DNA of 64,000 bases from Microbacterium sp. SLBN-146 (GTDB lineage Bacteria > Actinomycetota > Actinomycetes > Actinomycetales > Microbacteriaceae). Each line of letters begins with the position of its first letter. Within the stretch, counting starts at the first letter, position 1. Positions 1-64,000 of the stretch are shown piece after piece. Below the pieces are notes generated by a model. That model saw only the letters and a program-made list of their open reading frames with translations, ran no database searches and was not told where the DNA came from. A program made the translations under genes and the position numbers. The stretch covers positions 124,001 through 188,000 of the forward strand of contig NZ_VFMR01000001.1 in NCBI RefSeq assembly GCF_006715145.1, read 5' to 3'.

Positions 1-564
1 TCGGCCCTGGGACTCGGATCGGGTCGCGTGCTCGAGGCGACCGTCTCGCTGCTCGCACCCACGTCGGTCGACATCGCCCTCAGCGAGGACAGCAGCCTCA
101 TCGAGGGCGAGCCGCTCACGGTCATCGCGACTGTGACGGGCGAGGTCACCGACGGCACGGTCTCCGTGATCCAGGTGTCGGATGCTCGGGCCCGGTTCGC
201 CGCAGCGGAAGCCGCGGAAGACGTCGTGCTGGGAACGGCCGAGGTCGTCGACGGTGTCGCGACGGTGACGCTCGCCGAGGGTCTCGACGCGGGCTCGTAC
301 GCGATCGCCGCCCGCTTCGAGCGGACCGAGGTGGCTTCGGCATCCGTGTCGGACACACTCGAGTTCACGATCGTCGTCGCATCCGACGGCAGCGGCGGCG
401 GCTCGGGCACCGGCGGCACCCCGGCAGCGGGCGGGTCGAGCGGCCCCCTCGCCATGACGGGAGGCACCGGCATGCTCGGCTTCCTCCTCGCGGGTCTCAC
501 GATCCTGGGTGGTGGCATCGCCGCACTGATCGTCCGACGCCGCCGCGTCGCGTCGATCGGCTGA
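1..564 (+). CDS. C-terminal part of a cell-wall-anchored surface protein (5' end outside the window)
   Basis: The reading frame is open to the left edge of the window, so the true start is not visible; the GTG at 28 is only an internal valine codon. What is seen is a beta-rich, Ig-like segment (about residues 10-120), a Gly/Ser-rich spacer, then LAMTGG (bases 448-465), a hydrophobic helix (LGFLLAGLTILGGGIAALIV) and a terminal arginine cluster. This is the layout of a sortase sorting signal. The variant LAxTG, rather than LPxTG, is known as the preferred signal of class E sortases in high-GC actinobacteria, so the protein is inferred to be linked to the cell wall outside the cell. Its adhesive or enzymatic role cannot be told from this fragment. 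Confidence 0.75.
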   Translation, partial: SALGLGSGRVLEATVSLLAPTSVDIALSEDSSLIEGEPLTVIATVTGEVTDGTVSVIQVSDARARFAAAEAAEDVVLGTAEVVDGVATVTLAEGLDAGSYAIAARFERTEVASASVSDTLEFTIVVASDGSGGGSGTGGTPAAGGSSGPLAMTGGTGMLGFLLAGLTILGGGIAALIVRRRRVASIG

Positions 565-591
565 CCGGCACGCGCTGAGCCGAGCGGATAA

Positions 592-624
592 CGGGGAGGG
601 TCGCCGAATCGGCGGCCCTCCCCT
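592..624 (+). terminator. Hairpin terminator after the surface protein gene
   Basis: A 13-base arm at 593-605 pairs with 611-623 (one mismatch, five-base loop), GC-rich stem, about 30 bases after the stop codon, followed by a short TT. It fits an intrinsic terminator of the high-GC type, which often lacks a long T run. Confidence 0.6.
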
Positions 625-655
625 TCGTCCGTCCGCGGTGTCCCCGCCCATGTCG

Positions 656-712
656 CGAGAAGACCCGAACTGCGCGTTTCGCGGCTGCAGACGCGCAGTT
701 CGGGTCTTCTCG
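656..712. repeat. Family 1 inverted repeat (GAGAAGACCCGAAC type), copy 1
   Basis: Perfect 22-base arms at 656-677 and 691-712 around a 13-base loop. The arms start with CGAGAAGACCCGAACTGCG and its complement. The same arm recurs at seven other intergenic places in this window, so this is a dispersed repeat rather than a one-off terminator, though it could also stop transcription. Confidence 0.85.
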
Positions 713-790
713 GCGGACGGGGCGCAGTACTCAGGCGAGGAGTAAACGGCCTGTGAAGCAGGATCGGGCCCTGATGTCGGACGCGGCGGT

Positions 791-827
791 TAGCCTGAAG
801 CAGATGGATACGGACCAAGATGACTGA
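791..827 (+). promoter_or_regulatory. Candidate -10 box and seven-codon leader ORF ahead of the BLUF operon
   Basis: TAGCCT at 791-796 is followed after seven bases by an ATG at 804. That ATG opens a tiny frame (M-D-T-D-Q-D-D-stop, 804-827) whose end overlaps the start of the next gene by eight bases. The spacing matches the leaderless promoters seen at many other genes of this window. The inference is that translation may begin at the mRNA's first base on the mini-ORF and reinitiate at 820. No clear -35 box is visible. Confidence 0.35.
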
Positions 828-1032
828 TATCGCCGACGCTCTCTGGGCCCGCGTAGATGAAGGGTTCTACGTCGGGAGCCACAACGGAACATTCCTCGGA
901 TGCATCGAGGTGTTATCCGACGGACGATTCGCCGCCCTCGACGCACACACACGCCCGCTCAGCACGCACACGCGCCTCGACGAAGCAATGCACGCGGTGG
1001 CGTCTACGGGAGCCGACGGGTCGCGCGAATGA
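820..1032 (+). CDS. Small protein of unknown function coupled to the BLUF gene
   Basis: A 70-residue protein that I do not recognise as a named family. It has an aromatic and glycine-containing N-terminal half (WARVDEGFYVGSHNGTFLG), a central segment ending in a DAHTRP motif, and a helical tail; there is no signal peptide, membrane segment or cysteine pair. The start is fixed by the absence of other in-frame starts upstream; a strong ribosome binding site is missing. Its stop overlaps the ATG of the BLUF gene by four bases (ATGA, 1029-1032), so the two are very likely made together. It might be a partner or output of the light sensor, but that rests on position only. Confidence 0.6.
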   Translation: MTDIADALWARVDEGFYVGSHNGTFLGCIEVLSDGRFAALDAHTRPLSTHTRLDEAMHAVASTGADGSRE

Positions 1033-1490
1033 CGCGCTCCGCTCGCGACAGCACACTCTTCTCGCTCGTCTATGCGAGTACGGCGACTTCGCCGCTCGAC
1101 GACGACGCCCTCGCGGCGTTGCTGCACCACGCCCGTGAGAGCAACGCCGCGAATGACATCACGGGTCTCCTGCTGTACCGGAGTGGACGGTTCGTCCAGT
1201 TCCTCGAGGGCCCGGAGCACAGCATCCGCACCCTCTACGGCAAGATCGCGCAGGATCCGCGTCACAGCGGCATGCGAACGCTTGACGAAGGCAAACCGAC
1301 CGCACGACAGTTCGCGGACTGGACGATGGCGTATCAGCCCGTCGCAGATCCCTCGACCCCGCTTCCCCCGGGGTTTCGCAGCACGTTCGACGATCTCGAC
1401 AGCGCGAACGACGCCGACAATGTCCTCCGCGCGACGCGCGAGCTCAGTCTCTGGTTCCGGGTTCGCAATCGCCCGATCGCCCCGGCCTGA
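1029..1490 (+). CDS. BLUF-domain blue-light photoreceptor, short form
   Basis: A 153-residue protein that is almost wholly a BLUF domain, which binds FAD and senses blue light through a hydrogen-bond switch around the flavin. The key residues are all present with the spacing of well-studied BLUF proteins: Tyr15 (FSLVYAS), Asn39, Gln57 (GRFVQFLEG), Trp98 and Met100 (FADWTMAY). The ITGLLLY strand at 45-50 is also typical. Only about 45 residues follow the core, with no EAL, GGDEF or other enzymatic domain, so it should act by protein contact. The ATG overlaps the stop of the small gene upstream (ATGA), which suggests translational coupling. The partner is unknown. Confidence 0.9.
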   Translation: MTRSARDSTLFSLVYASTATSPLDDDALAALLHHARESNAANDITGLLLYRSGRFVQFLEGPEHSIRTLYGKIAQDPRHSGMRTLDEGKPTARQFADWTMAYQPVADPSTPLPPGFRSTFDDLDSANDADNVLRATRELSLWFRVRNRPIAPA

Positions 1491-1598
1491 CGTCACGTTC
1501 CCGCGAGGGCCGAGGCCGGCGCCGGCGCCACCTGCATCCGTCGCTTCTCGTGAGCTTCCCCCTCACGCCGTCGCGCGCACATGCGGCCGCGCTGGAGT

Positions 1599-1660
1599 CC
1601 CACGTCTTCTCGGTGCCGCGTGTCACGGCCCTGCCCGAGAACGGGTCGCGTCTTCTCGCC
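1599..1660. repeat. Degenerate family 1 repeat
   Basis: Two copies of GTCTTCTCG (near 1605 and 1650) lie in the same orientation with a CCCGAGAA between them. They look like the eroded remains of a family 1 element directly before the intact copy at 1698. Confidence 0.4.
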
Positions 1661-1697
1661 GACCGGGCGTCGACCCCGGGCGAGGCCCGGCCCCCAC

Positions 1698-1760
1698 TGC
1701 CGAGAAGACCCGAACCGTCCGCTGAGGAGCGGAATTGCGACGGTTCGGGTCTTCTCGGCA
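1698..1760. repeat. Family 1 inverted repeat, copy 2
   Basis: Perfect 21-base arms at 1698-1718 and 1740-1760, core CGAGAAGACCCGAACCG, with a 21-base loop. It sits 15 bases beyond the stop of the GH30 gene and between convergent genes, so it may serve as a bidirectional terminator. Confidence 0.85.
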
Positions 1761-1775
1761 AACGGGGCCGGGGCC

Positions 1776-4700
1776 TCAGGAGGCGCAGCCTCCCGCGGGA
1801 AGCGGGGCCACGAGGGAACGCTCGACCTCGGCTCCGTCGACGACACCGGTCAGCGCGAGGCCGATCTCGCCCGCGGGGATCGACGCCATCCGAGAGTTGA
1901 GCGCCACCGACACGCGCTTGCCGGGGGCGAGGTCGCTGAACGACTTCGTTCCGTAAGGCGTGGTAGCCGTGATGTCCACCGGCACGTCGCTCGTGTTCGT
2001 CAGCGTCATCGTGACGTACGCCTTTCCGGCGATGCATCGGATGCTCGATGCCACGGTCGCCTCGAGAAGCGGCGGCTCCTCACGGCTGAACGTCACGGTG
2101 TACGTCCGCGTCGCACCGCCCGGCGCAGTGACCGTCACCGTCGCGACGGGATCGGCCTCACTCGCCTGCGCGATGGAGACGCTCGCGTTCCGATCGACGG
2201 GCACCGCGCGCACCACGGGGAGCGCGACACCCGCCCACGACGCCTCGTACTCGGCACGGTCGGGCGTGAATCCCTCGAGCCCAGCCCCGTCGAGCGTGAG
2301 CGCGGCGAGATCGGCGACGTCCGCTGTGCCGGCAGCGGCCGCGTAGATCTCGACCTCCGAGACGATCATGTGCGTCGCGGGATACGCCGTGAGCACGACG
2401 CGCACCTGGTCGGCCTGCACACCCGCCAAGGGGACATCGACGACGGGCGCCGTCCCGTTCCCGGGCGTCGGTACCGTGACGATGCCGGTCGGCGTCCACG
2501 CACCGGTACCGGTCCGGGTCTCGACCGTGAGGGTCTGCGCCCAGCTCGTGCTCGATCCGTCCTTGTAGAAGTGGATCTTCACGTGCTCGACGCGCTCCCG
2601 CTCGGCGAGCGCATACGTCAGGGTGTCGGTGGCGTTCTTCGTACCGGAGCGCCAGTTCGACCATCCCTTGTCGCTCGTGATGCCGTTCTTGGTGCGGTCG
2701 ACGCTGTAGGACGAACTCTCCGTGAAGCTCGCCGTCGCCGTGCTCGCCGGAGCGACGTTGGCTTCGCCGGGCGTCGTGAGGATGACCGCGAGAGACGCTC
2801 CCAGCGTCGGGTTCGCGGGGTCCGAGGTCGTCGCCGTCCCCGTGACCCGCACGACACCCGTCGATGCGAACGACGCGTCGCTCAGGCCAGCCCAGTCCCA
2901 CTCGACGGGCAGTTCGCTCGCCGCGTCACCGACGCGCACCGTGACGGTCGTCGGCGCATCGGACACGACGCGGTCGAGATCGACGCCCGCGTAGGTCGTC
3001 AGCGACGTCGGCTCGGTCGCGCGGTAGGAGCCCACCTCGACCGTCACGACCGCCTCGAACTCGGCCCCGAAGAGATCCGTACCGGTGCCGGTCACCGTCT
3101 TCGTCCCGGCGGTCGACCAATCGACACCGGAGGCGTCCCACTGGACCGCGGCCCGGCGCTCGACACCGCCGCGGTAGTTCAGCGTGACCTGTCCGGGAAG
3201 CGTCGCCGCGACACCCGTCGGGGTCGTCGTCGACACGGGAGAGACACTCGTGATCCCCGTGTCGGCGAGCGTCCAGCGCTGATTGTCGGCATCGCTCGTC
3301 GTCCACAGACCCACGCGCGACCCGTTGGCGGTGCTCTGACCGTTCACGTCGAGAACGCGCTGATCGGCGACGCTGAGCAGCGAGTACGTCTTCCCGTCAC
3401 CCGTCGAGGCGATCCACTGGAGGGACGGATCGGATGCCGCGGCCTCGACCGCCGCACTCGAGAGCACGGCGTCTCCCCCGGCGACGCCGAGGAGGCGCCC
3501 ATCGCCGGCCTGGAGTGCGAACCTGTGACGGTTCGTCCCCTCGCCGTCGATCGTGCGGACCGTCCAGGTCTGCGCCACGGCCGTCGCAGGCGTCGTCGCC
3601 CCCGTCCGGATGACGAGCGTCGACGGGTCCGCCGCGAGCGCGAGCCCGCTCTGGACGCCGAACAGCTGGTAGCTGTGACCGTCGCGGAGGGCGGGGGCGT
3701 CATCCGACACCTCCGACACTCCACTGATGACGAGGGTCGCGACCGACTTCGCCGGCACCGAGACGACAGCCTGTCCGCGCGCTGCGTCGACGGGCACCGG
3801 GGTGCCGGCCACGAGGGCGTTCGCGGTCGGGTCCGCAGCGGGCGACTCCGTCGTGATGATCGGCGTGACGGTCGCGCCCGGTGCGATGGAGCCGAACTTC
3901 GAGAGGTCGATCGTGAGGTCGCGCGCTGTCGTGTCGGTGTTGATGTGCACGAGCGTGACGTCGTCGGCGTCACTCGAGATCGCCGCGGTCGTCTGCGTGT
4001 TGTCGGTCTGGATCAGGCGGTCGCCGGGGTGGATGTAGTGCGTGTAGTTGCGGATGGTGTTGTACTTCGCGTTCGTGAGGACCTTGCACGAGGGGTCGGC
4101 GTCACCGTCGGCGAGCCGGCGCAGCGAGTTGCCGTCCGCGTCGCAGTCGAAGTCGATGAAGACGCTCCCCCAGTTCAGACGCTCGACCTTCTCCATGTTG
4201 TAGAGGTCTTCGACCGGCTGCCACAGCACCCACGCGGTCGGTTCGAGTTCACGCAGGTCGTCGGTGATGCGCGAGGCGATGCCGAGTCCGTTGTCTATGT
4301 TGGTCTGGTTGAACCCGACGCCCGACGTGTCCCAGTTGCCCTCGATCTCGCTCATCCACAGGGGCTTGTCGGCGCTCTTGGCGATGTCTCGCACGGCGAC
4401 ACGGCCGGAGGTCCCGTACGTGTGCACGTTGAGCTGCGACACGGCGTTCTTGGCCTCGGTGCTCCATCCGTTCCAGTTGGTCACGAAAGTGCCGGGGTTC
4501 GTCTCGTCCATCGCCGAGATCTCGACGTCGGTCGTGGCGGTCTCGAGCCGCGCCTGCAGCGCCTTGATCATCGCGTCCTGACGAGCGGGCCCGATGTGGG
4601 CGCCCTCTTGGCGGCTCGCCGTCGTGGGCCAGCCGTCCTCACCGATCCGCGTCGACCAGTAGTTGGTGTTGGGCTCGTTGAACGGGTCGAGAGTCTCGAA

Positions 4701-5387
4701 CTCGATGCCGTGCGTCTCCTCGAGGTACTCGACGACGTTGACGAGGTAGGAAGCGAACGCGTCCATGTCTTCGGTCGCGAGCTGCTCGGACGTGGCGCTG
4801 TCGATCCCGCCCGACACGAAGCCGCTCTCCGTGAGGAAGTACGGCGGGGAGTTGCTGAACGCCTCCCACTTCGTGATCTTGTCGGCGAGGGCATCGATCC
4901 ACCACCGCTGCGTCTCGTCGGCGCTGAAGTCGTAGTGCTCGGGGTTCTCACCGTCCCACGCGGCGGCGTAGCGATCGCGATCGGCGTACGTCGAGGTGAT
5001 GGGACCCTCGGCGTCGGACTCGCCCAGCTCGGCCGCCCACCACCCGTCGACCGCCCCGCCGGGGCGCAAGTACGACGGTACGTCCGTCGCGTTCCCGCCG
5101 CCGATGTTGTAGCGCGCGATGTTGAGGTTGAGCCCGTCCTCGCCGAACACCTTCTGGAACAGGTCTTCGCGGACGTCTTCGGGGTAGCCGCCGGTCGCGT
5201 TGGCGAACCAGACGAGGCTCGTCCCCCATCCCTCGAAGGGATCCGAGGCATATGCGGGGTTGGGGGTGATCGTGACGGGGGTTCCCGCCGCGACGGCCGC
5301 CTGCGGAGCGCCCGCGAGCGCACCGGCCAGCAGGGCCGTCGTCGTAACCGCAGCGAGGATCTTCGCTTTACGTGACTTCATCGTCAT
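1776..5387 (-). CDS. Secreted multidomain GH30 endo-beta-1,6-galactanase
   Basis: A protein of 1203 residues with a signal peptide (KAKILAAVTTTALLAG... ending AAVAA). The catalytic part (about 35-490) matches glycoside hydrolase family 30, closest in feel to the bacterial endo-beta-1,6-galactanases: FEGWGTSLVWFA near the start, acid/base Glu in DPFNEPN (about 237) and nucleophile Glu in WMSEIEGNW (about 345). Then come a ricin-type lectin fold (QRW motifs), two bacterial Ig-like modules, a discoidin-like F5/8 carbohydrate-binding module (ANVAPAS... to VSEVEIYA), a cadherin-like sandwich and a C-terminal beta domain. It should cut galactan side chains of arabinogalactan outside the cell. It has its own promoter and operator at 5431-5492. 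ATG 5387 (MTMK) and 5381 (MK) are both possible starts. Confidence 0.85.
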   Translation of the reverse strand: MTMKSRKAKILAAVTTTALLAGALAGAPQAAVAAGTPVTITPNPAYASDPFEGWGTSLVWFANATGGYPEDVREDLFQKVFGEDGLNLNIARYNIGGGNATDVPSYLRPGGAVDGWWAAELGESDAEGPITSTYADRDRYAAAWDGENPEHYDFSADETQRWWIDALADKITKWEAFSNSPPYFLTESGFVSGGIDSATSEQLATEDMDAFASYLVNVVEYLEETHGIEFETLDPFNEPNTNYWSTRIGEDGWPTTASRQEGAHIGPARQDAMIKALQARLETATTDVEISAMDETNPGTFVTNWNGWSTEAKNAVSQLNVHTYGTSGRVAVRDIAKSADKPLWMSEIEGNWDTSGVGFNQTNIDNGLGIASRITDDLRELEPTAWVLWQPVEDLYNMEKVERLNWGSVFIDFDCDADGNSLRRLADGDADPSCKVLTNAKYNTIRNYTHYIHPGDRLIQTDNTQTTAAISSDADDVTLVHINTDTTARDLTIDLSKFGSIAPGATVTPIITTESPAADPTANALVAGTPVPVDAARGQAVVSVPAKSVATLVISGVSEVSDDAPALRDGHSYQLFGVQSGLALAADPSTLVIRTGATTPATAVAQTWTVRTIDGEGTNRHRFALQAGDGRLLGVAGGDAVLSSAAVEAAASDPSLQWIASTGDGKTYSLLSVADQRVLDVNGQSTANGSRVGLWTTSDADNQRWTLADTGITSVSPVSTTTPTGVAATLPGQVTLNYRGGVERRAAVQWDASGVDWSTAGTKTVTGTGTDLFGAEFEAVVTVEVGSYRATEPTSLTTYAGVDLDRVVSDAPTTVTVRVGDAASELPVEWDWAGLSDASFASTGVVRVTGTATTSDPANPTLGASLAVILTTPGEANVAPASTATASFTESSSYSVDRTKNGITSDKGWSNWRSGTKNATDTLTYALAERERVEHVKIHFYKDGSSTSWAQTLTVETRTGTGAWTPTGIVTVPTPGNGTAPVVDVPLAGVQADQVRVVLTAYPATHMIVSEVEIYAAAAGTADVADLAALTLDGAGLEGFTPDRAEYEASWAGVALPVVRAVPVDRNASVSIAQASEADPVATVTVTAPGGATRTYTVTFSREEPPLLEATVASSIRCIAGKAYVTMTLTNTSDVPVDITATTPYGTKSFSDLAPGKRVSVALNSRMASIPAGEIGLALTGVVDGAEVERSLVAPLPAGGCAS

Positions 5388-5430
5388 CCGTTCCAGACGG
5401 CCATCGTGGTCGTCGATCGTGGTTTCCAGG

Positions 5431-5450
5431 AATTGTTTACGCAAACAATT
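5431..5450. promoter_or_regulatory. LacI-family operator in front of the GH30 gene
   Basis: A palindrome with arms AATTGTTT and AAACAATT around the centre ACGC. It shares the core TGTTTACGC(A/G)AACA with the site at 12254-12271 beside the LacI-family gene. It lies 14 bases downstream of the -10 box, where a bound repressor would block transcription. Confidence 0.75.
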
Positions 5451-5463
5451 AGCGGTAACACGG

Positions 5464-5492
5464 AGCATAGAACGCTGCCGGATGCTGCGCAA
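5464..5492 (-). promoter_or_regulatory. Promoter of the GH30 gene
   Basis: On the minus strand TTGCGC (5487-5492) is followed after 17 bases by TATGCT (5464-5469). The same -10 hexamer, TATGCT, appears at the importer operon promoter (12282-12287). Confidence 0.65.
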
Positions 5493-5519
5493 CCGGCATC
5501 CCGGCCCCGGATTTCCGCC

Positions 5520-7283
5520 TTAAAACTCGGTATGCCCGAGATCGGGCTCCGAGACGAACCGCACGTGCGCCGGTGCCGCCTGGAGCTCGAAGATGATCAG
5601 TTCGTTCTCCCCCGCCCGGACGGCTGGTGCAGGGACGTACAGCGTGTGCTGGGGTCCGCGCGACCAGTACCGACCGAGGGGGAATCCGTTGATCCACGCG
5701 ACGCCTTTGCCCCACGTGGACGTGTCGAGGTAGAGATCGGCCGGGGCATCCACCTCGAACCGCACGCGCGCGAACGCGGGCCCCACGACCGCGGCTCCGG
5801 GAGCGGAGGCTCCCTCCAGCGCAGTCCGGACGGGGTCGATCGACGAGACGTCGAACGTCAGGACGTCCCACTGCTCGACGGGTCGGCCGTCGACGCGGAC
5901 GTCTCCGACGAGCCCCTTCGGCTCCCCGATGCGCGGGCCGTAGTTGACGCGCCCCTGGTCCTCCACGAGGAGCTGGAGCAGACCGGATGCATCGACGGGA
6001 AGCGCCAGCGCATGATCGTGGTGGTCGCGGGCGAGCACGCCGACGGGCACACCGTCGACGGAGACGAGAGCACGATCGCGTACCTCGTCGACCTCGAGCG
6101 CAGCGGACCCTTCGACATCGATTCGCGACCGGTACACCGCGAAGCCGGTGAAGGCGCCGAGCTCGTCCATCGTCGGCACGTGGGCGAACGACCGCCACTC
6201 GCCGAGCCGGTCGACGACCTCGGCGAGCGGCACCGCCTCGCCGATCGTCGCGGTCGGCGTCGGCGCCGGGCCGCGCGCGGAAGGGACATCGTCCTCCGCG
6301 AGGTCGGTGTACTTCGCGAGCACCTCGCGGAACGCCCAGTACTTCTCGGTGGGCGCTCCGGATTCGTCGAGCGGTGCGTCGTAGTCGTAGCTCGTGACGA
6401 GCGGCTGATACACGCCCTTGTCGTTCGCGCCGTTCGTGAAGCCGAAGTTCGTGCCGCCGTGGAACATGTAGAGGTTCACCGATGCGCCCGCGGCGAGCAG
6501 ATCGTCGAGATCGCGTGCCGACTCCGCGACAGAGGTCGTGTGGTGGTGGGCTCCCCAGTGGTCGAACCACCCGTTCCAGAACTCCGAGCACATGAGCGGT
6601 CCGGTGGGCTGATGGCGCCGCAGGGTCGCGAGCCTCTCGATCGAACGGGAGCCGAACGACGCAGTCTTGTGGAGTTCCGGGAGACTGCCGTTCTCGAGCA
6701 TCTCCGGTGTGGGCTGATCGACGGTCGTGAGCGGCACGGAGATTCCCACCCCGCGGTTGATCTCGATGAGACGCTGGAGATAGTCGCGGTCGGCGCCGTA
6801 CGCGCCGTACTCGTTCTCGATCTGGACGAGGATGATGGGTCCGCCCCGATCGATCTGCCGCGGGACCAGCACGGGCGCGAGCTGGGCCATATATCGCTCG
6901 ATCGCCGCGAGGTACTGCGGCTCGTTGCGCCGGACGCCCACGGTGCCCGACCGGAACAGCCATCCCGGCAGCCCGCCGTTGTCCCACTCGGCGCAGATGT
7001 ACGGGCCGGGGCGGACGATCGCGTGCATTCCCTCGGCCGCGACATCGTCGAGGAAGCGTCCGAGATCCAGTCGACCGGTGAGATCGAACTCGTCGGCGCT
7101 CGGCGCGTGCGCGTTCCACGCGACGTAGGTCTCGATCGTGTTGAGCCCCATCTGCCGCGCCTTGCGGATGCGATCACGCCAGAGGTCCGGGTGCACGCGG
7201 AAGTAGTGCAGCGCGCCGGAGAGGATCTGGAAGGGGCGGCCGTCGAGTTCGAAGTTCTCGTCGCCGATGCGGAAGTCAGACAA
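5520..7283 (-). CDS. GH35 beta-galactosidase, intracellular
   Basis: A 587-residue family 35 glycoside hydrolase without a signal peptide, so it should release galactose in the cytoplasm from imported galacto-oligosaccharides. The N-terminal signature is clear (SGALHYFRVHPDLWRDRI, RPGPYICAEWDNGGLPGWL). The acid/base Glu lies in QIENEYGAYG (about 156) and the nucleophile Glu in MCSEFWNGWFDHWG (about 233). C-terminal beta domains carry the usual WINGFPLGRYW motif. The start is TTG at 7283, chosen because GAGGAGGA stands six bases ahead of it; it overlaps the end of the GH51 gene by eight bases, which marks an operon. Confidence 0.93.
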   Translation of the reverse strand: MSDFRIGDENFELDGRPFQILSGALHYFRVHPDLWRDRIRKARQMGLNTIETYVAWNAHAPSADEFDLTGRLDLGRFLDDVAAEGMHAIVRPGPYICAEWDNGGLPGWLFRSGTVGVRRNEPQYLAAIERYMAQLAPVLVPRQIDRGGPIILVQIENEYGAYGADRDYLQRLIEINRGVGISVPLTTVDQPTPEMLENGSLPELHKTASFGSRSIERLATLRRHQPTGPLMCSEFWNGWFDHWGAHHHTTSVAESARDLDDLLAAGASVNLYMFHGGTNFGFTNGANDKGVYQPLVTSYDYDAPLDESGAPTEKYWAFREVLAKYTDLAEDDVPSARGPAPTPTATIGEAVPLAEVVDRLGEWRSFAHVPTMDELGAFTGFAVYRSRIDVEGSAALEVDEVRDRALVSVDGVPVGVLARDHHDHALALPVDASGLLQLLVEDQGRVNYGPRIGEPKGLVGDVRVDGRPVEQWDVLTFDVSSIDPVRTALEGASAPGAAVVGPAFARVRFEVDAPADLYLDTSTWGKGVAWINGFPLGRYWSRGPQHTLYVPAPAVRAGENELIIFELQAAPAHVRFVSEPDLGHTEF

Positions 7284-8823
7284 GCGAGTCCTCCTCGGTC
7301 GCGGCCAGGTCGAGAACCGACCAGGACAGGGCGGGCACGGTCACCGAGACGACGCTCGATGCGCCGTCGTGCGTCACGTCGACCGCGGTGAGCGGAGCCA
7401 TACCGACCGGCTGCGACGACACGGAGTTGGTGGCGTGGCGGTCTCCGCCGTCGGGCGTCGTCAGCGTCTCCGCATCGATCAGCACGGCCCCCGCCGCCGC
7501 CAGGTCGATCGTCAGTTCGGCAGCGTCGGTGGTCGATCGGTTGGTGATGAAGACACGGATCGACCCGCCGTCGACGGTGGCGACCGCATCCACGAGCGGG
7601 GCTCCCCCCACGAGCGCGGTGTCGTGAGTCGGCGCATCCACGACGGGGACAACGACGCGTCCCTTCGCGAGAGCGGCCGTCCGCTGGAAAGGGAAGAAGG
7701 TGGTCTGCCGCCACGCCGGGCCGCCGGGCTCGCACCGGATCGGTGCGATGACGTTGACGAGCTGCGCCTGATTGGCCATCGTCACTCGATCGGCGTGACG
7801 CAGGAGCGACGCGAGCAGGGAGCCGACGACGACGGCATCCGTGACCGAGTACTCGTCCTCGATGAGACGCGGATGCTCGGGCCACGCGCCCGTCAGCACG
7901 CGCGGCTTGTCGACCTCGTTCCAGCGCGTCTGGTACCAGACGTTCCACTCGTCGACGCTGATGCCGACGGGATGCGCGGAGTCGGGGCCCGCGCCCGCCT
8001 CGTCGATGATGGACGCGACGGTCTCGATGTACCGATCGAGCGCGGTGCCGGATGCCAGGAAGCTGTCGACGTCGCCGTCGCGCTCCTCGTAGTAGGCGTG
8101 GAGGGAGATGTGCTGGACGAGTCCCGCCGTGTGCCGGAGCACGGTCCGCTCCCACTCGCCGAACGTCGGCATCTCGGCGTTGGAGCTCCCCGCGGCGACG
8201 AGCTCGACCTCCGGATCGATGAAGCGCATCATGCGGGCCGTCTCCGCGGCGAGCCGTCCGTACTCGTCGGCGGTCTTATGACCGATCTGCCAGGGGCCGT
8301 CCATCTCGTTGCCGAGGCACCACAACCGGATTCCGAGCGGGGCGTCGGCGCCATGGGCGCGGCGGAGGTCCGACAGCGCGGTGCCACCGGGATGATTCGC
8401 GTACTCCAACACATCGGCAGCGGCCTCGATGCCGCGCGTGCCGAGGTTCACGGCGTACATCAGCTCGAGCCCGGCGTCGCGGGCCCAGTCGGCGAACTCG
8501 TGGAGCCCGACCTCGTTCGTCTCGCGGCTGTGCCACGCGGCATCCAGCCTCGCGGGACGCGCGTCGCGCGGCCCGACGCCGTCCTCCCAGCGATAGCCCG
8601 ACACGAAGTTGCCGCCGGGATACCGCACGGTCGTCGCGCCCAGCTCGACGACGAGGTCCCGCACATCGGTGCGGAAGCCATCGGCATCCGCTGAGGGATG
8701 CCCGGGCTCGTAGATGCCCTCGTAGACGCAGCGCCCCATGTGCTCGACGAACGTGCCGAACAGACGGCGCGGCACGTCCGCGAGAGTGGCGCGCGGATCG
8801 ATGGCCAGGCGGGCCGTGAACAT
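7276..8823 (-). CDS. GH51 alpha-L-arabinofuranosidase, intracellular
   Basis: A 515-residue enzyme that removes terminal alpha-L-arabinofuranose from arabinan or arabinogalactan oligosaccharides. It has the family 51 pattern: FGTFVEHMGRCVYEGIYEPGHP at the N-terminus, RYPGGNFVSGYRWEDG, the acid/base Glu in CLGNEMDGPWQIGHK (about 172) and the nucleophile Glu in VDEWNVWYQ (about 291). There is no signal peptide. The frame extends upstream to 8967, but ATG 8823 begins the conserved part and has AAAGG upstream. It follows the binding protein gene after 89 bases and is coupled to the GH35 gene, so import and both cytoplasmic hydrolysis steps are co-expressed. Confidence 0.94.
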   Translation of the reverse strand: MFTARLAIDPRATLADVPRRLFGTFVEHMGRCVYEGIYEPGHPSADADGFRTDVRDLVVELGATTVRYPGGNFVSGYRWEDGVGPRDARPARLDAAWHSRETNEVGLHEFADWARDAGLELMYAVNLGTRGIEAAADVLEYANHPGGTALSDLRRAHGADAPLGIRLWCLGNEMDGPWQIGHKTADEYGRLAAETARMMRFIDPEVELVAAGSSNAEMPTFGEWERTVLRHTAGLVQHISLHAYYEERDGDVDSFLASGTALDRYIETVASIIDEAGAGPDSAHPVGISVDEWNVWYQTRWNEVDKPRVLTGAWPEHPRLIEDEYSVTDAVVVGSLLASLLRHADRVTMANQAQLVNVIAPIRCEPGGPAWRQTTFFPFQRTAALAKGRVVVPVVDAPTHDTALVGGAPLVDAVATVDGGSIRVFITNRSTTDAAELTIDLAAAGAVLIDAETLTTPDGGDRHATNSVSSQPVGMAPLTAVDVTHDGASSVVSVTVPALSWSVLDLAATEEDSLV

Positions 8824-8912
8824 CGGAGGACCTTTCGAAGAGTGGCGCGAAGGGATGCAAGGCGAGGGATGCGACGACCGTGCGGGCCGCCGCATCCCCC
8901 TCCTCACGGGGT

Positions 8913-10259
8913 TCAGTCGACGGTGAAGCCCTGCTGGTTGCCGTAGTCGACCAGCTGGTCCTGCCACTCCATGAGGCCGTCGTTGAGGTCGCCGGCGTTC
9001 AGGTACGACTGCCCGACGGTGTCACCGAAGATGCTGTTCGCGTAGACCTGGTAGGGCAGGTACTGCCAGCCGCTCGGAACGTTCCCCGCGGCGTCGACGA
9101 GCACCTCGTTGATCTTCTGACCGCCGAAGTACTCCGACTCGGCGTTGAGGAACTCCTCGGACTCCAGGTCGGCCGTCGTCGCCGGGAAGCCGCCCGATGC
9201 GAGGAAGACCTCGATGGATGCCGGGTCGGAGTTGAGCCACTTGAGGAAGGCCGCCGCGAGCGCGGGGTTCTCACTCTGCTTGAGGACGACCTGGCCGCCG
9301 CCGCCGTTCTCGGCCGACACGGGCGTCCCGTCGTAGGTCGGCATGGGCGCGACGCGCCAGTCGCCCGCACCGTCGGGGATGGAGGATTCGAACACACCGG
9401 GCATCCAGGCGCCGGTCAGCAGCGTCGCGATCGTGCCGTCGCCGAGGCCGCGGTACCACTCGTCGCTCCAGGCCGGGATGGTGGAGAGGAGGTCGCCTTC
9501 GACGAGGCGGTTCCAGTTGTCGGCCCACTTCTTGGAGCCCTCGTCCTGGAGGTCGATCGTGACGTCGGTGCCGTCGGCACTGAACGGCTGGCCACCTGCC
9601 TGCCAGATCATGCTCGTCGTGAAGCCGGCGTCACCCGTGTCGGCGGCGATGTACGCGTCGGGATTGGCGGCGTGCAGCTGCTCGGCCGCAGCGACGTACT
9701 CGTCGTACGTCGTGGGGACCTCGATGCCGTACTCGTCGAAGACGCTCGCGTTGTAGAACATGGCCATGGGACCGGAGTCCTGGGGCAGTCCGTAGACGGC
9801 GTCGCCGACCGTGACGGCGCCCCACGGTCCGGGGGTGTACTGATCCTCGAGGTCGCCGAACCCGTAGGGGGTGAGGTCGACGAGCGCGTCGGCGAGGGCG
9901 AACTGCGGGATCGCGTAGTACTCGACCTGCGCGACATCCGGGGCGCCCGAGCCCGCCGTGATGGCGTTCTGGAGCTTCGTGTACTCCTCGGTGTTGGTGC
10001 CGGCGTTGACGAGGTTGACGGTGACGTTCGGGTACTCCTCCTCGAACGCGGCGACCTGCGCCTCGGCGGACGGCGTCCAGCTCCAGTACGTGATCTCGCC
10101 GCCGGCCTCGAGCGCTGCCTCGAGCTCGTCGGCGCTGCCGCCGCCCCCGGCGGAACCGCCGTCCGATGAGCAGCCGGCGAGCGTCAAGCCGAGCGCGAAG
10201 ACGGATGCTGTGGCCACGGCGACTGTGCGCAGGCGCCGTGAGGTGGTGATTGTCGACAT
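8913..10259 (-). CDS. Carbohydrate ABC importer, substrate-binding lipoprotein
   Basis: A 448-residue family 1 extracellular solute-binding protein. The signal peptide ends in the lipobox LTLAGC (Cys30), so it is tethered to the outer face of the membrane. The mature part shows the maltose-binding-protein-like hallmarks, for example EITYWSWTPS, APDVAQVEYYAIPQFA and GLPQDSGPMAMFYN. ATG 10259 has AAAGGA eight bases upstream. Unusually, the gene stands after, not before, its two permease genes. No ATPase gene is present in the locus, so a shared MsiK/MalK-type ATPase elsewhere is expected. The likely ligand is an arabinogalactan-derived oligosaccharide, inferred from the neighbours. Confidence 0.9.
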   Translation of the reverse strand: MSTITTSRRLRTVAVATASVFALGLTLAGCSSDGGSAGGGGSADELEAALEAGGEITYWSWTPSAEAQVAAFEEEYPNVTVNLVNAGTNTEEYTKLQNAITAGSGAPDVAQVEYYAIPQFALADALVDLTPYGFGDLEDQYTPGPWGAVTVGDAVYGLPQDSGPMAMFYNASVFDEYGIEVPTTYDEYVAAAEQLHAANPDAYIAADTGDAGFTTSMIWQAGGQPFSADGTDVTIDLQDEGSKKWADNWNRLVEGDLLSTIPAWSDEWYRGLGDGTIATLLTGAWMPGVFESSIPDGAGDWRVAPMPTYDGTPVSAENGGGGQVVLKQSENPALAAAFLKWLNSDPASIEVFLASGGFPATTADLESEEFLNAESEYFGGQKINEVLVDAAGNVPSGWQYLPYQVYANSIFGDTVGQSYLNAGDLNDGLMEWQDQLVDYGNQQGFTVD

Positions 10260-10350
10260 CGGGTTTTCCTTTCGTGAGTTCACTTCGTTGTGCAGGGAGT
10301 GGGCGGGTGCCCGGGGAAGAAGGAAGGGCGTGGAGCGGTCGCCGTCAGGG

Positions 10351-11298
10351 TCACTGCTTGACGCTTCCCGCGCTGAGGCCCGACTGCCAGAACCGCTGGA
10401 GGAACAGGAAGGCCACGACGATGGGCACGATCGTGAGCAGCGACCCCGTGATGACGAGGTTGTAGATCGGCTGCGCGGCCACCCCCGAGGCCTGCGCGCT
10501 CCACTGGCTGAGGCCGACGGTGAGGGGGTACCAGGTCGGCTCGCTCAGCATGATGAGCGGGAGGAAGTAGTTGTTCCAGGTCGCGACGACGGCGAACAGC
10601 AGCACCGTGACGATGCCGGGGGCGAGAAGCCGCAGGGAGATCGTGAAGAACGTCCGGAACTCCCCCGATCCGTCCATCCGCGCCGCTTCGAGAAGCTCGG
10701 TGGGCACCGCGTCGACGGCATACGTCCAGATGAGATACAGACCGAACGGGCTGATGAGCGAGGGCAGGATGACGGCCCACGGCGTGTTCGTGAGGCCCAG
10801 CTGGCTGAACATCAGGAACGTGGGAACCGCGAGGGCCGTCCCGGGGATCGCGATCGCGCCGAGCACGACCGCGAAGACCGCCCGACGCCCGGGGAAGTCG
10901 TACTTCGCCATGCCGTAGCCCGCGACGGTCGCGAGGAGCGTCGCACCGCCCGCGCCGACGACGACGTAGAGCAGTGTGTTGCCGAACCACTGCACGAAGA
11001 TCCCGTTGCGGTACGTGAGGGTGTCGACGATGTTCTGCCACAGGTTGAAGTCCGACCCGAACCACAGCCCGAAGGTCGAGAAGAGGTCGCCCTGGTCCTT
11101 CGTGGCGTTGATGAGCAACCACGCGAGAGGAACGATCGAGTAGATGATGAAGACGGTCATGACGATCGTGAGGACGATCGACTTCCGCTGCCGCGGCGGC
11201 GTGCGGCGGATGTAGTTGGGCCGACGCCGGAACGCCCTCGCGGGCGCCTGGACGATGGCCTCGGTCGAGTCGGCGGTGTTCGCTGCCTGGACGCTCAT
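10351..11298 (-). CDS. Carbohydrate ABC importer permease (MalG/CUT1 type)
   Basis: A 315-residue inner membrane permease with six hydrophobic helices after a basic N-terminal tail of about 38 residues. The EAA loop that contacts the ATPase is present (EAARMDGSGEFRTFFTISL, about 210-230). It ends with the usual RFWQSGLSAGSVKQ of CUT1 permeases. The ATG is one base after the stop of the upstream permease gene, so the two are translated together as the heterodimeric channel. Confidence 0.92.
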   Translation of the reverse strand: MSVQAANTADSTEAIVQAPARAFRRRPNYIRRTPPRQRKSIVLTIVMTVFIIYSIVPLAWLLINATKDQGDLFSTFGLWFGSDFNLWQNIVDTLTYRNGIFVQWFGNTLLYVVVGAGGATLLATVAGYGMAKYDFPGRRAVFAVVLGAIAIPGTALAVPTFLMFSQLGLTNTPWAVILPSLISPFGLYLIWTYAVDAVPTELLEAARMDGSGEFRTFFTISLRLLAPGIVTVLLFAVVATWNNYFLPLIMLSEPTWYPLTVGLSQWSAQASGVAAQPIYNLVITGSLLTIVPIVVAFLFLQRFWQSGLSAGSVKQ

Positions 11299-11299
11299 C

Positions 11300-12223
11300 T
11301 CAGCGCACCTCCTGTCGGGAGCCGCGCAATTGCACGATGTATGCGATCGCGGCCGTGATGATCCCCATCACGATGGCGACCGTCGCGGAGTAGTTGAACT
11401 GCTGGCCCGCGAAGGAGAGGTTGTACGCGTACATGTTGGGCGTGAAGTAGCTCGAGATCACGTTGGGGGCGAGGTTCTTGAGGAGGTTGGGCTCGTTGAA
11501 CAGCTGGAAGCTCCCGATGATCGAGAAGATCGTGGCGATGACGAGAGATCCGCGCAGAGCCGGGATCTTGATGCCCGAGATGATGCGGAACTGATCGGCG
11601 CCGTCGATCTCGGCCGCTTCGTACAGCTCGGTGGGGATGACCTTGAGCGCCGAGTAGAAGATGAGCATGTTGTAGCCCAGGAACTCCCACGTGACGATGT
11701 TGCCGATGGAGGCGAGGATCCACTCGCTGCTGAAGGGCTGCAGCAGGTCGAATCCGATGAGGTCGTTGATCGAGCCCGACAGTCCGAACTGATTGCCGTA
11801 GATGAAGCCCCAGATGAGGGCCGCGACGACGCCGGGGACGGCATACGGCAGGAAGATCGCGATGCGGAAGAAGCCGCTGCCGTGGAGCCTCGCACTGTCG
11901 ATGGCGAGAGCGGCGACGAGCGAAAGCGCCAGCATGATCGGCACCTGCACGACGAGGAACAGCGTGACGCGGAAGAGCGACTCCCAGAACTTCGGGTCTT
12001 GGAAGAGCGCCGCGTAGTTCTCCAGTCCGACGAAGGCGTTGCCGCCGACGAGCTGCTGGCGGAAAAGCGTGAGGATGAGCGCATACACGACCGGCGCCAC
12101 GAGCACGGCGACGAAGACGATCATGAAGGGGCCGATGAACGCCCATCCGCGCCAGTCCCTGCGAGGACGAGCGGACCGGCGGACGAGCGGCTGAGCCGCG
12201 GGCGGTGCTGACGCCGTCGTCAT
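11300..12223 (-). CDS. Carbohydrate ABC importer permease (MalF/CUT1 type)
   Basis: A 307-residue permease, first gene of the importer operon. It has six membrane helices (first one GWAFIGPFMIVFVAVLVAPV) and the EAA loop YEAAEIDGADQFRIISGIKI near residue 220. ATG 12223 is preferred over a more upstream start at 12286 because AAGGA stands nine bases ahead and the upstream start would lie inside the operator. Transcription should start near 12275 from the promoter shared with the divergent LacI-family gene and be controlled by operators at 12254-12271 and 12291-12304. Confidence 0.92.
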   Translation of the reverse strand: MTTASAPPAAQPLVRRSARPRRDWRGWAFIGPFMIVFVAVLVAPVVYALILTLFRQQLVGGNAFVGLENYAALFQDPKFWESLFRVTLFLVVQVPIMLALSLVAALAIDSARLHGSGFFRIAIFLPYAVPGVVAALIWGFIYGNQFGLSGSINDLIGFDLLQPFSSEWILASIGNIVTWEFLGYNMLIFYSALKVIPTELYEAAEIDGADQFRIISGIKIPALRGSLVIATIFSIIGSFQLFNEPNLLKNLAPNVISSYFTPNMYAYNLSFAGQQFNYSATVAIVMGIITAAIAYIVQLRGSRQEVR

Positions 12224-12253
12224 AGTCCAATTCCTTCGTTGAAATCGATCCCG

Positions 12254-12271
12254 GATGTTTACGCGAACATC
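12254..12271. promoter_or_regulatory. LacI-family operator 1 of the importer operon
   Basis: Palindrome GATGTT-TACGCG-AACATC, 11 bases downstream of the TATGCT box of the importer promoter. It shares TGTTTACGC(A/G)AACA with the GH30 operator at 5431-5450. Confidence 0.78.
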
Positions 12272-12281
12272 TCGGATCGTG

Positions 12282-12304
12282 AGCATAACATGTTTGCGTA
12301 ACCA
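12282..12304. promoter_or_regulatory. Importer promoter -10 box and operator 2 in its spacer
   Basis: On the minus strand TATGCT (12282-12287) is the -10 box. Directly upstream, TGTTTGCGTAACCA (12291-12304, plus strand) differs by one base from the reverse complement of the operator core. A repressor here would cover the -35/-10 spacer, and it also lies just ahead of the LacI-family gene, consistent with autoregulation. The -35 box itself is not clear. Confidence 0.6.
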
Positions 12305-12345
12305 TGCACACGATAGGCTTCAACGAAGACGGGGAACAGGGAGCG

Positions 12346-13383
12346 ATGACGCTGATGGGCACCGACAGATCACGACGACGCGCGGCATCCATGGCCGACG
12401 TCGCTCGACACGCAGGCGTGTCGTCGCAGACGGTGTCCCGCGTGGCGAACGGTCTGAACAACGTCGACCAGTCGACCCGCGAGAAGGTGCTCGCGTCGAT
12501 GCGGGCCGTGGGATACCGGCCGAACGGCGCAGCACGAGCCTTGAAGTACGGGCGTTTCCACACGATCGGCGTCATCATGTTCACCCTCGAGACGCTCGGG
12601 AACGTGCGGACCCTCGACGCGATCGCGACGGAGGCAGGGGCCGCCGACTACACGCTCACCCTCATGCCCGTCCCCGACCCGACGATGGGGGCGGTCTCCG
12701 GCGCCTATCGCCGACTCACCGAGCAGGCCGTCGACGGCATCATCATCGTGTTCGAGGCGTCGCTGCTCGACCGTGTGGAGATCACCCTGCCGCCGGGCCT
12801 TCCCGTCGTCGTCATCGACTCCAATGCGGGATCGGGTCTCGCCGTCGTCGATACGGATCAGGCGCTCGGCGCGCGCCAGGCCACCGAGCACCTGCTCGGG
12901 CTGGGCCACCGCAACGTGTGGCATATCGCCGGACCCACGTCGTCGTTCTCCGCCTCGCACCGCGCCGAGTCGTGGCGCGCGACACTCGAGCGCGCGGGGA
13001 TCGAGCCTCCCGAGATGCACCACGGCGACTGGACGACCGAGGGCGGGTATCGCATCGGCCTCGAGCTCGGTCGCCGCCCCGAGGTGACCGCCGTGTTCGC
13101 CGCGAACGATCAGATGGCGCTCGGCGCGATGAAGGCGTTCCACGAGCTGGGGCGCGATATCCCCGGTGACGTCAGCGTCGTCGGCTTCGACGACATGGAC
13201 GAGGCCCGCGCCTTCTGGCCGCCGCTGACGTCCGTGCGGCAGAACTTCCGCGAGGTCGGCAGGATCGCGATGGAGAACCTGCTCGCCCAGATGGCCGACC
13301 CCGACCGCGCCCCCGACATCACCCTCATCCCGACGGAACTCATCGTCCGCGAGAGCAGCGGCCCCCCGCGCCCCCGCGCCTGA
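12346..13383 (+). CDS. LacI-family transcriptional regulator of the arabinogalactan locus
   Basis: A 345-residue repressor. The N-terminal helix-turn-helix is classic (MADVARHAGVSSQTVSRVANGL), followed by the hinge (GYRPNGAARALKYGR) and a periplasmic-binding-like sensor domain ending SVVGFDDMDEARAFWPPLTSV. It is divergent from the importer operon and flanked by two operator copies, with a third ahead of the GH30 gene, so it most likely represses all six genes and itself until an arabinose- or galactose-containing sugar binds. ATG 12346 is chosen over ATG 12304 because it has GGGGA and AGGGAG upstream and because 12304 falls inside operator 2; ATG 12355 remains possible. Confidence 0.92.
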   Translation: MTLMGTDRSRRRAASMADVARHAGVSSQTVSRVANGLNNVDQSTREKVLASMRAVGYRPNGAARALKYGRFHTIGVIMFTLETLGNVRTLDAIATEAGAADYTLTLMPVPDPTMGAVSGAYRRLTEQAVDGIIIVFEASLLDRVEITLPPGLPVVVIDSNAGSGLAVVDTDQALGARQATEHLLGLGHRNVWHIAGPTSSFSASHRAESWRATLERAGIEPPEMHHGDWTTEGGYRIGLELGRRPEVTAVFAANDQMALGAMKAFHELGRDIPGDVSVVGFDDMDEARAFWPPLTSVRQNFREVGRIAMENLLAQMADPDRAPDITLIPTELIVRESSGPPRPRA

Positions 13384-13507
13384 CCCCGGCATTCCCCCAC
13401 CCCGGCCCGCCGCGCTCCGGTCCGCATCGCGCTCCGGCCCGCCGCGGCATCCGCTCGCCCGGTCCGCATCGCGCCCCGGTCCGCCGCGGCATCGGCTCGC
13501 CCGATCC

Positions 13508-13567
13508 GCCGAGAAGACCCAAACCGCGCCGAAATCGGCCCGGATACAACCGTTCGAGTCTTCTCGA
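13508..13567. repeat. Family 1 inverted repeat, copy 3
   Basis: GCCGAGAAGACCCAAACCG at the left and CGTTCGAGTCTTCTCGA at the right form imperfect arms. First member of a side-by-side pair with 13607-13667. Confidence 0.75.
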
Positions 13568-13606
13568 CGACGCGAGGCAGCCCCGACCGAAGACCCCGGG
13601 CCCTTC

Positions 13607-13667
13607 GCCGAGAAGACCCGAACTGCTCCCGAGAGAGCGAATTGGCGACGGTTTGAGTCTTCTCGGC
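13607..13667. repeat. Family 1 inverted repeat, copy 4
   Basis: GCCGAGAAGACCCGAACTG at the left and GACGGTTTGAGTCTTCTCGG at the right. The outer 11 bases of each arm match perfectly, the inner part does not. Second member of the pair. Confidence 0.75.
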
Positions 13668-13699
13668 AACGGGCGGGAGGGAGGCGCGGGGCGGACGAG

Positions 13700-14068
13700 T
13701 CAGAGCGCTCGGGCGAGGAGGAGCCCGAGAGCTGCGGCGAGCACCGTCACCAGCACCGTTGCCAGGGCGTTCGCGAGCGCGCTCCCCCAGGCACGGCGTT
13801 CGACGAGCAGCACGGTGTCCACGATCGCGGTGCTGAACGTCGTGTAGCCGCCGAGCACACCGGCCCCGAGGACGAAGAGCCACGCGGCCTCCCCCTCCGC
13901 GAGGCCCGTCACGAACCCGAGGAGGAGCGAACCCGTCGTGTTGACGACGAGAATCCCCCACGGGAACCGGGTTCCCAGCATCCGCGTGACGGCGGCATCG
14001 ACGACGAACCGCGCCGCCGCACCGATGCCTCCCCCGAGCGCTGCCAGCACGAAGACGAGGGCGTTCAT
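13700..14068 (-). CDS. crcB: CrcB/Fluc fluoride channel subunit, first paralogue
   Basis: A 122-residue protein with four membrane helices. It shows the Fluc pattern: GGGIGAAARF near the N-terminus, FPWGILVVNTTGSLLLGF and GVLGGYTTFSTAIVDT, the last holding the central GGxTTFSTF-like stretch that lines the fluoride and sodium sites. Fluc channels export toxic fluoride as antiparallel dimers. Its ATG overlaps the end of the second crcB gene by four bases. Paired paralogues usually form a heterodimer with fixed opposite orientations. It is the last gene of the operon. Confidence 0.92.
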   Translation of the reverse strand: MNALVFVLAALGGGIGAAARFVVDAAVTRMLGTRFPWGILVVNTTGSLLLGFVTGLAEGEAAWLFVLGAGVLGGYTTFSTAIVDTVLLVERRAWGSALANALATVLVTVLAAALGLLLARAL

Positions 14069-14484
14069 GGTGCGGCATCCGTCGTCGTGGGATGCCGCGG
14101 CGGCAAGCGCCTCCCGAGAACGAGCCCGATCGCGGCCAGCACCAGGCCGCCCGCGACACTGCCCACGGCATAGAGAACGCCCACCCCCGGCTCGGACTGG
14201 AGGAGGAGCGCCGTGTCCGTCGCGAGCGCGCTGTACGTCGTGAACCCGCCGATGGCGCCCGTTCCGACGAAGAGCCGCATCTCGCGCCGTCGCGGCGTCT
14301 CCTCGCGACGACCCAGGGCCCCGATGAGCAGGCCGAGTGCCAGTGACCCGACGAGGTTCACGGTGAGCACTCCCCACGGGATGCCACCCTCCCCCGCCGC
14401 CGTGAGCACGACCGCCTCGCGGGCCGCCGTGCCGATCACGCCGCCCGCGAACACGAGGAGCACGAGCCGCAGGGGAGGCCTCAC
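14065..14484 (-). CDS. crcB: CrcB/Fluc fluoride channel subunit, second paralogue
   Basis: A 139-residue homologue of the next gene with the same four-helix layout: GGVIGTAAREAV, IPWGVLTVNLVGSLALG and GAIGGFTTYSALATDT. The tail is longer and charged. The start is GTG 14484, supported by GGGAGG four bases upstream and a four-base overlap (GTGA) with the stop of the glycerophosphodiesterase gene. The frame is open further upstream, but this extension is antisense-free only by chance within the preceding gene. No fluoride riboswitch is apparent, since the gene is embedded in an operon. Confidence 0.9.
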   Translation of the reverse strand: MRPPLRLVLLVFAGGVIGTAAREAVVLTAAGEGGIPWGVLTVNLVGSLALGLLIGALGRREETPRRREMRLFVGTGAIGGFTTYSALATDTALLLQSEPGVGVLYAVGSVAGGLVLAAIGLVLGRRLPPRHPTTTDAAP

Positions 14485-15497
14485 GGACCCTCCCGGAAGA
14501 ATCCGACGCCGAGATCCGGATGGTCGACGAAAACGCCGTCCACACCGGCATCCCGGATCACGCCCCACTCTCCCTGCCAGTCGCCGAAGGCGCCGGGCGA
14601 ACGAGACGACCGGAACTGGCCGATGAGGAACGTATTCTCGGGGCGGCATGTCCACGTGAAGACCCGTAGCCCGCGCGCATGCGCGTCGGCGACGATCGGG
14701 GTCGGTCCCGTCAGCCGGCCGAGCTTGTCGGGGGCGAGGATCATCCTCTTGTCGACGCTGATCCCGTCGACGAGGCCGACGAGCGCGTCGAGGCCCGCGG
14801 GCGCCGCGGTCTCGCGGTACGTGGGCGCCCCCTTGCCCTTCCGAACCACAAGGTCGTACGGGCGCCCCGCGGCCTCCAGCAGGTAGATGTACAGCGCAGG
14901 GATGCCGCGTTCCCGCAGGCGCAGCAGCACGGTCGATTCGAACGCCTCGATCGTGAGCGGCAGCTGCCCGCGGCTCCAGCCGGCGGCATCGAGCTCCGCG
15001 TGGACGAGGTCGGCGACGTCCCACCCGAGGCTCTCGAAGTAGGTCGCGTGCTTGATCTCCAGCACGACGCCGACTTCGCGTCCCTGTTCGAGCGAGCCCG
15101 CGCGCACGAGGTCGAGGACGTCCCGGAGTCGCAGCACCGGCTGCTCGTCATCGAAGGAAGAACTCGAGGGACGCACCTGGGGAAGCCGCTCACGGCACCG
15201 CAGCCTCGCGAGTTCGTCCCACGTGAAGTCCTCCGTGAACCAGCCGGTGAGCTCTTTCCCGTCGATCGTCTTCGTCGCCCGTCGACCGGCGAACTCGGGA
15301 CGCTCGGCGACATCCGTCGTCCCGGAGATCTCGTTCTCGTGACGCACGACGAGCACGCCGTCCTTCGAGACGACGACGTCGGGTTCGACGGCGTCCACAC
15401 CCATCGCCAGCGCGAGGTCGTACGACGAGCGCGAGTGCTCGGGCCGATACCCGGGGGCGCCCCGGTGGCCGATGACGAGCGGATGGCGGCGCGGCAC
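14481..15497 (-). CDS. Glycerophosphodiester phosphodiesterase
   Basis: A 338-residue GDPD-family enzyme that hydrolyses glycerophosphodiesters to glycerol 3-phosphate and an alcohol. The conserved HRGAPGYRPEHSRSSYDLA (catalytic His and the metal-binding Glu), EPDVVVSKDGVLVVRHE (metal ligands and second His) and the distal VVLEIK and FTWTCRPEN segments are visible. There is no signal peptide, so it is cytoplasmic. The start is GTG 15497; TAGCCT lies six bases upstream (15504-15509), which makes a leaderless transcript likely. It heads an operon with the two crcB genes, each joined by four-base overlaps; the functional link is unclear. Confidence 0.9.
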   Translation of the reverse strand: MPRRHPLVIGHRGAPGYRPEHSRSSYDLALAMGVDAVEPDVVVSKDGVLVVRHENEISGTTDVAERPEFAGRRATKTIDGKELTGWFTEDFTWDELARLRCRERLPQVRPSSSSFDDEQPVLRLRDVLDLVRAGSLEQGREVGVVLEIKHATYFESLGWDVADLVHAELDAAGWSRGQLPLTIEAFESTVLLRLRERGIPALYIYLLEAAGRPYDLVVRKGKGAPTYRETAAPAGLDALVGLVDGISVDKRMILAPDKLGRLTGPTPIVADAHARGLRVFTWTCRPENTFLIGQFRSSRSPGAFGDWQGEWGVIRDAGVDGVFVDHPDLGVGFFREGP

Positions 15498-15503
15498 CGT
15501 CCC

Positions 15504-15509
15504 AGGCTA
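15504..15509 (-). promoter_or_regulatory. Leaderless -10 box (TAGCCT) of the glycerophosphodiesterase-crcB operon
   Basis: TAGCCT on the minus strand, six bases before the GTG start, with no ribosome binding site between them. Confidence 0.55.
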
Positions 15510-15665
15510 GTGCGCGCACCCCGTCGCATCCGTGTCACGCGGCCGCGTGAACGGCGCTCATAGCCCACTCACAGTCGTCGTCAGGGAGCCGTGGGGCACC
15601 CGTCCGGTATCGTTGACGCCAGTACAGCACAGCGCTGGCAACCCCGACTTTGGAGTGTGAGAGCA

Positions 15666-16583
15666 GTGGCCCTCAACAACCCCGCATTCAACAACCCGGC
15701 CTTCCAGGACCCGAAGGCCGTCCGCACGTACCCCGGCGGCTCGCAGGCGGCCAACCTGGGCGGCAACACGCAGTTCGCGACCGCCCAGCGAGCCGGCACC
15801 GACGCCGCCGCGCAGGCCCACCTCGAGGGCATGTACGCAGCCCCTTCGGCGGGCGCGGTCGAGACCGACCGCATGTCGTACGAAGACACCATTTGGAAGA
15901 CGGTAGGCCTCTTCGGCATCCTTCTCGTCGGCGCCGTCGCGGGCTGGATCTGGACGATGGCACCCGTCGCCGAGACCGGCGCACCCACGATCCTTCCCTG
16001 GATCATCGGCGCGCTCGTCGGGTTCGTGCTCTCGATGGTCATCATCTTCACGTCGCGCAAGAAGATCCGCCCCGCGCTGATCTTCGCGTACGCCGCGTTC
16101 GAGGGACTCTTCGTCGGAGGCATCTCGGCCTTCTTCGAGATGATGTTCGAGGGCATCGTCCTGCAGGCGACGCTCGCGACCCTCTCGGTCGTCGGCGTGA
16201 CCCTCGCGCTCTTCGCGAGCGGCAAGATCCGCGCGTCGAAGCGGGCGACGAAGATCTTCCTCATCGCGATGTTCGGCTACCTGGCCTTCTCGCTCGTGAA
16301 CGTCCTGCTCATGGTCTTCAACGCTCCGATCGCGGGTGGCCCCTTCGGCCTGCTGAGCCAGGAGGGCCCGCTCGGCATCCCGTGGGGCGTCATCATCGGC
16401 GTGTTCGTCGTCATCATGGCCGCCTACTCGCTCGTGCTCGACTTCGATTCGATCCAGCGCGGCGTCCGCAACGGCGCCCCGCGTCAGTACGGCTGGCTCG
16501 GCGGCTTCGGCATCATGGTCACCGTCGTCTGGCTCTACGTCGAGATCCTGCGCATCATCGCGATCGTCCGCGGCAGCAACTAG
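15666..16583 (+). CDS. Bax inhibitor-1 (BI-1/YccA) family membrane protein
   Basis: A 305-residue integral membrane protein with a soluble, Asn/Pro-rich N-terminal part of about 75 residues (NNPAFNNPAFQDP) and seven hydrophobic helices. The actinobacterial BI-1 group, related to the calcium-leak channel YetJ, has this layout, and the conserved YSLVLDFDSIQRGV stretch near residue 255 holds the Asp residues linked to pH-gated calcium leak. The start is GTG 15666, with GGAG ten bases upstream. It stands alone between a divergent gene and a terminator. Confidence 0.88.
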   Translation: MALNNPAFNNPAFQDPKAVRTYPGGSQAANLGGNTQFATAQRAGTDAAAQAHLEGMYAAPSAGAVETDRMSYEDTIWKTVGLFGILLVGAVAGWIWTMAPVAETGAPTILPWIIGALVGFVLSMVIIFTSRKKIRPALIFAYAAFEGLFVGGISAFFEMMFEGIVLQATLATLSVVGVTLALFASGKIRASKRATKIFLIAMFGYLAFSLVNVLLMVFNAPIAGGPFGLLSQEGPLGIPWGVIIGVFVVIMAAYSLVLDFDSIQRGVRNGAPRQYGWLGGFGIMVTVVWLYVEILRIIAIVRGSN

Positions 16584-16602
16584 TCTCCGCGTCAGCGTTC
16601 GC

Positions 16603-16632
16603 ACGAAGGGTCGCCTGCGGGCGGCCCTTCGT
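16603..16632 (+). terminator. Terminator after the BI-1 family gene
   Basis: ACGAAGGGTCGC (16603-16614) pairs with GCGGCCCTTCGT (16621-16632) with one wobble pair and a six-base loop, 20 bases after the stop codon. Confidence 0.75.
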
Positions 16633-16664
16633 CGTTCCCGCACGGCCGGTTTCTCGTCGCCGCT

Positions 16665-16670
16665 TATAGT
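16665..16670 (+). promoter_or_regulatory. Leaderless -10 box (TATAGT) of the hydrolase-like gene
   Basis: TATAGT followed after six bases (GTCGGG) by the ATG at 16677. Confidence 0.6.
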
Positions 16671-16676
16671 GTCGGG

Positions 16677-18707
16677 ATGAGTGCGTCGCGGCATCCGTTC
16701 ACGAAACTGCTCGCGAGGACCCTCGTCGTAGCCGCTCTCACGGGAGCCTTCTCTCTCACGGATGCCGGTTCGCCTTCGCGCGCCACAGCAGCTCCCGTCC
16801 CTGCTCCCGCCGCGACGTACGACGTGGACGAGTGCGTCGAGGAACTCCCCCTCGCCTACCGCGACCGCGTGCGGTGCGGCACCTTGACCGTGCCGGAGCG
16901 TCGCGGCGACGGTGCCGACCCCGAGCGCACGCTCGAGCTTCCGGTCACGATCATCGAAAGCAATTCGGCCGATCCTGCCGCCGATCCGCTCGTCATCCCC
17001 ACGGGCGGTCCGGATGGGGTGACGACCGGGGAACTGCCGTCCTTCCTCGCGGACGCCGAGTGGGCGACGGACGGGCGCGACCTCATCCTGATCGAGCAGC
17101 GCGGCGGGCTGCGGGCGGAGCCCTCGCTCGCGTGCCCCGAGCTGTCGCTGACGCAGTTCATCGATGACGGCACGCTCCTCTCCGGGGACGCTGCCGACGT
17201 CCGGCGCGTGCGGCAGATCGAGCGATGCCGTGATCGCCTCACGGAAGACGGCGTCGACCTCGGCGCATACACGAGCGCCGCGACAGCCGCGGACCTCGCC
17301 GAGCTTCGCGCCGTGCTCGGCTACGACGCCTGGAATCTCTACGCGCGTTCCTACAGTTCCCGCCTCGCGCTGACGACGATGCGCGACCGCCCCGATGGAC
17401 TGCGCGCGGTCATCCTCGACGGCGCCTATCCGCCTCAGCTGAACCGCTACGAAGCCGCGCCCGCGGCGACCCTCGACGCCCTTTCGGCACTTCTGGCCCG
17501 GTGCGAGAGTGTCGAGCGCTGCCGGACGGCCTACCCGGAGTTGAGGGAGAGTCTGGAGGACGTCCTCGATCGTGCCGCCGACGCGCCGATCACGATCGAG
17601 GCGACGGCGCCGGTGGAGCGATCCGCGCTCCGCGTCGAGTTGACGGATGCCGCGGTGCTCGACGGCCTCACCTCGGCGCTTCGCGACCCGCGCTCGGCGC
17701 GCATTCTGCCGTTCGTGATCGATCAGCTCTCCGCAGGCAACGACGACGTCATCCTCCCGTTGGTCGAAGCGAACCTCGCGGGGTTCGAAGCGAGAACGGG
17801 TCTTGAACTCTCACTCGAGTGTGCCGAGGAGGTGCCGTTCAACGACGACGCGCGCATTCAGGAGGCTCTCGGCGCGGACCCCCTGCTCGATCATCTCCGC
17901 GTGCCTCCCGTGAGGGAGGAGTGCGAGGCCTGGGGTGTCGCGGCGCTCGGAGATAACGAGAGGGCGGCCGTGACCAGCGGCATCCCGACACTCATCGCCA
18001 CGGGCGGCCTCGATCCTCAGACGCCGCCCAGCTGGGCCGCCACCGCCGCCGAGGGGCTCTCGCAGGGATTCGTCGTCGACTTCGCGAACATGGGCCAGGG
18101 CGCCGTGTGGCGGGCGGACTTCGACGCGTGCGCGGCATCCGTCGCGGCGGCTTTCCTGCGCGACCCGACCGTCGCTCCCAGCGCGCCGTGCATCGGGCGC
18201 GCCGCGAGCACCGCCTTCCTCACGACGGCGGACATCGACCCCTCCTCGGCGATGTACCGTCTGGACCGCGATCTCGCCCGCGACCGCGACCCCGTTCAGC
18301 TCGGGCTCGCGGCGGTGCTCCTCCTCGCGCTCGGCGCGACCCTCGTCTACGGCATGTCCTACGGCGTGATGTGGCTCGCGCGGCGACGCGGCCCGGCGCC
18401 GGAGGGTGCCGTCCTCGCCGCGTCTGTCGCGGCTGCGGCGAACCTCGCGTATGCGGGGGCGCTCGCGGCGATCGCGATCCGCGCCGATCCCGTCCTTCTC
18501 GACTTCGGACTGCCCGCGGGCGCATGGCCTCTCGTCCTGCTGCCGTTCGTCGGGATCGCGTCCACGATCGTGCTCGTCGTCCTGCTCGTTCGCGCGTGGC
18601 GCGGCGGAGACGGCACGAGCGGGCATCGGGTCGCACTCTCGCTCGCTGCGGTCGCGTCCATCGTGTTCGCCGTGTGGCTTCTCGCCCGCGGGTTCCTCTC
18701 ACTGTGA
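16677..18707 (+). CDS. Degenerate alpha/beta hydrolase of the tripeptidyl aminopeptidase type with membrane tail
   Basis: A 676-residue protein with a signal peptide, an exported alpha/beta-hydrolase domain of the SlpD/SlpE (TAP) type and four membrane helices at about 540-675. Family members keep G-x-S-Y-G at the nucleophile elbow and GHG in the C-terminal part. Here the elbow reads ARSYSS (Ser225), losing both glycines, and the GHG site reads GQG (Gln474), losing the catalytic His. The Asp motif (GGLDPQTP) and the partner Cys region (FDACAASVAAAFL) remain. It therefore looks like a membrane-anchored pseudoenzyme, perhaps a binding or sensor protein; residual activity is not excluded. Confidence 0.8.
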   Translation: MSASRHPFTKLLARTLVVAALTGAFSLTDAGSPSRATAAPVPAPAATYDVDECVEELPLAYRDRVRCGTLTVPERRGDGADPERTLELPVTIIESNSADPAADPLVIPTGGPDGVTTGELPSFLADAEWATDGRDLILIEQRGGLRAEPSLACPELSLTQFIDDGTLLSGDAADVRRVRQIERCRDRLTEDGVDLGAYTSAATAADLAELRAVLGYDAWNLYARSYSSRLALTTMRDRPDGLRAVILDGAYPPQLNRYEAAPAATLDALSALLARCESVERCRTAYPELRESLEDVLDRAADAPITIEATAPVERSALRVELTDAAVLDGLTSALRDPRSARILPFVIDQLSAGNDDVILPLVEANLAGFEARTGLELSLECAEEVPFNDDARIQEALGADPLLDHLRVPPVREECEAWGVAALGDNERAAVTSGIPTLIATGGLDPQTPPSWAATAAEGLSQGFVVDFANMGQGAVWRADFDACAASVAAAFLRDPTVAPSAPCIGRAASTAFLTTADIDPSSAMYRLDRDLARDRDPVQLGLAAVLLLALGATLVYGMSYGVMWLARRRGPAPEGAVLAASVAAAANLAYAGALAAIAIRADPVLLDFGLPAGAWPLVLLPFVGIASTIVLVVLLVRAWRGGDGTSGHRVALSLAAVASIVFAVWLLARGFLSL

Positions 18708-18769
18708 CGTCGGCCGACACGGCGTTCTGCCGTGAGCGGAACCTCCCGACGCGATCGCCGTGGCTCACG

Positions 18770-18775
18770 TACCGT
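18770..18775 (+). promoter_or_regulatory. Leaderless -10 box (TACCGT) of the XRE gene
   Basis: TACCGT, then six bases, then ATG 18782. This spacing favours 18782 over the in-frame ATG at 18776, which would lie upstream of the expected first base of the mRNA. Confidence 0.5.
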
Positions 18776-18781
18776 ATGGCC

Positions 18782-19111
18782 ATGGCCGAGCTCATCCCGA
18801 TGCCGACGAAGAGCGCTCCGACACCGGAACCCTTGTGGCGGGAGCTCGTGGGTGAGCGCCTGCGGCACCTGCGGCACGAGCGCGGCGAGCGACTCACCGA
18901 CACGGCCGAGCGCGCCGGGGTGTCACCGCAGTATCTGTCCGAGGTCGAGCGCGGCTTGAAGGAACCCTCGAGCGAGATGGTCGCCGCGATCGCCGGCGCC
19001 CTCGATCAGTCGCTGCTCGACCTGGCCGCGGGCGTCGTCGAGGATCTCCGCGACCGCTCCCGTGCCACCGCCGAGCCCGCGCGCCGCACCCCCTTCGCCC
19101 TCTCCGCCTGA
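18782..19111 (+). CDS. XRE-family (Cro/CI type) transcriptional regulator
   Basis: A 109-residue DNA-binding protein. The helix-turn-helix domain spans about residues 25-80: LVGERLRHLRHERGERLTD, then AERAGVSPQYLSEVERG and KEPSSEMVAAIAGALDQSL. The SPQYLSEVERGLKEPSSE segment resembles that of ClgR, an activator of Clp protease genes in actinobacteria, but the flanks differ, so I only call it XRE. There is no sensor domain; the basic tail (RDRSRATAEPARR) may be flexible. It follows the hydrolase-like gene but probably has its own leaderless promoter. Confidence 0.85.
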   Translation: MAELIPMPTKSAPTPEPLWRELVGERLRHLRHERGERLTDTAERAGVSPQYLSEVERGLKEPSSEMVAAIAGALDQSLLDLAAGVVEDLRDRSRATAEPARRTPFALSA

Positions 19112-19179
19112 TCCGCTCCCCCGCCCCGCCCCGCCGCAACCCGGCACCCGGCCCGCCGGCGTGAACCCGAGCCCCTGTC

Positions 19180-19240
19180 GCCGAGAAGACCCGAACCGTC
19201 CGATTTCGGCGTCCGCGCCAGCAGTTCGAGTCTTCTCGGC
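19180..19240. repeat. Family 1 inverted repeat, copy 5
   Basis: GCCGAGAAGACCCGAACCG on the left and CAGTTCGAGTCTTCTCGGC on the right, imperfect in the inner part. Pair partner of 19301-19361. Confidence 0.78.
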
Positions 19241-19300
19241 ATCCGTACCCTCACCGTGCCGGGCCGACCCTCGCGCCGCGCCGCCGCCCGGCGCCCCGCT

Positions 19301-19361
19301 GCCGAGAAGACCCGAACTGCGCGATTCCGCGGCGAAAGGCCGCAGTTCGGGTCTTCTCGGC
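19301..19361. repeat. Family 1 inverted repeat, copy 6
   Basis: Perfect 21-base arms at 19301-19321 and 19341-19361 with a 19-base loop; core CGAGAAGACCCGAACTGC. Close to the start of the polymerase gene, so it cannot be a simple downstream terminator of that gene. Confidence 0.85.
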
Positions 19362-19414
19362 GGACAGGAGCCCGAGCCGGGCCGGAGCCGGGCCGAGGGG
19401 GTAGCGTGAGCGGG

Positions 19415-20644
19415 GTGAGCGCGCGCAAGGAAGTGTTCCTCGACGTCGGCGGCCACGAGGTGCGTATCTCGAGCCCCGACAAGGTCGTGTTCCCCGAGCC
19501 CGGGCTGACGAAGCTCGACATCGTCGAGTACTACCTCTCGGTATCGGACGCCGCGCTGCGCGGCGCGGGCGGACGCCCCATGGTCCTCAAGCGCTTCGTG
19601 AAGGGCATCGCCGAAGAGGCGTTCTTCCAGAAGCGCGTGCCCGAGAACCACCCCGACTTCATCGACACCGCGACGCTCCACTACGCGCGAGGCACCTCCG
19701 CGGAGGAGGCCGTCATCAGGGATGCCGCGGGCCTGGCCTGGATCGTCAACCTCGGGTGCCTCGACCTCAACCCCCACCCGGTGCGCGCCGAGGACCTCGA
19801 TCACCCCGACGAGCTGCGCATCGACCTCGACCCGATGCCCGGCGTCGACTGGTCGCAGATCGTCGACGTCGCCTTCGTGGCACGCGAGGTGCTCGACGAC
19901 GTCGGGCTCGTCGGCTGGCCGAAGACGAGCGGATCGCGCGGCCTCCACATCCTCGTCCGCATCGCCCCGCGGTGGGACTTCCGCGACGTCCGTCTCGCCG
20001 CGGAAACCCTCGCCCGCGAAGTCGAGAACCGCGCACCCGGTTTGGCGACGGCGCGATGGTGGAAAGAGGAACGCGGCGAGAGCGTCTTCGTCGACTTCAA
20101 TCAGAACGCCAAGGATCGCACGGTCGCCTCCGCCTACTCCGTGCGACCGCTTCCGGATGCCCGCGTGTCGACGCCGCTCGAATGGGACGAGGTCCGCGTG
20201 CGACGTCCCGAGGAGTTCACCGTCCGCACCGTCCCGGCCCGCTACGCCGACATCGGCGATCCGCACGAAGGGATCGATGCCGCGCCGGGAACCCTCGACG
20301 GCCTCCTCCAGCTCGCCGCCGACCTCGGCCCCGCGGAGAAGCCCCCGCGTGGGACGGACGGGTCGGGACGCCGCGCATCGACGATGCCGCTCATCGAGAT
20401 CGCGCGTACGAAAACGAAGCCCGAAGCCGTTGCGGCGCTGACGCAATGGAAGGCGCAGCATCCCGCCGCCGCCGCGCAGCTTCATCCCGCTGACGAACTG
20501 GTGGACGGAATGCGGGGTTCGTCGTCGCTCTGGTACCGCGTGCGCGTGAACCTGCAGCACGTGCCCGAGGCGGAGAGGCCCCCGCAAGAGAAACTGCTCG
20601 CCGATTACGACCCGTGGGCGGGCAAGACCTGGCCGGGTCGCTGA
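19415..20644 (+). CDS. Stand-alone LigD-type polymerase/primase (non-homologous end joining family)
   Basis: A protein of about 409 residues matching the archaeo-eukaryotic primase-like polymerase domain of LigD, which fills in or adds (ribo)nucleotides at broken DNA ends in bacterial non-homologous end joining. Visible motifs are the metal-binding DELRIDLDPMPG (about 130), SGSRGLHILVRI (about 175) and VFVDFNQNAKDRTVASAYSVR (about 225). There is no ligase or nuclease domain, unlike full LigD. Two starts compete: GTG 19415, seven bases after a TAGCGT box (leaderless), and GTG 19406, five bases after GAGGGG. No ku or ligase gene is next to it in this window. Confidence 0.88.
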   Translation: MSARKEVFLDVGGHEVRISSPDKVVFPEPGLTKLDIVEYYLSVSDAALRGAGGRPMVLKRFVKGIAEEAFFQKRVPENHPDFIDTATLHYARGTSAEEAVIRDAAGLAWIVNLGCLDLNPHPVRAEDLDHPDELRIDLDPMPGVDWSQIVDVAFVAREVLDDVGLVGWPKTSGSRGLHILVRIAPRWDFRDVRLAAETLAREVENRAPGLATARWWKEERGESVFVDFNQNAKDRTVASAYSVRPLPDARVSTPLEWDEVRVRRPEEFTVRTVPARYADIGDPHEGIDAAPGTLDGLLQLAADLGPAEKPPRGTDGSGRRASTMPLIEIARTKTKPEAVAALTQWKAQHPAAAAQLHPADELVDGMRGSSSLWYRVRVNLQHVPEAERPPQEKLLADYDPWAGKTWPGR

Positions 20645-20667
20645 CAAGACGGATACCGCAAGCCGGC

Positions 20668-20745
20668 GTGCCATAACTCCACCTCAGGTGCCCCTTGCGT
20701 CCCGGTCAGGGTGCCGCAGCCCCCGCTCAGACGGAGTTATGACAC
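20668..20745. repeat. Family 2 inverted repeat, copy 1
   Basis: GTGCCATAACTCC (20668-20680) and GGAGTTATGACAC (20733-20745), one mismatch, 52-base loop. The same arms recur at 57102-57201. It lies between convergent genes. Confidence 0.75.
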
Positions 20746-20755
20746 ACGGCCCGTG

Positions 20756-22150
20756 TCAGCGGCGGCGGCTCGGGCGTCCGAGAACGTCGCGCGCGGCCTG
20801 CGCGAGCGCCGCCATGGCGTGTGCGGGGTCGACCGCTCGCGCCGACTGCACGGCTTCGACGGCCAGGCGGTGGTGCAGGTCCGGGTCGCTCAGCACGCTG
20901 ACGATCGCGTCTGCGAGCGCGGGGACGTCACCGTCGGGAACGAGCACGCCACCGCCGCGGCCGAGGAGCTCCCGCGGGCCGTACGGCGCGTCGTACGACA
21001 CGACGGGGCATCCGTCGGCGAGCGCCTCCACGATCGCGAGGCCCTGGCCTTCGTACGCGGACGTCGAGAGGTAGGCCGCCGCTTCACGCAGCACCCGACC
21101 CGGCTGCTCGGTCGAGCCCCGCAGCACGACGCGCGCTTCGAGGCCGAGCTCGTCGATGAGCGCCTGCACGGCAGCCTTCTCGGGGCCGTCACCGTAGATG
21201 TCGAGCGTCGCGTCGGGCACGCGCGCGACGACGTCGGCGAACGCCCGAACGGCGTGATCGAGCCGTTTTCCAGGCGCGAGCCGGTTGAGCATCACGACGC
21301 GGCCGTGCACCCTCTCAGACGAGGAAGGGACGGATGCCGCGGCCTCGACGCCGTGCGGCACGACAAGGTGCACGCCGGTGTCTGCGAAGCGGTCGGTCAC
21401 GTCGGCCCGTTGGGCTTCCGTGGGCCACAGGACGGCGTCGAACCTCTCCGCGAGTGAGAACCACCGCTCCCACAGGGCATTGACGGGAGCGTCGGGCGTG
21501 TACGGCGGCTCCAGGTGGACCGTGTGCACGGTGTGCAGCAGTCGGACGGACTCGTCGTCCCACCCCGCGATGAGCTCGCCGAGCTGACGGGACTCGCAGA
21601 TCACGATGACGGGCCGGTCCGCGGCATCCGCTCGAAGTCCCTCGACGACGGCGGCGAGCCATGCGCGATACAGGGCGCCGAAGCCGTCGACGACACCGGC
21701 GACGCGTCCGGAAGAGTCGTAGGCGACGACCGGGGCGTCGCTGATGTGCCAGTCGGGATCACCCGCGATGACGGGGAGCCCGACGGCCGGGCCTCCCGAA
21801 GCGTCGGCGACGACGCGGTACTCCAGGGCAGGATCAGGATCCCCCGGATGCACCGCGTCGAGGAGCCATCCGGCGGCACCGCCGTTGTCCGCGGCCGCCT
21901 CGTCGAAGAGGTTGCGCATGCGGTCGGGAGACGTGATGAGGTCGCGTCCGTCGAACGCCGCGCGGTGGCGGGCGTGATCAGCCGGGGTGCCGGGATCGAC
22001 GGTCAGGAGCAGCGGCCCTCGCCCTCCGTGCACTCCCGCCGCCGCCATCTGACGGGCTCGAGCCAGGGTGGCGAGGGTGTATCCGCCGTCCATGTCGGGG
22101 ATGAGCCGACTGGAGAGGATGACGTACTCCGCCTCGGGGAACTCAGCCAT
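20756..22150 (-). CDS. Family 4 glycosyltransferase, related to poly(glycerol-phosphate) glucosyltransferases
   Basis: A 464-residue GT-B glycosyltransferase. The C-terminal half carries the nucleotide-sugar site (VVMLNRLAPGKRLDHAV, then YEGQGLAIVEALADGCPVVSYDAPYGPRELL with the EX7E-like pair). The PYGPRELL ending is typical of TagE/GtfA-like enzymes that glycosylate wall teichoic acids or serine-rich proteins. The N-terminal half starts with YVILSSRLIPDMDGGYTLATLARAR. No membrane segment. The ATG shares one base with the stop of the reductase gene upstream (TGATG), so the two are coupled; the acceptor is unknown. Confidence 0.82.
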   Translation of the reverse strand: MAEFPEAEYVILSSRLIPDMDGGYTLATLARARQMAAAGVHGGRGPLLLTVDPGTPADHARHRAAFDGRDLITSPDRMRNLFDEAAADNGGAAGWLLDAVHPGDPDPALEYRVVADASGGPAVGLPVIAGDPDWHISDAPVVAYDSSGRVAGVVDGFGALYRAWLAAVVEGLRADAADRPVIVICESRQLGELIAGWDDESVRLLHTVHTVHLEPPYTPDAPVNALWERWFSLAERFDAVLWPTEAQRADVTDRFADTGVHLVVPHGVEAAASVPSSSERVHGRVVMLNRLAPGKRLDHAVRAFADVVARVPDATLDIYGDGPEKAAVQALIDELGLEARVVLRGSTEQPGRVLREAAAYLSTSAYEGQGLAIVEALADGCPVVSYDAPYGPRELLGRGGGVLVPDGDVPALADAIVSVLSDPDLHHRLAVEAVQSARAVDPAHAMAALAQAARDVLGRPSRRR

Positions 22151-22596
22151 CAGGATGCCGCCACGATGCGGAAGACCGGGAAATCGGGCGCGATCTCGCG
22201 CAGACGCTCGTCGGGCGATGACGCGTCGACACCCTCGAAGAAGCGCCCCACCTCCCACGCCCATGCCGTGAGGTAGGCGCGCAGGATCGGCGGCTTCTCG
22301 GCGTCGGGCACTTCGTCGATACGGATCTCCTCGATGCGGCGCCCACTCGCGAGGCGTCCCTCACGGGAGACGCGGATGTTCCGGACCCACTGCGTATGAC
22401 CGCGCGGCGAGACGAGATATCGTTCGCCGCCGACGCGGAGCGGATTGACGGGCGTCGATCGCCACTCCCCACTCGATCGACCGCGGACCGACAGCACGCG
22501 ACTGCCGGCGAGCGGCAGCCCGATCTTCGTCAGCCATCCCACGACGCCGTTGAAGACTCCGTCGATTCCGGTCGGCTTGACGTAGCGACGTGTCAT
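22150..22596 (-). CDS. Deazaflavin (F420)-dependent nitroreductase family protein
   Basis: A 148-residue protein of the DDN-like split-barrel family, many of whose actinobacterial members use coenzyme F420. Typical parts are GSRVLSVRGRSSGEWRSTPVNPLRVGGERYLVSPRGHTQWVRNIR (about 31-75), which forms the strand-turn that holds the cofactor phosphate, and the helical tail with FFEGVDAS. A cytoplasmic redox enzyme is likely; its substrate is unknown. The gene is coupled to the glycosyltransferase gene downstream. Confidence 0.82.
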   Translation of the reverse strand: MTRRYVKPTGIDGVFNGVVGWLTKIGLPLAGSRVLSVRGRSSGEWRSTPVNPLRVGGERYLVSPRGHTQWVRNIRVSREGRLASGRRIEEIRIDEVPDAEKPPILRAYLTAWAWEVGRFFEGVDASSPDERLREIAPDFPVFRIVAAS

Positions 22597-22636
22597 CGCG
22601 CCATCATCCCACGGGGCGCGTCTGTGTCGCCCGTCG

Positions 22637-24220
22637 TCACTCCCACTCGATGGTGCCGGGGGGCTTCGACGTGACGTCGAGCACGACGCGGTTCACTTCG
22701 CGGACCTCGTTCGTGATGCGGTTGGAGATGCGCGAGAGCACGTCGTAGGGAAGACGAGTCCAGTCGGCGGTCATTGCGTCTTCCGACGACACGGGGCGCA
22801 GCACGATGGGATGCCCGTACGTGCGGCCGTCGCCCTGCACGCCGACGGAACGCACGTCTGCGAGGAGCACGACGGGGCACTGCCAGATCTCTCCGTCGAG
22901 CCCCGCCTTGGTCAGCTCTTCGCGGGCGATGGCGTCGGCGTCACGCAGAATCTCGAGGCGGTCAGCGGTGACCTCACCGACGATCCGGATGCCGAGGCCG
23001 GGCCCCGGAAAGGGCTGGCGGCCCACGATCGCTTCGGGGAGTCCGAGTTCGCGGCCGATGGCGCGCACTTCGTCCTTGAAGAGGGTCCGCAGCGGCTCGA
23101 CGAGTTCGAACTGAAGGTCTTCGGGAAGACCGCCGACGTTGTGGTGCGACTTGATGTTGGCTGTTCCGCTTCCGCCACCGGACTCCACCACATCGGGGTA
23201 GAGCGTCCCCTGCACGAGGAAGCGCATCGGCTCGCCCTCGGCGGCGGCTTCCGCGATGAGATCGGCCTGGACCTTCTCGAACGAGCGGATGAACTCGCGG
23301 CCGATGATCTTGCGCTTCTGCTCGGGGTCGCTGACGCCCGCGAGTGCGTTCAAGAACTGCTCGCGCGCGTCGACCGTCACGAGGCGCACACCCGTCGAAG
23401 CGACGTAGTCGTTCTCGACCTGCTCGCGCTCACCCTTGCGGAGGAGCCCGTGGTCGACGAAGACCGCGACGAGCTGATCGCCGACGGCCTCGTGGACGAG
23501 CGCCGTCGACACGGCCGAGTCCACGCCGCCCGAGAGCGCCGACAGCACGCGACCCGATCCGACCTGTTCGCGGATCCGCGCGACCTGCTCGGCGATCACG
23601 TTGCCGCTGTTCCAATCGGCGGGGAGGCCGGCGGCCTTGTGCAGGAAGTTCTCGATGACCTTCTGTCCGTGGTCGGTGTGCTTGACCTCGGGATGCCACT
23701 GGACACCGTACAGACGCTTCTCATCGCTCCCGAACGCCGCGACGGGTGTCGCCGCCGTCGAGGCGAGTACGTCGAAGCCCTCCGGTGCGCGTGCGACCTG
23801 GTCGCCGTGACTCATCCACACGTTCTGCGCGGTGGGCTGATCGGCGAGGAGCACCCCGCCGTCGTTGGCGACGACGGCATCCGTCGCACCGTATTCGCGA
23901 AGACCCGTGTGCGCGACCTCGCCGCCGAGGGCCTGCGCCATGACCTGGAAGCCGTAGCAGATGCCGAGCGTCGGGACGCCGAGCTCGAAGACGCCGCTGT
24001 CGAGCGACGGGGCACCGGGCTCGTACACCGACGACGGACCGCCGGACAGGATGATGCCGACGGGGTTCTTCGCGGCGATCTCGGCGGCCGAGGCCGTGTG
24101 GGGGACGATCTCGCTGTAGACGCCCGCCTCTCGGACGCGTCGGGCGATCAGCTGCGCATACTGCGCGCCGAAGTCGACGACGAGGACGGGGCGCTGCGAC
24201 GTTTCGGTCTGCTCGGTCAA
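22637..24220 (-). CDS. guaA: GMP synthase (glutamine-hydrolysing)
   Basis: A 527-residue enzyme converting XMP, ATP and glutamine to GMP. The N-terminal class I glutamine amidotransferase has the catalytic Cys in LGICYGFQ and the His/Glu pair in [11 protein letters not shown]; the ATP pyrophosphatase P-loop is [15 protein letters not shown]; the C-terminal dimer domain ends in the canonical PPGTIEWE. The start is TTG 24220, supported by GGAAGG six bases upstream and a four-base overlap with the DUF3817 gene. The enzyme follows IMP dehydrogenase in guanine nucleotide synthesis; guaB lies 12 kb away in the window. Confidence 0.97.
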
Positions 24221-24741
24221 CGGGAACCTTCCGCTGCGGGGATCGTGTCGGGGGATGCTTCGGCCGCTTCACGTGCTGCGAGATACCCGCGCACCTCGCG
24301 GGCGACGCGTGCTTCCATGAAGAAGGAGAGGAGGGGGACGATGCCGCCGAGCGCCAGGACCACGAGCCGCGGGAACGGCCAGCGCATGAGGCTCCAGACG
24401 CGGAAGCACGAGATCAGGTAGACGACGTAGAACCAGCCGTGGGCGACCAGGATGAACAGCGAGATGTTGAAGCCGTCTCCGACGGAGATCATCTCGCAGT
24501 CGTTGGTCATCGGGAGGAAGAGCGACCACCACTCGCATCCGGGACCCGCGATGACGGGAGCGAACCAGAGAAACCCGCCAGAACCGCCCGCGAAGAGCTC
24601 GACGTGCAGCGGCGTGTACTTGAGGATCATCTCGGCGACGAGCAGAAGCAGGCCGACGCCCGTGATGGTGGAGCAGATCTCGTAGAACCGCGTCGCTCCG
24701 CGGATCGCCGGGAAAGAGGCGAGCTTGGGGGCACGGGGCAT
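24217..24741 (-). CDS. DUF3817 membrane protein
   Basis: A 174-residue integral membrane protein with three to four helices ([52 protein letters not shown]). The HGWFYVVYL stretch and the ending [13 protein letters not shown] are typical of DUF3817, which is often found beside guaA in actinobacteria. Function unknown. ATG 24741 is chosen because TAGAAT lies seven bases upstream, giving a leaderless mRNA; ATG 24750 would lie inside that box. Confidence 0.85.
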
Positions 24742-24748
24742 GACGCCC

Positions 24749-24754
24749 ATTCTA
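24749..24754 (-). promoter_or_regulatory. Leaderless -10 box (TAGAAT) of the DUF3817-guaA operon
   Basis: TAGAAT on the minus strand, seven bases before ATG 24741. Confidence 0.6.
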
Positions 24755-24785
24755 CCCGGGGGCACTGACCCGACCGCGCCGACGG

Positions 24786-24830
24786 CGAACCGCCGCCTCA
24801 CCCGAGCGAGCGGGGTGAGACGGCGGTTCG
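24786..24830 (-). terminator. Strong hairpin after the beta-propeller phosphatase gene
   Basis: Arms of 18 bases with one mismatch (24786-24803 with 24812-24830) around an eight-base loop, directly after the stop of the minus-strand gene. No T run. Confidence 0.7.
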
Positions 24831-24837
24831 TGAACGC

Positions 24838-27800
24838 TCAGCCGGCGGCGGGGAGCGTCACCTGGATGAGACCGGCGGGGAACCGGTCACGCGCCGACAC
24901 GTACAGCAGGTCGCGCTCGGCGTCGATGGAGACGCCGTAGACCTTGTTGCCGTACGCGTGGGCGCTGAGGCGCTGCACGAGCGACAGGTCGGCCGTCGAG
25001 TACACGCTCGCACCCGACGCGTCGAACGTGATGCCCTGGTGCCCGACGACGACGATGCCGGCTTCCGCGTCGACCGCGATCGAGCGGAAGTCCGCGTTCG
25101 GGTGCGCGAGGCGGTCGAGGAGCGCGTAGTCCGCTCCCCCGTAGACCCGGATGCCCTCCGTCGAGCCGGCCGCGTCGCTGTTGCTGACGTAGATCCGGTC
25201 GTTCACCGCGTCGTAGGCGACACCGTGGGTGCTCCACGCTCCGCCGTCCGCGGGGCCGGCGACCGTGCGGATGAGCTCGCCCGTCGTGGCATCCATGACG
25301 TCGAAGCCACCGCCGCGGACGGCGCCGAACACGCGACCGTTGACGAGGTCGACGTCCATCCCGCGCACGCCGCCCGTGAAGGCGAACGGACCACGGACGC
25401 GCTCGCCCGTCTCGGCATCCATGACGACCCAATTGCTCCCGAAGGCGACGTAGAGGTGGCCGTTGGCGGCGTCGTAGGCGATGTCGCGCAGGCCGTCCTG
25501 AACAGGATCTGCCGTGGGAGCGGAGATCGTGCGCACGACGGCATCCGTCGCCGGGTCGACGACGTGGACGCGCGCGGGGCGCATCTCGTCGGCGAGGTAG
25601 ACGAACCCGGTCTCGGGATCGACCGCCGACCCGACGGGCCGCACCTCGGGCTCGGTCGCCTCCGTCGGGATCGCCGCGAGCGCTCGCGCGATCCACGGCT
25701 CGACCGGCTCCTCCGCCTTGGGCAGTTCGGCCGGAAGGGCGACCCGCACGATCCCCGCCGGGAACCGGTCGCGCGCCGAGACGTACAGCATGTGGGATGC
25801 CGGATCGATCGAGACTCCGTACACCTTGTTGCCGTACTTGTGCGCCGACAGACGCTCCACGAGCGTCAGGTCGCTCGCACGGTAGACGGACGCGCCGGAT
25901 GCATCGAACGTGATCCCCTGGTGACCGACCACGACCGTTCCCGTCGCCGGGTCGACCGCGATCGAGCGGAAGTCCGCACCGCCGATGGCGAGCGTGTCCA
26001 GCAGGGCGTAGTCCGCACTGCTGTAGACGCGGATGCCCTGTGTCGATCCCTCTGCGTCGCTGTTGCTGACGTAGATCAAGTCGTTCGCCGCGTCGTAGGC
26101 GACGCCGTGCGTGCGCCATGCACCACCGTCGGCGGGACCGTCGACGGTCCGGATGAGAGCGCCCGTCGCGGCATCACGGACCTCGAAGCCGGAGCCTCGG
26201 AGTCCGCCGAACACACGACCGCCCGTGAAGTCGGCGTCGAGTCCTCGCACGCCGCCCGAGAAGGCGAACGGACCCGCCACCTTGGCGCCGGTCTCGGCAT
26301 CCATGACGACCCAGTTGCTGCCGAACGCCACCGTGATGTTTCCCGTCGCGGCGTCGAACGCGAGGTCGCGCAGTCCGTCCTGGACCGGATCGGTCGTGGG
26401 CGCCGAAAGGGTGCGCACGACCTTGTCGGTCTTCGGATCGATGACGTGCACGCGAGCGGGACGCATCTCGTCGGCGAGGTAGAGCAGACCCGTCTCGGGG
26501 TCCACCGCCGAGCCGACGGGACGGATCTCATCGGCTCCCTCGGGCGTCTCGGTCGGGATCGCCGTGAGTGCGGTCGCCGTGTAGGGCTCCTCGACCGGAT
26601 CGGTCGGGTCCGTCGGATCGGTCGGGTCGGTCGGGTCCGTGGGATCGGTCGGGTCCGTCGGGTCGTCGTCACCCGTGCGGATGCTGACCGTCACAGCCTT
26701 CGCGTCCAGTTCCTCGCCCGGAGGGTTCAGGCGGAAGTCGCGGTTGGCGACGAACACGCGCTGGTGCTCCTCATCAACCGTGATGCCATAGCCGTCCTTG
26801 CCGAACTCCGGTCCGACCTGGTCGACGAGGAGCGCACCAGTCTCGAGGGCGTGCACCGAGAAGCCGCCGCGATCCGCCGCCGTGCCGGTGTACCCGACGT
26901 AGAGAAGGCCGCGTTCGCTGTCGATGTCGACCTGGCGGGCACCCGCGCGCACTTCCTTCTCCCAGAGGAGGCGGAAGCCGTCGTTCGCGGCGAAGGCCTG
27001 GAGGTCGGGAGTACCCGGAACACCCTGGAACTTCGTCGTCACGACGGTGCCGGTCGCGGGATCGGCGGCGACGTAGTACGCATCCGCCGTCCCGTTGATG
27101 ACACCGAGCGACTCACCCGTCGAGGCCCGGAAGACCTCGACACCGCGGGCAGGGACCGCCTGATAGACGAAGTCGTTGACGGGGTCGACATCCATCGAGC
27201 GCTGCGATTCGATGATGGGATACGGCCCGCGGACGACCTGCCCGAATGTCGCGTCGGCGATCGACACGACGACCCAGTTGCGGTTCTGCTGACCGACGTA
27301 GAGAAGCTCCTTCTCCTCGTCGACGCCGAGGTCGCGGATGTTCTCGGGGAGGGTCATCTCACGCAGCACGGCATCCGTGTCCGGATCGATCTCGAACACC
27401 TTCCGCCCGTTCTGGTCGCCCAGATACAGGACGTCGCGACTCTGGTGGTACGCGACTCCCGCCGGGAGCGCCGCTGTGTGGGCACCGCCGACACTGTTCG
27501 GCATGACCGAGTCGAGGTGCGTCAGGTGCTCGTACGCATACGCCTCCGCCGGCGGTGCGACGACGCGCGTGCTCTCGGTGACGGCGTACGGAACGAGCTC
27601 TTCGCCGGGAGGGTTCAGGCGGAAGTCGCGGTTGGCGACGAACACGCGCTGCTGCTCCTCGTCCACGACGATGCCGTAGCCGTCCTTGCCGAACTCCGGT
27701 CCGACCTGGTCGGCCAGCAGGGCGCCGCTCGCGAGCGAGTGCACCGAGAAGCCACCGGCGTCCGCGCCCGTGCCGGTGTATCCGACATAGAGGAGACCCT

Positions 27801-29877
27801 GCTCGCTGTCGATGTCGACCTGACGCGCACCGGCGCGCGCTTCCTTCTCCCACAGGAGGCGGAAGCCGTCGTTCGCGGCGAAGGCCTGGAGGTCGGGAGT
27901 ACCCGGAACACCCTGGAACTTCGTCGTCACGATCGTGCCCGTCGCGGAGTCGGCCGCGACGTAGTACGCATCCGCCGTCCCGTTGATGACACCGAGCGAC
28001 ACGCCCGTCGACGCCCGGAAGACCTCGACGCCACGCGCGGGAACCGCGACGTACACGAAGTCGTTGACGGGGTCGACATCGATCGACCGCTGCGATTCGA
28101 TGATCGGGTACGGTCCGCGCACGATCTCACCGAACGTCGCGTCGGCGATCGAGACGACGACCCAGTTGCGGTTCTGCTGGCCGACATAGAGAAGCTGGTT
28201 CTCTTCGTCGATCCCGAGGTCGCGGATGTTCTCCGGAAGGGTCATCTCGCGCAGCACGGCATCCGTGTCGGGATCGATCTCGAAGATCTTCTTCCCGTTC
28301 TGGTCGCCCAGGTATAGCACATCGCGCCCCTGGTCGTACGTAACGCCCGCGGGGAGCGCCGCCGTGTGGTCGCCGCCGACGCTGTTGGGCATGACGGCGT
28401 CGAGCTGAGCCGTCTGCTCGTACACGAAGTCGCCGGTCGGCTCCTCGGGATCGGTCGGATCGGTCGGGTCGGGATTGGGCTCGCAGCCGAGGCAGGGAGC
28501 AGGCGTTCCCGGGTCGATGACCTGGGGCTCGACGCCGTCGACGACGAGCTTCTTCCCGTCCTTCTTCGTGATCGTGAACCCGTCGAGGAACGATCCGTCC
28601 GCCGTGCGCGACTCGAACCGCAGAGTGCCGTTCGCGACATCGACGACCTGGTAGGTCTGCATCCCGGCGACGAGGCGGCGCAGATGAGCGTCGTTCTCGT
28701 TCCAGTGGCGCGGACCGGTCTCGTAGAACTTCGATCCGACGCTCGACGACACGTAGACGGGCCCCGTGTGGCTCAGCTCGGGATCCGCACCCTCGGGCAG
28801 GTTCTGCTCGTTGGCGAGGAGGTTGCCCCGCCCGTAGGCGTGGTCGTGCCCCGACAGCACGAGGTCGACATTGTGCTTTTCGAGGATGGGTCCCCACGCC
28901 TGACGGATGCCGAGATTGTTGCGGCCCTCGTCGAGCGAGTAGACCGGGTGGTGGAAGTAGACGACCGCCCACTCACCAGGGTTCTCGGCGAGGACGGTGT
29001 CCAGCCACGCCCCCTGGATCGCGAGCGCCTCGGTGCTCACGATGTTGCTGTTGAGCGACACGAAGCGCACGCCCTGGTGATCGGTGAAGTACACCGATCC
29101 TTCGAGGTCGTCGTAGATCTCGCCCTCGCCGGAGGGTCCGTTGTCGGGGTACGTGAACTGGTTCTGCCACTGCTGCGACAGGCGGCCCTCGTATTCGTGG
29201 TTGCCCGGCGTCGTGAGGAACTGCTGCGTGCCGAGCGTGTACGAGAACGCGTCGTACAGCTCACCCCACTGCGCATCCGACTCGGCGTCGTTCACGAGGT
29301 CGCCGATCTGCAGCACGAGGTCGGCGTTCGGCCGGTCGCGGAAGGCGTTGCGCACCACGCGCGACGCATCCGAGTGGATGCCGTTCTGGATGTCACCCAG
29401 ATAGATGAACGAGAAGTTGTCCGCCGCGGCCGACGCCGTCTCGAAGTCCTGCCATTCGCTGTAGTTCGTGCCGTCGCCGACGCGATACATGTAGGCGACG
29501 CCGGGCTGCAGAGCCGACAGTGTCGCGGTATGAATGGCCTGCGTGTAACCGAGATCGGTGGTCTGCTCGACCCTCGACTGCGCGAGCGTCTTCTGCACCC
29601 CGGCCGGGTAGGGCGCGGGAGTGAGCGAGCGGAACTCGACGAAACCATCCTTGACCTCAGTCGATGAACGCCACGAGATCACCTGCTGCGTCGTCGGGTC
29701 TTCACCCGGCACGAGAGTAATGCGGTCGGGCACGCGGATGGGTGCGTAGCGCTCTTCAGCGGGAACGGATGCCGCCTGGGCCGGCGTCGCGACGAGCGCG
29801 CCACCCGCCAGGGCGACGGCGACAGCGATGCCGCCGGCCACGAGGCGCGGGAATGTGCGATGACGAGCCATCGTCAT
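24838..29877 (-). CDS. Secreted purple-acid-phosphatase-like metallophosphoesterase with four beta-propeller units
   Basis: A 1679-residue exported protein. After the signal peptide (cut near AQA-A, residue 36) come an Fn3-like N-terminal domain of purple acid phosphatases (about 45-150) and a metallophosphoesterase with all metal motifs: YLGDIQ (about 162), IGDLVND, PGNHEYEG, YFHHPVYS and SGHDHAYGRG. A (DPT) linker leads to two beta-propeller units of 296 residues each (A1 about 486, A2 about 782), then a second (DPT) linker and two different units of 294 residues (B1 about 1097, B2 about 1391). A and B units are not alike, so there were two separate duplications. There is no wall anchor. 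ATG 29877 overlaps the stop of the gene before it (ATGA). Confidence 0.85.
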   Translation of the reverse strand: MTMARHRTFPRLVAGGIAVAVALAGGALVATPAQAASVPAEERYAPIRVPDRITLVPGEDPTTQQVISWRSSTEVKDGFVEFRSLTPAPYPAGVQKTLAQSRVEQTTDLGYTQAIHTATLSALQPGVAYMYRVGDGTNYSEWQDFETASAAADNFSFIYLGDIQNGIHSDASRVVRNAFRDRPNADLVLQIGDLVNDAESDAQWGELYDAFSYTLGTQQFLTTPGNHEYEGRLSQQWQNQFTYPDNGPSGEGEIYDDLEGSVYFTDHQGVRFVSLNSNIVSTEALAIQGAWLDTVLAENPGEWAVVYFHHPVYSLDEGRNNLGIRQAWGPILEKHNVDLVLSGHDHAYGRGNLLANEQNLPEGADPELSHTGPVYVSSSVGSKFYETGPRHWNENDAHLRRLVAGMQTYQVVDVANGTLRFESRTADGSFLDGFTITKKDGKKLVVDGVEPQVIDPGTPAPCLGCEPNPDPTDPTDPEEPTGDFVYEQTAQLDAVMPNSVGGDHTAALPAGVTYDQGRDVLYLGDQNGKKIFEIDPDTDAVLREMTLPENIRDLGIDEENQLLYVGQQNRNWVVVSIADATFGEIVRGPYPIIESQRSIDVDPVNDFVYVAVPARGVEVFRASTGVSLGVINGTADAYYVAADSATGTIVTTKFQGVPGTPDLQAFAANDGFRLLWEKEARAGARQVDIDSEQGLLYVGYTGTGADAGGFSVHSLASGALLADQVGPEFGKDGYGIVVDEEQQRVFVANRDFRLNPPGEELVPYAVTESTRVVAPPAEAYAYEHLTHLDSVMPNSVGGAHTAALPAGVAYHQSRDVLYLGDQNGRKVFEIDPDTDAVLREMTLPENIRDLGVDEEKELLYVGQQNRNWVVVSIADATFGQVVRGPYPIIESQRSMDVDPVNDFVYQAVPARGVEVFRASTGESLGVINGTADAYYVAADPATGTVVTTKFQGVPGTPDLQAFAANDGFRLLWEKEVRAGARQVDIDSERGLLYVGYTGTAADRGGFSVHALETGALLVDQVGPEFGKDGYGITVDEEHQRVFVANRDFRLNPPGEELDAKAVTVSIRTGDDDPTDPTDPTDPTDPTDPTDPTDPVEEPYTATALTAIPTETPEGADEIRPVGSAVDPETGLLYLADEMRPARVHVIDPKTDKVVRTLSAPTTDPVQDGLRDLAFDAATGNITVAFGSNWVVMDAETGAKVAGPFAFSGGVRGLDADFTGGRVFGGLRGSGFEVRDAATGALIRTVDGPADGGAWRTHGVAYDAANDLIYVSNSDAEGSTQGIRVYSSADYALLDTLAIGGADFRSIAVDPATGTVVVGHQGITFDASGASVYRASDLTLVERLSAHKYGNKVYGVSIDPASHMLYVSARDRFPAGIVRVALPAELPKAEEPVEPWIARALAAIPTEATEPEVRPVGSAVDPETGFVYLADEMRPARVHVVDPATDAVVRTISAPTADPVQDGLRDIAYDAANGHLYVAFGSNWVVMDAETGERVRGPFAFTGGVRGMDVDLVNGRVFGAVRGGGFDVMDATTGELIRTVAGPADGGAWSTHGVAYDAVNDRIYVSNSDAAGSTEGIRVYGGADYALLDRLAHPNADFRSIAVDAEAGIVVVGHQGITFDASGASVYSTADLSLVQRLSAHAYGNKVYGVSIDAERDLLYVSARDRFPAGLIQVTLPAAG
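26594..26672 (-). repeat. Repetitive DNA coding for the (Asp-Pro-Thr)n linker
   Basis: A run of 9-base words (GGATCGGTC/GGGTCCGTC) codes for about eight DPT tripeptides between propeller units A2 and B1. The copy number is likely to vary between strains. Confidence 0.85.
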
Positions 29878-31778
29878 GCCGCCTTTCGGTTGCGGAGGAA
29901 CGTGCGGGAAAGGACGATGCCGCCGCCCGCGGTGAGGAGGGCGCCGAGGGCGATGAGGCCGATCGGCAGCGCGCCGCCCGTGGCGGGGAGCGCGGCGGTG
30001 GGGGCACCGGGTGCGCGGGTCACGACGATGTCGACGCGAGCCGTCAGCCCGGACTCGAGGCCGCGCACGACGATCGAGTGTTCACCGGGCGCCGTGTCCT
30101 GAGGGATCGTGACGGTTGCCGAGATCGCGCCGGTGTCGGTCGCGGTCGACAGCGCGAGCGTCACGGGGGTCGAGTGCAACTCGACGGCGACGCGCTCACC
30201 CCCGCCGAACCCGGCACCCGATACGGTCAGCTGCCCACCGGGAGCGACCGACGTGTCGCTGAGCGACAGGGTCGGCTGTTCCTCGCCCGGATCGGTCGGG
30301 TCGGTGGGATCCGTCGGATCGGTCGGGTCCGTGGGATCGGTGGGGTCCGTCGGCAGCGCGGGAGGCGCGATGCCCTCGCGCGTCGAACCGGGACCGCCGG
30401 CCCACGCCACGTCATCCGTCACGACCTTGCCGTCGGCGGTCTTTGTGATGGTGAAGGAATCGAACAGCGCGCCGTCGACCGTGCGCGCTTCGAGGTGCAT
30501 ACGCCCGTCATCGGTGACGTCGACGGTTTGGAAGAGCTGCACGTCACGTCCCATGACGCGGAGGTTCGCGCCGTTCGTGATCCAGTTGTTGGTCTCGGCG
30601 GGATCGGGCACGTACATCTTCGGCCCCGCGACGCTCACGAGGTAGACGGGACCCGTGTGGCTCGTCTCGGGGTCGACCCCCTCGGGGAGATCCTGCTCGT
30701 TGGCGATCAGGTTTCCGCGACCGTAGGCGTGATCGTGACCCTGGACAACGAGGTCGACGTCGTACTTCTCGAAGATCGGAAGCCACGACTCCCGGAGCCC
30801 GGCGTTGTCGCGACCGCTCGTGACCGAGAAGATCGGGTGGTGGAACGTGACGACCGTCCACTCATTCGGGTTGTCGGCGAGGACGCCTTCGAGCCACGCC
30901 GTCTGGGCCGCGCGGTTCGCCGTGTTCATGGCTTGCATGCTGTCGAGGCTGATGAAGCGCACGCCCTGGTAGTCCACGAAATAGACCGTCTCGGCAAGCG
31001 TCGGCTGCCCCTCCGGTCCGTTCAGGGGATACGCGAACTGGGCGCCCCAGTACCGCGAAAGGTCAGGACCCGGGTAGTACTCGTGGTTGCCCGTCGAGGC
31101 GATCACGTTGAGGTACTGATTGGCGAAAGCGGCAGCCTCGTGCCACTCGCCCCATTCGGAGTCGCTCGTCTCGGTGTCGATGAGGTCGCCCGCGTGCACG
31201 ACGGCACGTGCGTAGGGGCGCGCCTCGAACGCCGCTCGGAACGCGCGCGACGTGTACGCCTTGTTGTCGTTCTGCGCGTCGCCCTGGGCGAGGAAGCTGA
31301 ACCCTCCGACGGCGTCTGCCGCGGTGGTGAACTCGAGCCATTCCGACCAGGTCTCACCGTCGCCGACCCGATACACGTATGTCGTGTCGGGTTCGAGTCC
31401 CTCGATCCTCGCGGTGTGGTGCGCGACGTCGTAGCCGAGGTTCGCCTCGAACTCGATCGTCGATGTCGCCGTCACGGTCTGCTGACCCGAGATGACACTC
31501 GGGCCGCTCAGCGCCCACTGCACCTGCGGGGTGGTGACGGCATCCGACGTGCGCCACGTCACCGACTGGCTGGTCTCCGGGGTCACCGTCGGCGTCAGGA
31601 TGACGCGATCGGGAACCGCCGTCGGAGTGTGAACGATGGCGGGATCGATGGCGGGTGGCGCCAGGCCGCCTCCGGGGGTGGACGCCGCAACGGCGACACC
31701 CCCCGCCATGCTGGTCAGACCGAGGATCGCGACAGTTGCTGCTGCCGTGATCATCGCGGGACGGCCGAATCGGGGCAC
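29874..31778 (-). CDS. Wall-anchored purple-acid-phosphatase-like metallophosphoesterase
   Basis: A 634-residue exported protein, paralogous to the next gene in its first 420 residues. It has a signal peptide, an Fn3-like domain and the metallophosphoesterase motifs AQGDAQND, HAGDLIDT, TGNHEYYPG, TFHHPIFS and QGHDHAYGRG. A (DPT)n linker is followed by one Ig-like domain and an LPATGG sorting signal (about 596), a hydrophobic helix and RNRKAA, so a sortase should fix it to the wall. The start is GTG 31778 with GAGGTGA six bases upstream. It likely releases phosphate from organic esters outside the cell; the substrate is unknown. It is translationally coupled to the propeller protein gene. Confidence 0.88.
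   Translation of the reverse strand: MPRFGRPAMITAAATVAILGLTSMAGGVAVAASTPGGGLAPPAIDPAIVHTPTAVPDRVILTPTVTPETSQSVTWRTSDAVTTPQVQWALSGPSVISGQQTVTATSTIEFEANLGYDVAHHTARIEGLEPDTTYVYRVGDGETWSEWLEFTTAADAVGGFSFLAQGDAQNDNKAYTSRAFRAAFEARPYARAVVHAGDLIDTETSDSEWGEWHEAAAFANQYLNVIASTGNHEYYPGPDLSRYWGAQFAYPLNGPEGQPTLAETVYFVDYQGVRFISLDSMQAMNTANRAAQTAWLEGVLADNPNEWTVVTFHHPIFSVTSGRDNAGLRESWLPIFEKYDVDLVVQGHDHAYGRGNLIANEQDLPEGVDPETSHTGPVYLVSVAGPKMYVPDPAETNNWITNGANLRVMGRDVQLFQTVDVTDDGRMHLEARTVDGALFDSFTITKTADGKVVTDDVAWAGGPGSTREGIAPPALPTDPTDPTDPTDPTDPTDPTDPGEEQPTLSLSDTSVAPGGQLTVSGAGFGGGERVAVELHSTPVTLALSTATDTGAISATVTIPQDTAPGEHSIVVRGLESGLTARVDIVVTRAPGAPTAALPATGGALPIGLIALGALLTAGGGIVLSRTFLRNRKAA
30290..30355 (-). repeat. Repetitive DNA coding for a second (Asp-Pro-Thr)n linker
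   Basis: The same 9-base words as at 26594-26672 code for about six to seven DPT tripeptides between the phosphatase and Ig-like domains. Confidence 0.8.
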
Positions 31779-32051
31779 GCGGAATCACCTCTTGGAAACA
31801 CCGGCTCGGGTGCCGGCTCGACGAGCGCCGGGGGGCGCGGCACGTCACGGAACGACGCGCTCGATTCAGAGTCTGGCGAGCGGGCGCGGCATCCTGAGGC
31901 GACTTCTTCCGCTCTTTGCCGAGTGTTCATTCAGCCGCATGAGACCAGCGTTCTCGAGGAGCGGGCACGAGAAAGGCAGCACTGACCGAACAGGCGTAGA
32001 CAACCGCCCGTTCATCTCCCGGCCACGCGCCTCTGAACCAGCCGGCCGGGG

Positions 32052-32891
32052 TCAGGAACTCGCGGCGGCTTCGTCTTCGAGGTCTTCGAGCTCCTTCTCC
32101 CACGCGTCCTTGGCAAGGCGGTACCAGAGGTAGAAGGCGAAGCCCGCGAAGACGGCCCACTCGGCGGCGTAGAAGATGTTGAGCCAGTTGACGGGGTTCT
32201 GCTCGGCGGGCGGCGGCGATGAGATGTCGTCGAGGGATGCCGCCGCGGTCTGCGACGCGATGTAGGAGCGGTAGACGTCGAGCCCCTCGGTGTCGTGCCA
32301 TCTGCTCAGCAGAGCGGCCGGTGACATCCGGCTCATCGCGAAGGGATCGGCGCCGCGTCCGGGGACGAAGGGACCTTCGTCGGAGATCAGGCGACCCGTC
32401 ACCGTGACGGGTGCGCCGGCCTCGTCGTCGAGTTCTGCGGCAGCCGACTCCGCCGCGTCGAGCGTCGGCGCCCATCCGATCGCGACCGCGACCGAGGTCG
32501 GGACGAGGACGTCGGCGATCCGCAACTGCCCGGTCACCCAGTAGCCCTCGACGCCGTCGTTGAAGCGGGACTCGACGATGAGGAAGTCGCCGGGAACCCA
32601 CGAGCCCGACACCTCGACGCGCTGACCGACGAGCGGCTCCGGGAGGTACTCGCCCGGGCCGGCCACGTCGGCGAGAGGACGGACGTCCTCCGTCGCCCCC
32701 GGCGGCGCGGGGTTCGTGTCGATCGCCCGCCCGAGCTGCCACTGCCCGAGCCACGCGAAGACACCCGCGACGACGAGACACAGCAGCAGCATCGCGATCC
32801 ACTGCGGCCGCAGCATGACCTCGCGCAGCGTCGGCGGAAAGACCTCGGGCGGTTCCTCCGGCGCGGACACGTCAGACATGACGGACGTCAT
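32052..32891 (-). CDS. SURF1-family cytochrome oxidase assembly protein
   Basis: A 279-residue protein with one membrane helix near each end (WIAMLLLCLVVAGVFAWLGQWQL at about 31 and NIFYAAEWAVFAGFAFYLWYRL near 235) and an extracytoplasmic middle domain, which is the SURF1 layout. SURF1 helps insert heme into the aa3-type cytochrome oxidase. The GQWQLGRA motif after the first helix is typical. ATG 32891 overlaps the guaB3 stop by four bases (ATGA); an internal ATG at 32879 is a weaker alternative. Confidence 0.88.
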   Translation of the reverse strand: MTSVMSDVSAPEEPPEVFPPTLREVMLRPQWIAMLLLCLVVAGVFAWLGQWQLGRAIDTNPAPPGATEDVRPLADVAGPGEYLPEPLVGQRVEVSGSWVPGDFLIVESRFNDGVEGYWVTGQLRIADVLVPTSVAVAIGWAPTLDAAESAAAELDDEAGAPVTVTGRLISDEGPFVPGRGADPFAMSRMSPAALLSRWHDTEGLDVYRSYIASQTAAASLDDISSPPPAEQNPVNWLNIFYAAEWAVFAGFAFYLWYRLAKDAWEKELEDLEDEAAASS

Positions 32892-34012
32892 CGCGTGCTG
32901 TACGGCGCGACGACCACCTCGACGCGCTGGAATTCCTTCAGGTCGGAGTAGCCCGTCGTCGCCATCGACTTGCGGAGAGCCCCGATGAGGTTCGCGGTGC
33001 CGTCGGCGACGGGCGCCGGCCCGTAGAGGATCTCCTCGAGCGGCGCGACCTGCTCGACGCGAACGCGGCGTCCGCGCGGGAGCCGCGCGTGGTGCGCTTC
33101 CGGACCCCAGTGGTATCCCTGACCAGGCGCATCCGTCGCCCGAGCGAGCGCGACGCCGAGCATGACGGCATCCGCTCCCATGGCGAGGGCTTTGACGATG
33201 TCACCCGACGTGCCCACTCCACCGTCGGCGATGACGTGGACGTAGCGGCCACCCGACTCATCGAGATAGTCGCGACGCGCGCCGGCGACATCGGCGACGG
33301 CCGTCGCCATCGGAGCGTGGAGACCGAGGGTCGCCCGTGTCGTCGATGCCGCTCCCCCGCCGAAGCCGACGAGCACGCCCGCCGCGCCGGTGCGCATGAG
33401 GTGGAGGGCGGCCGTGTAGGTGGCGGCGCCGCCCACGATGACCGGCACGTCGAGGTCGTAGATGAACTTCTTGAGGTTGAGCGGCTGGTCGACGCTCGAG
33501 ACGTGCTCGGCCGAGACGGTCGTTCCCCGGATGACGAAGAGGTCGACACCGGCCGCGACGACGGTCTCGTAGAGGTCCTGCGTGCGCTGAGGGGTGAGGG
33601 CACCGGCGACAGTGACACCGGCCGCGCGGATCTCGGCGAGGCGGTCGCGCACGAGCTCGGGCTTGATCGGCTCGGTGTAGAGCTCCTGCATCCGTCCTGT
33701 CGCGTCGCCCTTGTCCATGCCCGCGATCTCGGCGAGCAGGGGCTCGGGGTCGTCGTAGCGGGTCCAGAGGCCCTCGAGGTCGAGGACGCCGAGCCCGCCG
33801 AGCTGCCCGAGCATGATCGCGGTGCGGGGGCTCACGACGGAGTCCATCGGAGCCCCGAGTACCGGGATGTCGAAGCTGAAGGCGTCGATCGACCACGTGG
33901 TCGAGACGTCTTCCGGATTGCGCGTGCGCCGCGAGGGCACGACCGCGATGTCGTCGAACGTGTAGGCGCGACGCGCGCGCTTGGCGCGACCGAGTTCGAT
34001 GTCCATGCTCAC
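32888..34012 (-). CDS. guaB3: GuaB3-family IMP dehydrogenase-related protein
   Basis: A 374-residue TIM-barrel protein of the GuaB3 group. It lacks the two CBS domains of true IMP dehydrogenase. The phosphate-binding and active loop reads VGFGGGAASTTRATLG; where GuaB has the catalytic Cys (SICTT in this genome) this protein has no cysteine. The VHVIADGGVGTSGDIVKALAMGADAVMLG stretch is well conserved. Mycobacterial GuaB3 has been reported to lack IMP dehydrogenase activity, so a regulatory or other nucleotide role is likely. Start GTG 34012, six bases after TAGGCT (34019-34024); ATG 34006 is the alternative. Confidence 0.9.
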   Translation of the reverse strand: MSMDIELGRAKRARRAYTFDDIAVVPSRRTRNPEDVSTTWSIDAFSFDIPVLGAPMDSVVSPRTAIMLGQLGGLGVLDLEGLWTRYDDPEPLLAEIAGMDKGDATGRMQELYTEPIKPELVRDRLAEIRAAGVTVAGALTPQRTQDLYETVVAAGVDLFVIRGTTVSAEHVSSVDQPLNLKKFIYDLDVPVIVGGAATYTAALHLMRTGAAGVLVGFGGGAASTTRATLGLHAPMATAVADVAGARRDYLDESGGRYVHVIADGGVGTSGDIVKALAMGADAVMLGVALARATDAPGQGYHWGPEAHHARLPRGRRVRVEQVAPLEEILYGPAPVADGTANLIGALRKSMATTGYSDLKEFQRVEVVVAPYSTR

Positions 34013-34018
34013 CCGATC

Positions 34019-34024
34019 AGCCTA
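34019..34024 (-). promoter_or_regulatory. Leaderless -10 box (TAGGCT) of the guaB3-SURF1 operon
   Basis: TAGGCT on the minus strand, six bases before GTG 34012. Confidence 0.55.
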
Positions 34025-34044
34025 CTCGGGGCCACCCCCTACCC

Positions 34045-34105
34045 GCCGAGAAGACCCGAACTGCGTACTTTCGGACCCAAACCCGACGCTCTGCGTCTTC
34101 TCGGC
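34045..34105. repeat. Family 1 inverted repeat, copy 7
   Basis: GCCGAGAAGACCCGAACTGC on the left and CTGCGTCTTCTCGGC on the right; the outer 11 bases pair perfectly. Its right half is shared with copy 8, so the two arose together. Confidence 0.78.
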
Positions 34106-34154
34106 AACCGGGCGCCGGGCCTCGGGCACCGGGCTCAGGCCGAACCTCGGGATC

Positions 34155-34213
34155 CGAGAAGACCCGAACTGCGCGGAATTGGGCCCGAGAACGACGTTCT
34201 GCGTCTTCTCGGC
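34155..34213. repeat. Family 1 inverted repeat, copy 8
   Basis: CCGAGAAGACCCGAACTGCG on the left and TTCTGCGTCTTCTCGG on the right. Both copies 7 and 8 are followed by CAACCGG, supporting a local duplication. Confidence 0.78.
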
Positions 34214-34249
34214 AACCGGACACCGGATGCCGGCGGTGGCAGCGCGCCT

Positions 34250-34525
34250 TCAGGCGGCGTAGCGGCCGGCCTTGATGGCGCGGGCCTTGCCCTTGGCCGC
34301 CTCTTCTTCGCGGTTCTTCGGCGGCGCGTTCGTCACGAGCGCGTCGAGGAGGTGCTGCGTCGCGTGCGAGATCTCGTGGACGGCGCGGTCGAAGGCCTCC
34401 TGATTGACCTTCGACGGCTTCGTCGTGCCCGCGATCTTGCGGACGTACTGCAGGGCGGCGGCGTGGATCTCCTCGGACGTCGCGGCCGGCTCGAAGTTGT
34501 GGAGAGTGTGGATGCTGCGGCACAT
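34250..34525 (-). CDS. DUF2277 family protein
   Basis: A 91-residue cytoplasmic protein with the DUF2277 signature MCRSIHTLHNFEPAATSEEI, followed by AAALQYVRKIAGTTKPSKVN and a lysine/arginine-rich tail. Function unknown; a small helical, possibly nucleic-acid-binding protein. ATG 34525 is seven bases after TATCGT (34533-34538), again a leaderless arrangement, so the longer upstream frame is not used. Confidence 0.88.
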   Translation of the reverse strand: MCRSIHTLHNFEPAATSEEIHAAALQYVRKIAGTTKPSKVNQEAFDRAVHEISHATQHLLDALVTNAPPKNREEEAAKGKARAIKAGRYAA

Positions 34526-34532
34526 GCCCCAG

Positions 34533-34538
34533 ACGATA
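34533..34538 (-). promoter_or_regulatory. Leaderless -10 box (TATCGT) of the DUF2277 gene
   Basis: TATCGT on the minus strand, seven bases before ATG 34525. It lies just downstream of the TMEM175-type gene's stop. Confidence 0.45.
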
Positions 34539-34557
34539 CGCCGGGGCGCGGCATCCG

Positions 34558-35208
34558 TCAGCCCCCGGAATGCCCGGTCGACTCGACCCGCCCCGCACCA
34601 CGTCGTCGGATCACCGCAGAGAGCGGCGCGTTGAAGACGTAGGCGAGGAACGCCCACGATCCGATCCAGGGGGCCAGGACGATCGTCACCGCGCCGCACG
34701 CGAGCGCGACGAGTCCGTCGCTTCCCCCCGCGGCAGCTTCCGCCTTGGCATCGTCCTTGAGCAGGTGCCCGTTCTTCGCGGCGGCCCACGTCCACGTGGC
34801 GACGCCCATCGCCGTCGCGAGGAAGAAGTTGATCGGCAGCAGGATGCGGCCCGCGAGGTACTCGGAGTACTCGTCGACGAGGCTCGTGGTGAAGGGGATC
34901 AGCACGATGAAGAGCAGTCGGCCGTTGTTGAGCCACAGCAGCACGGCATCCGCGCGCGCGATGAGTCGGAACTGCGTCATGTGGATGACCCACAGGCCGC
35001 TCAGCAGCGCGAAGCTGATGGCGAACGAGAGGAAGTTCGGCCACATCCCGCCGAGGGCTGCCCACAGGGATGCATCGGAGTCGACGGTGCCGAGCGCCGT
35101 CGTCGTGAGGTCGAGCACGAGAAGCGTCGCCGCGATCGCGATGACGGCATCCGTGTACGACTCGACGCGCGCGGCCGAGTAGAAGACAGGTCTCTGCTCG
35201 CGTGCCAT
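34558..35208 (-). CDS. TMEM175-family (DUF1211) potassium channel-like protein
   Basis: A 216-residue membrane protein with about six helices. The first helix carries RVESYTDAVIAIAATLLVLDL, which matches the RxxxFSDxVxAIxxTLLVL filter helix of bacterial TMEM175 channels, tetrameric leak-type potassium channels. It ends in a charged cytoplasmic tail. ATG 35208 is seven bases after TAGTCT (35216-35221). A perfect 14-base palindrome lies directly upstream of that box and could be an operator. Confidence 0.88.
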   Translation of the reverse strand: MAREQRPVFYSAARVESYTDAVIAIAATLLVLDLTTTALGTVDSDASLWAALGGMWPNFLSFAISFALLSGLWVIHMTQFRLIARADAVLLWLNNGRLLFIVLIPFTTSLVDEYSEYLAGRILLPINFFLATAMGVATWTWAAAKNGHLLKDDAKAEAAAGGSDGLVALACGAVTIVLAPWIGSWAFLAYVFNAPLSAVIRRRGAGRVESTGHSGG

Positions 35209-35215
35209 GCCGCTC

Positions 35216-35237
35216 AGACTAGCGAGAGATATCTCTC
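35216..35237 (-). promoter_or_regulatory. Leaderless promoter with embedded palindrome, TMEM175-type gene
   Basis: The -10 box TAGTCT (35216-35221, minus strand) is preceded two bases further up by the perfect palindrome GAGAGATATCTCTC (35224-35237), which would sit in the -10/-35 spacer. Confidence 0.5.
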
Positions 35238-35247
35238 CCGCAGCCGG

Positions 35248-37094
<1,847 letters not shown>

Positions 37095-38453
37095 GTGGGT
37101 CCTACGACTGTGATCGCTAGGCGACCGCGGCGATGGCTGCTTGTCGTCGCCGCCGCGCTGTTCGCGGCAATGATGCTTTTTCTCCAGGCGCCGCAGGGTG
37201 CCTGGGCGGATAGCGACGATCCCCCCGAAGAACAGGAAGTCACCGACTTCTACTTCGGCGGCATCGTCACGAACGATGATGAGCCCGTCGCGGGCGTCAC
37301 CATGACGATCGAAGGCAACGGTTTCGACGCCGAGACCGTGACGGATGCCGAGGGGCGCTGGCGCCTCTACGTCCCCGAGAAGGAGACGTACGTCCTCACG
37401 ATCGACGAGTCGACGCTCCCGGATGGGGTCATCGTCGACCCCACGCTTCTCGCCGAGGGCATCCAGCCCATGCAGGGGACGTCGGGCTCGTTCGAGGTCG
37501 AGTTCGGCCTGACCGGTTCCAAGATCATCAACCTGTTCTTGGGGGCGGGTGAGCGCGTGACGACGTCGTTCTTCGATCAGTTCGTCGAACGTGTCATCAA
37601 CGGCCTCAACTTCGGTCTGCTGCTGGCCCTCGCATCGATCGGCGTCTCGCTGATCTTCGGAACGACGGGCCTGACGAACTTCGCGCACGCCGAGATGGTG
37701 ACGTTCGGCGCCATCATCGCGGTCGCGCTCGGCGTGGGCCTGCAGATTCCGATGTGGTTGACGATCCCGATCGTCATCATCGTCGGCGGCGCGTTCGGCT
37801 GGGCTTTGGATGCCGGACTGTGGAAACCGCTCAGGCGCAAGGGCATCGGTCTCGTCCAGCTCATGATCGTGAGCATCGGACTCTCTCTCGCGGTGCGCTA
37901 CCTCTACCAGTTCCTCATGGGCGGCGGCACGGTGCAGCTCCCCGACGCCGGGGCTCCCAAGATCCAGATCCTGGGACCCATCCGGCTGTCGGTCATCGAC
38001 ATGATGTCGATGGGCATCAGCATCGTCGTGATCGTCGCCGTGGCGTTCTGGCTCCTGCGGACTCGCGTCGGAAAGGCCACACGCGCCATCTCCGACAACC
38101 CGGGCCTCGCCGCAGCATCCGGAATCAATGTCGACGGTGTCATTCGCACGGTCTGGATCATCTCCGCAGCGCTGGCGGCCCTCGCTGGCATCCTGTGGGG
38201 CTACTTCCGTCCGGGCGTCCGCTGGGACATGGGTGTGCACATCCTGCTGCTCATCTTCGCCGCGGTCACCCTCGGTGGCCTCGGAACAGCGTTCGGCGCG
38301 CTCATCGGCTCGATCATCGTCGGCCTGCTCGTGGAGGTCTCGACCCTCTGGATGCCGTCCGACCTCAAGTACGTGGGTGCGCTCGCCGTGCTCATTCTCA
38401 TTCTGCTCGTCAGGCCACAGGGAATCCTGGGCCGCAAAGAGAGACTCGGTTAG
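37095..38453 (+). CDS. Branched-chain amino acid type ABC permease (LivH type) with an extracellular N-terminal domain
   Basis: A 452-residue permease. The C-terminal 300 residues are a standard LivH-type channel with about eight helices (GLNFGLLLALASIGVSLIFGTTGLTNFAHAEMVTFGA; PQGILGRKERLG at the end). Ahead of it stand a signal-like helix (WLLVVAAALFAAMMLFLQ) and an exported domain of about 115 residues resembling a carboxypeptidase-regulatory-like beta sandwich (GIVTNDDEPVAGVTMTIEG, YVPEKETYVLTIDE). Such an added domain is absent from the usual 290-residue LivH. The start is GTG 37095, four bases after GGAGG. First gene of a four-gene operon. Confidence 0.88.
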   Translation: MGPTTVIARRPRRWLLVVAAALFAAMMLFLQAPQGAWADSDDPPEEQEVTDFYFGGIVTNDDEPVAGVTMTIEGNGFDAETVTDAEGRWRLYVPEKETYVLTIDESTLPDGVIVDPTLLAEGIQPMQGTSGSFEVEFGLTGSKIINLFLGAGERVTTSFFDQFVERVINGLNFGLLLALASIGVSLIFGTTGLTNFAHAEMVTFGAIIAVALGVGLQIPMWLTIPIVIIVGGAFGWALDAGLWKPLRRKGIGLVQLMIVSIGLSLAVRYLYQFLMGGGTVQLPDAGAPKIQILGPIRLSVIDMMSMGISIVVIVAVAFWLLRTRVGKATRAISDNPGLAAASGINVDGVIRTVWIISAALAALAGILWGYFRPGVRWDMGVHILLLIFAAVTLGGLGTAFGALIGSIIVGLLVEVSTLWMPSDLKYVGALAVLILILLVRPQGILGRKERLG

Positions 38454-38462
38454 GAGGCGACC

Positions 38463-39440
38463 ATGGATTGGGGAGGCATTCTCAACAACACCGCGGGTTG
38501 GCTGTTCAGCCCGACGACGATCGCCTATGCACTGGCGGCGACCGGACTTGCGGTTCACTTCGGCTATACCGGCCTTCTGAACTTCGGTATGGCGGGCTTC
38601 ATGGCGATCGGCGCGTACAGCTACGCGATCTCGATCCTGTCGTTCGGGCTGCCCTGGTGGCTCGGCATCATCATCGGAATGGCGGGCGCAGCGGTCTTCG
38701 CGCTCATCCTCGGTATCCCGACGCTGCGACTGCGAGCGGACTATCTCGCCATCGTGACGATCGCCGCGGCCGAAATCGTGCGCCTCATGTTCACCACGAC
38801 GGTGTTCGACGAGTGGACGAACTCGGCCGACGGGCTCGGCGGATACCACGAGGGATTCCGCGCGGCGAACCCGTTCCCGCCCGGAACGTATGGATTCGGC
38901 CCGTGGGTGTTCTCGGAGACGGCCCTGTGGGTGCGTGTCTTCGGACTCATCCTTCTGGCGATCGCAGTCTTCATCGTCTGGTCCGTCATGCGCAGCCCGT
39001 GGGGTCGCGTGCTGAAGGGCATCCGTGAAGACGAGGATGCCGTGCGCTCGCTCGGCAAGAACGTCTTCGCCTACAAGATGCAGTCGCTCGTGCTCGGTGG
39101 CATCTTCGGAGCCCTCGGTGGCGTCGTGTTCGCACTGCCGTCCGCAGTGGTCCCGGCCACGTACACGACGAGCCTGACGTTCTTCATCTGGACGATCCTG
39201 CTCCTCGGTGGCGCTGCCACGGTGTTCGGCCCCGCTCTCGGTGCCGTCATCTTCTGGGTGATCATGGCCTTCCTCGACGGCGTGCTCCCGGCACTCGCGT
39301 CGTCGGGCATCCTGCCGATCTCGCCCATCCAGGCGGGCACACTGCGCTTCGTCCTCGTCGGCGTCGCGCTCATGCTGCTCGTCATCTTCCGCCCACAGGG
39401 CATCCTCGGAAACAAGAGGGAGCTGACCTTTGTCAAGTAA
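38463..39440 (+). CDS. Branched-chain amino acid type ABC permease (LivM type)
   Basis: A 325-residue membrane protein with eight to nine helices, partner of the LivH-type permease. The GYTGLLNFGMAGFMAIGAYSYAI segment near residue 37 and GRVLKGIREDEDAVRSLGKNVFAYK near 185 (ATPase contact) are typical of LivM, as is the terminal RPQGILG. ATG 38463 has GGAGG seven bases upstream and starts nine bases after the previous stop. Confidence 0.92.
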   Translation: MDWGGILNNTAGWLFSPTTIAYALAATGLAVHFGYTGLLNFGMAGFMAIGAYSYAISILSFGLPWWLGIIIGMAGAAVFALILGIPTLRLRADYLAIVTIAAAEIVRLMFTTTVFDEWTNSADGLGGYHEGFRAANPFPPGTYGFGPWVFSETALWVRVFGLILLAIAVFIVWSVMRSPWGRVLKGIREDEDAVRSLGKNVFAYKMQSLVLGGIFGALGGVVFALPSAVVPATYTTSLTFFIWTILLLGGAATVFGPALGAVIFWVIMAFLDGVLPALASSGILPISPIQAGTLRFVLVGVALMLLVIFRPQGILGNKRELTFVK

Positions 39441-40431
39441 CAGCACTCCCCCCGACGCCGGCACTCCGCCGACGACAGGGAGCATCCGCCGCCCCAAGAC
39501 CGAAGGTCTTGCCAAGGGCGCACCCGTCCCCGGGGTGGCGAAGTTCGACCCGATCCTCGTCGTCGACAAGGTCACGCGCCGCTTCGGCGGCCTCACGGCC
39601 GTCGACGTCGACCACCTCGAGGTGCCGCGAAACGCCATCACGGCGCTCATCGGCCCCAACGGTGCCGGCAAGACGACGCTCTTCAACCTGCTGTGCGGCT
39701 TCGACAAGCCGAACACGGGCACCTGGAGCTTCGACGGCAAAGACCTGAGCGGCATCCCGTCGTTCAAGGTCGCCCGCATGGGTCAGGTGCGCACCTTCCA
39801 GCTCACGAAGGCACTGTCGCTGCTGACAGTGCTCGAGAACATGAAGCTCGGCGCCCCGCACCAGAAGGGCGAGCGGTTCTGGTCGAGCATGATCCCGGCG
39901 ATCTGGCGCAAGCAGGACACCGAGATCGAAGAGAAGGCACACGGCCTTCTCAAGCGGTTCAAGCTCGACGCGAAGTCCGAGGACTACGCCGCATCGCTCT
40001 CGGGCGGTCAGCGCAAGCTCCTCGAGATGGCCCGTGCGCTCATGAACGACCCGACGCTCGTCATGCTCGACGAGCCGATGGCCGGGGTCAACCCGGCCCT
40101 CACGGAGTCGCTGCTCGACCACATCCTCGATCTGAAGGATCTCGGTATGACCGTGCTCTTCGTCGAGCACGACATGCACATGGTCCGTCACATCGCCGAC
40201 TGGGTCGTCGTGATGGCTGAGGGCCGCATCGTCGCGGAAGGGCCGCCCGACACCGTCATGCAGGACCAGGCCGTCATCGACGCGTACCTCGGTGCGCACC
40301 AGGACGTCGACCTCGGTGTCGTCACGGGTCGCGTCGAGGGTGAGCTGAACACCTCGGCGATCGAACTGCTGGAAGAGATCGACGAGGCCGAGGCCGACGA
40401 TCTCGCCCAGGCTGAGGAGGAGAACAAATGA
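39430..40431 (+). CDS. Branched-chain amino acid type ABC transporter ATPase (LivG type)
   Basis: A 333-residue ATP-binding subunit. Walker A is GPNGAGKTT (about 77), the signature LSGGQRKLLEMARAL (about 195), Walker B TLVMLDEP and the switch His FVEHDMHMV. It has a non-conserved 40-residue N-terminal tail and a 50-residue acidic C-terminal tail (EEIDEAEADDLAQAEEENK), both longer than usual. The start is TTG 39430, overlapping the permease gene by 11 bases with GAGGGAG seven bases upstream. Confidence 0.92.
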   Translation: MSSNSTPPDAGTPPTTGSIRRPKTEGLAKGAPVPGVAKFDPILVVDKVTRRFGGLTAVDVDHLEVPRNAITALIGPNGAGKTTLFNLLCGFDKPNTGTWSFDGKDLSGIPSFKVARMGQVRTFQLTKALSLLTVLENMKLGAPHQKGERFWSSMIPAIWRKQDTEIEEKAHGLLKRFKLDAKSEDYAASLSGGQRKLLEMARALMNDPTLVMLDEPMAGVNPALTESLLDHILDLKDLGMTVLFVEHDMHMVRHIADWVVVMAEGRIVAEGPPDTVMQDQAVIDAYLGAHQDVDLGVVTGRVEGELNTSAIELLEEIDEAEADDLAQAEEENK

Positions 40432-41249
40432 GCCAGCCATCGACAGGCTCGGTACCCGCCTCGGGTTCGAGCGATTCGCGCACCCGCTCGGGTGACGCTC
40501 CCCTGGGTGAGGGCGCCAAGAGCGACCGTGTCGTCGTCGAGGTGAAGAACCTCGACGCGGGCTACCTTCCCGGCATCAACATCATCAACAGTGCCAACCT
40601 GATCGCTCACAAGGGGGAGCTGATCGGCATCATCGGACCGAACGGCGCCGGCAAGTCGACGCTTCTGAAGTCCATCTTCGGCATGGTGAAGGTGCGCGGC
40701 GGCGAGATCACCGTCAACGGCGAGAGCATCGTCGGACTCAAGTCCGACAAGCTCGTCAAGCGCGGCGTCGGGTTCGTCCCGCAGACGAACAACGTGTTCC
40801 CGTCGCTCACGATCGAAGAGAACCTGCAGATGGGTCTGTATCAGCGGCCCAAGGCGTACTCCGAGCGCTTGGAGTTCGTCACGGGCATCTTCGCGGAGCT
40901 GGGCAAGCGCCTCAAGCAGCGCGCGGGTTCGCTCTCCGGCGGTGAGCGTCAGATGGTGGCGATGTCGCGGGCGCTCATGATGGACCCCGCCGTCCTGCTC
41001 CTCGACGAGCCGTCCGCGGGTCTGTCGCCGGTGCGTCAGGACGATGCGTTCATTCGCGTCTCCGACATCAACAAGGCGGGCGTGACGACGATCATGGTCG
41101 AGCAGAACGCGCGCCGCTGCCTGCAGATCTGCGACCGCGGTTACGTGCTCGACCAGGGCCGCGATGCCTACCACGGCACGGGCCGCGAGCTCTTGAACGA
41201 CCCCAAGGTGATCGGCCTGTACCTGGGTTCGCTCGGTCAAGAGGACTGA
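40428..41249 (+). CDS. Branched-chain amino acid type ABC transporter ATPase (LivF type)
   Basis: A 273-residue second ATPase subunit. Walker A is GPNGAGKSTLLKSIFG (about 70), the signature LSGGERQMVAMSRALM and Walker B VLLLDEPSAGLSP. A disordered, Ser-rich N-terminal tail of about 35 residues is unusual for LivF. The ATG overlaps the LivG-type stop (ATGA). The substrate may be a branched-chain amino acid, but urea and other amides are moved by relatives, and no binding residues can be read here. Confidence 0.92.
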   Translation: MSQPSTGSVPASGSSDSRTRSGDAPLGEGAKSDRVVVEVKNLDAGYLPGINIINSANLIAHKGELIGIIGPNGAGKSTLLKSIFGMVKVRGGEITVNGESIVGLKSDKLVKRGVGFVPQTNNVFPSLTIEENLQMGLYQRPKAYSERLEFVTGIFAELGKRLKQRAGSLSGGERQMVAMSRALMMDPAVLLLDEPSAGLSPVRQDDAFIRVSDINKAGVTTIMVEQNARRCLQICDRGYVLDQGRDAYHGTGRELLNDPKVIGLYLGSLGQED

Positions 41250-41258
41250 CACCGACAG

Positions 41259-41304
41259 AACGAGGGAGGGGGCGGATGCTGCGGCATCCGCCCCCTCCCT
41301 CGTT
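41259..41304 (+). terminator. Strong terminator after the transporter operon
   Basis: Perfect 21-base arms (41259-41279 and 41284-41304) with the four-base loop TGCG, ten bases after the last stop codon. Confidence 0.88.
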
Positions 41305-41326
41305 CTATGCCCGCTCCAGCTCTTTC

Positions 41327-41380
41327 GCTTGCCTCAAAGGGCGGGCTGCGCGGGGTTGTGACCGCCCTTTGAGACAAGTG
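41327..41380. repeat. Family 3 inverted repeat, copy 1
   Basis: GCTTGCCTCAAAGGGCGG on the left, CCGCCCTTTGAGACAAGTG on the right, two mismatches. Confidence 0.82.
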
Positions 41381-41465
41381 AACCGCGGGATGCGAGGAGG
41401 TGCCGCTTTGCTGCCGCTGAGCCCCGCCGTGCCGCACTGACGCTGACGCTCGGACCTCTTCCCGC

Positions 41466-41522
41466 TCACTTGTCTCAAAGGGCGGCCTGCGCGGCGTTGT
41501 GACCGCCCTTTGAGGCAAGTGA
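41466..41522. repeat. Family 3 inverted repeat, copy 2
   Basis: TCACTTGTCTCAAAGGGCGG and CCGCCCTTTGAGGCAAGTGA, one mismatch, 17-base loop. Confidence 0.85.
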
Positions 41523-41599
41523 ACCGAGGGATGCCGCGGCGAGGACAGCTGCACAGCCCCTCCTACTCATGGGCTCGGCCGCACGCACAGGGCCTCCTG

Positions 41600-41658
41600 T
41601 TCACTTGTCTCAAAGGGCGGGCTACGCGGCGTCGTGACCGCCCTTTGAGACAAGTGAA
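41600..41658. repeat. Family 3 inverted repeat, copy 3
   Basis: Perfect 21-base arms at 41600-41620 and 41638-41658 (core ACTTGTCTCAAAGGGCGG), 17-base loop similar to those of copies 1 and 2. Confidence 0.88.
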
Positions 41659-41687
41659 CCGCGGAGTGGCGTCCTCCCCACGGCAGA

Positions 41688-41717
41688 AGGCCCCGGTTCC
41701 TCGCGGAACCGGGGCCT
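41688..41717 (-). terminator. Terminator after the binding-protein gene
   Basis: Perfect 13-base arms AGGCCCCGGTTCC/GGAACCGGGGCCT with loop TCGC, 30 bases beyond the stop of the minus-strand gene. Confidence 0.82.
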
Positions 41718-41746
41718 CCTTAGCTAACGAATCAGCTGATCAGAGA

Positions 41747-43012
41747 TCAGTTGATGCGAACGTAGTTGTTGCCGTCCTCGTACTGGTAGACACCGATCGT
41801 CGCTTCGGTCGGGTCGCCGGCCTCGTCGAACGCGACGCCACCGGAGTAGCCGTCGTAGTCCGCGACGCCGCCGCCGAGGATGATGTCGGCGCAGTCGGCG
41901 AACGTGTCGCACTTCTCGCCCTCACCAGAACCACCGGAGACCTCCTGGAGGCTGCCCGCGATGTCGGCCGGAGTGGTCGAGTTCGCCGCGAGAGCCGCGA
42001 GAGCGAGGAGGACCACAGCGTCGTAGGACTCGCCCGCGTACGAGAAGTCCTCGAGCTCCGACCCGTCACCCTGCTCGAGCCACTGAGCCGAGACGCGCTC
42101 CTGGAAGTCATCTGCGAGCTTCGGTCCGGGCAGCGTGCCCTTCGAGCCGGCGATGTCGACGGGCATGTCGGCACCCCACTGCGACAGGTTTCCGTCGACG
42201 AAGTAGAACTTGTCGCCGGCGAAGCCGCTCGAGACGAACGTCGGGACGATCGTCGACGTCTCCTCGAACCCGATGACCGCGATCGCGTCGGGGTTCTGGG
42301 CGAGGATCGACGAGACCTGAGCCGAGAAGTTCGTGTCACCGGCGTTGTAGGACTCGCTGGCGACGACCGATCCACCCGTGCTCTCGAACGTCTCGGTCAG
42401 CGCGGCCTCGAGGCCCGTGCCGTACGCGTCGTTGAGGTAGATGATGCCGAGCGACGAGTTGCCGTCTTCGGCGATGAGGTTTCCGAGGACCTCGCCCTGG
42501 AGCAGGTCGGACGGAGCCGTGCGCCAGTACAGGTTGTCGTCGTCCCACGTGGTGAAGTCGGGCGAGGTGTTGGCGGGCGAGAAGGTGATGACGCCCGCGC
42601 CGACCGCCTGGTCGAGGAAGAGCTTCGTGACACCCGAGGATGCCGCACCGATGAGCGCCTGCACGCCGTTGCCGAGGAGACGGGGAACCGTCGTCTCGTA
42701 TGCCTTGTTGTCGGTGTCACCCGAGTCGCCGTACTCGACCTCGACGGTGATGCCCTTGGCGGCCTCGTTGATCTCGGCGACGGCCAGGCCGACACCGGCT
42801 TCCTCGGGCGGGCCGAGGAAGGCGAGCGAACCGGTCTGGGGCAGAACCGTTCCGATGCTCAGCGTGAGGTCACGCTCTTCGGTCGCGGGGGGTGCGCTGG
42901 TCTCGCCGCCCGTGCCGCCGCCGGCACAGCCGGCGAGGACGAGGGCGCTGGCGCCGGCGAGCGCAATGCCACCGAGAACGGTGGTCTTGCGCGAGCGGGT
43001 GAAGACGCTCAT
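41747..43012 (-). CDS. Branched-chain amino acid type ABC transporter, binding lipoprotein (LivK type)
   Basis: A 421-residue periplasmic-binding-type receptor. The signal peptide ends in the lipobox LVLAGC (Cys29), then a Gly/Ser linker. The mature domain begins LSIGTVLPQTGSLAFLGPPEEAGVGLAVAEIN, the family 6 pattern, and has GAASSGVTKLFLDQAV and YLNDAYGTGLEAAL. ATG 43012 has a perfect AAGGAG five bases upstream. It is encoded convergently to its presumed permease and ATPase genes, so the receptor has its own promoter and can be made in excess. Confidence 0.92.
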   Translation of the reverse strand: MSVFTRSRKTTVLGGIALAGASALVLAGCAGGGTGGETSAPPATEERDLTLSIGTVLPQTGSLAFLGPPEEAGVGLAVAEINEAAKGITVEVEYGDSGDTDNKAYETTVPRLLGNGVQALIGAASSGVTKLFLDQAVGAGVITFSPANTSPDFTTWDDDNLYWRTAPSDLLQGEVLGNLIAEDGNSSLGIIYLNDAYGTGLEAALTETFESTGGSVVASESYNAGDTNFSAQVSSILAQNPDAIAVIGFEETSTIVPTFVSSGFAGDKFYFVDGNLSQWGADMPVDIAGSKGTLPGPKLADDFQERVSAQWLEQGDGSELEDFSYAGESYDAVVLLALAALAANSTTPADIAGSLQEVSGGSGEGEKCDTFADCADIILGGGVADYDGYSGGVAFDEAGDPTEATIGVYQYEDGNNYVRIN

Positions 43013-43109
43013 GTTTCTCCTTGTTTGAGTGAACACGGGCTCGGCTCGGGCGCCGACCCAGTAGCTCATAACCTAACGGCGCGCGGGTCTCTGCAATGTT
43101 GCCGTTCGT

Positions 43110-43138
43110 TAACGATGTGTAACGCGACCCAATCGTTA
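43110..43138. promoter_or_regulatory. Possible operator upstream of the binding-protein gene
   Basis: TAACGAT (43110-43116) and ATCGTTA (43132-43138) form a spaced inverted repeat in an AT-richer stretch between the divergent binding-protein and copper genes. Its role is only a guess. Confidence 0.3.
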
Positions 43139-43175
43139 TCAATCTGCACACTGCATTGAGAGAATTTCGAGCACG

Positions 43176-43227
43176 GAATACCCCTCGGGAGTATTCTGTT
43201 GGAGAATCACGTACCCCGGTAGGGTAT
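43176..43227 (+). promoter_or_regulatory. Copper operon promoter with two CsoR-type boxes
   Basis: GAATACCCCTCGGGAGTATTC-like palindrome at 43176-43196 and TACCCCGGTAGGGTA at 43212-43226. Both have the TACCC...GGGTA form bound by CsoR regulators. TAGGGT (43220-43225), the likely -10 box, lies inside the second one. Confidence 0.6.
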
Positions 43228-43266
43228 GCGGGAAGACGCTTCGCGTTGGCGACGAGAGGGATGACG

Positions 43267-43479
43267 ATGACGGAAATCAGCGAATACCGAGTGACGGGCA
43301 TGACCTGCGGCCACTGCGAGGCCTCCGTGCGCCGTGAAGTCACCCAGATCGCAGGGATCGAACGCGTCGATGTGAGCGCACAGACCGGAGCGCTGATCGT
43401 CGAGTCCACGACGCCCGTGACGGATGCCGCGATCCTCGCCGCCGTCGACGAAGCGGGCTACGAGGCGGTGCGCGTCTAG
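43267..43479 (+). CDS. copZ: Copper chaperone, heavy-metal-associated domain (CopZ type)
   Basis: A 70-residue single HMA domain. The copper-binding loop is GMTCGHCEASV (Cys pair at about 13 and 16). It should carry Cu(I) to the exporter encoded next. ATG 43267 is chosen over ATG 43261 because AGAGGG ends directly before 43261 and only 43267 has a normal six-base spacing. The last base of its stop codon is the first base of the copA start. Confidence 0.92.
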   Translation: MTEISEYRVTGMTCGHCEASVRREVTQIAGIERVDVSAQTGALIVESTTPVTDAAILAAVDEAGYEAVRV

Positions 43480-45755
43480 TGGCATCCCCGACCTCCGCCT
43501 CCGACGCCCGGATCGAGCTGGACATCGGCGGCATGACGTGCGCGTCGTGTGCGAACCGCATCGAGAAGAAGCTCAACCGCATCGACGGAGTCGAGGCATC
43601 CGTCAACTATGCGACCGAGAAGGCGCTCGTCCGGGCGCCCGCCGGGTTCGACCCCGCCGTCCTCGTCGCGGAGGTCGAGAAGACCGGATACACCGCGCAC
43701 GTGCCGCAGCCGCCATCCGCCGACGAAGACGAGTCGGCCGACCCCGAGCTGACCGGTCTGCGTCAGCGACTCATCGGCGCCGTCATCCTCAGCGTGCCCG
43801 TCATCGTGCTCGCGATGATCCCGGCGCTGCAGTTCACGTACTGGCAGTGGGCGTCCCTCGCCCTCACCGCCCCCGTCGTCGTCTGGGGTGCGTGGCCTTT
43901 CCATCGCGCTGCCTGGATCAACCTGCGCCACGGCGCCGCGACGATGGACACCCTCATCTCGCTCGGCGTCTCCGCAGCCTTCCTGTGGTCTCTCTACGCG
44001 CTGTTCCTCGGGCATGCCGGGATGCCGGGCATGACCCACGGCTTCGAGTGGACGGTGAGCCCGGGCGACGGCGCCGGCCAGATCTACCTCGAGGTCGCCG
44101 CGGGAGTGACGATGTTCGTCCTCGCCGGCCGCTATGTCGAAGTGCGCTCGAAGCGCCGCGCGGGGGCCGCCCTGCGTGCACTGCTCGAGCTCGGCGCGAA
44201 AGACGTCGCGGTGCTCCGGGACGGTACCGAGCGTCGGATCCCGATCGCCGAGCTGCGCACCGGCGACGAGTTCGTGGTTCGCCCGGGCGAGAAGGTCGCG
44301 ACGGACGGCGTCGTCGTCAGCGGCGTTTCCGCGATCGACGCTTCTCTCGTGACCGGCGAGTCGGTGCCGGTCGAAGCGCGTGCCGGCGACTCCGTCATCG
44401 GGGCGACGCTCAACGCGGGCGGACGACTCGTCGTGCGCGCGACGCGAGTCGGCGCCGACACGCAGCTCGCGCAGATGGCACGCCTGGTCGAAGAGGCGCA
44501 GTCCGGGAAGGCGCGCGCACAACGGCTCGCCGACCGCATCTCGGGCGTCTTCGTCCCGATCGTGCTCGTGCTCGCCGTCGGAACTCTCGGCGCATGGCTC
44601 GCGCTGGGGTTCGACGCGGCATCCGCCTTCACCGCCGCCGTCGCGGTGCTCATCATCGCGTGCCCGTGCGCCCTCGGACTCGCGACACCGACGGCGCTGC
44701 TGGTCGGCACGGGGCGCGGAGCCCAGCTCGGCATCCTCATCAAGGGGCCGGACGTGCTCGAGCAGTCTCGCGCGCTCGACACGATCGTGCTTGACAAGAC
44801 GGGCACCGTGACGTCGGGGCGCATGGCGCTCACCGACGTCCTGCCCGCGGAAGGGGTCGACCGCGCCGAGCTCATCCGCCTCGTGGGCGCTGTCGAGCAC
44901 GCGTCCGAGCACCCCCTCGCCGTTGCGATCTCCCGGGCGGCCGAGGACGAGCTCGGACCACTCCCTTCCGTCGAGAGCTTCCAGAGCGTCGCCGGCGCAG
45001 GCGTTTCCGGCGTCGTCGACGGTCACGCGATCATCGCCGGGCGTCGCACGCTGCTCGCGGACTGGTCCGTCCCGCTCCCCGCGGCGCTCGAGGCAGCGAT
45101 GTCCGCGGCGGAGGAGAAGGGCCGCACGGCGATCGTCGTCGCGTGGGACGGCGAAGCCCGCGGCATCCTGGTCCTCGCCGACACGGTCAAGCCCACGAGT
45201 CGTGCGGCCGTCGCTCAGCTCCGCTCACTGGGGCTCACTCCCGTGCTGCTGACGGGCGACAACCCTCGCGCCGCGCACGCGGTCGCCGAGGAGGTCGGGA
45301 TTGAGATCGTGCACGCCGGAGTCCTGCCGGCCGAGAAGGTGGCGATCGTCGCGGGCCTCCAGAGCGAGGGTCACTCGGTCGCGATGGTCGGCGACGGTGT
45401 CAACGATGCCGCGGCGCTCGCGCAGGCCGACCTCGGCATCGCGATGGGGACGGGAACGGATGCCGCGATCGAGGCCGCCGACATCACCCTCGTGCGCGGA
45501 GACCTCGGCGCCGCCGTCGACGCCATCCGCCTGTCGCGTTCGACGCTGCGGACCATCCGCGGCAACCTCTTCTGGGCGTTCGCGTACAACGTCGCGGCGC
45601 TCCCCCTCGCAGCCCTCGGGCTGCTCAACCCGATGATCGCGGGGGCTGCGATGGCTCTGTCGAGCGTCTTCGTCGTCGGCAACAGCCTGCGTCTGCGATC
45701 GTTCCGCTCTCACACCGCGGATGCCGCAACCCGACCCACTCGGAGGACACCATGA
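43479..45755 (+). CDS. copA: Copper-exporting P1B-type ATPase
   Basis: A 758-residue heavy metal pump. In order: one N-terminal HMA domain (GGMTCASCANRI), eight membrane helices with the ion-binding CPC motif (IIACPCALG, about 396), the phosphorylation site DKTGT (about 438), the HP motif (EHASEHPLAVA) and the hinge GDGVNDAAAL (about 640). The CPC motif with the helix 7/8 residues YN and MAxSS (YNVAALPLAA, MALSSVFVVGNSLRL) fits Cu(I). The start is GTG 43479, overlapping the copZ stop by one base. Confidence 0.95.
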   Translation: MASPTSASDARIELDIGGMTCASCANRIEKKLNRIDGVEASVNYATEKALVRAPAGFDPAVLVAEVEKTGYTAHVPQPPSADEDESADPELTGLRQRLIGAVILSVPVIVLAMIPALQFTYWQWASLALTAPVVVWGAWPFHRAAWINLRHGAATMDTLISLGVSAAFLWSLYALFLGHAGMPGMTHGFEWTVSPGDGAGQIYLEVAAGVTMFVLAGRYVEVRSKRRAGAALRALLELGAKDVAVLRDGTERRIPIAELRTGDEFVVRPGEKVATDGVVVSGVSAIDASLVTGESVPVEARAGDSVIGATLNAGGRLVVRATRVGADTQLAQMARLVEEAQSGKARAQRLADRISGVFVPIVLVLAVGTLGAWLALGFDAASAFTAAVAVLIIACPCALGLATPTALLVGTGRGAQLGILIKGPDVLEQSRALDTIVLDKTGTVTSGRMALTDVLPAEGVDRAELIRLVGAVEHASEHPLAVAISRAAEDELGPLPSVESFQSVAGAGVSGVVDGHAIIAGRRTLLADWSVPLPAALEAAMSAAEEKGRTAIVVAWDGEARGILVLADTVKPTSRAAVAQLRSLGLTPVLLTGDNPRAAHAVAEEVGIEIVHAGVLPAEKVAIVAGLQSEGHSVAMVGDGVNDAAALAQADLGIAMGTGTDAAIEAADITLVRGDLGAAVDAIRLSRSTLRTIRGNLFWAFAYNVAALPLAALGLLNPMIAGAAMALSSVFVVGNSLRLRSFRSHTADAATRPTRRTP

Positions 45756-46090
45756 TCGACTTCCCCACCGATGCCCCGACCACCGACACCGATGCCACAG
45801 ACGTCCATGCCTCGCACGGGTACATCACCGACAAGGAGAAGTACCTCAATCGGCTCAAGCGGATCGAGGGTCAAGCCCGCGGCATCCACAAGATGGTCGA
45901 CGACGAGAAGTACTGCATCGACATCCTGACGCAGATCAGCGCCCTGACGTCGGCGCTCGAAGCGGTCGCACTGGGTCTCCTCGACGATCACCTCCGCCAC
46001 TGCGTCGTCGATGCCGCACGGCTCGGCGGTACCGAGGCCGACGAGAAGATCACCGAAGCGACGCAGGCGATCGCGCGCCTCGTGCGCTGA
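45752..46090 (+). CDS. csoR: CsoR-family copper-sensing repressor
   Basis: A 112-residue all-helical repressor. The Cu(I) triad is intact at the spacing known from mycobacterial CsoR: Cys55 (KYCIDILTQISA), His80 and Cys84 (HLRHCV). The DNA-contact helix has YLNRLKRIEGQARGI. About 25 non-conserved residues precede the domain. ATG overlaps the copA stop (ATGA). It should close the loop by repressing the operon at the boxes near 43176-43226 when copper is low. Confidence 0.95.
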   Translation: MIDFPTDAPTTDTDATDVHASHGYITDKEKYLNRLKRIEGQARGIHKMVDDEKYCIDILTQISALTSALEAVALGLLDDHLRHCVVDAARLGGTEADEKITEATQAIARLVR

Positions 46091-46093
46091 GGA

Positions 46094-47110
46094 TCACCGG
46101 CGAGCGCGCGACCGTCGCACGTGCACCAGTGAGTCGACGGTCAGCACGAGGAGCGCGATCCACACGAGCCCGAACCCGATCCACCGCTCGAGGGGCATCG
46201 GCTCGCCCAGGATGTAGGCGCCGGTGATGAACTGCAGGATCGGGGCGATGAACTGCAGCAAACCGATGACGGTGAGCGTCGTGCGACGCGCGCCCGCGGC
46301 GAAGAAGAGGAGCGGGATGGCGGTGATGGCGCCCGCGAGCGACAGCAGGATCGTGTGCTGCACGCTGACCGTCCCCATGGTCAGGCCCGTCGTCGCCCCC
46401 ACGACGGTGAGCAGGACTCCCGCGACGGGAAGCAGCCACAGCGATTCCAACGTCAGACCGCTCACAGCGTCGACGGACGGGCCCACACGCTTCTTCACGA
46501 GGCCGTAGAGACTGAAGCTCGTCGCGAGGGTGAGGGCGATCCACGGGAACGACCGGTAGCCGACGATGATGACGACGACGGCGGCCGCCGCGAAGCCGAT
46601 GGCGATCCACTGGGTCGTGCGCAGCTTCTCGCGCAGGACGAACACGCCCAGCAGCACCGTTGCGATCGGGTTGATGAAGTATCCGAGGCTCGTCTCGATG
46701 ACATGACCGGTGAGTGCCCCGATCATGAACACCTGCCAGTTGACGTAGATGAGTGCGCCGGCGAGCGCCGTGAGCCCGAGAAGGCGCGGCTGCCGCATGA
46801 TCCGGAGCAGGGCGCTCCACGAGCGCGTCACGGTGAGCAGAAGCGCGCAGAAGGCGAGCGACAGGAAGATGCGCCATGCCACGAGCTCCCACGGCCCCGT
46901 GGGAGCGAGCAGGACGAAGTACAGCGGCAGGAACCCCCACAGGAAGTACGCCGAGAAGGCGTAGACACCGCCGAGCGTCCGCTCTCGTGCCGCGAGAGCG
47001 ATCGCTCCCGTATCGGTGACGGGGACGCCGCCCTCGGCTTCCGCCGCCGCGCCGATCCGGTCGAGCACCGAATCGCTCGTCGGGGATGTCGGGTCGGTCT
47101 CGCGGGTCAC
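46094..47110 (-). CDS. rarD: RarD/EamA-family transporter
   Basis: A 338-residue membrane protein with ten helices in two EamA-like halves. The GVYAFSAYFLWGFLPLYFVLL opening, ELVAWRIFLSL and INPIATVLLGVFVLREKL fit the RarD branch; the substrate is not established for this branch. A 45-residue polar N-terminal tail is present. Start GTG 47110, six bases after TAGGCT (47117-47122). It converges with csoR, with only three bases between the stops. Confidence 0.88.
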   Translation of the reverse strand: MTRETDPTSPTSDSVLDRIGAAAEAEGGVPVTDTGAIALAARERTLGGVYAFSAYFLWGFLPLYFVLLAPTGPWELVAWRIFLSLAFCALLLTVTRSWSALLRIMRQPRLLGLTALAGALIYVNWQVFMIGALTGHVIETSLGYFINPIATVLLGVFVLREKLRTTQWIAIGFAAAAVVVIIVGYRSFPWIALTLATSFSLYGLVKKRVGPSVDAVSGLTLESLWLLPVAGVLLTVVGATTGLTMGTVSVQHTILLSLAGAITAIPLLFFAAGARRTTLTVIGLLQFIAPILQFITGAYILGEPMPLERWIGFGLVWIALLVLTVDSLVHVRRSRARR

Positions 47111-47116
47111 CGCACC

Positions 47117-47122
47117 AGCCTA
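47117..47122 (-). promoter_or_regulatory. Leaderless -10 box (TAGGCT) of rarD
   Basis: TAGGCT on the minus strand, six bases before GTG 47110. Confidence 0.55.
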
Positions 47123-47217
47123 GGACCGCACGCCCACACGACGGCGCGTCCTGCGTCGGCGGGACTGCCGTCCACCGAGCGATGTCTGCCAGAAGAGGGA
47201 CGCTGCAGGCCGATACG

Positions 47218-47253
47218 ACGAAGGACCGGATGCCGAAGCATCCGGTCCTTCGT
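47218..47253 (-). terminator. Terminator after groES
   Basis: Perfect 16-base arms (47218-47233 and 47238-47253) with loop CGAA, ten bases after the groES stop. This ends groES as a single-gene unit. Confidence 0.88.
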
Positions 47254-47263
47254 GAAAGGGGTG

Positions 47264-47560
47264 TCAGCGAACGACGACCGCGAGCACGTCGCGTGCCGAG
47301 AGCACGAGGTACTCGTCGGCGCCGAACTTGACCTCGGTGCCGCCGTACTTGCTGTAGAGAACGCGGTCGCCGACGGAGACGTCGATCGGAACGCGGTTGC
47401 CGTTGTCGTCGATGCGACCGGGGCCGACGGCCACGACCTCGCCCTCCTGCGGCTTCTCCTTGGCGGTGTCGGGGATGACGAGACCACTCGCGGTGGTCTG
47501 CTCTGCCTCGACCTGCTTGATGACGATGCGGTCCTCGAGCGGCTTGATGGAAACCGACAC
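47264..47560 (-). CDS. groES: Co-chaperonin GroES
   Basis: A 98-residue lid protein of the GroEL chaperonin. The fold markers are complete: [27 protein letters not shown] (mobile loop), [11 protein letters not shown] and [21 protein letters not shown]. Start GTG 47560 with AGAGG ahead. There is no groEL next to it, since a strong terminator follows directly. Two CIRCE operators lie upstream, so it should be repressed by HrcA and induced by heat. Confidence 0.97.
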
Positions 47561-47594
47561 GGTTTACCTCTTCTTTCTTGAGACTGAAGACTCG

Positions 47595-47621
47595 TTAGCA
47601 CTCTGACGTCGAGAGTGCTGA
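47595..47621. promoter_or_regulatory. CIRCE operator 1 (HrcA site) upstream of groES
   Basis: TTAGCACTC, nine bases, GAGTGCTGA: matches the CIRCE consensus with one base changed. Confidence 0.92.
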
Positions 47622-47639
47622 TGCAAGTCTAGGGACGAG

Positions 47640-47666
47640 TTGGCACTCCCGCAACGTGAGTGCCAA
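47640..47666. promoter_or_regulatory. CIRCE operator 2 (HrcA site)
   Basis: TTGGCACTC, nine bases, GAGTGCCAA: a perfect nine-base palindrome of the CIRCE form. It lies 19 bases from operator 1 and 24 bases ahead of the -10 box of the divergent methyltransferase gene. Confidence 0.88.
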
Positions 47667-47690
47667 CCCTGTGTCGTCGCGTGTCGGTCG

Positions 47691-47696
47691 TAGGCT
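47691..47696 (+). promoter_or_regulatory. Leaderless -10 box (TAGGCT) of the methyltransferase gene
   Basis: TAGGCT followed after six bases by ATG 47703. Confidence 0.58.
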
Positions 47697-47702
47697 GGCC
47701 GG

Positions 47703-48890
47703 ATGCTGATGGCCGAGCTCACCGCCCTGCTCACACCCGAGGGACTCCGACTGCTCGACGCCGTCGACTCCGTCGACTCGACGGACGATGTCGCCCGCCT
47801 CGTCTCGGGCCTTCGCGCGTCGGGCCACTCCCCCGAGCTCGTGACCGCCGTCGTGACGCAGGCGCGCCTGCGCACGCGCGGCAGGGCGAAGTTCGGCGAG
47901 CTGGCCGACCGCATGCTCTTCACGCGCGCCGGTCTCGAACAGGCGACGCGCCTCGGCGTCGCCGTGCGCCACGCGGCCCGCTTCCGCAACGCAGGACTCG
48001 AGCGCGTGGCCGACCTCGGCTGTGGAATCGGCGGCGACGCCCTCGGTCTTGCTGGCCTCGGACTGCACGTCGACGCCGTCGATGTGGACGACGTGACTGC
48101 GGCCATCGCGGCATACAACCTCGCGCCCTTCGGCCAGGACGCGACCGTGCGTCAGGGAACAGCAGAGGACAGCGACCTGTCGGCCGTCGACGCGGTCTGG
48201 CTCGATCCGGCCCGACGGACCGCCGGCCACGGTGACACGAGCCGCACGCGCGCCGAGGACTGGTCTCCGTCGCTCGACTGGAGTTTCGAGCTGTCCACCC
48301 GGATGCCGACCGGCATCAAGCTCGGCCCGGGCCTCGACCGCACGAGCATCCCGGACCATGTCGAGGCCCAGTGGGTGAGCGCCGAGGGCTCGACGATAGA
48401 GCTCGTGCTGTGGTCAGGCGCCCTCGCGCGCGAGGGGGTTCGGCGAGCGGCACTCGTGATCCGGGGCGAGGCGGCGCACGAACTGACGGCGAGCGCGGAT
48501 GCCGCGGACGAGCCGCCGCGCGCACTCGGCACCTACCTGCACGAGCCCGACGGAGCGGTCATCCGGGCACGCCTCATCGGCGACGTGGCGCGGTCTCTCG
48601 AGGCGGGCGTCCTCGACGAGAAGATCGCCTACCTGACGTCGGATGCCGCGGTGACGTCCCCGTTCGTGCAGTCGTTCCGCGTGCGCGAGACGCTGCCCGC
48701 CGACGCGAAGAAGCTCGGCCAGGCACTGCGGTCGCGCGGGATCGGGCGGCTCGAGATCAAGAAGCGGGGCGTCGACATCGACCCGGCGGTGCTGCGGCGG
48801 ACGCTCAAGCTCAAGGGCGAGGAGGAGGCGACGCTCATCCTGACGCGCGTCGGGGCGAAGCGGATCGCGATTCTCGCCGACCGCGTGTGA
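47703..48890 (+). CDS. Class I SAM-dependent methyltransferase with THUMP-like C-terminal domain
   Basis: A 395-residue protein. The N-terminal helical part is followed by a Rossmann methyltransferase core with the SAM loop VADLGCGIGGDALGLAG (about 100) and the motif IV-like VDAVWLDPARR (about 165). The C-terminal part (IKKRGVDIDPAVLRRTLKLKGEEEATLILTRV) matches the THUMP-like domain that follows such cores in actinobacteria. RNA is the probable substrate, by analogy with THUMP enzymes, but no target is known. The gene is divergent from groES and shares its regulatory region. Confidence 0.85.
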   Translation: MLMAELTALLTPEGLRLLDAVDSVDSTDDVARLVSGLRASGHSPELVTAVVTQARLRTRGRAKFGELADRMLFTRAGLEQATRLGVAVRHAARFRNAGLERVADLGCGIGGDALGLAGLGLHVDAVDVDDVTAAIAAYNLAPFGQDATVRQGTAEDSDLSAVDAVWLDPARRTAGHGDTSRTRAEDWSPSLDWSFELSTRMPTGIKLGPGLDRTSIPDHVEAQWVSAEGSTIELVLWSGALAREGVRRAALVIRGEAAHELTASADAADEPPRALGTYLHEPDGAVIRARLIGDVARSLEAGVLDEKIAYLTSDAAVTSPFVQSFRVRETLPADAKKLGQALRSRGIGRLEIKKRGVDIDPAVLRRTLKLKGEEEATLILTRVGAKRIAILADRV

Positions 48891-48925
48891 GCTGAGCTTC
48901 CGCGCCCCGATCGAACAGGCGCCGC

Positions 48926-49573
48926 TCAGACGAAGAGGGTGCCGGTGCTGGACGCCCAGAGCAGCCAGCCAGCGCTGTACAGGAGCGACACCGCCGCCAG
49001 CGCGAGCGACCAGATCGCGAGGGCGCGGCTCTCACCGGGTCGGCGCAGGGACACGATCCCGACGATGAGTCCGATCAGCCCAAGGGGGAATCCCCAGCCC
49101 ACGACGAGCGACACGGCCAGTCCCGCGATGGCGAAGGCGAGCGCCCAGCCGGCGAGGCCGCGCGTCGGGCGCGGCTCGGGCATGATCCACTCCACGGGGC
49201 GATCCTCCGTACCGGGCTCCGCGGGGGCCGACTCGACCGTGAGGCCGACGGGTTCGGTCGGAAGCCGCTGGAAGCCGCCTCGGTGCACCCCCGGCAGGAC
49301 GGTCGCCTGACCCAGCTCGACGTCCGGCGAGGGCTGCTCGATGACGGGAGCAGGCGGGCGGGGAGGAAGCGGAGGCGAGTCGCCGGGGTCGACGGTCGCG
49401 CGGCGGCGCAGTCCTCCCGTGACCCCCGCATCGGAGCCGGCGGTTGCGGCATCCGCGGCCTTCGTCGGGGAGTCGGTCACCGGGCGCACGTCGGGCGCGG
49501 TGTTCGAGCGGCGCGTCGCGGGAGTGGCATCCGTCGTCTCCGGCTCACGGGGCCGACCGACGTCGTCGTTCAT
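48926..49573 (-). CDS. Proline-rich protein with two C-terminal membrane helices (DUF4190-like)
   Basis: A 215-residue protein: a long disordered, Pro/Thr/Asp-rich N-terminal half, then two membrane helices ([23 protein letters not shown] and [21 protein letters not shown]) with [16 protein letters not shown] between them, a DUF4190-like pattern. No known function. ATG 49573 overlaps the tsaD stop (ATGA), so it is the tail gene of the t6A cluster, though a link to tRNA modification is not suggested by its sequence. Confidence 0.78.
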
Positions 49574-50634
49574 GCGACCCCCTCGGCGACCTGGATCTCG
49601 GTGACGGGAAGCGTCGAATCGGCTCCGAACGCGAGGGTCGACGGGCGACGGCCCGAGCGGATGAGGTCCGCCGCGAGGGCGGCGATCATCGCACCGTTGT
49701 CGGTGCAGAGCGAGAGCGGAGGGATCCGCACGGCGACCCCGGCCGCAGCCGCCCGTTCGAGGGCGACGTCGCGCAGCCGCCGGTTGGCGATGACGCCTCC
49801 GCCGAGCAGCAGGCGGGGAACGCCGTGATCGGCGCACGCGGCGAGGGCTTTCGTCACGAGGACGTCGACGACCGCTTCGCGGAAGGATGCCGCGACGTCG
49901 GCGACCGGAATCTCCTCGCCCGCAGCCTGCCGCTGTTCGATCCACCGCGCGACGGCGGTCTTGAGTCCCGAGAACGAGAAGTCGTAGCGGTGCGCGGCCA
50001 TGTCCGACGCGCGGGAGAGCCCACGCGGGAAGCGGATCGCCGTCGGATCACCCTCTGCTGCCGCGCGATCGATCTCGGGGCCGCCGGGGTACGGCAGGCC
50101 GAGCACGCGCGCGACCTTGTCGAACGCTTCGCCCGCGGCGTCGTCGACCGTCTCGCCGAGCAGCTCGACATCGCTCGTCAGGTCGCGCACGAGAAGGAGC
50201 GACGTGTGTCCGCCCGAGACGAGCAGTGCGACCGTCGGATACTCGACGTCGTCGCCCGTCAGGATGTCCGCCGCGATGTGCCCCACGAGGTGGTTGACGG
50301 CGTAGAGGGGCCGGTCGAGCGAGACGGCGAGCGCCTTGGCCGCTCCGACGCCGACCATGAGCGCACCGGCGAGTCCGGGTCCGCTCGTCACCGCGACGGC
50401 GTCGAGATCGGACAGCGACACGGATGCCTCGGCGAGCGCCGCCCGGATGGCGGGCTGCAGCGCCTCGAGGTGGGCGCGCGCGGCGACCTCGGGGACGACC
50501 CCGCCGTAGCGCGCGTGCTCGTCCATGGAACTCGCGATCGTGTTGGACAGCAGCGTGCGTCCTCGAACGATCCCGATGCCGGTTTCGTCGCAGCTCGTCT
50601 CGATGCCGAGCACGAGAGGCTCGGTCGTGTTCAT
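49570..50634 (-). CDS. tsaD: tRNA N6-threonylcarbamoyladenosine synthase subunit TsaD
   Basis: A 354-residue ASKHA-fold enzyme that transfers the threonylcarbamoyl group to A37 of ANN-decoding tRNAs. Markers: [13 protein letters not shown] at the start, the metal site [23 protein letters not shown], and [17 protein letters not shown] 50634 overlaps the rimI stop (ATGA) and is preferred over the GTG codons just upstream. It works with TsaB and TsaE, both encoded in the same operon. Confidence 0.96.
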
Positions 50635-51218
50635 GTGCACCACCCCGTCCCGGGCAGGGCGCGGTCCTGAGGCGATCCGCCATCGTGAGGCGGTTCTGCC
50701 GCCCCAGCATCCTCAGAACCGCGGATCTCCTCGGCACCGCGCGGGTCGGCAGCGCCGCGGTGAGCGTGCCACCCCGACAGGTCGAGCTTCATGACGACGG
50801 CGTCGACGTCATCGGGCTGGTAGTAGTGCGGGCGGCGGGCGATCTCGAGGAACCCCTCCGAGGCGTAGAGCGACTGCGCGACGGGGTTGTCGGCCCGGAC
50901 TTCGAGGAACACCTCGCGCACCCGACGACGCGCGGCCTCTTGGAGCAGGGCTCCGAGCAGGGCGCGCCCTCTCCCCCGACCCCGCGCGGCGTCGGCGATC
51001 GTGATGGTCTGCACATCGGCATCCTTCGCCGCCGCTGCGGCGCGGAGACCGGCGTAGCCGACCGTGCGATCGGCCAGGACGTCGACGATGTAGTAGCCGT
51101 GCGGCGACTGAAGCTCTTCGCGCATCATCGCGTCGGACCACGCGTCGGTGGGGAACGACGCGCGCTCGATCGCCATGATGGCGTCGAGGTCGGCGGATGT
51201 GGCGCGGCGGATCGTCAC
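50631..51218 (-). CDS. rimI: RimI-type ribosomal protein N-acetyltransferase
   Basis: A 195-residue GNAT acetyltransferase. The acetyl-CoA loop is [15 protein letters not shown] (about 79-92) and the C-terminal [21 protein letters not shown] is the RimI pattern; [18 protein letters not shown] precedes it. RimI acetylates the N-terminus of protein S18 and often sits between tsaB and tsaD, as here. A 50-residue polar tail beyond the domain is not usual. Start GTG 51218 overlaps the tsaB stop (GTGA). Confidence 0.92.
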
Positions 51219-51877
51219 ACGCCCACCTTCTTGGGTCCTGCCGAGAGGGTGACGTCGGGCGCGCGGAGGTAGAGCGCGTCTTCCGGCGCGACGACGCGGT
51301 CGGCGGCGAGGGCGCGGGCGGCGACGAGTGCGACCATGGCGGCCGAGACGGATGCCGCATCGCGGCGCTCCACGCCGAGTCGGCCGAGCAGGGCGTCGAG
51401 CTCGTCGCGGGGCACGAGCGCAGGTTCGGCGGTCCGCACGGGGAGTCCGTCGTCGTCGAGGCCGTCGTAGACCGTGTACGCGAACTCGCGGCGGCGTGCG
51501 TCGGTGACCACGGCGAAGCCGAGCGCGTCGGGGTCGGCGAGCAGGATCGACAGCGCGACGGCATCGTGGCTCACGACGGGGACGACCGGGATGCCGCGAC
51601 CCATCGCGAACGCGCGGGCGGCGGCGATCCCGACCCGGAGGCCCGTGAAGGGCCCCGGCCCCATGCCCGCTGCGACATGCGTGAGGGTCACGGGGGTCGG
51701 GGCGACGGTGGCTCCGATCGGACCCAGTCCCGCGTCGGCGAGCGCTTCGACGAGGAGGTCGCCGATGACTTCGGCGTGTCCGAGCGGATTCGCGCTCGAG
51801 GACTCGGCGCGGATGAGCCCATCGGCCTCGACGACCGCGACGGCGGTGCCGAGAGACGTGTCGATGCCGAGGATCAC
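51215..51877 (-). CDS. tsaB: tRNA threonylcarbamoyladenosine biosynthesis protein TsaB
   Basis: A 220-residue ASKHA-fold, non-catalytic partner of TsaD. It begins VILGIDTSLGTAVAVVE and carries AAGMGPGPFTGLRVGIAAARAFA, the TsaB marker. GTG 51877 is chosen since homologues begin at this point; TAGCCT (51885-51890) is seven bases upstream and includes the TAG stop of tsaE, so an internal leaderless promoter is possible. ATG 51910 would add 11 residues and overlap tsaE. Confidence 0.94.
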   Translation of the reverse strand: MILGIDTSLGTAVAVVEADGLIRAESSSANPLGHAEVIGDLLVEALADAGLGPIGATVAPTPVTLTHVAAGMGPGPFTGLRVGIAAARAFAMGRGIPVVPVVSHDAVALSILLADPDALGFAVVTDARRREFAYTVYDGLDDDGLPVRTAEPALVPRDELDALLGRLGVERRDAASVSAAMVALVAARALAADRVVAPEDALYLRAPDVTLSAGPKKVGV

Positions 51878-51887
51878 GTCGTCCAGG

Positions 51888-52412
51888 CTACCGGCCCGCT
51901 TCCGCGGCATCGCGGCGCGAGATCGTCACGAGACGCGGCGTCTCGGCGTCGAGGTCCTCTCCGTGGCCGAATCCACCGCACGCCGTGTCGACGCCGCGGC
52001 CATTCCACTCGCGGTCGATCTCGACCTCCCACCACCGGTCGGCGACGGCCGCGGCGAACGGAGCACCCCATTCGGCGACGACGACCGACCCGGGGAAGTC
52101 GATGTCGAGGTCGTCGAGCTCGGCGCCCGACCCCAGCCGGTACGCGTCGACGTGAACGAGCGGCGGCCCGTCGACGAGCGAGGGGTGCGTGCGGGCGATG
52201 ACGAACGTCGGGCTCTGGACGGGTCCGCGAACGCCCAGTCCTGCGGCGATCCCGCGCGTGAGGGTCGTTTTCCCGGCGCCGAGCGGCCCCGTCAGGATCA
52301 CGAGGTCGCCGGGGCGGAGCATCCGTCCCATCTCTTCGCCGAGCTGCTCCATCTGCTGCGACGAGGTGATCTCGCGGGCTCCCGCGAGCGTGTCGAATTC
52401 TGTCGTGCTCAC
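51888..52412 (-). CDS. tsaE: tRNA threonylcarbamoyladenosine biosynthesis ATPase TsaE
   Basis: A 174-residue P-loop ATPase of the t6A complex. Walker A is GPLGAGKTTLTRG (about 43), followed by VQSPTFVIARTHP and LVHVDAYRLGS, then VVVAEWGAPF. The tail after residue 140 is not conserved. Start GTG 52412, with GGAGGA three bases upstream. It heads the tsaE-tsaB-rimI-tsaD run, 54 bases after alr. Confidence 0.95.
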   Translation of the reverse strand: MSTTEFDTLAGAREITSSQQMEQLGEEMGRMLRPGDLVILTGPLGAGKTTLTRGIAAGLGVRGPVQSPTFVIARTHPSLVDGPPLVHVDAYRLGSGAELDDLDIDFPGSVVVAEWGAPFAAAVADRWWEVEIDREWNGRGVDTACGGFGHGEDLDAETPRLVTISRRDAAEAGR

Positions 52413-52466
52413 GCTTCCTCCAACGCTCGGACGCTCTGTTTCATGCCGGGAGATGCCGCCGGGGCG

Positions 52467-53591
52467 TCATGCCTGCATGTGCCGCCGGGGCACCCTGGGG
52501 CCGATGCGCGTGACGATCTCGTAGTCGATCGTGCCGGCGGCATCCGCCCAGTCCTTCGCCGCAGGCGCACCGAGCGTCGGATCGCCGAACAGGACGACCG
52601 CGTCGCCCACTCCGACGGGATGGTCGCCCACGTCGACGACGAACTGGTCCATCGCGATGCGCCCCGCGACCGCGAAGTCGCGGCCGCCGATGCGCACGGG
52701 TCCGCGCGACGAGGCCTGCCGCGGCACCCCGTCGGCGTAGCCGAGCGGCACGAGCACGAGGGTCGTCTCCCGATCGGTGCGGTGCGTGTATCCGTACGAG
52801 ACGCCCGTGCCCGCGGGCACGCGGCGCACGGCGGCGACCGACGCCCGGAGGGTCATGGCGGGGCGGAGGCCGAGATCCGCCGACGAGCGATCCGCGAAGG
52901 GCGAGAGCCCGTAGATGCCGATCCCGACGCGCACGGCATCGAGCCGCGCCTCGGGGAGGTCGATCGCGGCGTGAGTGGCCGCGAGGTGGCGGATCGGGGG
53001 GCGCAGACCCACGGATGCCGCCTGGCCGACACCTTCCATGAACGCATGGAGGGCCGCTCTGTCGTCGTCGGGGGTCGTGTTGGAGAGGTGGCTGAAGATG
53101 CCGACGACGCGGAGCCTCCCGATGCGCTCGAGGCGCGCGGCCTCGGCGAAGACGATGCGATAGTCGGCGGGGGCGATGCCGTTCCGCGAGAGTCCCGTCT
53201 CGATCTTGAGGTGGACCGTGACGGGATGGTCTCCGGATGCCGCGGCCGCGGCGCGCGTGAGCTGGTCGTACGACGAGATGCCGAGCTCGATGCCCGCCCC
53301 TGCGGCTTCGCGGAAGTCGGCGCCGGGGGCGTGGAGCCACGCCACGACGGGCGCGACGATCCCTCCCCGTCGGAGGGCGAGTGCCTCGCCGATGTCGGCG
53401 ACGCCGAGTCGCGCGGCTCCCCCGGCGAGCGCCGCGGCCGCTGCACGGACGGCGCCGTGGCCGTAGCCGTCGGCCTTCACGACGGCGAGCACCTCGACGC
53501 CCGTGAGCCGACGGAAGTGGCGGACGTTCGCCTCGATCGCGCCGAGGTCGATCGTCGCCTCGCGCATCGTGCCGGCCGGGAGCCCGCTCAT
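52467..53591 (-). CDS. alr: Alanine racemase
   Basis: A 374-residue PLP enzyme making D-alanine for peptidoglycan. The PLP lysine is in [13 protein letters not shown] (about 39); the second catalytic base, Tyr, is in SYGYTHRT (about 262), followed by [11 protein letters not shown]. The terminal [11 protein letters not shown] fits. ATG 53591 overlaps the acpS stop (ATGA). Confidence 0.96.
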
Positions 53592-54061
53592 ACGCCGCTC
53601 CCGTCGTCGGCCCGGTCGGAGATTCGCGCGTTCGTCAGAGCATCCGGGCCAGATCCTCCGACCTCGGCAGGCTTATCCGACGCCTCGGTCGCGCCGGACA
53701 CAGAGTCTCCGACCGACTCCGCGACGACATACGCCGTCGCGAGACCCGCATCGTGCGACATCGACAGGTGAAGGGCGGTGATGCCACGACCCGCGACCAC
53801 GGCGGCGGTCGAGCCCGAGAGCGTGAAGCGTGGGCGCCCGGACGGCTCGGGGGTGACGTCGATCTCCGTCCAGTGCACGCCGTCCGACCCGCCGAGTGCC
53901 TTGATGAGCGCCTCCTTCGCGGCGTAGCGCGCAGCGAGCGAGCGCGGTGCCAGCGGCCGCTCCCCGGGCGTGAAAAGGCGGTCGAGCAGACGCGGCGTGC
54001 GCGCGAGGGAACGCTCGAATCGCGCGATGTCGACCAGGTCGATCCCGATCCCGACGATCAT
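53588..54061 (-). CDS. acpS: Holo-[acyl-carrier-protein] synthase
   Basis: A 157-residue phosphopantetheinyl transferase. The metal-binding [15 protein letters not shown] at the N-terminus and [14 protein letters not shown] (about 58) are diagnostic. It moves 4'-phosphopantetheine from CoA to acyl carrier protein. The core ends near residue 118; about 38 non-conserved residues follow, longer than the usual 120. ATG 54061 has GGAGG eight bases upstream. Operon with alr. Confidence 0.94.
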
Positions 54062-54155
54062 GTGGTCCTCCGCGGCGTCCGGTGCGCGCGGTCTGTCACC
54101 CGCAGTGTTCCCTGCGTGGGGGGCGACGGGACGCGGCATCCGTCACTTTATCGCT

Positions 54156-56009
54156 CTACTCGACGGTGACCGACTTCGCGAGGTTGCGCGGCTGGTCGAC
54201 GTCGAGGCCCTTGGCCGTCGCGAGGCCCATTGCGAAGATGTGCAGCGGGACGACCGTGAGGAGAGCTTGGACCATGGGGCTCGACAGCGGGATGCGCAGC
54301 ACCTCATCCGAGATCGGCAGCACGGCGGCGTCGCCCTCCTCGGCGATCGCAATGACGCGCGCACCGCGAGCGTGGATCTCGCGGATGTTCGAGACGACCT
54401 TGGAGTGGAGAAGCGGCGATTCGCGCGGCGACGGGACGATCACGAAGACGGGCTGCCCCGGCTCGATGAGCGCGATCGGACCGTGCTTGAGCTCACCCGC
54501 CGCGAAGCCCTCGGCGTGGATGTAGGAGATCTCCTTGAGCTTGAGCGCACCTTCGAGAGCGATCGGGTATCCGACGTGGCGCCCGAGGAAGAGCACCGAG
54601 CGCGTGTCCGCCATCCAGTGCGCGAACTGCTCGATGCGCTCCTGCTCGACGTCGAGGATGTGCTGGATCTTCTCGGGAGCGGATTCGAGCTCGAGGACGT
54701 GCTGCGCGACTTCGGTCGACGAAAGCTCGCCGCGAATGAAGCCGATGTGCAGTGCGAGGAGGAACTGCGCCGTGATCTGCGCCACGAAGGCCTTAGTGGA
54801 TGCCACGGCGACTTCGGGCCCCGCGTGGGTGTAGACGATGGCATCCGATTCGCGGGGAATCGTCGCGCCCTGCGTGTTGCAGATCGACAGTGTCTTGGCA
54901 CCCCGCTCGCGCGCGTACTTGACGGCCATGAGGGTGTCCATCGTCTCGCCGGACTGGCTGATCGACACGACGAGCGTGTTCGGGCCGATGACGGGGTCGC
55001 GGTAGTGGAACTCGTGGGCCAGTTCGACGTCGACCGGAACACGCGCCCAGGCCTCGAGGGCGTACTTGCCCACCATGCCGGCGTACGCCGCGGTGCCCGC
55101 CGCGATCACGACGATGCGGGTGATGTCGCGGAAGAGGTCGTCGAGTCCGTCGAGCTCCGGGATGGCGACGACGCCGTCGCGGACGCGGCCGCGGAGGGTG
55201 TTGGCGACGGCCTCGGGCTCTTCCGAGACCTCCTTGGCCATGAAGCTCGACCATCCGCCCTTCTCGGCGGCGGACGCATCCCACGTCACTTCGAACGGCT
55301 CGACCTCGACCGGGTTTCCCGTGAAGTCGGTGACCTCGACACCCGCAGGAGTGATCGCGACGATCTCGTCCTGTCCGATCGCGAGGGCATTCCGGGTGTG
55401 CTCGACGAACGCGGCGACGTCGGAGCCGAGGAAGTTCTCGCCCTCGCCGAGCCCGATGACGAGCGGCGAGTTGCGGCGCGCGCCCACGACGAGTCCGGGG
55501 TGGTCTTCGTGGACGGCGAGGAGCGTGAAAGCCCCCTCGAGCCGGTTGACGGTGGAGCGGAACGCCTCGACGAGGTCGCCGCCGTTCGCGCGGTACTCGC
55601 GTCCGAGGAGGACTGCCGCCACCTCGGTGTCGGTCTCGCTGCGGAACTCGTGGCCTTCGCTGACGAGGTCGGCTTTCAGGTCGGCGTAGTTCTCGACGAT
55701 GCCGTTGTGGATGACGGCGAGCTTGTCGTCGTCCGCGAGGTGCGGGTGCGCGTTGGCATCCGTGGGTCCGCCGTGCGTCGCCCACCGGGTGTGGCCGATC
55801 CCGGTCGTGCCGCCGGCGAGTTCGTGAGCCTCGAGGTCGTCACGCAGCACTTGGAGCTTGCCGGCGCGCTTTCGCATGACGAGGTCGCCATCCGTGTCGA
55901 TGACGGCGATACCGGCCGAGTCATAGCCGCGGTACTCGAGTCGGGCGAGGCCCGCGAGCAGGATGGGCCGACTGTCGCGGGGGCCTACGTATCCGACGAT
56001 TCCACACAT
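54156..56009 (-). CDS. glmS: Glutamine-fructose-6-phosphate aminotransferase
   Basis: A 617-residue enzyme making glucosamine 6-phosphate for the cell wall. The mature N-terminal Cys is the second residue (MCGIVGYVG). The glutaminase domain has ARLEYRGYDSAGIAV and HTRWATHGGPTDANAHPH; two SIS domains follow (SQSGETMDT; FLGRHVGYPIALEGALKLKEISYIHAEG), with the usual LAKSVTVE end. ATG 56009 is seven bases after TACGAT (56017-56022). No glmS ribozyme is expected with so short a leader. Confidence 0.97.
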   Translation of the reverse strand: MCGIVGYVGPRDSRPILLAGLARLEYRGYDSAGIAVIDTDGDLVMRKRAGKLQVLRDDLEAHELAGGTTGIGHTRWATHGGPTDANAHPHLADDDKLAVIHNGIVENYADLKADLVSEGHEFRSETDTEVAAVLLGREYRANGGDLVEAFRSTVNRLEGAFTLLAVHEDHPGLVVGARRNSPLVIGLGEGENFLGSDVAAFVEHTRNALAIGQDEIVAITPAGVEVTDFTGNPVEVEPFEVTWDASAAEKGGWSSFMAKEVSEEPEAVANTLRGRVRDGVVAIPELDGLDDLFRDITRIVVIAAGTAAYAGMVGKYALEAWARVPVDVELAHEFHYRDPVIGPNTLVVSISQSGETMDTLMAVKYARERGAKTLSICNTQGATIPRESDAIVYTHAGPEVAVASTKAFVAQITAQFLLALHIGFIRGELSSTEVAQHVLELESAPEKIQHILDVEQERIEQFAHWMADTRSVLFLGRHVGYPIALEGALKLKEISYIHAEGFAAGELKHGPIALIEPGQPVFVIVPSPRESPLLHSKVVSNIREIHARGARVIAIAEEGDAAVLPISDEVLRIPLSSPMVQALLTVVPLHIFAMGLATAKGLDVDQPRNLAKSVTVE

Positions 56010-56016
56010 GGCGACA

Positions 56017-56022
56017 ATCGTA
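56017..56022 (-). promoter_or_regulatory. Leaderless -10 box (TACGAT) of glmS
   Basis: TACGAT on the minus strand, seven bases before ATG 56009. Confidence 0.55.
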
Positions 56023-56096
56023 CGATCGTTGGTTTGCGAGGAGGCTGAACGAGCGTGTCGCGGCGCGGCGCGGTGCCTCAGCGGGGATGCCGCTGG

Positions 56097-57050
56097 CTAC
56101 AGCTTGCGCAGGAGAACTCGTTCTACGGCATGGTTCGCCGCCTTCTGCAGCACGAGGGTCGCGCGGTGCCGCGTGGGGAGCACGTTCTCCACCAGGTTCG
56201 GCAGGTTGATCGTGTTCCAGAAGTACAGGGCGCGCTCGACGGCTTCGTCGTCGGTCAGGCTCGCGAGGCGGTTGAAGAACGAGTTCGGGTTGCTGAACGC
56301 CGCACGCCGCAGCGCGAGGAAGCGATCGATGTACCACTGCGTGATGTGCTCGGCGTCCGCGTCGACGTAGATGGAGAAGTCGAACAGGTCGCTCACCGCG
56401 ACGTCGTTGGGTGTCGGCGGCGGCTGCAGCACGTTGAGTCCCTCGACGATGACGACGTCGGGGCGTCTCACGGTGACGTGAGCATCGGGGACGATGTCGT
56501 ATCGCATGTGCGAGTAGAACGGCGCACGGGCTTCCGGGGCACCGCTCTTGACGTCGGTCAGGAACTCGACGAGAGCCCGCCGGTCGTACGACTCAGGAAA
56601 GCCCTTGCGGTCCATGAGGCCGCGGCGTTCCAGCTCAGCGTTGGAGTAGAGGAATCCGTCCGTCGTGACGAGCTCCACTCGGGGTGTTCCCGGCCAGCGG
56701 CTCATGAGTTCGCGCAAGAGCCGCGCGATGGTCGACTTGCCGACGGCCACCGATCCGGCGACCCCCACGATGAAGGGCGTTGTCGTGTCGGGCTCACCGA
56801 GGAACGCGGATGTCTCTGCCCCGAGCCGTTTGGTCGACTCCGCGTAGAGCGAGAGCATGCGCGACAGCGGAAGGTGCACCTGAGCGACTTCGGCCATGTC
56901 GAGCCGGTCGCCGAGTCCACGGATCTGGACGATCTCGGTCTCGGACAGGGGCTGGGCCATCCCCGACGCGAGTCGAGCCCACTCCGCGCGGGGGATCTCG
57001 CGGTAGAGCGAGTCGGCACGGGTGGTCTCGGTCGCAGCGTCGGCAGACAT
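56097..57050 (-). CDS. coaA: Pantothenate kinase, type I
   Basis: A 317-residue kinase for the first step of CoA synthesis. The P-loop is [17 protein letters not shown] (about 98), then [11 protein letters not shown] and [16 protein letters not shown], and [10 protein letters not shown]. The tail [22 protein letters not shown] is canonical. ATG 57050 is seven bases after TACGAT (57058-57063), so the ATG at 57059 is not used. Confidence 0.96.
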
Positions 57051-57057
57051 CGCGCCC

Positions 57058-57063
57058 ATCGTA
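57058..57063 (-). promoter_or_regulatory. Leaderless -10 box (TACGAT) of coaA
   Basis: TACGAT on the minus strand, seven bases before ATG 57050. The same hexamer and spacing occur at glmS. Confidence 0.55.
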
Positions 57064-57101
57064 GCGGGCAGTGCGGCGGGAACGGCCGGGCCGGCGGGGG
57101 T

Positions 57102-57201
57102 GTGCCATAACTCCGCCTGTGCGGGTAGGGTCACGCGGTTCAGCCGCGCGATGGCGGGATTCTCCGCGACTGCCGCGTCGGATCAGGCGGAGTTGTGGCA
57201 C
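57102..57201. repeat. Family 2 inverted repeat, copy 2
   Basis: GTGCCATAACTCCGCCT (57102-57117) and AGGCGGAGTTGTGGCAC (57185-57201) pair with one wobble; 67-base loop. It sits in the divergent region between coaA and the exopolyphosphatase-type gene, so it cannot be a terminator for either. Confidence 0.78.
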
Positions 57202-57213
57202 GGGCAGCCCCGA

Positions 57214-57219
57214 TAACCT
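57214..57219 (+). promoter_or_regulatory. Leaderless -10 box (TAACCT) of the Ppx/GppA gene
   Basis: TAACCT followed after six bases by GTG 57226, 13 bases after the family 2 repeat. Confidence 0.55.
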
Positions 57220-57225
57220 GAACTC

Positions 57226-58170
57226 GTGCGCCTCGGAGTCCTCGACATCGGATCCAATACCGTCCATCTTCTCGTCGCGGATGTCCGCCCCGGCGGTCGT
57301 CCGTTGGCGACGACCAGCAAGCGCACGGTCTTGCGGCTCATGCGATACCTCGCTCCGGACGGTTCGATCACGGAAGAGGGAGTCGCCGCGCTCGTGTCGG
57401 CGGTATCGGCAGCGCGTGCCGTCGCGGCATCCGAGAAGGTCGACGAGCTGCTCGCGACGGCGACGTCTGCCGTGCGGGAGGCGACGAACGGTGCCGACGT
57501 GATCGCCCGTGCCGAAGAGGCACTCGGTCAGCCGCTCCAGGTCCTCGGGGGTGAGACGGAGGCGCGCTACACCTTCCTGGCCGTGCGCCGTTGGTTCGGT
57601 TGGGCGGCGGGCCAGATCCTGCTGTTCGATATCGGTGGCGGTTCACTCGAGCTGGCGGCGGGGTCTGATGAGTTGCCGGATGCCGCGGCGTCGGTGCCGC
57701 TGGGGGCCGGCCGCACGACGATCCAGTTCCTCCCCGTGGACCCTCCGGGCGAGGAGGATGTCGAGCGGCTTCGCGAGCATGCGCGGGAGACGCTCGCCCC
57801 GGTCGTGCAGTCGTTCTCGTCGCAGCCTCGTCCGGATCATGTGGTCGGGTCGTCGAAGGCGATCCGCTCCCTCGCGAAGCTCGTCGGATATCCGGTACCG
57901 GGATGGTCGGGGATCGAGCGGATGCTGCTTCCCCGTGCCTCCCTCGGCTCGTGGATTCCGCGACTCGCGCGCATCCCCGCGGATGCACGGCAGGAGCTTC
58001 CCGGAATCACGGCGGACCGTACCTTCCAGATCGTGGCAGCGGCGGTCGTCCTGCACACCGCGATGACGGCGATGGACGTGGATGAACTCGAAGTGTCGCC
58101 ATGGGCCCTGCGCGAAGGTGTCCTGCTGCGGTACATCGAGTCGCTGTCCTGGAGCGCGCCCAGCGTTTAG
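57226..58170 (+). CDS. Ppx/GppA-family exopolyphosphatase or guanosine pentaphosphatase
   Basis: A 314-residue ASKHA-fold enzyme. It opens with LGVLDIGSNTVHLLVADV, has TATSAVREATNGADV, the glutamate of GGETEARYTFLA and the second phosphate loop LLFDIGGGSLELA. The length is that of the short actinobacterial form without the C-terminal HD-like domain of E. coli Ppx. It degrades polyphosphate or pppGpp. Start GTG 57226. Confidence 0.93.
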   Translation: MRLGVLDIGSNTVHLLVADVRPGGRPLATTSKRTVLRLMRYLAPDGSITEEGVAALVSAVSAARAVAASEKVDELLATATSAVREATNGADVIARAEEALGQPLQVLGGETEARYTFLAVRRWFGWAAGQILLFDIGGGSLELAAGSDELPDAAASVPLGAGRTTIQFLPVDPPGEEDVERLREHARETLAPVVQSFSSQPRPDHVVGSSKAIRSLAKLVGYPVPGWSGIERMLLPRASLGSWIPRLARIPADARQELPGITADRTFQIVAAAVVLHTAMTAMDVDELEVSPWALREGVLLRYIESLSWSAPSV

Positions 58171-58231
58171 CCCTGCGCGTCTCGCAGCACGTCTGCGAAC
58201 GTCTTCCCTACGTGAAACCGGGTTCGCATCC

Positions 58232-58440
58232 CGCGCAACGGTGCCACCGTCCGCCATCCGCGCAACGGTGTCACCCTCCGCCATCCGCGCAACGGTGTCA
58301 CCCTCCGCCATCCGCGCAACGGTGCCACCCTCCGCCATCCGCGCAACGGTGCCACCCTCCGCCATCCGCGCAACGGTGCCACCGTCCGCCATCCGCGCAA
58401 CGGTGTCGCCGTCTGCCATCCGTGCATCGGTGCCACTGGA
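58232..58440. repeat. Minisatellite of seven 27-base units plus one degenerate unit
   Basis: Units start with CGCGCAACGGTG and end with CGCCATC at 58232, 58259, 58286, 58313, 58340, 58367 and 58394, with an eroded eighth from 58421. Differences between units are single bases. It fills the 3' to 3' gap (58171-58475) between the Ppx/GppA and DUF222/HNH genes; nothing else is seen there. Confidence 0.93.
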
Positions 58441-58475
58441 CGCTCCACGCGCGCACGGCGAACGCGTAGCTCAAG

Positions 58476-60071
58476 CTATGCCGATCGCCGCGTCGAACTC
58501 ACAGCAGCCCGATCTTCTTCCGCAGGGCCCGAATGGCGCTGCGCCCGTATGGCATCAGCGTCACGCCACCCCTTCCGCTCCGGCGGGGGCGGGAACCTCC
58601 AGGCCCATGACCACGACGCCTTCTCGGGTAGCGCTTGCGACGGGATGCCGCTCCCCGGCGGGCCGTGCAGCACGAACGCCTCCCGCCCGTGCCTCGTGAT
58701 CTTCCAACCGTTGTTGTGAAGAAGCATGTGATGGTGTCGGCACAGGAGGATGCCACGGTCGATGTCGGTGCGACCGTGATCGGCACCCCAATGGTCGCTG
58801 TGATGGGCCTCGGTGTAGGACGCGGGACGATCGCACCCGGGCCATCGGCATCCGCCATCGCGAATCGCGAGCATGACCCTCTGCGAGCGACTGAAGAGTC
58901 GCTGTTCGCGGCCGAGCTCGAGCGGGTTGCCTTCGCCGTCGACGTGCGCCGCGACGGTACCCGTCTCGCACACCGCGCGATCGATGAGTGAGCCGGGAAC
59001 TGCCACGCCCCGGTCCTCGGTGTACCCGGTGGCGAGGAGCCGGTCGTAGAGGTCGCGCTGCGAGGAGCCGTCACTGACCACCACGAGGCGGACGCCGGGC
59101 TGGCGCGCGCCGAAGACGTCTTCGGCGCTGGCAAGCGACCCGGCGCGAAGCACATCGAAGACGAGGTCATACGCGAGCTGCTCGTTCGAGCGCCCGTCTG
59201 ACGCCAGCGCGTCGGCCTGAGCCTTCGCTTCGGAGTCGACGAACCGGGGCCCACCGCGACGCGGCCTGAGCGCGGCATCGATGATGGACTGGACCCACGC
59301 CGCCGCATCGTCGTCGAACACGAGATGACCGTGGTGCTGACCTGCCCGATCGGTCCACATGCGAAACGACCTCGCCTGATACCGGTCGGCGAAGCGTTGT
59401 TCGGCGCCGGCGGGGTCGAGGGCGTCACGTACGGCCCGTGATCGCGCGCGCAACTCTTCGACAGAGATGCCCGGCGCCTCGGCCAGCAGCTGCGATGCCG
59501 CGATAGACCAGACATGGACCGCTTCGTCGGCGGATTCTGCGTCGCCGGTCGGCGGCTCACCGAGACCGCCGCGGATCGCCTCGTGCTGATCGAGAGTGAT
59601 CCGACCGCGCAGAAGACGGGCCCCCAGCGACGCATGCCACGGTTCGGGGACGCCGCGGTCAGTGGTCGACTCCGCAGCATCCGACAACTCCTCGGCGCCG
59701 GATGCCGGCTGCGCCACCGGCGTCACGGGCGTGGGGAGCAGCGACTCTCCCGCCTGCACAGCCTTTCTCGCATCGGCCGCCGTGCCACCCGTCAAGGATT
59801 GGATCATCGCTACCGGGGTGCGATGGCCCCGCGTGCCGGCGAGCCCGCGGTAGCCACGGTCACGGTGCGAGCGACGCGCGGCGACACCGGCAGCGATGAT
59901 CGACAGGCGCTCCACGCTCGTGCGCAGAGCTGCCGATCGCTCGAGCACCGCGACGAGATCGTCGTCGCCCAGCGACTCGACTGCCGCGACCAATCCGTCA
60001 GCCTCGACATCGAGGCACGGCACCTCCCCCAGGCGACGGAGGAGTCGCTCGAGATCGGTCAGAAATGCCAT
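58476..60071 (-). CDS. DUF222/HNH endonuclease domain protein
   Basis: A 531-residue protein with an N-terminal DUF222 helical region (about 1-330) and a C-terminal HNH nuclease motif: RDGGCRWPGCDRPASYTEAHHSDHW, then DIDRGILLCRHHHMLLHNNGW. Both zinc-type Cys and the HNH histidines are intact. This family is present in many copies in actinobacteria (the mycobacterial REP13E12 repeats belong to it) and behaves like a selfish or mobile gene, though its activity is little known. No ribosome binding site is clear ahead of ATG 60071; a TACGAT box lies at 60098-60103. Minisatellites flank it on both sides. Confidence 0.88.
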   Translation of the reverse strand: MAFLTDLERLLRRLGEVPCLDVEADGLVAAVESLGDDDLVAVLERSAALRTSVERLSIIAAGVAARRSHRDRGYRGLAGTRGHRTPVAMIQSLTGGTAADARKAVQAGESLLPTPVTPVAQPASGAEELSDAAESTTDRGVPEPWHASLGARLLRGRITLDQHEAIRGGLGEPPTGDAESADEAVHVWSIAASQLLAEAPGISVEELRARSRAVRDALDPAGAEQRFADRYQARSFRMWTDRAGQHHGHLVFDDDAAAWVQSIIDAALRPRRGGPRFVDSEAKAQADALASDGRSNEQLAYDLVFDVLRAGSLASAEDVFGARQPGVRLVVVSDGSSQRDLYDRLLATGYTEDRGVAVPGSLIDRAVCETGTVAAHVDGEGNPLELGREQRLFSRSQRVMLAIRDGGCRWPGCDRPASYTEAHHSDHWGADHGRTDIDRGILLCRHHHMLLHNNGWKITRHGREAFVLHGPPGSGIPSQALPEKASWSWAWRFPPPPERKGWRDADAIRAQRHSGPAEEDRAAVSSTRRSA

Positions 60072-60148
60072 ACGTCAAGCATGCCAGGCGCATCAGTATC
60101 GTATTTTGGTTCGACGCGATCTGTGGATAAGTTCCTGCGCGGCGCGGG

Positions 60149-60180
60149 TCTCGATACGTCGGCTGCGCCGACTACTCGAC
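60149..60180. repeat. Small hairpin repeat (CTCGATACG...CTACTCGAC type)
   Basis: GTCGGC-TGC-GCCGAC stem inside TCTCGATAC...TACTCGACC. Similar words are common between genes in this family of bacteria. It abuts the 33-base minisatellite. Confidence 0.5.
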
Positions 60181-60377
60181 CAGCGGGAACGCGGCAGACC
60201 CAACGGAATCAACCAGCGGCAACGCGGCAGACCCAACATAAGCAACCAGCGGCAACCCGGCAGACCCAACAGAAGCAACCAGCGGCAACCCGGCAGACCC
60301 AACAGAAGCAACCAGCGGCAACCCGGCCGACCCAACGGAATCACCCCGCGGGAACCCCGCCCCACCCACGGGGAACC
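60180..60377. repeat. Minisatellite of five 33-base units plus one degenerate unit
   Basis: Units begin CCAGCGG(C/G)AAC at 60180, 60213, 60246, 60279 and 60312; a decayed sixth starts at 60345. Each contains GGCAGACCCAAC. With the small hairpin it fills the gap 60072-60413 between the DUF222/HNH gene and glmM; no gene is seen there. Confidence 0.93.
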
Positions 60378-60413
60378 TACTCCGCACCCCGCCCCGAACG
60401 GACGAACCGAGCG

Positions 60414-61769
60414 TCAGAGCGCCAGTCGGGCCCGGACGACGTCGGCGAGCCGGTCGGCGATCTCCTGGGCCTTGAGCGCGTCGGCCGCTTCGACCATGAC
60501 CCGCACGAGCTGCTCGGTGCCCGACGCGCGCAGCAGAACGCGCCCCGTATCTCCGAGCTCCGCCTGGGCCTCCGCGACGGCCTCGCTCACGCCGGAGTCG
60601 TCGACGCGAGTGCGGTCGACGTCCTTGACGTTGACAAGCACCTGCGGGAAGACCGTCATGACGGATGCCAGTTGAGCCAGGGTCTTGCCCGTCCGTGCCA
60701 TCTCGCTGACGAGGTGAAGGCCCGTCAGCAGACCGTCGCCGGTCGTGGCGTAGTCGCTCATGATCACGTGGCCGGACTGCTCGCCGCCGAGCGAGTAGCC
60801 GCCCGCTGTCATCCGCTCGAGAACGTACCGGTCGCCGACACCCGTCTGTTCGACGTGGATGCCCTGCTCGGCCATCGCGCGGTGAAGCCCGAGGTTGCTC
60901 ATGACGGTGGTGACGAGGGTGTCGTCGACGAGGCGTCCGCGTTCCTTCATCGACACCGCGAGGATGGCCATGATCTGGTCGCCGTCGACGATCTTGCCGT
61001 TCGCGTCCACCGCGAGGCACCGGTCGGCGTCGCCGTCGTGCGCAATGCCGACGTCGGCGCCAACGCGCACGACGTGCGCGGCGAGCTGCTCGAGGTGGGT
61101 CGACCCGACACCTTCGTTGATGTTGAGGCCGTCAGGATCCGCCCCGATGAGCGTGACCTGAGCTCCCGCGTCACGGAACGTCTCCGGCGAGACTCCGGAT
61201 GCCGCGCCGTGCGCGCAATCGAGCACGACGTGAATTCCGTCGAGACGGTGATCGAGCGAACCGAGCAGGTGGATGACGTAGCGGTCCTCGGCGTCGGCGA
61301 AGCGACGGATGCGACCGACCTCAGCGCCCACGGGCTGGAGCTTCGGCGCGTCGAGGGCGGCTTCGATCCGCTGCTCGACGACGTCAGGGAGCTTGACTCC
61401 GCCACGGGCGAAGATCTTGATGCCGTTGTCGGGCGCAGGGTTGTGGGATGCCGACACCATGACGCCGAAGTCGGCGTCGATGTCGGCGATCAGGAACGCC
61501 GCCGCCGGCGTCGGCAGGACACCCGCGTCGTAGACGTCGACCCCCGACGAAGCGAGGCCCGCCTCGACGGCGGCGGAGAGGAACTCTCCCGAGATACGCG
61601 GATCGCGTGCAACGACGGCGGTGAGTCGTCGCCCTGCTGCTTTCCGCGCCTCGGCAGAGCGGCCCTGGCCCAGGACGACAGCAGTCGCCTGGGCCAGGTT
61701 GAGAGCGAGATCCGCCGTGAGGGGGCCGTTGGCCAGCCCCCGCACGCCGTCCGTGCCGAAAAGCGGCAT
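60414..61769 (-). CDS. glmM: Phosphoglucosamine mutase
   Basis: A 451-residue enzyme turning glucosamine 6-phosphate into the 1-phosphate for UDP-GlcNAc. It starts [17 protein letters not shown], has the phosphoserine loop [18 protein letters not shown] (about 102), the metal loop [11 protein letters not shown] (about 243), GGEQSGHVI and the C-terminal [15 protein letters not shown]. It is the third gene of the rplM-rpsI-glmM operon, 14 bases after rpsI, and acts directly after GlmS, encoded 4 kb away. Confidence 0.97.
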
Positions 61770-61783
61770 CGGATGCGAACCGA

Positions 61784-62257
61784 TCAGCGCTTCGAGTACT
61801 GAGGCGCCTTGCGGGCCTTCTTGAGACCGGCCTTCTTGCGCTCCTTGACGCGAGCGTCGCGCGAGAGGAAGCCCGCCTTCTTCAGCGTCGGGCGGTTGTT
61901 CTCGAGGTCGATCTCGTTGAGCGCACGGGCGATGCCGAGGCGGAGCGCGCCGGCCTGACCCGAGGGGCCACCACCCGAGATGCGGGCGACGACGTCGTAC
62001 GCGTCGGTGAGGTTGAGCACCGTGAAGGGGTCGGTCACGAGCTGCTGGTGCAGCTTGTTGGGGAAGTAGTCCTCGAACGTGCGGCCGTTGATCGTGATCG
62101 TGCCGGAGCCGGGGACGACGCGCACGCGCGCGATGGCCTCCTTGCGACGGCCGACGGCTGCGCCCGAGACGGAGAGCACGGGGCGCTCTGCCGCCACGAC
62201 GGTCTGGTCGACGGGGGTCTCGGTCGAGTAGTTGCTGGTGTCTTCGATGTTCGCCAC
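61784..62257 (-). CDS. rpsI: 30S ribosomal protein S9
   Basis: A 157-residue ribosomal protein. The conserved core is [38 protein letters not shown] and the basic tail [17 protein letters not shown], whose last residues reach the ribosomal P site. An acidic N-terminal extension of about 30 residues is normal for actinobacteria. Start GTG 62257, with AAGGA seven bases upstream. Confidence 0.98.
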
Positions 62258-62284
62258 GAGTATGTCCTTAATAGTGGGCGGCGC

Positions 62285-62731
62285 TTACTGGGCGACCTGG
62301 TCGAGGGTGTACGTCGTCGGCTGCTGGGCACCGTGGGGGTGCTCGGCGCCGCGGTAGACCTTGAGCTTGCGCAGCTGCTGCGCACCCAGGCTGTTCTTCG
62401 GGAGCATTCCGCGAACGGCCTTCTCGACGGCGCGGACGGGGTTCTTCTCGAGCAGCTCGGCGTAGGTGACCGACGACAGACCGCCCGGGTAACCCGAGTG
62501 GCGGTAGGCCTTCTTCTGCTGGAGCTTCTGACCGGTCAGGGCGACCTTCTCGGCGTTGATGATGATGACGAAGTCACCGGAGTCCATGTGGTTGGCGAAG
62601 GTCGCCTTGTGCTTGCCACGGAGGAGAGCCGCCGTGTGCGAGGCGAGACGGCCCAGAACGACGTCGGTCGCGTCGATGATGAGCCACTCGCGCTGGACTT
62701 CGCCAGCCTTGGGGGTGAAAGTGCGCGTCAC
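62285..62731 (-). CDS. rplM: 50S ribosomal protein L13
   Basis: A 148-residue ribosomal protein with [39 protein letters not shown] and [21 protein letters not shown]. First gene of the rplM-rpsI-glmM operon. Start GTG 62731. Confidence 0.98.
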
Positions 62732-62871
62732 AGTAGTGCTGCTTTCTTGATTCGAACGGAGAGGTTCGTGAATCCCGCTCCGGGGCGCTTCGTCGATCGA
62801 GGATCGGGAAGGGCGCCAGTGGAGGGCTCACGTTCGCGGTGGCAGTCAGCAAGACCGCACACCAAAGGTTT

Positions 62872-62901
62872 AGCTTACGGCATCCGGCTCTCTGCCCCAA
62901 A
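62872..62901 (-). promoter_or_regulatory. Candidate promoter of the rplM operon
   Basis: On the minus strand TTTGGG (62896-62901) is followed after 18 bases by TAAGCT (62872-62877). This gives a leader of about 130 bases, which could hold an autoregulatory site for a ribosomal protein. Confidence 0.45.
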
Positions 62902-62910
62902 CCGGAGAGA

Positions 62911-62961
62911 TCTGAGACGGACGGCGAGCCCCTCCCCCGGTGCATCGCCGTCCGTCTCAGA
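62911..62961 (-). terminator. Hairpin at the end of the CPBP protease gene
   Basis: Perfect 17-base arms at 62911-62927 and 62945-62961 with a 17-base loop. The stop codon of the gene lies inside the upstream arm. Confidence 0.65.
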
Positions 62962-63655
62962 CAAGGAGGAGCCCGACGCCGATCGCGTTGAAGACGACGT
63001 GGGCAAGCAGAGCAGAGGCGAGTCGCCTCGTGACGAGAAGAAGGATGCCGCAGGCCACGCTGACGAGCAGTGGCCCGAGGAGCGTGGCCATGGTCGTCGC
63101 CGCGCCGAGGCTCACCGCGTGGAGGAGCACGAACACGACGGTGGAGAGAGTGATCGCCAGGATGCCGGCGAGCGTGCGTCCGAGACCGCGGAGAGAGTCG
63201 GCGAGCGCCGCGACGATGACGCCGCGGAAGAACAGCTCTTCGACGATCGGCGTCACGAGCGCGGCGCCGAGCACGAGCACGACGAGATCGGTCATCGACA
63301 GTTCGACCAATCCCGCCTGCAGCGATCCCATGGTCGGCGCGACGAGTTCGACGAGCGCACGGAGAAGGAGGCCCACGGCGAGGCCGAGGCCGATGTCGCT
63401 CCAGCGCCAGATGAAGAGGACGCTCCGCACGCGGCCGGGTCCCGCCCAGACGGATGCCACGACGACGGCCGCGATCAGGGGAGCGGAGAACGCGGCGATG
63501 GAGACGAGCGACGCGAGCCAGTATGGCCATTCCGGCGGCGTGCGAAGGGCGAGCACGACGAAGGTGCTCGCGACGACGGCCGCGAGCGCGACGACGAGGG
63601 TGCGCGCGGGCCGCAGATAGAACGACGATGACCCCGGGCGGGTGCCCGAGGTCAT
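62957..63655 (-). CDS. CPBP-family intramembrane metalloprotease (CAAX protease type)
   Basis: A 232-residue membrane protein with about seven helices. The family motifs are present: EELFFRG (EExxxR, about 141), FVLLHAVSL and HVVFNAIG (HxxxN, about 222). Such proteins cut within or near membranes; in bacteria substrates are mostly unknown, and some act in bacteriocin immunity. ATG 63655 has no clear ribosome binding site. It follows the LPATG protein gene after 26 bases and may be co-transcribed with it. Confidence 0.87.
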   Translation of the reverse strand: MTSGTRPGSSSFYLRPARTLVVALAAVVASTFVVLALRTPPEWPYWLASLVSIAAFSAPLIAAVVVASVWAGPGRVRSVLFIWRWSDIGLGLAVGLLLRALVELVAPTMGSLQAGLVELSMTDLVVLVLGAALVTPIVEELFFRGVIVAALADSLRGLGRTLAGILAITLSTVVFVLLHAVSLGAATTMATLLGPLLVSVACGILLLVTRRLASALLAHVVFNAIGVGLLLV

Positions 63656-63681
63656 CGTCAGTTGGTCGTTCAGGTCAGCCG

Positions 63682-64000
63682 TCAGCTCTTCTGGGTGCGA
63701 CGACGGGCAGCAGCGGCTGCGGCGGCGATACCACCGAGGCCGACAGCGCCGACGCCTGCCCAGATGGCTGCGGCCGGAACCGCTCCACCTGTGGCGGGCA
63801 GTGCCGCACCGCTCGAGGGGCTCGGCGACGCCGCTGCGGCGACGGCAACGACGGTCGTGCCGAGGACGGTTCCGTCAGGCGCGGCCACCGAGACGGTGTA
63901 CGAACCCGGGACCGTCGGCGTCAGCTGCGCCGAAGCGGTGCCGTTGACGACGGGCTTGGTCACGCTCGCACCGGGCGCGGAAGCGACCAGCACGATCGAC
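63682..64000 (-). CDS. C-terminal part of an LPATG wall-anchored protein (5' end outside the window)
   Basis: The frame is open to the right edge. Visible are an Ig-like or bacterial sandwich domain (VTKPVVNGTASAQLTPTVPGSYTVSV), an Ala/Ser/Pro spacer, LPATGG, a hydrophobic helix and the basic tail RRRTQKS. This is a sortase sorting signal, so the protein should be wall-attached. The nature of its N-terminal part is not visible. Confidence 0.78.
   Translation of the reverse strand, partial: SIVLVASAPGASVTKPVVNGTASAQLTPTVPGSYTVSVAAPDGTVLGTTVVAVAAAASPSPSSGAALPATGGAVPAAAIWAGVGAVGLGGIAAAAAAARRRTQKS

Follow-up and report, generated by a model that had tools for sequence, protein, structure and literature searches.

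A short BLUF photoreceptor and its overlapping upstream small gene in Microbacterium sp. SLBN-146: a candidate two-protein light-sensing module

Introduction

The locus described here raises the question of what a photoreceptor without an output domain acts through. In Microbacterium sp. SLBN-146 the gene of a short BLUF protein is preceded, on the same strand and with an overlap, by a gene for a small protein of 70 residues, and the start of that gene is in turn overlapped by a seven-codon open reading frame (ORF). The original prediction, made from the letters of the window (the whole stretch of 64,000 nucleotides that was analysed), saw in this arrangement a possible compact light-sensing pair, with the small protein as effector, behind a leaderless transcript. 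Here we compare the locus with its counterparts in the genus, the family, and the class, and consider which of its elements are likely to matter and in what role.

Results

The BLUF protein. The product of the downstream gene (Table 1) matches the BLUF profile PF04940 over its full length (positions 1-92 of 92) with 102.5 bits and an E-value of 1.3e-29, the curated cut-off of this profile being 25 bits. Residues Y15, N39, Q57, W98, and M100 line up with residues of Slr1694 in the alignment; the Tyr, Asn, Gln, Trp, and Met at these positions, which we take to be the flavin-switch residues of BLUF, are invariant in all 80 BLUF rows that have a partner gene. The AlphaFold2 model (pLDDT 87.8, 40-row alignment) ends in two C-terminal helices, and a Foldseek search with this model retrieved Tll0078/TePixD at the top, followed by Slr1694, BlrB, and BlsA, with E-values from 1e-12 to 1e-9 and with pairings that cover almost the entire chain. 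Given the profile score, the switch residues, and these whole-chain matches, the protein belongs among the ordinary short BLUFs of the PixD/BlrB/BlsA type: it carries a short helical cap and lacks an output domain. The original prediction was therefore right in crediting it with all flavin-switch residues and in finding no room for an output domain. It is the sole BLUF match in the source genome (contig of 3,608,896 bases).

Table 1. Features of the locus and of the repeats around it (window coordinates, except for protein parts, which are residue numbers)
Feature	Position	Strand	Basis
Long hairpin built on GAGAAGACCCGAAC, flanking the gene pair	656-712
TAGCCT, putative -10 element; gap to ATG804 of 7 nt	791-796	+	read in sequence
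Seven-codon ORF MDTDQDD, overlapping the small-gene start; stop at 825-827	804-827	+	read in sequence
Small gene, 70 aa, conserved upstream partner gene of BLUF	820-1032	+	sequence; genus scan; AF2
ATGA shared by small-gene stop and BLUF start	1029-1032	+	read in sequence
BLUF gene, short photoreceptor, 153 aa	1029-1490	+	PF04940; AF2; Foldseek
BLUF protein, BLUF domain	residues 10-101		PF04940
BLUF protein, C-terminal cap helices	residues 119-125, 129-147		AF2 model
Further hairpin built on GAGAAGACCCGAAC, on the other side of the pair	1686-1772
Further GAGAAGACCCGAAC matches	13511-13623, 19183-19358, 34048-34169

The small protein. The upstream product had been called a protein of no recognised family, and this was borne out: it has no Pfam or NCBIfam match, with Pfam searched up to an E-value of 10. 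The best Pfam score among 39 relatives was to BA14K (E 0.023), which we read as chance. PF25355 (DUF7882), which enters below through its gene neighbourhood, matched neither the protein itself (E up to 10) nor the 39 relatives (E up to 1), and PHROGs and PADLOC returned nothing useful. Across its alignment of 39 diverse members, 4 positions are invariant and another 9 nearly so; the AlphaFold2 model of the protein, at pLDDT 88.2, consists of five beta strands plus a helix at the C-terminus. Foldseek found no solved structure for this model at an E-value of 0.001 or below, and when the small-protein alignment was used as a profile against the sequences of solved structures, it gave six matches, the best at E 0.51. 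With a second structure aligner, VIA-align, the best score was Z 5.5, reached by an AP2 DNA-binding domain; another AP2 domain scored 5.0 and a tyrosinase caddie 5.1. Folds as unrelated as the methane monooxygenase inhibitory subunit, AP2, the caddie, and OspA all fell at Z 4-5.5, which is within the noise of a tool whose own note says that Z below 8 means little; a fold family for the small protein is thus neither claimed nor excluded.

Several of the partner proteins at other loci (e.g. L015, L024, L086, L090, and L103) end in a short motif such as ITLEQVR, IVLRQV, LELRQTR, or IELRQV, which might form an added strand; the motif is missing from the protein of this locus.

The gene junction. 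The ATGA said to join the two genes is present (Table 1), and the same step of one base back from the small-gene stop to the BLUF start is seen in 55 of 68 distinct pairs. The other junctions are TGATG (8 pairs), a start 5 bases back (1 pair), and a start 13-17 bases on (4 pairs), and in total the start and stop codons overlap in 64 of the 68.

Conservation of the pair. A sample of 198 genomes of the genus contained 104 with the small protein and 65 with BLUF. By coordinates, the small gene lies directly upstream of BLUF on the same strand at 70 of 77 BLUF places, and every one of the 65 BLUF-bearing genomes has at least one such pair. This adjacency is far beyond chance, which, with a few small-protein genes per 3.5-Mb genome, we estimate would produce it at far less than one in a hundred per genome. 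The seven BLUF places that lack a partner, one of them a fragment, are all found in genomes that keep a second, partnered BLUF: among the 11 genomes with multiple copies, a partner stands at every copy in four (G001, G051, G086, and G153) and seven have a copy without it.

The wider family gives a different picture. BLUF occurs in 72 of its 299 genomes and the small-protein profile matches 106, and a partner was found at only 14 of 115 BLUF places, belonging to the genus of the window and four other genera. No partner was matched at the other 101, and the ORFs upstream of 28 of these, read by eye, include no similar gene. One BLUF copy (L137; G462:C116, about 345 kb) is decayed, being broken by an in-frame stop; the small gene that precedes it has diverged, and its genome has three other pairs. 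At the class level the small-protein profile (threshold E at most 1e-6) matched 5 of 246 genomes, all from the same family. A pair is found outside this family in Demequina sp. NBRC 110053 (L166; family Demequinaceae), which may point to transfer. Moreover, the small-protein family has a life of its own, as 80 of the 150 places listed do not adjoin a BLUF gene. The expectation that the small gene is conserved next to BLUF genes thus holds within the genus and fails for most of the wider family, and what stands is a compact module of two genes, kept throughout the genus and in some related genera, in which the small protein is the obvious candidate for the partner. The commonest of the flanking ORF groups occurs in 19 of 68 loci, and no third module gene is common to more loci than that; with so little of the flanks in common, the pair is the unit that is kept.

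Descent of the partnered BLUFs. We placed 114 BLUF rows in a maximum-likelihood tree, for which the tool gave a warning that the columns are few. The 80 partnered rows fall into one clade (support 100/99), together with 6 unpartnered ones. The partner label changes 4 times on this tree, compared with a mean of 29.5 for shuffled labels, a pattern that fits one gain and three losses of the partner; the starred branches force only three changes. Each of the six unpartnered rows of the clade is a second copy, and its genome has another BLUF with a partner.

We also considered the cap as a possible place of contact. Thirteen cap positions conserved in the partnered BLUFs are kept there at a mean of 0.97, compared with 0.62 in the six unpartnered rows of the clade and 0.54 in 28 outside rows. 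However, the nearest unpartnered relatives (L138, L150, and L153) keep 12-13 of the 13 residues, so the signal follows descent, and one unpartnered copy within the clade (L047) keeps all 13. The cap residues were therefore dropped as a partner-specific interface.

The upstream region. The original prediction placed ATG804 exactly at the start of a leaderless transcript, and called the tiny ORF a seven-codon leader. The ORF does overlap the small gene, and both TAGCCT and the ATG are in place, but the spacing is slightly off. Of the 68 pairs, 24 have a TANNNT hexamer 5-6 nt ahead of a start codon of the small gene (6 nt in 21, 5 nt in 3), and in these relatives the gap is never 7-11 nt; by this rule, with the gap of 7 seen here, the transcript would begin one base before ATG804. 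From the same 24 pairs it seems likely that leaderless messages which begin directly at the small gene are common in the genus. A Shine-Dalgarno-like site is present in 34 of the 68 pairs, four of which have both signals, and 14 pairs, this locus among them, have neither by these patterns. No sigma-70 consensus promoter was found in the region 560-1860, and Rfam gave only sub-threshold matches there, mostly of microRNA models on the flanking hairpins, which we read as chance.

An out-of-frame ATG or GTG at 5-8 nt after TANNNT occurs in 7 of the 68 upstream regions, including this one. The ORFs of the six other cases run from 1 to 200 codons with no common length or sequence, and some of them (L025, L050, and L085) overlap the small-gene start too, which suggests that the leader-like placing recurs by accident. 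The closest relatives, found by DNA comparison among 366 genomes (L184 and L185, with the small protein 64% and BLUF 62% identical), have AAAGGACGAGC followed by ATGATG, that is, a start from a Shine-Dalgarno site; these start codons share the frame of ATG820 and precede the position aligned to it by 6 and 9 nt. The leader ORF was looked for in these two and in L186, and is absent from all three. A functional seven-codon leader peptide, or an operon controlled by it, was accordingly rejected as unsupported, and the ORF is most safely taken for an unproven feature that is private to this genome.

In three of the BLUF copies that have no partner (L082, L108, and L112), a TANNNT read by eye lies 6 nt before the ATG of the BLUF gene itself, for which reason these genes look leaderless.

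Hairpins around the pair. The two hairpins that flank the gene pair have arms that are 100% and 91% complementary, with folding energies of -53 and -62 kcal/mol and z of -8.1 and -7.4. Their core, GAGAAGACCCGAAC, has 13 matches with up to one mismatch in the window, compared with 0.03 expected, and looks like a repeat family of the REP type.

Paralogues and DUF7882. The source genome has a second member of the small-protein family, of 110 residues, at 658.5 kb (L062 4916-5586; G000:C1 about 658.4-659.1 kb). It shares an ATGA with an upstream DUF7882 gene, carries a C-terminal hydrophobic tail, and has two genes for MarR-type regulators nearby. DUF7882 recurs at the orphan loci of the small-protein family: a match is adjacent in 17 of 19 counted (14 on the same strand, 3 divergent), or in 17 of 20 when the orphan of L081 is counted. 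A hydrophobic C-terminal stretch, defined by a 19-residue mean of 1.47 or more, is present in 13 of the 19 paralogues, compared with at most 1.34 in the 68 BLUF partners. The paralogues of L072, L077, and L080 have no tail and are divergent from the DUF7882 gene, and that of L072 (4606-5354) overlaps a MarR-type gene.

DUF7882 itself is present in 183 of the 198 genus genomes, in up to 20 copies, five of them in the source genome. According to PMC12227055, PF25355 was deposited to cover putative cytoplasmic transducers of CryoRhodopsins, small proteins whose genes adjoin or overlap the rhodopsin gene. Among the 13 rhodopsin loci examined out of 43 such places in the family, 7 have a DUF7882 match and none has a member of the small-protein family. 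No rhodopsin was found in the source genome by a search that matched 37 of 150 family genomes, nor by an earlier one run without a positive control. These data amount to a neighbourhood link between two sets of small proteins coupled to photoreceptors, and are no proof of a common pathway.

Discussion

Lacking an output domain, the BLUF protein has to hand its signal on to another protein. We lean, on balance, towards reading the pair as a two-protein light-sensing module in which the small protein is the dedicated partner of BLUF, a reading based on gene order, overlap, conservation, the common descent of partnered BLUFs, and the predicted folds. The short BLUF would bind flavin and sense blue light, and the small five-strand/helix protein, presumably made from the same message, would be bound by it. 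The overlapping genes would couple translation, so that both proteins are made together and the small one first. Light may then reshape the BLUF domain and the cap in a way that alters the hold on the small protein, or on a complex of it with a target, and the small protein would pass the signal on. There are precedents for such a course of events: according to PMC5899715, PixD works through PixE, which it holds in the dark and releases in the light, and according to PMC5955987, BlsA binds Fur in the dark. By analogy with PixD/PixE and BlsA/Fur, we infer that binding, its dependence on light, and a next step probably exist for the present pair as well. The unpartnered BLUFs in the family and in multi-copy genomes, the small proteins away from BLUF, and the lack of an informative structural neighbour all count against the partner role.

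The chief rival, which we regard as unlikely, is a helper role of the caddie kind: the small protein, translated first, would aid the folding, flavin loading, or solubility of BLUF and carry no light signal. It would account for the order of the genes and for their overlap in nearly all distinct pairs, and a tyrosinase caddie does stand among the weak structural neighbours, at a score that unrelated folds reach equally. Against it, 101 of the 115 family places, as well as the six copies within the clade, have a BLUF without the small protein; the argument from the six is softened by the chance that they use the partner of the second copy. Nor does the helper role fit easily with family members encoded away from BLUF.

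Still more doubtful is an effector that binds nucleic acid or a regulator and is held back or released by BLUF, as with other BLUFs that act together with repressors. The weak similarity to AP2 domains and the paralogue overlapping a MarR-type gene speak for it, although such Z scores mean little, no DNA-binding family matches the protein or its 39 relatives, and the hydrophobic tail of most paralogues is ill-suited to DNA binding. That the upstream ORF serves BLUF expression chiefly at the level of translation, with a product that matters little, is very improbable in spite of the tight start/stop coupling and the further tiny overlapping ORF, given the conserved positions of the protein and its confidently predicted fold.

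The partner role in the module has a possible extension, which we put forward tentatively and hold to be rather improbable as a whole. Small adaptors of this bacterial family may plug into different light sensors, DUF7882 into rhodopsins and the small protein into BLUF, and the MarR-linked and membrane-tailed paralogues coupled to DUF7882 may form a common downstream layer. A shared network of adaptors, of which we found no description, would in that case receive one of its light inputs from the BLUF/small-protein pair.

For most short BLUF proteins, we know of no interaction partner. Here one small gene is locked to a photoreceptor across dozens of species, so that the question of the partner can be put to a direct test with two proteins that are small and probably soluble. 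Should they bind each other in a way that depends on light, the pair would also be a compact natural light switch. The neighbourhood of the paralogues and DUF7882 hints that one common bacterial family may have a broader set of light-signalling parts. The BLUF protein is of a known kind, and the partner family, the locked gene arrangement, and the link to DUF7882 did not turn up in the literature; the search found no paper on the pair in the open-licence literature, which is weak evidence of absence.

Several known systems resemble the pair in part. The tyrosinase caddie of the MelC1 type is a small helper encoded upstream of its client, and is thus similar in gene position and, weakly, in fold; it differs in giving no sequence match in the solved-structure search, and its Z score is in the range of chance arrangements. 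PixD (Slr1694, TePixD/Tll0078), BlrB, and BlsA share with the BLUF protein of this locus the domain, the switch residues, the C-terminal helical cap, and the lack of an output domain. Their partners, in contrast, are unrelated to the small protein, PixE being like a response regulator and Fur being bound by BlsA, and the available parts of PMC5899715 and PMC5955987 describe no small protein whose gene overlaps that of BLUF. Finally, DUF7882 differs in that its profile PF25355 does not match the BLUF partner, which in turn is absent from the 13 rhodopsin loci examined, and, according to PMC12227055, resembles it in the very feature from which this study started: a small protein encoded beside, or overlapping, the gene of a photoreceptor.
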